Part shown: one piece after another, positions 1-29,303 of the stretch
Layout of the letters: every line of letters starts with the position of its first letter
Position numbering within the stretch: the stretch's first letter is position 1
Virus record (IMG/VR): IMGVR_UViG_3300042288_000055
Coordinates: 1 to 29,303 of that record
Origin: a virus
Length of the DNA stretch: 29,303 nt
Reading direction: 5' to 3' (one strand)
The notes under the pieces: generated by a model
Told to the model about the DNA's origin: nothing
Database searches by the model: none
What the model saw: the letters and a program-made list of their open reading frames with translations, nothing else
Position numbers and translations under genes: made by a program

Positions 1-246
1 AGAAAGCAAATCATTCAGTTTGCCGCAGAAAACTGGGGGATAGGCGATCGCCAGGCTGATGCTTACATTGCTCGCGCCCGCGAGCTTTTGGCCCTAGACG
101 CTGAGCTAGCGCGCCCTCAGTGGATGGAGTCAGCTTTGGCTAGGTTGCTTGAATACGAGCGTCGCGCTGCTGATAAGGACCAGATCAACACTGCGCTCAT
201 AGCGCTAGACAAGCAAGCGCGGCTGCTGCGGTTTGAAATGTCGTGA
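1..246 (+). CDS. Terminase small subunit, 5' truncated by window edge
   Basis: The frame is open from base 1 to a TGA at 244-246 and gives 81 residues with no start, so the N-terminus lies outside the window. The visible part begins KQIIQFAAENWGIGDRQADA, which reads like the helical DNA-binding segment of phage small terminases, and continues as a charged helix ending LLRFEMS. Small terminases recognise the packaging site and load the large subunit. Position is the main support: the stop overlaps the GTG start of the large terminase by four bases (GTGA), implying translational coupling. The sequence match alone is modest, so the name rests on context plus length and helical character. Confidence 0.7.
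   Translation, partial: RKQIIQFAAENWGIGDRQADAYIARARELLALDAELARPQWMESALARLLEYERRAADKDQINTALIALDKQARLLRFEMS
44..51. repeat. HIP1 octamer GCGATCGC
   Basis: Exact copy of the highly iterated palindrome of cyanobacterial genomes, inside the small terminase gene. Confidence 0.8.
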
Positions 247-1592
247 GCCTTGTTGCAGGTATCTGCGAAGATACGCCGCTGCTTAGTTTCATGGAGATGC
301 CAACAGCAGCATCCATGGATGAGGTGTTGGTAAGCATCCGCAATGACCTGCATCCCGGCCAGCTTGCGTTTGTGGATGACACCGCAACGCAGATTATTGG
401 CATCTCGGCTGGTTATGGCGCCGGCAAGACTAGGGCGTTATGTGCTAAGGCAGTGATGCTTGCGCTTTCAAATCAGGGCTTCATTGGTTGCGTGATGGAG
501 CCGACCGGGATCCTAGTGCGCGACATCTGGGTGCAAGACTTCGATGACTTCTTAGAGGCGTACGACATCCCGTACACCTTCCGCGCTAGCCCATTGCCGG
601 AGTACATGCTGCACCTGCCGGGCGGCGATACCAAGATCCTGTGCCGCAGCTTCGAGAACTGGTCACGCATCATTGGCCTCAACCTTGCATGGGTGCTAGC
701 GGATGAGATCGACACCGTGACGCCTGCCATTGCCAACAAGGCATTTCCTAAGATTCTTGGTCGCTTGCGGTCTGGCAATGTCAGGCAGTTTGCAGCAGCA
801 TCGACGCCCGAGGGGTTTCGGTGGATGTGGAATACCTTCGGCAGTGATGACGCCCAGCAGCGCACTGATCGCAAGTTGATCAAGATGCGCACTGCTGATA
901 ACCCACACTTACCGCCGGACTTCATCGAGCGGCTGCAAGCCAACTACGACCCGCAATTGTTACGCGCATACCTCGACGGTGAGTTTGTCAACCTCACCAC
1001 TGGCCAGGTATATGACCGCTTTGATCGCGCCAAGCACATCATCACCGACCTGCCAGACATCAGCGAGCAACCGTTGCGCGTTGGCGTTGACTTCAACATT
1101 GGCAATATGTCAGCCGTCATCGCCATCAGGCAAAGCAACACCCTGCTAGTAGTTGATGAGATATCTGGCGCGCATGACACCGACGCCTTGGCGCAGGAGA
1201 TCAAGCGCCGCTACCCCGATCACCGCATCTACGCATACCCAGATGCCAGCGGTGGTAACCGCAGCACTAATGCAAGCCAAACCGATATTCAGATCTTGGA
1301 GTCCTATGGCTTCAGCAACCAATCACCTAAGAGCAACCCTGGCGTTCGTGATCGCGTGGCTGCTGTTCAAGCTTTGCTGGAAAACGGCAAAGGCCAAGTC
1401 AGGCTCACCATTGCAGCCACCTGCCGCAAGGTGATCGAATGCTTAGAGCTGCAGAGCTACAGCGAGAAAGGCGACCCCGATAAGGATGGCGGCTACGACC
1501 ACATGAACGACGCATTGGGTTACGTCATATGGCGTGAGTTCAACCCATTACATGCAGGCGCTGGACGTGGAACTGGCGTAAGGCTGTATTAG
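243..1592 (+). CDS. terL: Terminase large subunit (packaging ATPase and nuclease)
   Basis: This is the motor that pumps DNA into the prohead and cuts the concatemer. The 449 residues hold the ATPase first: Walker A at about 55-63 (SAGYGAGKT), Walker B at about 150-156 (WVLADEID) and the coupling motif AASTPEG near 185-191. The RNase H-like nuclease follows, with acidic residues in GVDFNIGN (D283), YPDASGG (D334) and DHMNDALGY (D419, D423). Length is usual for the family. The start is a GTG overlapping the upstream stop by four bases; an in-frame ATG at 291 is the alternative but would break the overlap. It is followed by the portal gene, the usual order. Identification is secure. Confidence 0.96.
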   Translation: MSLVAGICEDTPLLSFMEMPTAASMDEVLVSIRNDLHPGQLAFVDDTATQIIGISAGYGAGKTRALCAKAVMLALSNQGFIGCVMEPTGILVRDIWVQDFDDFLEAYDIPYTFRASPLPEYMLHLPGGDTKILCRSFENWSRIIGLNLAWVLADEIDTVTPAIANKAFPKILGRLRSGNVRQFAAASTPEGFRWMWNTFGSDDAQQRTDRKLIKMRTADNPHLPPDFIERLQANYDPQLLRAYLDGEFVNLTTGQVYDRFDRAKHIITDLPDISEQPLRVGVDFNIGNMSAVIAIRQSNTLLVVDEISGAHDTDALAQEIKRRYPDHRIYAYPDASGGNRSTNASQTDIQILESYGFSNQSPKSNPGVRDRVAAVQALLENGKGQVRLTIAATCRKVIECLELQSYSEKGDPDKDGGYDHMNDALGYVIWREFNPLHAGAGRGTGVRLY

Positions 1593-1616
1593 GCTGACGG
1601 CAGCTTGACGTAGAAC

Positions 1617-3062
1617 ATGTATTCGGGCCTTGGCGCATACGACCGACCTCTAACAGAGCGCAAGGTAACTCGCGTTCAAGACCCGAACACTGCCTGGTAC
1701 GCGCAGGAAGCGCACTGGATCTTGATTGAAGATCTACTGCAAGGCACCTTTGGGATGCGGCAGAAGCATCGCCGCTACCTACCGCAGGAACCTAGGGAGC
1801 AGGATGAGTCATACGATAACCGCCTAGCGCGTAGCGTATGCCCGCCGTACTACCAGCGCCTTGAGCGGTTGCTGGCTGGTATGTTGACGCGCAAGCCGGT
1901 GCGGTTGGTTGATACCAGCGACACTATCACCGAGCAGCTATTTGATGTTGACCTCAACGGTAATGACCTCAACGTCTGGACATACGAATCAGCACGCAAG
2001 ATGGTGCGTTATGGGCACGTTGGTACATTGGTGGATGCACCTGCTGATGGCGGTAGACCCTATTGGGTGACATATACGCCGCGCCAGATTTTAGGATGGA
2101 GAACTGAAGCAAAGGAAGGTAAGCAGGAGCTAACCATGCTGCGCCTACAAGAGGTAGCCAGCGTGCCCGATGGCTTGTACGGCGAGAAGCTAGTGCAGCA
2201 GGTGCGTGTATTAACGCCTGGTGAATATGAGATCCATCAGAAGGATGACAAGGGTGACTTCCGCGTTGTAGATGAAGGCCGCACCAGCCTTAGCTCGATC
2301 CCGTTCAGCATCGCCTACTCCAACCGCATTGGCTTCATGGAGTCACGGCCGCCGCTGGAGGATATTGCAGAGCTGAACCTAAAGACCTATCAGATCCAGT
2401 CAGACCTTGACAACCAGCTACATATCTCAGCCGTGCCGATGCTGGCCTTTTACGGCTTCCCATCAAGCGCCGAGGAGGTATCAGCAGGTCCCGGTGAAGC
2501 CATTGCATTTCCTGCTGAAGGGCGCGCTGAGTACATCGAACCCGGTGGTACCAGTTTCCAGTACCAGTTCAAGCGGCTAGAAGCATTGGCGATGCAGATC
2601 AACGAGCTGGGGCTATCAGCAGTGCTAGGCCAAAAGCTGACCGCTGAAACTGCTGAAGCCAAGCGCATCAACCGCAGCCAAGGCGACAGCACCATGATGG
2701 TGATTGCGCAGAATATGCAAGACATGATCGACAACTGCCTGCAGTTTCATGCGCAGTACCTCGGCCAAAATGAAGCCGCCGGTAGCAGCCGCGTCAACCG
2801 TGACTTTATGGGCACCAGGCTTGAACCGCAGGAGATCAACAGCCTGCTGCAGCTTTACACTGCAGGGACCATCACCCAAGAAACCTTGCTGCAGCAATTG
2901 TCTGATGGTGAGGTGCTAGGCGATGACTTCGACGTTGAGGAAGAACTAGATGCCACATCAAGTGCGGGAATGGATTTACGACCTGCTGGACCACCTGATC
3001 AGTTGGTTGATCGACGTGGCAGTGATGATCGAACCGGAGAAGCCGAGACAGCAGGAGCTTGA
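1617..3062 (+). CDS. Portal protein (DUF4055-like)
   Basis: The dodecameric portal forms the DNA channel at one capsid vertex and docks the terminase. The 481-residue product has the head-proximal pattern seen in DUF4055 portal-like proteins: FGMRQKHRRYLPQEP, then SYDNRLARSVCPPYYQRLER and LLAGMLTRKPVRL within the first 110 residues, and a helical segment ending in the NRSQGD region (about 345-360). The position between terminase and minor head protein fits. The last 37 or so residues are rich in Asp, Arg, Pro and Gly and look unlike the rest; this stretch is overlapped in another frame by the gene starting at 2950. No clear ribosome binding site precedes the ATG. Confidence 0.9.
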   Translation: MYSGLGAYDRPLTERKVTRVQDPNTAWYAQEAHWILIEDLLQGTFGMRQKHRRYLPQEPREQDESYDNRLARSVCPPYYQRLERLLAGMLTRKPVRLVDTSDTITEQLFDVDLNGNDLNVWTYESARKMVRYGHVGTLVDAPADGGRPYWVTYTPRQILGWRTEAKEGKQELTMLRLQEVASVPDGLYGEKLVQQVRVLTPGEYEIHQKDDKGDFRVVDEGRTSLSSIPFSIAYSNRIGFMESRPPLEDIAELNLKTYQIQSDLDNQLHISAVPMLAFYGFPSSAEEVSAGPGEAIAFPAEGRAEYIEPGGTSFQYQFKRLEALAMQINELGLSAVLGQKLTAETAEAKRINRSQGDSTMMVIAQNMQDMIDNCLQFHAQYLGQNEAAGSSRVNRDFMGTRLEPQEINSLLQLYTAGTITQETLLQQLSDGEVLGDDFDVEEELDATSSAGMDLRPAGPPDQLVDRRGSDDRTGEAETAGA

Positions 3063-3282
3063 CTATCACGTCAGCAGCCTGCCGGATGAGATCTTAGCGA
3101 TCGTGCGCGTTAGCTGGTATGTAGACGGCAAACCAGATGAAATAGACGAGATGGTGCTGATGGAAGATGGCCAAAACGGTTATGACGCATTTGCCGCAGT
3201 TGTTAGCGGCGCATTACAAGGCGGCGCTAATGTCAGCATCCGATCAGGGTATGCCGCTAAGGATTTAGGCATCATCCAATGA
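2950..3282 (+). CDS. Small hypothetical head-region protein overlapping the portal 3' end
   Basis: A 110-residue protein of unknown function. Two things argue it is real despite a 113-base overlap with the portal gene. The ATG at 2950 has a good Shine-Dalgarno-like GAGGAAG a few bases upstream, and its stop overlaps the next gene's ATG by four bases (ATGA at 3279). The N-terminus (residues 8-25, WIYDLLDHLISWLIDVAV) is a strongly hydrophobic/amphipathic helix, and the rest is acidic. An in-frame ATG at 3025 would give 85 residues with less overlap. Probably translated with the head genes; role unknown. Confidence 0.65.
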   Translation: MPHQVREWIYDLLDHLISWLIDVAVMIEPEKPRQQELDYHVSSLPDEILAIVRVSWYVDGKPDEIDEMVLMEDGQNGYDAFAAVVSGALQGGANVSIRSGYAAKDLGIIQ

Positions 3283-4463
3283 GCACACCTGAGTCGCTAT
3301 ATCGCAATGCAATTGACCTTAACCGCTACAGCAACAGCGTGGCGCGGCGTGTCATTAATGCGTACAACGACATCATTATTGATGCAGTTAACCAGTTGCG
3401 TGTAATTGACGATTTAGCGGCACCGGATAAGGCGGCTAGGTTGCGTGGCATCTTGGCGCAGCTCAAGCAGTCGTTAGCAGGATGGGCAGGTGACGCAACC
3501 GAATTAACTGCAACCGAGCTGCAAGGATTGGCGGAGTTGCAATCTGAGTTTGTAACTCAAGAGTTGCGTAAGGCATTGCCGGTTGGTAGCCGTGATGCAG
3601 TACGCACCGTGGAGATCAGCCCGCAGTTTGCGCAGTCGGTGGTCACCACTGACCCGACGCAGCTCAACGTGGTGGCGCTTAGCGATGACCTGTTTGCAGC
3701 AGTGCAGGGCGCACCGCAGACATTCAGCCTTACTGCTGCCAAGGGTGCCACTATTACGCTGCCCAATGGTGAGGTCATAACCAAGGCATTTCGTGGTGTT
3801 GCCGTTGACCAAGCTGAGCGGTTTAGCCAGGTGGTACGGCAAGGTTTGCTGACGGGTGAAACTACGCCCGACATCGCCAAGCGGTTGATTGGTAGCCTGC
3901 AATTTGGCGAGGAAGCCAAGACCGTACGGCAACTGGTAGCAGCAGGCGGGCAAGCAACAGCCGTAGCCGATAATCAAATCATTACGCTAGTACGCACCAG
4001 CATCAATCAAGTTGCAAACACCGCCAGCCAGCAGGTATATGAAGCCAACCAAGACATTACTAAAAAATATCGCTATGTGGCAACACTGGATACCCGCACC
4101 AGCAGCATTTGTCGTGCATTGGATGGTCGAGAGTTTGAATACGGCAAGGGTCCGATGCCGCCGCAGCATTTCAACTGCAGGTCAACGACAGTGCCGGTGA
4201 TCGATCCAGACATCCTGCCGCCATCAACCACGGCAACTAGGGCTAGCAAAGATGGCCAAGTGCCAATCAATCAAAGCTATGGCGAGTGGCTAGCCAAGCA
4301 ACCACGCAGCGTGCAAGCTGATGCGCTAGGCCCCGGCAAGGTTGCATACTTTAACAGGCTGGCGGATAAGTACGGGCCACGCAATGCCATCGCAAAACTG
4401 GTGCGTGATGATGGCGCAGAGGTAACATTAGAGCAGCTTCGTAAACGATATGGGCCTGCCTAA
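3279..4463 (+). CDS. Minor head protein, Mu gpF / SPP1 gp7-like
   Basis: A 394-residue minor capsid or head morphogenesis protein that in related phages associates with the portal or ejected DNA. The C-terminal half carries the diagnostic Mu F motif: YVATLDTRTSSICRALDG, then PPQHFNCRSTTVPV, with paired cysteines and histidine at about 275-307. A further conserved tail follows (SYGEWLAKQPRSVQADALGP and then YGPRNAIAKLVR). The N-terminal half is helical. The start overlaps the upstream stop as ATGA. Order portal then gpF-like protein is classical. Confidence 0.9.
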   Translation: MSTPESLYRNAIDLNRYSNSVARRVINAYNDIIIDAVNQLRVIDDLAAPDKAARLRGILAQLKQSLAGWAGDATELTATELQGLAELQSEFVTQELRKALPVGSRDAVRTVEISPQFAQSVVTTDPTQLNVVALSDDLFAAVQGAPQTFSLTAAKGATITLPNGEVITKAFRGVAVDQAERFSQVVRQGLLTGETTPDIAKRLIGSLQFGEEAKTVRQLVAAGGQATAVADNQIITLVRTSINQVANTASQQVYEANQDITKKYRYVATLDTRTSSICRALDGREFEYGKGPMPPQHFNCRSTTVPVIDPDILPPSTTATRASKDGQVPINQSYGEWLAKQPRSVQADALGPGKVAYFNRLADKYGPRNAIAKLVRDDGAEVTLEQLRKRYGPA

Positions 4464-4746
4464 CCTCCGGCACTTCACGCCCGCTGGCATCAGCTCTGAT
4501 CCTGTCGAGGCATTGGCAGGTGAAGCATGGGTGCCGGCTATCTACACCGATAAGGGCTGGGCAACAGCAGACGGCGCTAACCTGCTACTAGGTATCGAGG
4601 AATGGCGTCATGCCGCTGAAGAAGGGCAAGTCACAACAGACGATCTCGGGCAACATCAAAACCGAGATGAAGGCGGGCAAGCCGCAAAAGCAAGCAATCG
4701 CAATCGCGCTGTCAAAAGCCGGCAAGTCACGCAAGCCGAAGGGTAA
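4450..4746 (+). CDS. Hypothetical protein bridging the minor head gene and the basic mini-genes
   Basis: An open frame of 98 residues whose ATG lies 14 bases inside the end of the minor head gene. The first half ([20 protein letters not shown], residues 25-44) looks like a normal folded protein. The second half, from about residue 55, is polar, rich in Gln, Asn and Arg, and overlaps in a different frame the better supported gene at 4610. No clear ribosome binding site. It fills an otherwise empty 146-base gap, which favours translation, but the long overlap leaves doubt about the true end. Function unknown. Confidence 0.4.
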
Positions 4747-4753
4747 GAAGTGA
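4610..4753 (+). CDS. Very small basic protein, DUF6496-like
   Basis: A 47-residue protein starting [20 protein letters not shown] and continuing with [18 protein letters not shown], a pattern I recognise from small phage and bacterial DUF6496 proteins often found near head genes. It is lysine-rich and highly basic, so nucleic-acid binding or a packaged protein is plausible but unproven. The start has a good GAGGAA ribosome binding site eight bases upstream. The stop shares its last base with the ATG of the next small gene (TGATG at 4751-4755). Confidence 0.8.
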
Positions 4754-4920
4754 TGCCTAAGAAGCCTGGCCTATACGCCAACATCAACGCAAAACGCGAG
4801 CGCATTGAAGCTGGCAGCAGCGAACGCATGGCGCGTAAAGGCGAAGCTGGCAGGCCATCTGCTGCTGCATTTAAGGCTGCTGCTAAAACCGCGAAGAAAC
4901 CTAAGCGCAAGAAAAAGTGA
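4753..4920 (+). CDS. Very small basic protein beginning [11 protein letters not shown]
   Basis: A 55-residue protein with N-terminus [20 protein letters not shown] and a Lys/Ala-rich C-terminus ending KKPKRKKK. I recall similar proteins in phage head regions, usually beside the DUF6496-like protein, as here. Strong basic charge and small size suggest contact with DNA or with the acidic scaffold; that is inference. The ATG overlaps the previous stop (TGATG), and its own TGA overlaps the GTG of the next gene (GTGA), so three mini-genes appear translationally coupled. Confidence 0.75.
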   Translation: MPKKPGLYANINAKRERIEAGSSERMARKGEAGRPSAAAFKAAAKTAKKPKRKKK

Positions 4921-5189
4921 TCACCTATCGCGGCGAGCAGTTTGAGGGTTACAACAAACCCAAGCGGACGCCTAGCAACCCAAACAAGTCTCATGCGGTG
5001 CTCGCCAAAGACGGCGACACCATCAGGCTCATACGTTTCGGACAGCAGGGCGTATCTGGCTCACCAGCACGAACAGGAGAATCAGCAGCGGACAAGGCCA
5101 GAAGGGCATCATTTAAGGCCAGGCACGCTAGCAACATCGCCAAAGGTAAGCTAAGTGCTGCTTACTGGGCCGATAAGGTAAAGTGGTGA
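4917..5189 (+). CDS. Small conserved basic protein (DUF6321-like)
   Basis: Ninety residues from a GTG that overlaps the previous stop by four bases. Conserved-looking blocks are KPKRTPSNPNKSHAVLAKDG, IRLIRFGQQGV and a C-terminal ARRASFKARHASNIAKGKLS ending AAYWADKVKW. This arrangement matches a family of small phage-borne proteins of unknown function that I recall as DUF6321; the number is from memory. It completes the trio of coupled basic mini-genes between the minor head protein and the scaffold. Function unknown; association with DNA or capsid assembly is a guess from charge and position. Confidence 0.75.
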   Translation: MITYRGEQFEGYNKPKRTPSNPNKSHAVLAKDGDTIRLIRFGQQGVSGSPARTGESAADKARRASFKARHASNIAKGKLSAAYWADKVKW

Positions 5190-5196
5190 CGCACTA

Positions 5197-5211
5197 TATC
5201 CCTGCGGGATA
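5197..5211 (+). promoter_or_regulatory. Perfect 6-bp hairpin just before the scaffold start
   Basis: TATCCC and GGGATA flank a TGC loop. The hairpin ends three bases before the scaffold ATG at 5215, and its 3' arm contains the only SD-like GGGA for that gene, so folding would hide the ribosome binding site. There is no T-run, so it is not a typical terminator. Confidence 0.45.
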
Positions 5212-5214
5212 AGC

Positions 5215-5874
5215 ATGTCCGAAGAAATCCAAACTCAGGAGCCTGCGGCTACTGATGCAATGCAACGCAGCATTGAAGCACTGGAACGCAAGAACCAAGA
5301 GCTGATTGCTGAATTGCGCACCGCTAAGTCAAAGAAGTTACCAGATGGCGTTGATGTCGATGAGCTACTTGAGTTCAAGCGACGCGCTGAGCAATCTGAA
5401 CTTGAATCGCAAGGTAAGTACAGCGAAGCAAGACAAGCTTTGGAGCAGCAGTACCGTGAGGCGACGGCGCAAAAGGACCAGCGCATCGCCGAACTTGAAG
5501 TCCGCGTCCGTGAGCTTGAACTCGTTACGCCAGCCGTAACAGCACTAGCTGATCTGGTGCATGACCCTGACATGGTGCTCAAGACCAAGTTGAGCAGCGA
5601 CCAAATCGAGCGTGACCCTGACGGCACGGTGGTAGTAGTCGATGGCTACCAACGCACACCAGTGAGCGAATGGGCTAAAACCTTGCCAGCATGGATGCAA
5701 AAGCAACCAAGGCCACAAGGTAGCGGCGCACCATCAGGGCGCAGCAGTGGTGAGATGCCATTAGGCGTCAAGAACCCATTTGCGCAGGAGTCATTTAATC
5801 TCACCGAGCAATCACGACTGTTTCGTACAGACCGTGATATGTACGAACGATTGAAGACTGCTGCAGCACGCTAA
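5215..5874 (+). CDS. Capsid scaffolding protein
   Basis: A 219-residue, strongly helical and charged protein directly upstream of the major capsid gene, the standard scaffold position. Residues about 14-105 are almost continuous coiled coil (IEALERKNQELIAELRTAKS, later ALEQQYREATAQKDQRIAEL). A linker follows with a KLSSDQIERDPDG block, then a Pro/Gly/Ser-rich stretch (about 165-185) and a C-terminal segment containing NPFAQESFNLTEQSRLFRTD near 196-215, which may be the capsid-binding part. No protease-like motif is visible, so the scaffold is either expelled or cleaved by something else. The family has poor sequence conservation, so the call rests on architecture and order. Confidence 0.85.
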   Translation: MSEEIQTQEPAATDAMQRSIEALERKNQELIAELRTAKSKKLPDGVDVDELLEFKRRAEQSELESQGKYSEARQALEQQYREATAQKDQRIAELEVRVRELELVTPAVTALADLVHDPDMVLKTKLSSDQIERDPDGTVVVVDGYQRTPVSEWAKTLPAWMQKQPRPQGSGAPSGRSSGEMPLGVKNPFAQESFNLTEQSRLFRTDRDMYERLKTAAAR

Positions 5875-5896
5875 GCTATCTGCAACCGGCTGCGCT

Positions 5897-5919
5897 GGTG
5901 ATCGGGCTGCGCCCACACC
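5897..5919 (+). promoter_or_regulatory. Interrupted hairpin in the leader of the major capsid gene
   Basis: GGTG and CACC form an outer stem and GGGC and GCCC an inner stem around a TGC loop, with a small internal loop (ATC against A). It lies in the 71-base gap between scaffold and major capsid genes, followed by no T-tract. It may be an mRNA stabilising or processing element for the abundant capsid message; this is inference. Confidence 0.35.
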
Positions 5920-5945
5920 GTAAACCCATTCTTTCGAGATGAATC

Positions 5946-6974
5946 ATGGCGACTCTTCGCTCTGACATCATCATCCCCGAGATTTTCACGCCTTACGTCA
6001 TTGAGCAAACCACCCTTCGTGATGCCTTCTTGGCTAGCGGCGTGGTTCAACCAATGGCTGAGCTGAATGCTACCGAGGGTGGTGACTATATCAATGTCCC
6101 CTTCTTCAAAGCCAACCTGTCTGGCGACTTTGAAGTGCTGACTGACAGCACCTCACTGACACCTGGCAAGATCACTGCTGACAAGCAGGTTGGCGTTATC
6201 CTGCACCGTGGTCGTGCTTTTGAGTCACGCGACCTCGCAGCTCTTGCTGCTGGCGCTGACCCCATGGCTGCTATCGGCGCCAAGATCGCTGATTATGTTG
6301 CCAACCAACGTCAGAAGGATCTGCTGTCTTGCCTTGCTGGTGTCTTCGGCACCCTCGGCACTACTAGCGCATCTGCTGCTTTCTTTGGCCTTACCATCGA
6401 CGGCGAATCTGGCGACACCCCTACGGTGTTGAGCCCCCGTCATGTTGCGGAAGCCCGCAGCCTGCTGGGTGACCAAGGCGACAAGCTGGCAGCCGTTGCC
6501 ATGCACTCCAAGGTCTACTACGACCTGGTTGAGCGCAAGGCGATTGATTATGTCAGCACCCTTGATGCTCGCGGCACCAGCACCACCCAGTCTGGCGGCA
6601 GCATCTCTGGCGCATACGGCGGCGACAACTCCGTGCCTACCTACATGGGTCTGCGCGTAATCGTCTCTGACGATGTGCAAACTGAAGGCACTGGCTCCAC
6701 CAGTGAGTATGCCACCTACTTCTTCACCCAAGGCGCTGTTGCCTCTGGTGAGCAGATGGGAATGCAGACAGAAACTGATCGCGATATTTTAGCTAAGTCC
6801 GACGCTATGTCGATTGACCTTCACTACTGCTACCACCCCGTTGGCAGCAAGTGGGCTGTGACAACCTCTAACCCGACTCGCGCTCAACTGGCAACAGTTG
6901 GTAACTGGTCGAAGGTGTACGAACTCAAGAACCTTGGGATCGTGCGGGCTACAAACACCTCTAACTTCGATTGA
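5946..6974 (+). CDS. Major capsid protein
   Basis: A 342-residue shell protein, expected HK97 fold. N-terminal part: SDIIIPEIFTPYVIEQTTLR, then GGDYINVPFF at about residue 45 and TPGKITADKQVGVILHRGRA near 70-92, a pattern common in capsid proteins of this length. The middle region carries YVANQRQKDLLSCLAGVFG and the AVAMHSKVYYDLVERKAIDY helix/strand (about 184-203). The C-terminus has LRVIVSDDV and WAVTTSNPTRAQLA. The gene follows the scaffold and precedes a small decoration-like gene. No protease domain is fused and no long N-terminal delta domain is evident, in line with a separate scaffold. Confidence 0.9.
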   Translation: MATLRSDIIIPEIFTPYVIEQTTLRDAFLASGVVQPMAELNATEGGDYINVPFFKANLSGDFEVLTDSTSLTPGKITADKQVGVILHRGRAFESRDLAALAAGADPMAAIGAKIADYVANQRQKDLLSCLAGVFGTLGTTSASAAFFGLTIDGESGDTPTVLSPRHVAEARSLLGDQGDKLAAVAMHSKVYYDLVERKAIDYVSTLDARGTSTTQSGGSISGAYGGDNSVPTYMGLRVIVSDDVQTEGTGSTSEYATYFFTQGAVASGEQMGMQTETDRDILAKSDAMSIDLHYCYHPVGSKWAVTTSNPTRAQLATVGNWSKVYELKNLGIVRATNTSNFD

Positions 6975-6985
6975 GGTAACTAATC

Positions 6986-7399
6986 ATGGCTTCTATCTTT
7001 GAACTTGGCGACATTCCCGGCGGCTTGCTGCCAGGACAAATCACCCTTGCGGCGCCTACGGCTACCGCTACACTGACCGCTGCCCAAAGCTACAACTCGA
7101 TTGTCCGTGGCGTCCCATCCGCTGCGGCAACTTACACCACAGCAACTGCTGCGGCTGTAGTAGCTGCAATCGGCGGCGATTGCGCGATTGGCACTAGCTT
7201 TCGTATCGTTGTTATCAACGCATCCGCTGGCGCCAATACAATTACCGTTGCAGGCGGCTCTGGCGTAACTGTCAGTGGCGTGGCAACCGTAGTGCAAAAC
7301 GCATCCAAGGAGTTCATCGGCTACGTTGCTGCTGTTGAATCAGGCTCTGAAGCAATTACGCTTTATGGCCTAGGTTCTACTGCTGCTGCTGCTGCTTAA
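6986..7399 (+). CDS. Putative head decoration or stabilisation protein
   Basis: A 137-residue protein very rich in Ala, Thr, Val and Gly with a predicted beta character (ITLAAPTATATLTAAQSYNS, then NTITVAGGSGVTVSGVATVV) and a polyalanine end coded by consecutive GCT codons. It lies 11 bases after the major capsid gene and just before a terminator, the place where siphoviruses encode trimeric decoration proteins. No diagnostic motif, so the name comes from position, size and composition. A short head fibre is the alternative. Confidence 0.55.
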   Translation: MASIFELGDIPGGLLPGQITLAAPTATATLTAAQSYNSIVRGVPSAAATYTTATAAAVVAAIGGDCAIGTSFRIVVINASAGANTITVAGGSGVTVSGVATVVQNASKEFIGYVAAVESGSEAITLYGLGSTAAAAA

Positions 7400-7433
7400 T
7401 GGGCTTGTTCGCCTTCCGGCGACTGCGTGAACA

Positions 7434-7467
7434 AGAGGCTGCTTCTACGGAGGCGGCCTCTCTTTCT
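7434..7467 (+). terminator. Terminator after the capsid genes
   Basis: AGAGGCTGC pairs with GCGGCCTCT (nine pairs, one G-U) around an 11-base loop and is followed by CTTTCT. The U-tract is weak, so partial readthrough is likely. A further CTTGTTC/GAACAAG repeat (7404-7436) partly overlaps the left arm and could be an alternative fold. The position, just after the capsid and decoration genes, suits lowering expression of the connectors. Confidence 0.55.
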
Positions 7468-7504
7468 ATTGCAGAGCCTAAACTGATACCAACGGAGCCG
7501 GACA

Positions 7505-8068
7505 ATGGCAATCACGATAATCGCCACGCCAAACGCGGCAGACGCAAACTCGTACCTGACGTTGGCTGATGCGCAGTTGATTATTGACGGCATGGTGCTA
7601 GACGCTGATGCGACAGCATGGGGCACCGCTACCACGGACAACAAAAACCGTGCGTTGTATTCCGCTGCGCAGAGGCTTGATCGTGAACGCTTTCTTGGTG
7701 CTCGCTCTACTGACACCCAATCAATGCAATGGCCGCGAACTGGTGTTCGCAAGCCCGATACCTACATCAACACTTACGCCGTTGGTTTTCCGTTTCGAAT
7801 CACAACTGATTATTTCACTGACACTGAGATCCCAGATCAAGTCAAACGTGCGCAGGTGGTGCTGGCCGTTTACCTCAACAACAACCCCGATGGCCTTGGC
7901 CTTAGCGGACTGGAAGACTATAAAAATGTCAAAATCGGCAGCATTGATGTGACGCCTAGCGAAAGCTACGGCGCTGTTGGCGCTGATAAGGTGCCCCCGA
8001 TCATGGAACGCTATTTGACAGGGCTTAGAATAAGTGGACCAGGTAACGTCGCAATTCGCAGGTCATGA
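7505..8068 (+). CDS. Head-tail connector (DnaT-like/adaptor family)
   Basis: 187 residues. The N-terminus AITIIATPNAADANSYLTLA followed by a helical region (KNRALYSAAQRLDRERFLG) matches the phage family named putative DnaT-like ssDNA-binding protein, which by gene order is usually the adaptor that sits under the portal. Trp and Arg in MQWPRTGV (about 79-86) and the EIPDQVKRAQVVLAVYL helix are typical. SD-like GGAG lies eight bases upstream of the ATG. It opens the connector block after the terminator. I favour a structural adaptor over a DNA-binding enzyme. Confidence 0.75.
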   Translation: MAITIIATPNAADANSYLTLADAQLIIDGMVLDADATAWGTATTDNKNRALYSAAQRLDRERFLGARSTDTQSMQWPRTGVRKPDTYINTYAVGFPFRITTDYFTDTEIPDQVKRAQVVLAVYLNNNPDGLGLSGLEDYKNVKIGSIDVTPSESYGAVGADKVPPIMERYLTGLRISGPGNVAIRRS

Positions 8069-8271
8069 GCATTTTCCTTGGCGGCGGTGACGCGGTAATG
8101 CGCGCAGGGCTTGAGATCCCGACGCATGACTACATCAGCAATACCTACGACGGCAGCGGCAACCTGACAGTGGTTGATTACTATCGCGGCGGATCAGGCG
8201 GCAAGTTAGTCGCAAAGCTAACGATGACCTACGACGCCAATGACAACCTGCTGACGGTTACCAGGAGCTAG
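8065..8271 (+). CDS. Small beta-rich hypothetical protein
   Basis: Sixty-eight residues, start overlapping the previous stop by four bases (ATGA). It contains two similar beta-hairpin units, YDGSGNLTVVDYY and YDANDNLLTVTRS, separated by GGKLVAKLTMT. This looks like a minimal beta fold of the sort found as small virion or fibre-associated proteins. Function unknown. Confidence 0.65.
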   Translation: MSIFLGGGDAVMRAGLEIPTHDYISNTYDGSGNLTVVDYYRGGSGGKLVAKLTMTYDANDNLLTVTRS

Positions 8272-8273
8272 GG

Positions 8274-8486
8274 ATGATACGCCTAGATGTCGCTACTGGT
8301 CAGGTTCTGCAGGGTGTTGACCTTCTGCAGATTTACAGCACCGATACGTTTGTCATCGGCTTGGATGGTGAGTTCAAGCTAGCGCCAAAGATTGGCACGC
8401 AGGTGCTGGAGTTTATTGTTACAGAAGATTATTACTATTTGCTATACGAGGATGATGACAAGATGCAACTGGAGGGATTCAACTAA
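8274..8486 (+). CDS. Small acidic hypothetical protein
   Basis: Seventy residues with beta-type sequence (VDLLQIYSTDTFVIGLDGEF, then LEFIVTEDYYYLLYEDDDKM). It starts two bases after the previous stop, and its final base is the A of the next ATG (TAATG). Acidic C-terminus. No family recognised; by location a virion or connector-associated protein. Confidence 0.65.
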   Translation: MIRLDVATGQVLQGVDLLQIYSTDTFVIGLDGEFKLAPKIGTQVLEFIVTEDYYYLLYEDDDKMQLEGFN

Positions 8487-8827
8487 TGAGCGTACAACCC
8501 GGCCAGCACAATATCACCGTGCAGCGACGGGCTGATTACGACGTGTCGCTGCAGTTCAAAGACAGCACTGGTGCTGCCATCAACCTCACCGGTTGGACCG
8601 CATACGCGCAAGTATGGAACGTTGGCCGCACCACTAAATACGCTGACTTCACGGTTACATACACCAACCGTGCTACCGGCACCATTGCTATTGCGTTGAC
8701 GGATACGCAAACCGCTGCGTTTCCAGATGAGGCGTATTACGACGTGCTGTTAGAAGATTCCAGCGGGTTACGGAACTACTACCTTGAGGGTATCGTGTAC
8801 GTCTCCGAGGGTTATACAGCGCCATGA
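8486..8827 (+). CDS. Beta-sandwich protein resembling BppU N-terminal domains
   Basis: A 113-residue protein. ITVQRRADYDVSLQFKDSTG followed by INLTGWTAYAQVW and later DEAYYDVLLEDSSG matches the general pattern of BppU-like N-terminal beta domains seen in phage baseplate and head-fibre proteins. These usually dock another protein onto the virion. The next gene encodes a collagen-like/jelly-roll-like protein, so this pair may form a head or neck appendage. Start and stop overlap both neighbours. Confidence 0.55.
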   Translation: MSVQPGQHNITVQRRADYDVSLQFKDSTGAAINLTGWTAYAQVWNVGRTTKYADFTVTYTNRATGTIAIALTDTQTAAFPDEAYYDVLLEDSSGLRNYYLEGIVYVSEGYTAP

Positions 8828-9354
8828 CAACCGTAACCGTCAACGAGACTACCAACACAGTCGTTATCACCACGCCAGGCCCTGCAGGTCCGTCTGGTGC
8901 TGCTGCAACCATGACGCGCGGTCAAGTCAGCAAGATGGACGCCGGCACCATCGATATAGTTACGCAGGGCGTGTACGTCTCCACCGGCTTAACTGGCACC
9001 TTCGACGCCGCCACGGCCAGCGGCATGACGCTTGGCACCAGCAACACCTTTGCCGTCAAGAACACCAGCGGCAGTACCAAGCTGATGCAGATCTACGGCA
9101 GCATCGACGCCAAGACCGTCAGTGGCAACAACAAGATCCTCGGTATCAAGCTGGCCAAAAATGGCACCGCCATAGATCAGACCGAGTGTCGCGCCTTCAC
9201 TGGCTCGGGCAGCGAGGAAGCCAAGCTCGTCACCAACTGGATGATCAGCATGGCTGCCAACGATGAAGTAGCACTGTTCATCGCCAACCACAGCAGCAAT
9301 GTTGACATCACCTTTGCTCGCGGCAGGCTTGTTGCCAGCGAGGTGTTTGCATGA
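8824..9354 (+). CDS. Putative head/neck fibre with short collagen-like motif
   Basis: A 176-residue protein. Residues 1-17 are beta-forming (TTVTVNETTNTVVITT), residues 18-26 are a brief Gly-X-Y-like stretch (PGPAGPSGAA), and the remaining 140 residues have alternating strands (MTLGTSNTFAVKNTSGSTKL, ILGIKLAKNGTAI, EVALFIANHSS) that resemble a TNF/C1q-type jelly-roll used by phage head fibres. It lies among connector genes, far from the tail tip genes, so a head or neck fibre is more likely than a tail fibre. Start overlaps the previous stop as ATGA. Confidence 0.6.
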   Translation: MTTVTVNETTNTVVITTPGPAGPSGAAATMTRGQVSKMDAGTIDIVTQGVYVSTGLTGTFDAATASGMTLGTSNTFAVKNTSGSTKLMQIYGSIDAKTVSGNNKILGIKLAKNGTAIDQTECRAFTGSGSEEAKLVTNWMISMAANDEVALFIANHSSNVDITFARGRLVASEVFA

Positions 9355-9707
9355 CACTAGCCAACCCGCTGCGTAAGGTTGCCAGCAAGTTGATGGCAAA
9401 GTTTGGTGGTGTTGCAACACTACGCCGCGTGACACCTGGCGTCTACAACCCAACTACCGGCACCGTTAGCGAAACTATCAGCGACACCGCAGTGCGCGGC
9501 GTGTTGCAGGACGTGAACCTCCGTGAGGTGAATGACCTGATCCAGGCTGGCGACAAGCGGCTGCTGATTGCAGCAGCCGATACCGCAGTAGTGCCTACGA
9601 TGGCTGACCGCGTCATCATCGCAGGCCGTAGTTTGCAAGTGATTGAGGTGCGCACCATCGAGCAGGACAACACCGCGATTACCTACGAGCTAATCCTGAG
9701 GGACTAA
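9351..9707 (+). CDS. Head closure / head-tail joining protein
   Basis: A 118-residue small beta-barrel type protein. VATLRRVTPGVYNPTTGTVS followed by a central RGVLQDVNLREVNDL and the C-terminal DRVIIAGRSLQVIEVRTIEQ is the usual layout of head-closure (SPP1 gp16-like) proteins, which plug the connector after packaging. Gene order adaptor, closure, neck, terminator supports this. Start overlaps by four bases, stop by one. Confidence 0.7.
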   Translation: MTLANPLRKVASKLMAKFGGVATLRRVTPGVYNPTTGTVSETISDTAVRGVLQDVNLREVNDLIQAGDKRLLIAAADTAVVPTMADRVIIAGRSLQVIEVRTIEQDNTAITYELILRD

Positions 9708-10144
9708 TGGCACGCACTATCCGCGTTGGTGATATTGGCGACTACTGCAACCAGCAGATGGAGAAGCTGCTGCGTGCGGCGGTGCTGGAAACTGACAGCC
9801 TGCTCAAGCAAGCCAGCCCAGTTGATACGGGTAGGTTTCGCGCTAGCTGGCAGGTTGGTGAGAATGCAGCGGGGTCGTACGATGCAGGCCCGCAGCAATC
9901 ACCAAGTAATCTTGGCCGCGACAAGACCAGCCCACCTGCCGGACCGATGTTTCCGCTGCGCAAGATGAACTACCAGCAAGAGCGCATCGGCAACGTCTAC
10001 TCAGTTCACAACAACCTGCCGTATGCAGAGCCGCTAGCTAGGGGCACTAGCAAGCAAGCGCCTGGCGGCTGGGTGCAAGGCGCCGCTAAGGACGTGCAAG
10101 GCCGCGTCAGAATTGCAGCAGCACGCATCGGCAGGGAATCATGA
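9707..10144 (+). CDS. Neck / tail completion protein (HK97 gp10-like)
   Basis: A 145-residue protein with an N-terminal helix and the hallmark SPVDTGRFRASW (about 37-48), the motif that recurs in HK97 gp10-like neck proteins, and a C-terminal LPYAEPLARGTSKQAPGG. It sits at the junction of head and tail. The ATG shares its first base with the previous stop (TAATG). Confidence 0.82.
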   Translation: MARTIRVGDIGDYCNQQMEKLLRAAVLETDSLLKQASPVDTGRFRASWQVGENAAGSYDAGPQQSPSNLGRDKTSPPAGPMFPLRKMNYQQERIGNVYSVHNNLPYAEPLARGTSKQAPGGWVQGAAKDVQGRVRIAAARIGRES

Positions 10145-10548
10145 GCAGCACCTACAACGATGTCCGCGCTGCTATTGAAGGCCGCATTGCAACGCAGATG
10201 GCAATTGCTCCGGTGTATCCGGTCAGCTATCAGAACGTACCGTTTACGCCACCTAACAACACGCCATGGCTGCAGGCGTTCATCCGGTTTGGCGACAACA
10301 ACTACGCTACGCTCACCAGCTTTAACCGTCAGAATGGCACGCTGGTGGTAAATATCTTCACCCCTATCGGCGCTGGCGCTGCGGCTAACTTCACCATTGC
10401 AGAGCGCGTGAAAGACCTATTTGACCGCGCCAAGTTCAGCAGCATTATCTTTGACGCGGCTTCAGGCCCTGCGCAGGTAACACCAGCAGCACCGCAGCCG
10501 TATTACCAAACGCAACTTACGGCAACGTTTGAAGCGTACCTAGACTAG
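10141..10548 (+). CDS. Tail terminator-like protein (DUF4128-like)
   Basis: A 135-residue protein. The helix VRAAIEGRIATQMA, then beta region PWLQAFIRFGDN, NGTLVVNIFTPIGAG and helix AERVKDLFDR is the usual alternation of tail terminator proteins, which cap the tail tube at its head-proximal end. Gene order (just before the major tail protein) agrees. The start overlaps the neck gene by four bases. Confidence 0.75.
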   Translation: MSSTYNDVRAAIEGRIATQMAIAPVYPVSYQNVPFTPPNNTPWLQAFIRFGDNNYATLTSFNRQNGTLVVNIFTPIGAGAAANFTIAERVKDLFDRAKFSSIIFDAASGPAQVTPAAPQPYYQTQLTATFEAYLD

Positions 10549-10555
10549 TTACACT
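10527..10555 (+). promoter_or_regulatory. Possible promoter ahead of the major tail gene
   Basis: TACACT (10550-10555) is a plausible -10 element, in the 9-mer TACACTGTC that recurs ahead of 22620. The -35 is weak: TTGAAG has only a 15-base spacer. It lies 27 bases before the ATG at 10582. Tentative. Confidence 0.25.
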
Positions 10556-10581
10556 GTCACTAGCCAACTACCGTTCACACA

Positions 10582-11340
10582 ATGGCCGTCACTGTCCTGT
10601 CCGGTACGTCCGGCGCCCTTTACTACAAACCTGCTGGAACCACTGGCACATTTCCGGAGACTGGTGTTAATGCAAGCACTGATGTCATCACCATCCAGCA
10701 GTACCTCAACCTGAAGCCAGGCGATCCGGTTAAGTTTCGCGTAATTGACAGCCAAACTGGCGCTGCAGGCACCGGCACCTTGCCTGCGCCTATCTCGGCT
10801 GCAACCACCTACTACGTCCTGACCTACACCGCTGCTACTGGCGCGTTGACGGTTTCCACTGCTGCTGGCGGCACTATCCTCGCCATTACTGATGACGGCA
10901 CTGCTGTGGCGCCCAACGAGTTTGAGGTGTACTACGCCGACTACGCCGCTGTTGGGCAGGTGCAGTCATGGAGCTTCGAGATCAGCCGCGCTGAAATCGA
11001 CGTAACCACCATCGGCCAAACTGCTGGACAGTATGCGCCATTCCGCGCTTACATCCCTGGCTTTGCTGATGGCAGCGGCACCGCTAGCGTTTACGTCACC
11101 AACGAAGACGCTGCACTATCCAACCGCATGGTGGAAGACGTGCTTCAGCGTCAGCAGGTTGGTTGCGGCTTCAAGTTGTACACCGACAAGGGCACCACTG
11201 AAGCCCTTAGCCGCAGCATCGCCATGGATGCAGTGCTGCTGACCGCTAGCCTTAACATCAATCCTGACGATGCCCAGATGGTGGAGATCACCTTCCGCCC
11301 AAGCGGTACTCCTACATTCGACTTCAGCACCTCTGCATGA
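10582..11340 (+). CDS. Major tail protein (tail tube subunit)
   Basis: A 252-residue beta-rich protein that should stack as rings to form the tail tube. Seen: an Ala/Thr/Gly-rich N-terminal domain (about 1-115) and a C-terminal part with QVQSWSFEISRAEIDVTTIG (about 130-149), SGTASVYVTNEDAAL and DAQMVEITFRPSGTPTFDF, close to the usual tube-protein ending. It has its own leader after a 33-base gap and is followed by the strongest terminator in the window, as expected for a highly expressed gene. The N-terminal domain contains a VKFRVIDSQTGAAGTG-type segment that may be an inserted surface domain. Confidence 0.82.
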   Translation: MAVTVLSGTSGALYYKPAGTTGTFPETGVNASTDVITIQQYLNLKPGDPVKFRVIDSQTGAAGTGTLPAPISAATTYYVLTYTAATGALTVSTAAGGTILAITDDGTAVAPNEFEVYYADYAAVGQVQSWSFEISRAEIDVTTIGQTAGQYAPFRAYIPGFADGSGTASVYVTNEDAALSNRMVEDVLQRQQVGCGFKLYTDKGTTEALSRSIAMDAVLLTASLNINPDDAQMVEITFRPSGTPTFDFSTSA

Positions 11341-11355
11341 TCGGTTACCACATGC

Positions 11356-11383
11356 GCCTCCAGCTTGCGCTGGGGGCTTTTTT
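11356..11383 (+). terminator. Strong intrinsic terminator after the major tail gene
   Basis: GCCTCCAGC and GCTGGGGGC form a nine-pair stem (one G-U) with a TTGC loop, followed immediately by six T residues. It separates the abundant tube protein from the tail chaperone and tape measure genes. Confidence 0.88.
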
Positions 11384-11391
11384 ATGCTTAA

Positions 11392-11408
11392 AGTGATAGC
11401 GAATCACT
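11392..11408. promoter_or_regulatory. Inverted repeat before the tail chaperone gene
   Basis: AGTGAT and ATCACT are separated by AGCGA in the short leader between the terminator and the ATG at 11416. It could be an operator or an mRNA hairpin. The gene has no evident SD, so structure here could affect initiation. Confidence 0.3.
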
Positions 11409-11415
11409 GATATTT

Positions 11416-11766
11416 ATGGCAACCACGTCTGCACTGTCACGACTCAAGAAAGCTGCCAACCTGACGCCTGTCAAGCGTACGGTGAAATTAAACGATGGCA
11501 CTGATTTTGAGTTTTACTCAGCGCCGCTTACGATGTCCGAACGTGAGCGGGCGCAAAAGATGCCAGGTGGTGATGACCCCAACGGCTTTGCACTAAACCT
11601 ACTGGTCACCAAAGCAGTGGATGATGCCGGGCAACGGTTGTTTGCCGCTGGCGAGATCGCTGAGCTAAAGAACGAGGTAGAAGATGCTGACCTGCAGCAA
11701 CTTATGCTGGCGATCATCACCAACCCGGAAGAGGTAGAGGTAGACATGAAAAGCGTTAAAAGCTGA
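11416..11766 (+). CDS. Tail assembly chaperone, short form (lambda G-like)
   Basis: A 116-residue protein directly upstream of the tape measure gene and followed by an out-of-frame extension, the hallmark arrangement of tail assembly chaperones. The product has a beta segment (VKRTVKLNDGTDFEFYSAPL), the common LTMSERERAQKM motif and an acidic helical end (AEIAELKNEVEDADLQQLML). It should coat the tape measure during tail assembly and be absent from the virion. The last codons, ATG AAA AGC GTT AAA AGC TGA, contain the presumed frameshift site. Confidence 0.82.
   Translation: MATTSALSRLKKAANLTPVKRTVKLNDGTDFEFYSAPLTMSERERAQKMPGGDDPNGFALNLLVTKAVDDAGQRLFAAGEIAELKNEVEDADLQQLMLAIITNPEEVEVDMKSVKS
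11755..11766 (+). promoter_or_regulatory. Candidate frameshift site, tail chaperone
   Basis: GTT AAA AGC TGA ends the short form. The two frames overlap only between 11750 and 11763. AAA followed by A permits re-pairing after a +1 slip (AAA-A at 58-61 and also at 49-52), and an AGC codon before a UGA stop could pause the ribosome. The exact site and direction (+1 or -2) cannot be settled from sequence alone. Confidence 0.5.
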
Positions 11767-11935
11767 GCTAAAGAAAGACAACCTACTATTGCTTCAGCTT
11801 GGTATCGCTAAAGAGCTGGGCTACTCACTAGCCCGGCTCAACCAAGAGGTAACAATGGAAGAGCTGCTCCTATGGAGCTGTTATTTTGACCTGCAAAACG
11901 AAGAGCAAGAGCGTAGAATGAAGCAAAGGCGGTAG
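11765..11935 (+). CDS. Frameshifted extension of the tail assembly chaperone (lambda T-like part)
   Basis: This frame is open from 11750 and runs to TAG at 11933-11935. It reads ELKKDNLLLLQLGIAKELGY, SLARLNQEVTMEELLLW and a charged end QNEEQERRMKQRR. The LARLNQEVTMEELLLWSCYF-type helix is typical of T-domain extensions. The frame is +1 (equivalently -2) relative to the short form. The only internal ATG (11855) would give 26 residues, so a fusion of about 172 residues made by recoding is favoured. The tape measure GTG follows five bases after the stop. Confidence 0.7.
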   Translation, partial: ELKKDNLLLLQLGIAKELGYSLARLNQEVTMEELLLWSCYFDLQNEEQERRMKQRR

Positions 11936-11939
11936 GGCT

Positions 11940-14015
11940 GTGTCTGTAGTTGCTAATGTCGCCATTAACGTTGACAGCTCAAATGCTGTTAGCAAGCTGC
12001 GGCAGGTGCAGACGCAGGCGCAGCAGACTGAAAAGGCATTTGGCGGCATTGCAGCAGCAGTTGGGAAGCTAGCGATTGCGTTTGCTGGGATTCAAGCGGC
12101 AAGGTTTGTATTTGTAAAAGCTGCTGAGCTAGAAAGCCAAACGCGCAGCCTAGAAGTATTAACCGGCAGCGCGCAGAAAGCCGGGCAGATCATCAAAGAG
12201 TTGCAGCAGCTTGGCGCCGTTACACCGTTTACCAGCACTGAGCTGATCGACTCGGCCAAGCGGTTGCAAGCGTTTGGCGTTGAGGCTGGTAAGGTCGTTG
12301 AAACCACCCGCAGGCTGGCAGATGTAAGCGGCGCCACTGGCGCTGAGCTGTCTGGGCTGGTAACTGCCTACGGCCAAGTGCAAGCCAAGGGGCGACTGCA
12401 AGGTGAAGAGTTGCTGCAGTTTCAAGAGCGTGGCGTTGCGTTGCAGACCGAGCTGCGCAAGATGTATGGGCTCTCAGGCGAAGAGTTCCAAAAGGCGCTA
12501 GAGAAAGGGCGTATCGGGTCTGAAGCTGTAGAAGTTGCAATACTCAGGCTCACCAGTGCAGGCGGCAAGTATGCAAATGGAGCCATTGCGCAGAGTGATA
12601 CGTTGAATGGTAAATTATCAACCTTGCAGGACTCGTTTGAGCAGCTTGCAAGAAATATAGGCACATTTTTTGCGCCTGTATTCAAATTCTTGATTGATGG
12701 CATCAATGCTTTCTTGGATCGCGTAAATAACGGCTTAAGGGTTTCTGCGCAATTAAAAGCAAACGAGCAAGCCGCAATTCAAACGCGCAATAAGTTTGGC
12801 GCATTTCGAGCTGCTAATCCATTTGACCAAGAGGCTCAGAACTTTGAAGCTAATTTACAAAAACAATTATTCAAAGCAAGCGCGCCCCGTGGGCCTGCGG
12901 CACCATCGGCTCCCAGGCTCCCAGGCGTGCCGGCGCTACGTGGTGCTACAGCAGGCGGCGGTGGTGGTGGGCGCGCTGCAGGTGGTGGCGGGGCCAGCAA
13001 GGCTGCAGACGAAGCCAAGCGGCTGGCGGATGAACTGCAGCGGTCAGTTGAGCGTGGTGATGACCTGTTCCGCCAATTCTCTCGTCAAGCCGTACTACTC
13101 GGCACCACATCCGAAATTGAACGCAAGCGGTTGCAGATTCAATATGAGTATCAAGACCGTGTGCGCGAAATAAATGAACTCAAAGATGCAGAGCAGAAAG
13201 TAAACTTGATGGCAGTTAATGATGAAATCAGAAGGCTGCAAACATTAGAGCTGCAAACTGAAGAACTTAAAAAGCAACTGGAAGTCTTCTATGAGCTTGC
13301 CGGATTGTCGATGGGTGGGATGCTGCCCGGCGGTGCTGGTGCATTTAGAACAGATGTAAACCTTGATCCAAATGATCGCGCACAACAGAAAATTGATGAA
13401 TATAAGGCAAGGCTAACTGAACTGCAAGATCCAATCAATATGGCGCAACGCGGTGCGCAAGGTATTGGTGATGCATTTGCATCTTCATTCCAGGGCATAA
13501 TAACTGGCACGCAAACTGCGCAAGAAGCATTGGCATCATTCTTTCAGAACATAGCCAAGTCATTTCTTGATATGGCAACTGAGATTATTGCTCAGATGGT
13601 CATCATGTATGCCTTTAAGCAGTTGCTCGGATTGTTTGGCGGTGGCGCTACAGGGATTGGCTCGGTTGGCAATTTCAGCGGCGCATTTAGCGGCACTGCT
13701 GCATCGTTTAACCCGTCATCGTTTGGAATGGGTCTGCTCCCCGGCCGCGCCAAAGGCGGCCCGGTATCCAGCGGCCAAACCTACATGGTGGGCGAGCGTG
13801 GCCCGGAGCTGTTCGTACCAGGCCGCAGTGGCACCATCGTCGCTAACGACAAGATGGGCGGCGGCGGCGGTGTCAACGTGGTCGTGAACGTAGACGCCAG
13901 TGGTAGTAAGGTAGAAGGCGACGAACAAGAAGGTAAGCAGCTCGGTCGCTTGATCGCTGCTGCTATCCAACAAGAACTTGTCAAACAGAAACGCCCTGGA
14001 GGATTGCTCACATAA
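11940..14015 (+). CDS. Tape measure protein
   Basis: A 691-residue protein that sets tail length and is ejected ahead of DNA. Residues 10-60 are coiled coil leading into a hydrophobic patch (IAAAVGKLAIAFAGIQAARF). The conserved tape measure domain spans about 60-205 (LEVLTGSAQKAGQIIKELQQ, TPFTSTELIDSAKRLQAFGV, GRLQGEELLQFQERGV). A Gly/Ala/Pro linker follows (about 315-355), then coiled coil, a hydrophobic segment (MATEIIAQMVIMYAFKQLLG) and the classic C-terminal AKGGPVSSGQTYMVGERGPE with LFVPGRSG. At roughly 1.5 angstrom per residue it predicts a tail near 100 nm. Start is GTG, five bases after the chaperone extension. Confidence 0.95.
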   Translation: MSVVANVAINVDSSNAVSKLRQVQTQAQQTEKAFGGIAAAVGKLAIAFAGIQAARFVFVKAAELESQTRSLEVLTGSAQKAGQIIKELQQLGAVTPFTSTELIDSAKRLQAFGVEAGKVVETTRRLADVSGATGAELSGLVTAYGQVQAKGRLQGEELLQFQERGVALQTELRKMYGLSGEEFQKALEKGRIGSEAVEVAILRLTSAGGKYANGAIAQSDTLNGKLSTLQDSFEQLARNIGTFFAPVFKFLIDGINAFLDRVNNGLRVSAQLKANEQAAIQTRNKFGAFRAANPFDQEAQNFEANLQKQLFKASAPRGPAAPSAPRLPGVPALRGATAGGGGGGRAAGGGGASKAADEAKRLADELQRSVERGDDLFRQFSRQAVLLGTTSEIERKRLQIQYEYQDRVREINELKDAEQKVNLMAVNDEIRRLQTLELQTEELKKQLEVFYELAGLSMGGMLPGGAGAFRTDVNLDPNDRAQQKIDEYKARLTELQDPINMAQRGAQGIGDAFASSFQGIITGTQTAQEALASFFQNIAKSFLDMATEIIAQMVIMYAFKQLLGLFGGGATGIGSVGNFSGAFSGTAASFNPSSFGMGLLPGRAKGGPVSSGQTYMVGERGPELFVPGRSGTIVANDKMGGGGGVNVVVNVDASGSKVEGDEQEGKQLGRLIAAAIQQELVKQKRPGGLLT

Positions 14016-14356
14016 TGGCTACCTTCCCTGACTACGATCCGACCTACTCGGCTACCAAAAGCAGCCAACCTAAGATTCGCGTCACACAATTTGGCGACGG
14101 CTACCAACAACGTGTTATTTTTGGCCTAAACCAAAATCCAAAGGAATGGCGGCTTTCGTTCAGCGTTAGCGACGCCGACGCCGACATTATCGAAGCATTC
14201 CTCGATGCCCGCGCTGATGATGCCGCCAGCTTTGACTGGAGCCCGCCGGGTGATGCCAACACTTACAAGTGGACATGCCCAAGTTGGACCAGAGAGCTGT
14301 TTGATTTTGAACGCAGCAAAGTAGATGTGACCTTCATGCAGGTGTTTGAACCATGA
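14015..14356 (+). CDS. Minor tail protein, lambda M-like
   Basis: A 113-residue tail-tip protein. TQFGDGYQQRVIFGLNQNPK followed by EWRLSFSVSDADA and the C-terminal WTRELFDFERSKVDVTFMQV is the recognisable minor tail protein M pattern (Phage_min_tail). It begins the lambda order M, L, K, I, J. ATG overlaps the tape measure stop by one base, and its own stop overlaps the next ATG. Confidence 0.9.
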   Translation: MATFPDYDPTYSATKSSQPKIRVTQFGDGYQQRVIFGLNQNPKEWRLSFSVSDADADIIEAFLDARADDAASFDWSPPGDANTYKWTCPSWTRELFDFERSKVDVTFMQVFEP

Positions 14357-15330
14357 GCGCACCTGCACTATGGCAAGGTAGCTACGCCTACAACGTCGGT
14401 GATGTTGTTCAGGCCACTATTCAACCCGCTAGCGGTTTCTTCTTCCGCTGCGTTGTTGCTGGTACTACTGGTGCAGTGGAACCATTTTGGCCAACAACTA
14501 TTGGCAATGAGACAGTAGATGGCACCGTCACATGGATGGCAGTTACCATCCTGTCGGGTGATTTTCAGACAGCTAACCCAAGCGCCATTATTGAGTTGTT
14601 TGAGCTGGAGCTGGTTACAGCTATCCACGGCAGCAACGAAATCTATCGTTTCCATCCAGGCGTCAACCTAGTCAATAACGGCGATGTAGTTTGGCGTGGC
14701 AATAGCTACCTGAAGTTTCCAATTGAAGCGGATGGATTTGAGTACAGCGGGCAGGGATCACTGCCACGCCCCAAGATTCGCGTCAGCAATATCTTCGGCA
14801 CGGTTACAGCAATCATTCTTAGTTTGCCGGTTGGCTTGGAAGGCGCGAAGGTAACGCGCATCCGTACGCTGGCCAAGTATCTAGATGCTGTTAATTTCCC
14901 AGTCAGCGGCGACATCCTGCTAACTGAAGACAGCGATGCGCTGTTGCTTGAAGATGGCGGCAGCTTCCTGCTGGAGCCAATCAATCCAACCGAAGACACT
15001 AGCGCCGAGTTTCCGCGTGAGATTTTTTACATCGACCGCAAGAGCGCCGAAAACCGCACCTTGGTTGAGTTTGAACTGGCAGCTAGTTTTGACCTTGCTG
15101 GCGTACGAGCACCTAAGCGGCAGTGCATCGCCAACCTATGCCCATGGACGTATCGCTCTGCCGAATGCGGCTACACCGGCACCAACTACTTTGATGCCGC
15201 AGACCAGCCAGTACTGAGCGCATCTGGTGATGTATGTGGCAAGCGCCTTAATAGCTGCCACCTACGCTTTGGGCAGAATGCTGAACTACCATTCGGTGGC
15301 TTCCCCGGCGTTGGCACATTCAGCGGATGA
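14353..15330 (+). CDS. Minor tail protein, lambda L-like, with iron-sulfur cysteines and inserted modules
   Basis: 325 residues, longer than lambda L (about 230). Residues 1-66 are an extra domain with the pattern [15 protein letters not shown] and GTVTWMAVT, like small carbohydrate-binding-type modules often added to tail proteins. The L core starts near 78 ([20 protein letters not shown]). A short Leu-rich insert ([20 protein letters not shown], 187-206) interrupts it. The C-terminal domain has C263, C272, C295 and C302, spaced 9, 23 and 7, matching what I recall of the 4Fe-4S ligands in lambda L. It should join the tail tube to the tip. Confidence 0.88.
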
Positions 15331-16034
15331 CCATGACCTGGCGCGATGCAGCATTAGATCACGCCAAAGCGGAACAACCCCGCGAGGCATGTGGGCTGTT
15401 GGTGGTCATCAAAGGCCGCGAGCATTACATCCCATGTCGCAATCAATCGGCGGCACCAGACCAGATGTTTGTGCTGTCAACCGAAGATTATGTGGCCGCT
15501 GAAGACCAAGGCGAGGTGCTTGCTATTGTCCACAGCCATCCGAGCACATCACCGCAGCCATCACCTGCAGATCGTGCCGCCTGTGAAGCCAGTCGTTTGC
15601 CGTGGTATATCGTCAACCCAAACCTTGAATCATGGGGCGAATGCAAGCCGTGTGGCTTTAAGGCCCCATTGATTGGTCGTGAGTGGGTGTGGGCTATCCA
15701 TGATTGCTGGACACTAGCGCGTGACTGGTACGCCGAAAATGGCATCAAGCTACGCGACTGGGAACGCTGTACCAACCCAGAAGATTTTCAAGCTAAGCCG
15801 TATTTTGATGAGCGGTGGAAGGCGACAGGTTTCCGCGAGTTGCTGCCTGATGAAGAACTGGAAAGGGGCGACCTGCTGTTCATGAGCATCAGCAGCTCTG
15901 GCCTGAACCACTGCGCCGTCTACCTAGGCGATCAGATGGTGTTGCATCATATGCAGAGTCGTCTTAGCAGCCGTGACCTTTACGGTGGTTGGCTACTAAA
16001 ATGTACGGGAAGGAGGTTGCGTCATGCTGCGTAA
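15327..16034 (+). CDS. Tail tip peptidase, lambda K-like (JAMM plus NlpC/P60)
   Basis: A 235-residue two-domain enzyme. The N-terminal MPN/JAB domain shows E20 (QPREACGLL), H69-S-H71-P and D82, the zinc site of JAMM isopeptidases. The C-terminal NlpC/P60 domain shows the cysteine of [11 protein letters not shown] (C127) and H195 in NHCAVYLG, followed by LHH (206-208). It probably acts in tail tip assembly and may open peptidoglycan during entry. Start overlaps L by four bases, and its end overlaps I by 11. Confidence 0.92.
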
Positions 16035-16593
16035 GATCAAGTTGTACGGAGCCCTCGCTAAGTTTGTCGGCCATCGCGTACTGGAAGCAGATGTCGCCAC
16101 TGCTGCTGAGGCGGTGCGCTTTCTGCTGACCAATTGGCCGGAACTTGAAGGCCACATGGCAAAGCAGTATTACCGCGTCCACACCGCTGGCGAAGACCTA
16201 ACGCTGGATGATGTCCACAACCCAATGGGCCGTGAGATCCAGATTGTGCCGGTGATAGCTGGAGCTGGTGCCATTGGGCGGATTTTGCTCGGCATCGCGT
16301 TGATTGTCGCAACTTTTGCAATCCCTGGCGCAGCGGCATGGTTAGGCCCGACAGCAGTAAAAATAATTGTTGGCGTGGGAACGAGTCTTGTCCTCGGCGG
16401 CGTCGCGCAGTTGCTTACGCCAACGCCTACAACCAATACAGACGAAGGCGACCCCAAGAAGAGCTTCAGTTTTAGCGGCATCCAAAACACCACTCGTGCT
16501 GGTGTGCCGGTGCCTGTTGTCTATGGCGAAATGCTGGTTGGCGGCATTGTTGTTAGCGCCGGCGCTGACATCGTGCAGGTTTCCGGCTCATGA
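16024..16593 (+). CDS. Tail assembly protein, lambda I-like
   Basis: A 189-residue protein. The N-terminal ubiquitin-like part ([20 protein letters not shown], then [16 protein letters not shown]) and the hydrophobic centre (about 78-130, [20 protein letters not shown]) are characteristic of phage tail assembly protein I. The C-terminal [20 protein letters not shown] motif is also typical. In lambda, I is needed for tip assembly but is not in the virion. SD-like GGAGG is seen six bases before the ATG. The stop overlaps J by four bases. Confidence 0.9.
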
Positions 16594-19500
16594 GTATCTA
16601 CGGTGCTGGTGGCGGTGGCGGCAAGGGTAAGGCTGGTGGCGCCTTTCGTAAATCCACAGAAGCCAAAGACAACCTCGACTCAACGGCCTACGCCAAGATC
16701 GTTGAGATTCTCAGCGAAGGTGAGATTGAAGGGTTTGCTACACCATCACGCCTTGGCTTAACACCTGGCACAACGCAATACATAAATGCGTCACTGAAAG
16801 ATATTTACTTCAACAAGACCCGACTGCTAAATGCTACGGCTGATAACACGCTGCCACAGGACGCAGACTTCAACTTCAAGAACGTCACTGTTGTCAGCAA
16901 GTTTGGCACGCAAAGCCAAGCGTATGTACCAGGCTTTGATGCCGTTGAAGAAGAAGTTTCGGTTGGTCAAGACGTGGTGCTTGCAACGCCAGTTGTCAAA
17001 ACTATTACGGATACCAACGTTAACGCTGTACGCCTAACCATCAGCGTGTCATTGCTGCAAAAGTTACTCGACAATGGCGACATCGTTGGTTCGTCACTAT
17101 CGTTGGCTATCGAGCGGCGATATTCCGCTGGTAGCTACACCACCGTCATCACTGACACAATTTCAGGTCGCACGTCTGATTTGTATCAACGAGACTACAT
17201 CGTTGATATTGCTGGTGCGTTTCCTGTTGACATTCGTGTTAGCCGCACATCAGCAGAACCGACCAGCATCAAGGAAACGAATGCCTTCTCATGGTCAAGC
17301 TACACCGAGCTGATCTACAAAAAGCTCAAGTATCCAAACACTGCCTACGTCGCCACCCGGATCGACGCTGAGCAGTTCAGTAATATCCCGCAACGTGCAT
17401 ACAAGATCCGTGGCATCAAGGTTGCTATCCCAAGCAATGCAACCGTTGACCTGGAAACCGGCAGGCTGACCTATGCCGGCATCTGGAATGGTACGTTCGG
17501 TGCTGCTGCATGGACCAGCGACCCCGCCTGGATTCTGTGGAATCTGCTCACCGACAGGCGCTATGGATTGGGTGATCACATACAAGCCAACACACTGGAC
17601 AAGTGGGCATTTTTTCAAGCCAGTAAATATTGTGGGGAACTGGTATCTACCGGCCTCAATGACCCAATCAGCGAGCCACGATTTAGCTGTAATGTCAACA
17701 TTCAATCTCAGGATGAGGCATATAAGTTAATCAACGACATGTGCTCAATTTTCCGTGCCATGCCGTATTGGGCGGCTGGATCGTTGAGCATGATGCAAGA
17801 CCAGCCATCAGATCCAGTTGCATTATTTAGTCTTGCAAATGTTAGCGAAGAAGGTTTCTCCTACGAATCCAGCAGCTTGAAGACCCGCTCAACTGTTGTC
17901 GTTGTTGGCTGGCTCAACTTAGAACTAAGTGACATCGACCGTGAAGTGGTCGAAGATCCTGAGGGTATCGCTCGCTATGGCGTGGTAACCAAAGAGGTAA
18001 CAGCATTTGCAACCACCAGCCGATCACAAGCGCATCGCGTTGGCGAGTGGATTCTCTACTCCGAACGCTATGAGACTGAAGTAGTTAGTTTCACCACCAG
18101 CCTAGAAAACGGCATCATCGTTCGCCCTGGTGCAGTCATCAACATTGCCGATCCAGTCAAGGCTGGCGCCCGCCGTGCTGGGCGCATCAGTGCCGCAACT
18201 ACATCTACTGTCACGGTAGACAATGCAGTTGATCTGCCATCAACCGGCACCCTTAGCGTGGTGCTAAATGACGGCATTGTTGAATCACGGGGCATAACAG
18301 ATCTAACTGCTGGCGTCTATACAGTGTCACCATCGTTCAGCGTGGCACCTCAAAACGGCGCTGCATGGATGGTCGAAACTGATGACATCCAGCCAACGCA
18401 ATGGAAAGTGCTTGGCCTTCAAGAGCAAGATGGCATCAACTACTCGATCACTGCGGTCAGTTACAACAGCAGCAAATACGACTATGTAGAACGTGGCGCA
18501 CCGCTTGAAGCCCGCGACATTACCAACTTGAACGAGCCACCTGCAACGCCGCAGGATTTGATTGGCACCGAAATCCTGTACCCGCTCAACGGTCGGGTTG
18601 CGACGAAGTTGGCATTGACATGGAAAGGCGTTCGCGGCGTCAACGAATACCGCATCCGGTGGCGTGAAGAGTTTGGCAACTGGACAGAGGTTCGCAAGTA
18701 TGGCCCGCTGTACGAAATTGAGGACGTAACGACTGGCAACTACCAGGTGGAGGTATATGCAATCAGCTCTACGCAGGTGATTAGCAGCGCACCGACTGAG
18801 ATGATGTTTGCGGTGACAGGCGTTGGCGCACCACCAGCGAATGTGACCGGCGTCAGCCTGGTGCCGATCAATGAAAGCAGCGCCATCATCCAATGGAATA
18901 TAGCAACTGACCTTGACGTGTTAATTGGCGGCGAGGTGCTAATACGCCATGACCCACGGCAACTGCCTACAGCAGAATGGGCAACCAGTAATGCCATCGT
19001 GCAAGCAGCAGCAGGCAATCAAACCCAGAAGCAAGTACCGCTACTAGAAGGCACCTACTTCATTGCATTCCGCGATCAATCTGGCGTGCGTTCCGTTACG
19101 CCTGTTGGCATCCCGGCGGTGCTACCCACGCCACAGCCACGGTTAGTGGTGAAGACATGGGCCGAGGAAGATGAGTCGCCTAAGTTCAACGGCACTGACA
19201 CCAACTTGGGTTATGACGCTGGCTATGACGGGCTATTCCTCGACCCAAGCGTTGACCTAGAAGGTGAGTACATCTACGAAGATGCGCTTGATCTAGGGCA
19301 GGTGTACGACATAAATGTGCAGCGTCGTGTCGTAAGTGGTGCCGTATCTTTTGGCACATTATTCGATAGCGTGCCTGGTTTATTTGATGACCAGCCAAGC
19401 GACTTTGACGGCGGCGATCTTGACCAGGTAAATGCCGTCACCTATGTGCGCGTCACTGATGACAACCCAGCAAGCTCCCCTACCTGGGGCGACTGGAACG

Positions 19501-19853
19501 AATACGCCAATGCCATTGTGCGCGGTCGCGGCATCCAGCTAAAGGTGGAAGGTGCCACACGCACCACGCAGGTGGGGCTAGTCATCAGCGAACTTGGTGC
19601 CACTGCTGAACTGCAGCAACGCACTGAAACCGCTAGCAGCAGCGGCAGCAGCACTTATACTGTGACCTACGCCGATGCTTTCTACGCGGCTCCTGATGTG
19701 ACCATCAGCCCATCAAACATGGCCACCGGCGATTTCTTTACGCTGACCTCGGTGACTCGAACAGGGTTTACAGTGGCATTTAAGGACAGCGCCAGTGCAG
19801 CCGTGACACGCAGCTTTACCTACACCGCCGTTGGTTACGGGAGGGAAATCTAA
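16590..19853 (+). CDS. Central tail tip / host specificity protein, lambda J-like
   Basis: The largest product, 1087 residues. The Gly-rich start (YGAGGGGGKGKAGGAFRKST) followed by DSTAYAKIVEILSEGEIEGF is diagnostic for J-type central tip proteins. Residues about 60-640 form the tube-like base (WNLLTDRRYGLGDHI, ISEPRFSCNVNIQSQDEAYK, GAVINIADPVKAGARRAGRI). Two fibronectin III-like domains follow, near 650-730 (VNEYRIRWREEFGNWTEVRK) and 745-840. The end (about 1025-1087) is a compact beta domain (SSSGSSTYTVTYADAFYAAP). It closes the tail tube, triggers ejection and carries fibres. Overlaps of four bases upstream and one base downstream. Confidence 0.94.
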   Translation: MSIYGAGGGGGKGKAGGAFRKSTEAKDNLDSTAYAKIVEILSEGEIEGFATPSRLGLTPGTTQYINASLKDIYFNKTRLLNATADNTLPQDADFNFKNVTVVSKFGTQSQAYVPGFDAVEEEVSVGQDVVLATPVVKTITDTNVNAVRLTISVSLLQKLLDNGDIVGSSLSLAIERRYSAGSYTTVITDTISGRTSDLYQRDYIVDIAGAFPVDIRVSRTSAEPTSIKETNAFSWSSYTELIYKKLKYPNTAYVATRIDAEQFSNIPQRAYKIRGIKVAIPSNATVDLETGRLTYAGIWNGTFGAAAWTSDPAWILWNLLTDRRYGLGDHIQANTLDKWAFFQASKYCGELVSTGLNDPISEPRFSCNVNIQSQDEAYKLINDMCSIFRAMPYWAAGSLSMMQDQPSDPVALFSLANVSEEGFSYESSSLKTRSTVVVVGWLNLELSDIDREVVEDPEGIARYGVVTKEVTAFATTSRSQAHRVGEWILYSERYETEVVSFTTSLENGIIVRPGAVINIADPVKAGARRAGRISAATTSTVTVDNAVDLPSTGTLSVVLNDGIVESRGITDLTAGVYTVSPSFSVAPQNGAAWMVETDDIQPTQWKVLGLQEQDGINYSITAVSYNSSKYDYVERGAPLEARDITNLNEPPATPQDLIGTEILYPLNGRVATKLALTWKGVRGVNEYRIRWREEFGNWTEVRKYGPLYEIEDVTTGNYQVEVYAISSTQVISSAPTEMMFAVTGVGAPPANVTGVSLVPINESSAIIQWNIATDLDVLIGGEVLIRHDPRQLPTAEWATSNAIVQAAAGNQTQKQVPLLEGTYFIAFRDQSGVRSVTPVGIPAVLPTPQPRLVVKTWAEEDESPKFNGTDTNLGYDAGYDGLFLDPSVDLEGEYIYEDALDLGQVYDINVQRRVVSGAVSFGTLFDSVPGLFDDQPSDFDGGDLDQVNAVTYVRVTDDNPASSPTWGDWNEYANAIVRGRGIQLKVEGATRTTQVGLVISELGATAELQQRTETASSSGSSTYTVTYADAFYAAPDVTISPSNMATGDFFTLTSVTRTGFTVAFKDSASAAVTRSFTYTAVGYGREI

Positions 19854-20866
19854 TGGCACAAGCTGACCAGACGATTCAGAACGCGACGTTCCCAACGGTA
19901 CGCGCTGACATCAACAACAACCTTGCGGCATTGTTCAGTGCCAATAGTGGCAGCACTGCACCTTCAGTAACGGTTGCTTTTCAGGATTGGATTGACACCA
20001 GTGGCGCCAACCCGATATGGAAAAAGCGTAATGCTTCAAATAATGCATGGATCACACTCGGCACAATCAGTGCTAGCACTATTGCCTTTGAAGGTACGCT
20101 GCCATCACAGACCAGTCAAAGCGGTAAGTACCTAACCACCAACGGCACTGTCGCTAGCTGGGGTGCTATCCCGCCCGGCTCAACCAAGGAAGTGTTTACG
20201 TCCAGCGGCACTTGGGTAAAACCCACTGCTGGCACCATTGCGTTGGTCACCATATGGGGTGGCGGCGGTAGTGGCACACGCAATGCTGGCGCGTTTGTTG
20301 GCGGAGGCGGCGGTGGTGCTTGTGTGCAAAGACTATTTCAGTTGTCAGACCTGCCTGGATCTGCTGCAGTTACGATCGGCGCAGGCGGTGCAGCAATTGC
20401 ATCTGGCACTAATGCAGATGGCAATGTCGGCGGCACCAGTAGTTTCGGCAGTTTGATGAGCGCCTACGGTGGCGGCGGCGGCAGCAGCACGGTCGCCGGT
20501 GGCGGCGGCGGCAGTCTTAGCGCCGGTTCTGGCAGCTCAGGCGGTAATGGCCACAGCTCTACATTATCAGGTGGCAGTTATTCCGGTTTTACGGGGCCAA
20601 GCAAAGGTGATTACGGCGGCGGTTCCGGCGACGCCGGCAGTGGTAGCGGTGGCACTGCTTTTTGGGGTGGCGGTGGTGGCGGTGGTTGCGCAGATGGCTC
20701 CGCCACTCAATATGCTGGCGGCGATAGCCTGAACGGTGGTGATGGTGGTACATCCAACACCGGCACCGCTGCATCCGTACCAGGCGGTGGCGGCGGCGCT
20801 TCCAATCAAACAGCAGTTGCCAGTGGTGCTGGCGGTGCTGGCCTTTGTATCGTTTACATCTGGTGA
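19853..20866 (+). CDS. Glycine-rich tail fibre / receptor-binding adhesin
   Basis: 337 residues. The N-terminal 110 residues form a virion-attachment region of the type seen in cyanophage fibres (ATFPTVRADINNNLAALFSA, then WKKRNASNNAWITLG). Residues about 120-140 (VFTSSGTWVKP) begin a glycine-rich domain running to the end, with many Gly runs such as GGGGGACVQR, GAGGAAIASG and PGGGGGASNQT and a final VYIW strand. This resembles polyglycine-II adhesins (Salmonella phage S16 gp38-like, and glycine-rich fibre tips), in which loops between glycine strands bind the receptor. Following J, it is the best candidate receptor-binding protein. Confidence 0.8.
   Translation: MAQADQTIQNATFPTVRADINNNLAALFSANSGSTAPSVTVAFQDWIDTSGANPIWKKRNASNNAWITLGTISASTIAFEGTLPSQTSQSGKYLTTNGTVASWGAIPPGSTKEVFTSSGTWVKPTAGTIALVTIWGGGGSGTRNAGAFVGGGGGGACVQRLFQLSDLPGSAAVTIGAGGAAIASGTNADGNVGGTSSFGSLMSAYGGGGGSSTVAGGGGGSLSAGSGSSGGNGHSSTLSGGSYSGFTGPSKGDYGGGSGDAGSGSGGTAFWGGGGGGGCADGSATQYAGGDSLNGGDGGTSNTGTAASVPGGGGGASNQTAVASGAGGAGLCIVYIW
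20467..20514 (+). repeat. Direct repeat in the adhesin coding region
   Basis: The 18-mer CGGTGGCGGCGGCGGCAG occurs at 20467-20484 and 20497-20514, exactly 30 bases apart and in frame, coding GGGGGS twice. Such repeats allow in-frame length change of the receptor-binding domain. Confidence 0.7.
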
Positions 20867-21051
20867 TGACTATGGATTACGCAATCGTTAAAAACGGCCT
20901 TGTCATCAATGTCATCGTCTTAGACGAGCAAACAGCATGGGAGCCACCTGATGACTGCGAACTAGTAGAGCTTCAAGATTGCGCTGGTATCGGCTGGGGC
21001 TACGTCAATGGCAGCTTTATTGCGCCATCCGATACAGAGACAGTAGAGTAG
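20866..21051 (+). CDS. Small fibre-associated protein
   Basis: Sixty-one residues from the ATG that overlaps the adhesin stop (TGATG); a second in-frame ATG follows two codons on (20872). The sequence DYAIVKNGLVINVIVLDEQT and GIGWGYVNGSFIAP is a pattern I recall in small proteins encoded after phage tail fibres, often described as fibre assembly or decoration proteins. It may be a chaperone or a component of the glycine-rich fibre. No catalytic motif. Confidence 0.7.
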   Translation: MTMDYAIVKNGLVINVIVLDEQTAWEPPDDCELVELQDCAGIGWGYVNGSFIAPSDTETVE

Positions 21052-21073
21052 GTCATAAAGGACTGCTCCAGCC

Positions 21074-22555
21074 ATGGCTGACCGTAAGATTTCAGACTTG
21101 ACAGCACTGACCACGCCAGCGTCAGGTGACTTTCTGCCAATCGTTGACATCAGCGAAGCAGCGGCAGCCAGCAAGAACAAACGCATCACGATCGAGGAAC
21201 TGATGCGCGGGATGCCCGATGGCACCGCTGCTGCACCCAGTATCGCGTTTGAAAGCGACCCCAACACCGGTATCTATAGCCCAGGCGCAGACCAAGTAGC
21301 CATCAGTACGGGTGGCACGGGGCGGTTGTTTGTTGATGCAGATGGCGATGTAGGGGTTGGAACAAGCACCCCGACGCATCCGCTTGCCTTGCGTAGAGGT
21401 GCTGGTGTTTCCAGTTACGCTGAATTTGTTGGCAATGGCGCTCCAGCTAATTTTTTGCTTGTAGGGCAAGACACAGCGGGGTTGTCGCGCATCTTTCAGA
21501 ATGGTGCCAATCCCATTACCTTATGGACTAATGGTGCCGAGCGGATGCGCCTAACCTCCGCTGGCCTTTTAGGTCTGGGGACCAGTAGCCCTCGCGGTTT
21601 GCTTGACCTAGGCCCAGGGACCGGAGATGGTCCGCTTAGTAGCACACCCAGTGAATACCAGTTAATTCTTAACGCTGATCAATCAACTACTGGAGACATC
21701 TCCAGAAACATTGCTTTTGTAAATACGACCTTTGATGTATCTGCCGCAATTAACAGTTACGACGCTGGAAGTGGCGTCTCAAACGGACTTGTATTTGCTA
21801 CCGCTAACGCTGGAACGCTCACTGAAAAACTACGCATTACTCATACAGGGCTTGTAGGGATTGGAAATACAAGCCCTGCCACAACTCTGGATGTCAATGG
21901 CGACGTAACCATCACCGACAAGATTATCCACGGCGGCAACACTAATACTGCAATTCGATTCCCCGCTGCGGATACTGTTTCGGTTGAGACTGCTGGCAGT
22001 GAACGCGCCCGCATCGACACCAGCGGCAGGCTCTTAGTTGGCACGTCTACTGCGTTTAACTCAGGTTCAACTATTGAGGCGGCGGGCAGCTCTGGCGGTG
22101 TCGTTACCTTAACCAACACAAACACTGACATTACTGGCGCCAACTCTGTATTTGGTCAGATTAACTTTTACACTGCTGATACTTCTGGCGGTAATACAGG
22201 AATCTTTGCAAAAATAACCGCTGAATCAAATGGGAATTTTGATGGCAATGGTAGTCGCGGCATGGATCTCAAGTTTTTCACAGGGAATGTAACTATTGGC
22301 GCCAATACCCCGACGGAGCGGCTTCGTATTACCAGCGCAGGTGTGCTCCAGGTGGCCGAGGCCGGCAACATCGCCGTTGGCACCACCACTGGCACCAAGA
22401 TCGGCACAGCTACCACGCAGAAGCTGGGCTTCTACAACGCTACGCCTGTGGTGCAACCCACTGCTGTTGCTGATGCCACTACTGCCGTTGACGTAATTAC
22501 ACAGTTGAATGCGTTACTGGCAAAACTGCGGACCCTTGGCATTATTGCCACCTAA
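21074..22555 (+). CDS. Second tail fibre protein with internal repeats
   Basis: 493 residues. The N-terminus ADRKISDLTALTTPASGDFL, then PIVDISEAAAASKNKRITIE, is a common virion-attachment motif of phage fibres. The shaft repeats a unit with core ERMRLTSAGLLGLGTSSP, seen again as EKLRITHTGLVGIGNTSP, ERARIDTSGRLLVGTSTA and ERLRITSAGVLQV, alternating with beta-rich segments. A C-terminal helix (AVDVITQLNALLAKLRTLG) may trimerise the fibre or form an end cap. No intramolecular chaperone peptidase is visible. SD-like AAGGA precedes the ATG. It is likely a side fibre. Confidence 0.82.
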   Translation: MADRKISDLTALTTPASGDFLPIVDISEAAAASKNKRITIEELMRGMPDGTAAAPSIAFESDPNTGIYSPGADQVAISTGGTGRLFVDADGDVGVGTSTPTHPLALRRGAGVSSYAEFVGNGAPANFLLVGQDTAGLSRIFQNGANPITLWTNGAERMRLTSAGLLGLGTSSPRGLLDLGPGTGDGPLSSTPSEYQLILNADQSTTGDISRNIAFVNTTFDVSAAINSYDAGSGVSNGLVFATANAGTLTEKLRITHTGLVGIGNTSPATTLDVNGDVTITDKIIHGGNTNTAIRFPAADTVSVETAGSERARIDTSGRLLVGTSTAFNSGSTIEAAGSSGGVVTLTNTNTDITGANSVFGQINFYTADTSGGNTGIFAKITAESNGNFDGNGSRGMDLKFFTGNVTIGANTPTERLRITSAGVLQVAEAGNIAVGTTTGTKIGTATTQKLGFYNATPVVQPTAVADATTAVDVITQLNALLAKLRTLGIIAT

Positions 22556-22569
22556 GCCCAGTAGTCACC

Positions 22570-22598
22570 TTCACTTCCACGCTTAGCTCAGGTACACT
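22570..22598 (+). promoter_or_regulatory. Candidate promoter ahead of the lysis region
   Basis: TTCACT and TACACT are separated by exactly 17 bases; each matches four of six consensus positions for a sigma-70 promoter. It lies in the 64-base gap after the second fibre gene, 21 bases before the ATG at 22620. The TACACTGTC 9-mer also precedes the major tail gene. Confidence 0.35.
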
Positions 22599-22619
22599 GT
22601 CCCCATCACTGATCATCCC

Positions 22620-22949
22620 ATGGCTACCACCGCTCTGCCTACCACTGAGTACACCTGGGGCGTCGCCCAGATGGAAAGGCACACCAGCGACGGAATTGTG
22701 ATCGTGGTTCATTACGCGGTTGACGCCAACGACGGCACCTATTCCGCTGGTGCCTATGGCAGTGTTGGCCTTGAAGCACCTGAAGGCAACGTCATCCCCT
22801 ACGCCGACCTCACCCCTGAAGTCGTCATCGGTTGGGTGCAGGAGAAGCTTGGCGGTGAAGAAAAGGTAGCCGAGATTGAAGCTGCCCTGCAATCGCAGAT
22901 TGATGAGCAGCGCACACCCACTACTGCTGCTGGCGTGCCGTGGTCGTAA
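22620..22949 (+). CDS. Hypothetical protein at the start of the lysis region
   Basis: A 109-residue protein. TTEYTWGVAQMERHTSDGIV followed by VVHYAVDANDGTYSAGAYGS and the C-terminal VVIGWVQEKLGGEEKVAEIE matches a conserved family of small proteins that I recall in cyanophages; function unknown to me. A beta-rich front and a helical, charged back suggest a small virion or host-interaction protein. It begins a run of short, closely packed genes leading to the endolysin. No SD is obvious. Confidence 0.72.
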   Translation: MATTALPTTEYTWGVAQMERHTSDGIVIVVHYAVDANDGTYSAGAYGSVGLEAPEGNVIPYADLTPEVVIGWVQEKLGGEEKVAEIEAALQSQIDEQRTPTTAAGVPWS

Positions 22950-23074
22950 AAGCCAAGACCGGCACCGCATCACTGCAGCACCAGCCGGGTAAACCCAAGG
23001 GAACTCGGCAGGGTAATGGCGCACGATCAAAACCAAGCCACGGGCGCAAGTTGCTGCGTGGGCAGGGTCGCTAA
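22940..23074 (+). CDS. Tiny basic conserved protein
   Basis: Forty-four residues from a GTG overlapping the previous gene by ten bases, ending at TAA 23072-23074. The sequence KTGTASLQHQPGKPKGTRQG continues NGARSKPSHGRKLLRGQGR; a KP-R-QG...GRK-RGQGR signature is one I recall from very small cyanophage proteins. It is highly basic and lacks hydrophobic segments, so an RNA- or DNA-binding role is possible. No function is known to me. A 25-base gap separates it from the next ATG. Confidence 0.7.
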   Translation: MVVKAKTGTASLQHQPGKPKGTRQGNGARSKPSHGRKLLRGQGR

Positions 23075-23099
23075 GATACATAAGTAGCCCCCTGCCGCA

Positions 23100-23348
23100 A
23101 TGATCGAAGTTTTAGCGGCGGTGGCGGGAGCGTCAATCTCAGTGGCGGCAATGGGTGCGATGGGCTTTTCACGCCGCAGCGACCAGGCGCGTGATGCTGT
23201 TATCCGCCTGACCGCATCAGTAGAGCACATTGTCGCGCAGTTGGAGATAATTCATACTGATATGCGCGACGCCAACCGCGAGACCTTTAGCCGCCTCAAC
23301 TCAGTAGAGCAGCGTGTCAGTAAGCTGGAAGTACAACCGCGCATCTAA
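23100..23348 (+). CDS. Small membrane protein with coiled coil, possible holin/lysis factor
   Basis: Eighty-two residues. Residues 1-24 are a hydrophobic, Ala/Gly/Met-rich segment (IEVLAAVAGASISVAAMGAM), followed by a positive patch (FSRRSD) and an amphipathic coiled coil to the end (VEHIVAQLEIIHTDMRDANR, NSVEQRVSKLEV). A single membrane segment and a cytoplasmic or periplasmic coiled coil placed just before the endolysin suggests a lysis accessory protein or holin, but no named family is recognised. Confidence 0.65.
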   Translation: MIEVLAAVAGASISVAAMGAMGFSRRSDQARDAVIRLTASVEHIVAQLEIIHTDMRDANRETFSRLNSVEQRVSKLEVQPRI

Positions 23349-23350
23349 CC

Positions 23351-23491
23351 GTGGACTTCCTGTCCCATCCCGCATTTTGGATCATCATCGCAGCAGCGTC
23401 TGAGCTGATCGCCTTGTCGCCATTGAAGAGCAACAGCCTTGTCCAACTGGCATTTCAGATCCTGAACGTGCTGAAGGCAAAAAAGCGTTAA
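23351..23491 (+). CDS. Tiny membrane protein, holin-like, ending in a slippery site
   Basis: Forty-six residues from a GTG two bases after the previous stop: DFLSHPAFWIIIAAASELIA then LSPLKSNSLVQLAFQILNVL and KAKKR. Residues 8-24 can span a membrane, and a second amphipathic helix follows. Proteins of this kind recur upstream of cyanophage endolysins, as I recall. The final codons GCA AAA AAG CGT TAA contain the canonical -1 slippery heptamer A AAA AAG, and the -1 frame continues for 80 more codons. So this may be the short form of a two-product gene. Role in lysis is inferred from size, hydrophobicity and place. Confidence 0.75.
   Translation: MDFLSHPAFWIIIAAASELIALSPLKSNSLVQLAFQILNVLKAKKR
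23479..23485 (+). promoter_or_regulatory. Canonical -1 frameshift heptamer A AAA AAG
   Basis: The heptamer is in the correct phase for the 46-residue frame (AAA at 23480-23482, AAG at 23483-23485) and lies three bases before its TAA stop. A weak possible stem, AAGCC (23503-23507) with GGCTT (23522-23526), starts 17 bases downstream. The -1 frame then stays open to 23727. Confidence 0.6.
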
Positions 23492-23727
23492 TCAGCTTTG
23501 GTAAGCCCGGCTGGCAACGTCGGCTTGAATTTGCCATCAGACAGTGGTGGTTTGAGCTGACGTTGCCCGCCAAGCTAGATAAAGCTGAAGCCGACTGGCA
23601 CGCAACGCAACCTAAAGCTCCCGATCCGATCATCGTCGAGCACCCTATAGATGACACCTTGCAAACAGGTGACAGCCGCTTGCTCGGTGGCGGCATGAGT
23701 ATCCACGCACCTTGGAAACGTGACTAA
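23485..23727 (+). CDS. C-terminal extension read by -1 frameshift (no start codon of its own)
   Basis: The frame is open from 23404 but holds no ATG, GTG or TTG until an ATG at 23695, close to its end. After the slip it encodes 80 residues: ALISFGKPGWQRRLEFAIRQ, a WWFELTLPAKLD amphipathic stretch, an acidic linker and the end GGGMSIHAPWKRD. With the first 45 residues this gives a fusion of about 125. The stop overlaps the endolysin GTG by eight bases, the tight spacing expected of a translated gene. The alternative is reinitiation at ATC in TAATC (23489-23493), a very rare start. Function unknown. Confidence 0.6.
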   Translation, partial: ALISFGKPGWQRRLEFAIRQWWFELTLPAKLDKAEADWHATQPKAPDPIIVEHPIDDTLQTGDSRLLGGGMSIHAPWKRD

Positions 23728-24796
23728 CACCGCACCGATCACGCTGGAGCAATTGTTCCGGTTTTATAAAGCGCTGCCGCATCAAGCTGCTGCGTTGCAA
23801 CTGCTGGAACAGGATTTAGCAGTCAATGGCTACGCCGTTGCTATGCGCCGCGATCGCGCATGGTTTGCCACTTGGAGTCAAGACGGCAAGCAGGCCGATC
23901 TGGCCGCAGCGCTCAAGATCATCAAGGAGTTTGAAGGCTGCCACCTTGAAGCCTACTTGTGCCCCGCCAATCGGTGGACAATTGGCTGGGGTAATACCCG
24001 CTATCAAGACGGCAGAGCTGTCAAGCAAGGCGACAGCATCAACCGCATCGAGGCGGACATGTTACTTCGACAGGAGGTGGACCGCATCGCCGTCAAACTG
24101 GCTAAGGATGTGCCTGGTTGGAGGGAGATGGCTGATGACCAGCGGTCGGCGCTGGTGTCATTTGCCTATAATCTCGGCGCTGGCTTCTATGGCGCTGTTG
24201 GCTTTGAAACGATCAGCAAGCGGCTAAAAGAAAAGGATTGGGGCAAGGTGCCCGAAGCGATGATGTTGTACAGGAACCCTGGCAGTAACTTTGAAGCTGG
24301 CCTGAAGCGGCGCCGTGAAGCGGAGGGCAAGCTATGGAGCCAAGGACTACCGCAGCAGCCGCAGGCCAGCCCATACAAGGTGAAGCCATCTGATCCGTTC
24401 AGCACCAAGCTGTCGCCACACTTCACCCTTGGCGAGTTTGCACTGGGGCAACCTGCTCGGCGCTTCACTGCTCAGCACCAGGTAGACACCGCCATCGAGC
24501 TGGCGGCATTTTTGGAACGTGTGCGCGTCCAATTTGGAGGCAAGCGCATCACCATCACCTCGGGCTACAGACCTGCAGCAATCAACCGCGCAGTTGGTGG
24601 TGCATCTAGCAGTGAGCACCTGTATGACGCGCCCAGCGTCGGCGCGGTGGACTTCTTTGTGGACGGTGCAGACATCAATGCGGTGCAAGCCTGGTGTGAC
24701 AAGGAATGGCCGTTCAGCATCGGCTATGGTGCGCCTAAGGGGTTTGTCCACCTCGGCATCCGCAAAGGCCGGCCTCGCGTTCGCTGGGACTACTGA
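23720..24796 (+). CDS. Two-domain endolysin: GH24 muramidase plus M15 peptidase
   Basis: 358 residues from a GTG. Residues 1-62 form a small helical region, perhaps substrate targeting. The GH24 domain (about 63-210) has the pattern E72 - 8 residues - C81 - 5 residues - T87, the Glu/(Asp or Cys)/Thr triad arrangement of phage lysozymes, with TIGWGNTRYQDG and LVSFAYNLGAG. A linker precedes an M15_3-type zinc peptidase (about 232-358) with SGYRPAAINRAVGG, SSEH300, D311 in GAVDF and H344 in FVHLGI. It should cut both glycan and peptide bonds of the wall. No signal peptide is seen, so a holin is needed. Confidence 0.94.
   Translation: MTNTAPITLEQLFRFYKALPHQAAALQLLEQDLAVNGYAVAMRRDRAWFATWSQDGKQADLAAALKIIKEFEGCHLEAYLCPANRWTIGWGNTRYQDGRAVKQGDSINRIEADMLLRQEVDRIAVKLAKDVPGWREMADDQRSALVSFAYNLGAGFYGAVGFETISKRLKEKDWGKVPEAMMLYRNPGSNFEAGLKRRREAEGKLWSQGLPQQPQASPYKVKPSDPFSTKLSPHFTLGEFALGQPARRFTAQHQVDTAIELAAFLERVRVQFGGKRITITSGYRPAAINRAVGGASSSEHLYDAPSVGAVDFFVDGADINAVQAWCDKEWPFSIGYGAPKGFVHLGIRKGRPRVRWDY
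23850..23857. repeat. HIP1 octamer GCGATCGC
   Basis: Exact copy inside the endolysin gene. Confidence 0.8.
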
Positions 24797-24797
24797 C

Positions 24798-25952
24798 ATG
24801 AACTCCGAACGTACCTACCAATGCCGCCGCACAACAGCGTGCCGGGCGTGGATTGCTGAATCCGAACTTGAATGGGTGCAGGTTTCTAGTGGCCGGCGGC
24901 CTGTATGCAAGCCAGGTATGTGCCCCAAGGGAAATCGAAACGATACGACCGCAGAACTGTTGGCCTTGCAGTTGGAGGTGCGCCGCCTAAAGGCCACTGC
25001 TAAGACCGCCAATGATGGCCAGGAGCGAGCAATTGGCGAGGTGGAGCGACTGCAGGAGCAACTCAGCACGGCGCTGGGCATCGTGGACTGCCCAACCGAC
25101 TTGGCAATTCTGCCGCCACCGATAACTGCCGTTTCTAAATCAGTGCCGGTGCTGCTGTGTTCCGATTGGCACTGCGGTGCAGTGGTGCGTCCAGCATCGG
25201 TAAACGACCTCAATGAGTTTGACGTAGGCATCTTCCACCAACGCGCGCAGGGCCTGTTCCGCAATGCGCTGAAGGTGGTAAACATGGTTCGCTCCAGCGC
25301 GACCATCACTGAGATGGTGGTGTGGCTAGGAGGTGACCTAATTGACAACTGGCTTCACCCTGAACAGGTGCAGATGCAGGAGTTAAGCCCAACGCAGCAG
25401 ATCATCGAATGCGAGCGGGCCATTGTGGCGGGCCTGAATTACCTGCTTGAGCACGGCGACTTTGATCAAATCATCGTGCCTTGCAGCCACGGCAACCACG
25501 GGCGCACAACTCAGAAGATGCAGGCCGACAACAGCCATGCCACCAGCTATGAATGGCTGATGTATCAAAGCCTGCAGCGGCACTTCCGCAGTGAGCCGCG
25601 CATCGTCTGGCAGATTGCTGACGGCAACGTGACCTATCTGACAGTGCTGGGCCAGGTGTTGCGCTTCCACCACGGTGACGCCTGCCGTTACCAAGGCGGC
25701 ATTGGTGGACTAACAATCCCGCTGACCAAGTGGATTCACAGAGCAGATCAAGCAATTCGCGCTGACCACACATTCCAAGGCCACTTCCATCAGCTAACGC
25801 TGGGCCAGAACTGGTCAGTAAACGGCAGCCTGATCGGTGCAACCGCTTACGGCTTGAAGCTGGGTTTTGCACCGGAGCGTCCGCAGCAGTTAATGCGGTT
25901 CATTGACTCAGCGCGTGGGTTTACCGTGTCGGCTCCCATCTTGACCGATTGA
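24798..25952 (+). CDS. Calcineurin-like metallophosphoesterase with N-terminal cysteine motif
   Basis: 384 residues from the ATG at 24798, one base after the endolysin stop; an upstream in-frame extension would lie wholly inside the endolysin gene and is discarded. Metal-binding motifs: D123-W-H125 (CSDWHCG), GGD180, GNH (232-234), H291-H292 (FHHGD) and GHFH (328-331), in the correct order for the family. Residues 1-45 carry C9, C15, C37 and C42, a possible zinc knuckle, followed by coiled coil (about 52-92). Substrate is unknown: nucleic acid, nucleotide or phosphoprotein. The neighbouring HNH nuclease hints at DNA processing. Confidence 0.88.
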   Translation: MNSERTYQCRRTTACRAWIAESELEWVQVSSGRRPVCKPGMCPKGNRNDTTAELLALQLEVRRLKATAKTANDGQERAIGEVERLQEQLSTALGIVDCPTDLAILPPPITAVSKSVPVLLCSDWHCGAVVRPASVNDLNEFDVGIFHQRAQGLFRNALKVVNMVRSSATITEMVVWLGGDLIDNWLHPEQVQMQELSPTQQIIECERAIVAGLNYLLEHGDFDQIIVPCSHGNHGRTTQKMQADNSHATSYEWLMYQSLQRHFRSEPRIVWQIADGNVTYLTVLGQVLRFHHGDACRYQGGIGGLTIPLTKWIHRADQAIRADHTFQGHFHQLTLGQNWSVNGSLIGATAYGLKLGFAPERPQQLMRFIDSARGFTVSAPILTD

Positions 25953-26258
25953 ATGGATCATCGGATTGATGGCGCCAACCTGATCCCCAAACGCAATGCA
26001 AAACATCAATTTAGACAACGCATCTTTGACGCATGGCAACACTGCTGCGCATATTGTGGCGCATCAGCAGATACATTAGATCATATAAAGCCACGCCATA
26101 AAGGTGGCGCAACTATTGTTAGCAACTTAGTGCCAGCTTGCAAAAACTGCAATCGATGCAAAGGTAGCGAGCACTGGCAAGAATGGTTTAAGCTACAAAG
26201 TTTTTGGTCCGCAACACTGGAGAAAGAAGTGCAGCAGTGGATGGAGAACAACTACTAA
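25953..26258 (+). CDS. HNH endonuclease
   Basis: 101 residues, starting immediately after the previous stop. The HNH core is plain: CAYCG (C32, C35), LDHIKPRHKGG (D43-H44), N58 in VSNLVPAC and CKNCNRCKGS (C63, C66), a zinc-bound beta-beta-alpha metal nuclease. Small HNH proteins in phages often work with the terminase in DNA packaging; others are homing enzymes. It lies at the end of the plus-strand late block, not beside the terminase as seen in this linear window. In a circular or terminally redundant genome the two could be separated by the early genes. Confidence 0.93.
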   Translation: MDHRIDGANLIPKRNAKHQFRQRIFDAWQHCCAYCGASADTLDHIKPRHKGGATIVSNLVPACKNCNRCKGSEHWQEWFKLQSFWSATLEKEVQQWMENNY

Positions 26259-26382
26259 TCATTTGATGATAAAAAACTAATGCCTGCCAGTCTTGCTGAT
26301 GTTCTTTACACGCTCCAGCAACGCATACACGCCAAACATAACCAGAGCCGGTGTATATTCTTTTGATAGTAGGTTGCGGCAT
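26188..26382 (-). CDS. Possible small protein downstream of the sigma gene
   Basis: A 64-residue frame from ATG at 26382, 27 bases after the sigma stop on the same strand, with a G-rich SD-like stretch upstream. The first 36 residues (MPQPTIKRIYTGSGYVWRVC and then KEHQQDWQALVFYHQ) look protein-like, while the tail overlaps the HNH gene in antisense. If real it would be co-transcribed with the sigma factor. If not, 26259-26409 is a 151-base gap with no other feature. Confidence 0.4.
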   Translation of the reverse strand: MPQPTIKRIYTGSGYVWRVCVAGACKEHQQDWQALVFYHQMISSCSPSTAALLSPVLRTKNFVA

Positions 26383-26409
26383 GACAGCCCCCAAATTTCG
26401 ACAGCTTGA

Positions 26410-27312
26410 TTAGCCTAAGCCGCCAAGCGGCGTGCCGTTAAGCTCCTTCCCTTTGTTGAGCATCATTCGTAATCTAAACAGCGCCATGCGTTCAAGTTGC
26501 TGCACCCGTGATGGCGCAACGCCAAGCTTTGCAGCGATCTCAGCCCATGTCAGTGGTTGCTGTAGCCTACGGCTGCGCACTATAAACTTTGAGCGGTCGT
26601 CTAAATACTTATCAATCAACTCAAGCATCTCCTGCGCTTGATGGCTGATGCTAAGTTCATCCATATCAATCAATGACTTAGGGTCGGCAATCATGTCAAT
26701 CAGCGTTAATGTTTCGCTGTTGGCTGATATTGCATCTAAGCTATGCACTGCATGACTGCGGCGTAGTGCATCATAGATAACATTAATATCAACGCCGATA
26801 TGTTCTGCTACTTCATTCAATGTTGGTGTGCGTCCTATGCGTTGCCCAAGGTCTGACGTAGTACGCGCTATCTTTGCTAGCAGGTCATGCAACCCAGTCG
26901 GTAATCTAATCATTGCGTCGCTTTGCGATAGCGCACGTTGGATGCCTTGCTTAATCCACCAGTAGGCGTAAGTTGAAAACTTATAGCCGCGTGATGAATC
27001 AAATAGCTCAACCGCTCTGGCAAGCCCGATATTGCCCTCTTGGATGAGGTCCATGATCTCAAGTGACTTGCGCCTTCGGTTTTCGTACTTTTTTGCTACA
27101 TGCACCACTAGCTGTAGGTTGCATTGCATAAACCGTTCACGGGCACGTTGACCGCTACGCACCAGCCGCTGCTCTGCATCAGTCAGTGTGCGCTCTAGTT
27201 CTTGCAGCTCACGCATCTTGGCAATGCGTCTGCCGTATTGGATCTCTTGGTCCACTGTGAGCAGTGGATACCGCGCAATCTCGTTAAGGTATCTCTGGAA
27301 TGATGGGGACAT
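26410..27312 (-). CDS. Phage-encoded sigma-70 family sigma factor (cyanobacterial group 2-like)
   Basis: 300 residues. Region 1.2 (RYLNEIARYPLLTVDQEIQY, 7-26) and region 2 (NLQLVVHVAKKYENRRRKSL, then DLIQEGNIGLARAVELFDSS and YKFSTYAYWWIKQGIQRAL, about 65-128) are typical of primary-type sigmas, including the core-binding helix and the -10 melting aromatics. Region 3 is about 135-215 (RLPTGLHDLLAKIARTTSDL, TLNEVAEHIGV). Region 4.2 has an HTH (LTWAEIAAKLGVAPSRVQQL, 254-273) for the -35. It lacks region 1.1, as in alternative group 2 sigmas. It should redirect host RNA polymerase. It converges on the late operon end and diverges from the gene at 27311. Confidence 0.95.
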   Translation of the reverse strand: MSPSFQRYLNEIARYPLLTVDQEIQYGRRIAKMRELQELERTLTDAEQRLVRSGQRARERFMQCNLQLVVHVAKKYENRRRKSLEIMDLIQEGNIGLARAVELFDSSRGYKFSTYAYWWIKQGIQRALSQSDAMIRLPTGLHDLLAKIARTTSDLGQRIGRTPTLNEVAEHIGVDINVIYDALRRSHAVHSLDAISANSETLTLIDMIADPKSLIDMDELSISHQAQEMLELIDKYLDDRSKFIVRSRRLQQPLTWAEIAAKLGVAPSRVQQLERMALFRLRMMLNKGKELNGTPLGGLG

Positions 27313-27538
27313 GATGAATCCATTAGTTCATACAATGGAAGCACAGTTCCATGGCGCAGCCAATGCAAGTGCATTACGAGCATTGCACGCCAAGGGTGAT
27401 TGGAATGGCTTGCTGGAATACGCGCTGCTGTTAGCGGAGCTAGAAGCAAGCCAGCGGTCGCAGATCCGATGGTTAGTCAGCGAGGCTTGTAGTGGCATAG
27501 GCCGCGCAACTGGCGGCAAAGAATCCACCATTGCCTGA
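27311..27538 (+). CDS. Small helical protein divergent from sigma factor
   Basis: 75 residues; possible starts at 27311, 27314 and 27335. The core ANASALRALHAKGDWNGLLE continues YALLLAELEASQRSQIRWLV and SEACSG, an all-helical sequence of a kind I recall from cyanophages. A GGGG lies just before the first ATG. It is the only plus-strand gene in this minus-strand neighbourhood. Its first ATG overlaps the sigma start codon (bases 27311-27312 shared), and its last 66 bases overlap the 3' end of the helix-turn-helix gene. Function unknown. A regulator of sigma (anti-sigma) is an untested idea based only on adjacency and size. Confidence 0.7.
   Translation: MMNPLVHTMEAQFHGAANASALRALHAKGDWNGLLEYALLLAELEASQRSQIRWLVSEACSGIGRATGGKESTIA
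27335..27352. promoter_or_regulatory. Inverted repeat upstream of the sigma gene
   Basis: ATGGAA and TTCCAT are perfect arms around GCACAG. It lies 22 bases upstream of the sigma start codon and inside the first codons of the divergent gene, so it could be an operator for sigma or a hairpin in the other message. Confidence 0.35.
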
Positions 27539-27865
27539 TTCAGGTATCCCCATAGTGCAACCACGGTTATGGTCCCAATGGACGCATCGCCCGCAGTGCG
27601 CTCGTTGGGTTCCCCTGCCAACAGTTTCCAGCCAATCCGGTAGCGGCGTAGCAGCTAGCTCAGATTCAGTCGGTGGTAGTACATGCTTCCAACCTTTGTA
27701 GATCACTGCATTGCGTAGTGTCTGCGTGCCTACACCCCAACGCCTAGCCAGTTGCGGCAATGTACCAACTGGCCCTTTCATCACATAGATGCGAGCAAGG
27801 CGCACTTGCTCTTCAGTCAAGCGAGCGTTGTAGCATTTCTCACCGCGTTCTATTGCTGGTTTCAT
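27473..27865 (-). CDS. Helix-turn-helix protein with C-terminal four-cysteine motif
   Basis: 130 residues. The N-terminus has the NARLTEEQVRLARIYVMKG layout, then TLPQLARRWGVGTQTLRNAV (35-54) and YKGWKHV, typical of small phage/homing-type HTH DNA-binding modules. The C-terminal part holds CGRC (91, 94), C103 in RGCTMGIPESG and C120 in FFAASCAAY, a likely zinc or Fe-S site. It is the last gene of the leftward chain, with ATG overlapping the previous stop (ATGA). Probably a DNA-binding regulator; the target could be the promoter of the sigma/27311 pair just downstream, which is inference. The last 66 bases overlap the plus-strand gene. Confidence 0.8.
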   Translation of the reverse strand: MKPAIERGEKCYNARLTEEQVRLARIYVMKGPVGTLPQLARRWGVGTQTLRNAVIYKGWKHVLPPTESELAATPLPDWLETVGRGTQRAHCGRCVHWDHNRGCTMGIPESGNGGFFAASCAAYATTSLAD

Positions 27866-28026
27866 GTGTGGTTCCAGTGGCGGATCACTCCGGCAACGAT
27901 AAAGGCGTTGGTTAGTAGGTAGCTGCTGAGGATGGCAAGGCGCACCATGGCGATGCGGTCGGCGATGCGTGGATCAGGGTGACCCTTCTCACCGAGGGCT
28001 TTGGCCAGGACGCGCCAGTAGGTCAC
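27862..28026 (-). CDS. Tiny membrane protein of the minus-strand chain
   Basis: Fifty-four residues from a GTG that overlaps the previous stop by four bases. The charged start TYWRVLAKALGEKGHPDPRI leads to a hydrophobic segment (about 26-48, AMVRLAILSSYLLTNAFIVA) that can cross the membrane once. I recall similar small proteins in cyanophages; no function is known to me. It may be a membrane anchor or host takeover peptide. The stop overlaps the HTH gene as ATGA. Confidence 0.75.
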   Translation of the reverse strand: MTYWRVLAKALGEKGHPDPRIADRIAMVRLAILSSYLLTNAFIVAGVIRHWNHT

Positions 28027-28247
28027 TGGCCCTCCAGCTCGGCGGCGATTCTCAACAGCTCATAGCGAATGCCGTAGCTTTCCAAATTCTCTGGCACCAC
28101 CTGATCCGCAGCAGCCCGCAGGGCGGTGGCTGCTACTTGTCTTGATATAAAACAAATATCCTCGTAGTTGCAATGGCCAGACTCCCAGTCCAACGGTTCG
28201 ATTGCATTCGCAACGGCTTGCGCAGCGGGGGATAGGGGATTAGTCAT
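28023..28247 (-). CDS. Small helical protein, SPAAQAV family, copy B
   Basis: Seventy-four residues from the ATG at 28247; a longer in-frame start (28274) would overlap the upstream gene by 35 bases. The sequence starts MTNPLSPAAQAVANAIE, and VAATALRAAADQVVPE follows near 40-55. It is paralogous to the next upstream gene (both have PLSPAAQAV and QxAAxALRAAA). The upstream junction uses an ATGACTAA overlap of eight bases. No known domain; helical, slightly acidic. Probably an accessory early protein. Confidence 0.75.
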   Translation of the reverse strand: MTNPLSPAAQAVANAIEPLDWESGHCNYEDICFISRQVAATALRAAADQVVPENLESYGIRYELLRIAAELEGQ

Positions 28248-28485
28248 TCGTTTCCAGTTCGGTGGCAAGGTCAAGTAAATCGTCTACTTCGATCATCATG
28301 GCGTAGGAGGAGCCATTGCAGATTGCATACTCTTCGCTACGCAGGTGCATCGCAGCAGCCCGCAGGGCGGCGGCGGCTATCTGCCGAGCTTCGTTGAGGC
28401 AATCTTCTGGGCCATAGGCGCTGCTGTTGTTGGCGGCATTCCAGACAGCCTGCGCGGCGGGGCTCAGTGGGGTGGGGTCAGTCAT
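28240..28485 (-). CDS. Small helical protein, SPAAQAV family, copy A
   Basis: Eighty-one residues starting MTDPTPLSPAAQAVWNAANN at 28485; a longer frame (28539) is discarded because it overlaps the neighbour by 62 bases. ARQIAAAALRAAAMHLRSEE near 32-51 matches the same block in copy B. The C-terminus VDDLLDLATELETND is acidic. The start overlaps the upstream stop as ATGACTGA and the end overlaps copy B as ATGACTAA. Function unknown. Confidence 0.75.
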   Translation of the reverse strand: MTDPTPLSPAAQAVWNAANNSSAYGPEDCLNEARQIAAAALRAAAMHLRSEEYAICNGSSYAMMIEVDDLLDLATELETND

Positions 28486-28660
28486 CGAGCCGACCTCCAT
28501 CAACGATGGCGTCACACCACTCCTTAAAGGGTGTTTCAACCTGAGCCATGGCTTTGTTGTTCACGGTGTTCGGGTTGCGGATCATGGCAATGGCAAGGCC
28601 AAGGGCATCGCCGAGGCGATCCTCAAGGCTGTTTAGTGGCACGAATTTGTAGTCAATCAT
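28478..28660 (-). CDS. Small conserved hypothetical protein (NPNTVNNKAMAQV)
   Basis: Sixty residues: SLEDRLGDALGLAIAMIRNP, then NTVNNKAMAQVETPFKEWCD, ending GGRLDD. The compact conserved look (alternating helix and turn) suggests a true gene, and I recall relatives in cyanophage early regions. The start overlaps the previous stop by four bases (ATGA), and its end overlaps the next by eight (ATGACTGA). Function unknown. Confidence 0.78.
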   Translation of the reverse strand: MIDYKFVPLNSLEDRLGDALGLAIAMIRNPNTVNNKAMAQVETPFKEWCDAIVDGGRLDD

Positions 28661-29175
28661 TGATTTGCTTGGTCATAAAGGGCATTGACGACGATGCCGC
28701 GATCGCCGGGGTAAAGATCTAAGGGAGCTTCGTTAAGCCACAAGGCCACCATGCGGATTGCGGCGCGGGCTTCCTCCTCCCAGTTGCTAACCTCATCATC
28801 TCGGCCAATAGCGTGGGCTACCTGATCCACCAGCGAACTATCAACTTGGTTTGAAATAGAAGTTGGCGTCATACCAACCCTGAAGTTGGGCGTCAGCAAT
28901 GCCTGTAACTCCGCCTGTTGCTCTACAGTAAGTTTCAGAGGCTTGCTGATTTGGTAGACCTTTGATGCTTGGCGTTCAGCAGCTTCTAGCGATTCAACCC
29001 GACTACACAAAGCCAAAATGTTTGAATTGGTTTCGACGATGTGCTTGTGAGCTGCATCTTCTAGCACCTTGACCCTGGCGCGGAGTTCAAGTAGGCAGGC
29101 GTCGTGATCGTTGTCTTCGGCGTACAGCTCAATGGATTCCCATTGTTCTGGTGTTAGGCGGTAAGGCTTAGTCAT
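28657..29175 (-). CDS. Early-region hypothetical protein with coiled coil and C-terminal helical domain
   Basis: 172 residues from the ATG at 29175; the longer frame to 29241 is disfavoured because it overlaps the upstream gene. Segments: N-terminal TKPYRLTPEQWESIELYAED, coiled coil about 30-75 (LLELRARVKVLEDAAHKHIV), a KPLKLTVEQQAELQALL block near 80-97, and a C-terminal SSLVDQVAHAIGRDDEVSNW then EEEARAAIRMVALWL (about 118-152). Nothing identifies a reaction. The start shares ATGACTAA with the upstream stop. Confidence 0.72.
   Translation of the reverse strand: MTKPYRLTPEQWESIELYAEDNDHDACLLELRARVKVLEDAAHKHIVETNSNILALCSRVESLEAAERQASKVYQISKPLKLTVEQQAELQALLTPNFRVGMTPTSISNQVDSSLVDQVAHAIGRDDEVSNWEEEARAAIRMVALWLNEAPLDLYPGDRGIVVNALYDQANQ
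28699..28706. repeat. HIP1 octamer GCGATCGC
   Basis: Exact copy inside the 172-residue minus-strand gene near the window end. Confidence 0.8.
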
Positions 29176-29303
29176 CGAGGGCCTCCAGGGCGCGGCGGAT
29201 GGTATCCCAGTCTTTGGGTGATGGCCGCCAGCCTTCTTCATGCTGTTCCACCAATGCCAGCGCCTGCTCCTTCAAGCTCGGCGGCTTGGGGCGGCGGGCG
29301 GCG
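29168..29303 (-). CDS. Early-region hypothetical protein, truncated by window edge
   Basis: Open frame to the right edge; only the last 44 complete codons are seen: RRPKPPSLKEQALALVEQHE, then EGWRPSPKDWDTIRRALEAL and DD. The PPSLKEQALALVE plus TIRRALEALDD layout is one I recall in the C-termini of cyanophage small proteins. The start is outside the window, so size and function cannot be judged. Confidence 0.65.
   Translation of the reverse strand, partial: AARRPKPPSLKEQALALVEQHEEGWRPSPKDWDTIRRALEALDD

Follow-up and report, generated by a model that had tools for sequence, protein, structure and literature searches.

We propose that gene B, a small gene directly upstream of the endolysin in a viral genome related to those of Synechococcus siphoviruses, is expressed as two products through −1 programmed ribosomal frameshifting. 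We place the probability of this reading at about 0.93; it rests on comparative sequence analysis, without evidence at the protein or ribosome level. The slip site, the −1 domain, and the RNA hairpin are strongly supported by sequence conservation; the ratio of the products, their topology, and their use are all inferred. According to the proposed mechanism, part of the ribosomes would remain in the zero frame and terminate one codon past the heptamer, yielding a 46-aa membrane protein. Other ribosomes, delayed by a hairpin that starts 6 nt downstream, would undergo tandem slippage one base back at A AAA AAG and continue for 80 codons of the −1 frame. The slipped product would be 125 aa long, joining the same membrane segment to a domain that is helical, probably cytoplasmic, and ends in a conserved tail.

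The window, by which we mean the whole 29.3-kb viral record analyzed, carries genes for terminase, capsid, tape-measure, lambda-J-like tail tip, and sigma factor proteins, and it is related to the Synechococcus siphoviruses S-CBS1 and S-CBS3. The features of the locus are as follows.

23100 to 23348, + strand: gene A, encoding an 82-aa protein (phrog_26178, unknown function)
23351 to 23491, + strand: gene B short form, zero frame, 46 aa, a small membrane protein and candidate holin (phrog_22542, unknown function)
23479 to 23485, + strand: slippery heptamer A AAA AAG, in phase, kept in 234 of the 239 loci that have the −1 domain
23489 to 23491, + strand: zero-frame stop codon TAA, one sense codon (CGT) past the heptamer, at a position shared by relatives
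23492 to 23588, + strand: putative stimulatory RNA hairpin, separated from the heptamer by a 6-nt spacer (folding energy, z score, codon-preserving null)
23485 to 23727, + strand: −1 frame domain, 80 codons plus stop, predicted to give the 125-aa gene B long form (dN/dS, alignment, AlphaFold2)
23720 to 24796, + strand: endolysin with an uncharacterized N-terminal module, Phage_lysozyme (PF00959), and Peptidase_M15_3 (PF08291); phrog_28234, endolysin

The gene A product has a single N-terminal hydrophobic segment followed by a coiled-coil-like tail, and a comparable small protein lies directly upstream of gene B in most relatives inspected. Two nucleotides separate the gene A stop from the GTG of gene B at 23351, from which the zero frame runs to the TAA at 23489-23491 (translation, MDFLSHPAFWIIIAAASELIALSPLKSNSLVQLAFQILNVLKAKKR). 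The endolysin starts with a GTG at 23720, and 8 bases are common to its start and the end of the −1 frame. A 477-aa frame on the + strand (24519-25952) overlaps the endolysin in part and has no Pfam match; only its later part resembles a real gene (phosphoesterase-like sequence by eye).

The original prediction held that the 46-residue frame ends in GCA AAA AAG CGT TAA with an in-phase A AAA AAG, and this was confirmed at 23479-23485. The site meets the criterion of an X XXY YYZ heptamer in zero-frame phase for bacterial −1 programmed ribosomal frameshifting, and it is the single + strand occurrence of AAAAAAG in the whole window. Among 60 representatives (first scan plus isolates, 95% identity), 58 carry the exact heptamer. 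The codon before the two lysines varies among GGA, GCA, GTA, ATA, CCA, ACA, TTA, TCA, and CAA; its third base is A in all 58, yet nine different residues are encoded, and A-ending codons make up 18% in the window's genes. The distance from the heptamer to the zero-frame stop is 3 nt in 55 of these 58 representatives and 0 nt in the remaining 3. At the same place S-EIV1 reads G GGA AAG CGC TGA, the heptamer of which is of the lambda G/GT type. No Shine-Dalgarno (SD)-like stimulator was found 6 to 17 nt upstream of the heptamer in any of the 60 representatives; such an element is an optional, non-obligatory feature of bacterial −1 frameshifting.

Relatives were collected from three collection scans and several isolates. 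The first scan was queried with −1 domain peptides, and the second and third were queried with the zero-frame protein only. The second scan returned an in-phase AAAAAAG just 5′ of the stop in 78 of 80 IMG/VR loci, and the third returned 70 loci with the heptamer and the −1 domain and 10 with neither. Across 253 loci or records in which the zero-frame protein is followed by a stop, heptamer and domain were both present in 234, both absent in 14, and never was the heptamer found alone; the domain stands alone, with no A AAA AAG, in the other 5. Near-duplicates and records recurring across scans are present in this set. After clustering at 80% identity the counts were 46 (both), 4 (neither), 2 (domain only), and 0 (heptamer only). 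For loci chosen by the zero-frame protein alone, heptamer and domain were associated with a Fisher P of 2e-15, a value that is only a guide and no strict probability, because the loci are related. The alignment of relatives suggested earlier as a check on the heptamer and the missing start thus came out in favor of the proposal, with A AAA AAG kept in 234 of 239 domain loci and absent from 14 of 14 domain-less ones. Genome contigs contributed just three loci, all within metagenome-assembled bacterial bins and probably viral contigs.

The loci without the domain include a group whose zero-frame protein ends in KPKKQ(T/A) and which has neither a slippery heptamer nor the −1 domain (L087, L215, L219, L221, L222, L224, L226, L231, L232, L236, and L237). 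This group, which takes in uncultured Oinezvirus (Autographiviridae), is a natural control; L174 likewise lacks both elements. An in-frame natural fusion of the zero-frame part with the −1 domain was not found in any of the fetched loci. A further record, L092 (MH572431.1), a microvirus from Ciona robusta and hence a single-stranded DNA phage, contains at 1486-1629 an unannotated 47-aa protein that resembles the gene B short form (E = 0.004).

A second frame persisting without the A-run had been named as an observation that would refute frameshifting. It does occur, in five loci, though slippery-type sequences replace the run in some of them: G GGA AAG, another classical heptamer, in S-EIV1; A AAA AAC in L075; the near-slippery G AAA AAG in L020; and GTA AAG AAG in the near-identical L105 and L111, which retains the A_AAG tetramer. 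Among tetramers ranked for −1 slippage in E. coli, A_AAG comes first, and an insertion-sequence cluster with A_AAA_AAC is listed as a proven case (PMC4066793). L020, L075, and L105/L111 may therefore still slip, albeit less well.

Downstream of the heptamer, the region 23486-23600 folds at −61 kcal/mol, with a z of −7.4 against dinucleotide shuffles, and the hairpin at 23492-23588, overlooked in the original prediction, is the strong peak of a 2.2-kb sliding scan. A codon-preserving null was constructed in which the encoded −1 protein is fixed and synonymous codons are sampled from the relatives' own usage. Against this null the window gave a z of −4.35, and 60 representatives averaged −2.84, with negative values in 60 of 60 and values below −2 in 72%; the same test along the endolysin gave −2.0 to +1.7. 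The hairpin is conserved beyond what the encoded protein explains. Its 6-nt spacer satisfies the criterion of a downstream structure at about 5 to 9 nt, stimulation itself not being shown. The hairpin is weak in some lineages, e.g., L040, L049, L050, and S-CBS1. Most pair exchanges alter only one of the two sides, and true covariation is slight; one-sided exchanges are expected in a coding region, so that covariation itself is weak evidence here. Taken with the co-occurrence of heptamer and domain, a stimulatory-type hairpin at this spacing supports the −1 frameshift that the original prediction inferred.

The −1 frame extends from stop to stop over 23404-23727, and the 80 codons from the slip read ALISFGKPGWQRRLEFAIRQWWFE...GGGMSIHAPWKRD; both this open length and the 8-base overlap with the endolysin start were as first described. 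The accompanying claim that the frame has no ATG, GTG, or TTG until near its end was incorrect, since a TTG is present at 23563 (codon 27 of 80), followed by later TTG, TTG, and ATG codons. TTG 23563 sits inside the conserved domain and is missing from many relatives, and start codons in the −1 frame of the representatives are mostly at least 15 codons downstream, within that domain. For 18 of the 58 representatives, the open stretch of the −1 frame upstream of the heptamer is just 1 or 4 codons long, which makes an independent start hard to accommodate. The −1 codon at the slip junction encodes Leu (TTA, CTA, CTG, or TTG) in most siphoviral relatives because the zero-frame stop requires such a codon; TTA and CTA are not start codons. 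The criterion of a −1 frame that is open, conserved as protein, and without its own start is met, with a possible upstream or junction start in a few lineages (L064, L076, L214, and L217).

The −1 domain consists of a long helix and a conserved C-terminal tail, LQTGDSRLLGG.MSIHAPW, with 21 invariant columns in a 25-sequence alignment. The −1 frame has a dN of about 0.05 to 0.13 and a dS from 0.6 to saturation, and it is under purifying selection; dN is far below dS in both frames. AlphaFold2 modeling of the domain, using the window and IMG/VR sequences, reached a mean pLDDT of 83.5. A fold search with the predicted structure returned two significant viral matches, which probably represent the counterparts in S-CBS3 and S-EIV1, and a weak match to S-PM2; Pfam gave no significant match for the domain. 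The C-terminal tail is the most widely kept part, and the linker to the membrane segment varies freely. T4-like cyanophages have a possibly related domain inside a single-frame protein (weak scores).

Gene context was considered in relation to function. Most siphoviral relatives inspected have a small gene A, then gene B, then an endolysin. The endolysins that follow gene B are visibly of different kinds; that of the window is a lysozyme plus M15 peptidase by Pfam, and those of other relatives were judged from sequence only. Among autographivirids, S-B28, WH11-B, and 7B11-B have the pair between tail-fibre-like genes and a small terminase gene or its neighbors, which is the place of the holin gene 17.5 in T7; here the tail SISLTxP[WF] is kept and the linker is short. 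The lysozyme of S-EIV1 is not an immediate neighbor of the pair. Adjacency to an endolysin, as expected of a holin, is met in the window and most siphoviral relatives and not in S-EIV1 or the autographivirids. A lysis setting is supported by the varied neighboring endolysins and, in podoviruses, by the T7 gene 17.5-like position. As a separate observation, one N-terminal module, LxxLFRYYKxLPHQxAAxxELE, recurs in endolysins whose catalytic domains appear to differ (window 23720-23925, L003, L091, L170, L187, and many other loci); in the window protein (residues 1 to 68) the module matched no Pfam family.

The short form has a moderate hydropathy peak of 1.87 over residues 9 to 25, by hydropathy alone with no dedicated membrane predictor, and meets the holin criterion of a small protein with at least one hydrophobic membrane segment. 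No holin family model matched it in Pfam, and PHROGs assigns it to phrog_22542, of unknown function; many holins match no model, so the missing match lowers but does not exclude holin membership. The positive charges that follow the membrane segment point to a cytoplasmic C terminus, an inference, and because of them a spanin-type role is disfavored, by topology reasoning only. The leading functional hypothesis is a holin/antiholin-type role in which the long form delays or tunes lysis or tethers a lysis partner; it is plausible but unproven, and we would put it at slightly short of even odds. The gene context accommodates the earlier suggestion that lysis timing could be set as by dual-form holins, holin activity being inferred only.

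About as likely is that frameshifting is real but the protein is no holin, the long form instead serving as a membrane anchor or adaptor (for the endolysin or gene A, for example) and the ratio of forms not setting lysis timing. The absence of a holin model match fits this possibility, as do the wide retention of the −1 tail while the linker to the membrane segment changes freely, the S-EIV1 pair lying away from the lysozyme, and the possibly related single-frame protein of T4-like cyanophages. It is less easily squared with the lysis enzyme that immediately follows gene B in most of the siphoviral relatives inspected and with the T7 17.5-like position in podoviruses.

The −1 domain could also be a separate protein, started by reinitiation at a non-standard codon (e.g., CTG or ATC at the stop) and coupled to termination of the short form. 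The zero-frame stop does overlap the second frame, and CTG occurs there in many relatives, but the window and others carry TTA or CTA at this point, and autographivirids carry different codons again. Reinitiation leaves unexplained the invariant phase of A AAA AAG, the NNA wobble, the heptamer swap in S-EIV1, and the fact that every locus without the domain also lacks the heptamer; we rejected it on these grounds and consider it very improbable. Hardly any weight remains, likewise, for slippage of RNA polymerase on the six-A run, which would create mRNAs of altered length that fuse both frames. A runs can cause transcriptional slippage in bacteria, but six A's are a short run, and the domain is kept despite GGGAAAG in S-EIV1, which has no long run, and shorter runs in L020 and L105; ribosomal slippage better accounts for the strict codon phase and for a hairpin spaced at 6 nt, and polymerase slippage too was rejected. 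A sequencing error or decaying gene, in favor of which no evidence was found, is refuted by the recurrence of the arrangement in over 230 loci and in several isolates and by dN far below dS in both frames, and its probability is negligible.

The proposed −1 frameshifting in gene B was compared with known systems. E. coli dnaX combines A AAA AAG with a downstream stem-loop and an upstream SD-like stimulator. Gene B has the same heptamer and a stem-loop at similarly short spacing but lacks the upstream element, and its frameshift product would be much longer than the zero-frame product, whereas that of dnaX is shorter. IS3/IS1-family elements likewise pair an A6G heptamer and stem-loop with a long fusion as the recoded product; there the protein is a transposase, in contrast to a lysis-cassette membrane protein. 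As in lambda G/GT and P2 E/E+E′, two phage proteins would share an N terminus via −1 slippage, and S-EIV1 uses the lambda-type G GGA AAG; gene B is nevertheless another gene at another genome position, the lysis region, than the tail-assembly chaperones. Unlike gene B, P2 E/E+E′ lacks a strong conserved hairpin (PMC3091744). The window also has a probable tail-assembly chaperone pair of its own on the + strand, at 11392-11766 and 11750-11935, flanked by the genes for the likely major tail protein and the tape measure. Its two frames overlap, with the second displaced by +1 (or −2) relative to the first, which makes a further programmed shift of a type other than that in gene B likely there.

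The dual-start lambda holin S105/S107 resembles gene B in being one small membrane-protein gene with two product lengths beside an endolysin. Lambda varies the N terminus by two start codons, whereas gene B would vary the C terminus by recoding; the gene B forms share their N terminus, so the lambda-type criterion of N-terminally different forms is not met, and a sequence relation of gene B to S105/S107 was not found.

Tail-chaperone genes supply most of the known cases of programmed frameshifting in tailed phages. In the open-access literature searched, neither a frameshifted holin nor the gene B slip site is described, subscription papers being outside the search. The PRFect paper deals mainly with tail-assembly chaperones and lists lysins among genes with known frameshifts; its main text mentions neither holins nor cyanophages. 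The gene B site, which is deeply conserved, lies in a lysis-region membrane protein, and is accompanied by a strong hairpin of the stimulatory type, would extend programmed frameshifting in tailed phages to lysis. In the isolates S-CBS1, S-CBS3, KBS-S-2A, S-EIV1, and S-B28, the second half of gene B is missed, truncated, or given an internal start, and these annotations would be corrected.

We know of no worked-out mechanism of burst timing in Synechococcus phages, and the frameshift proposal offers a directly testable means by which they may control it. A broader and more tentative possibility, which we hold somewhat less likely than the holin/antiholin role itself, is that cyanophages belonging to two or more unrelated types, lambda-like siphoviruses and T7-like autographivirids, together with S-EIV1, share a holin gene in which the ratio of effector to regulator is fixed by −1 frameshifting rather than by dual starts. 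If true, this would be a novel mode of lysis timing that persists through exchanges of the endolysin itself.
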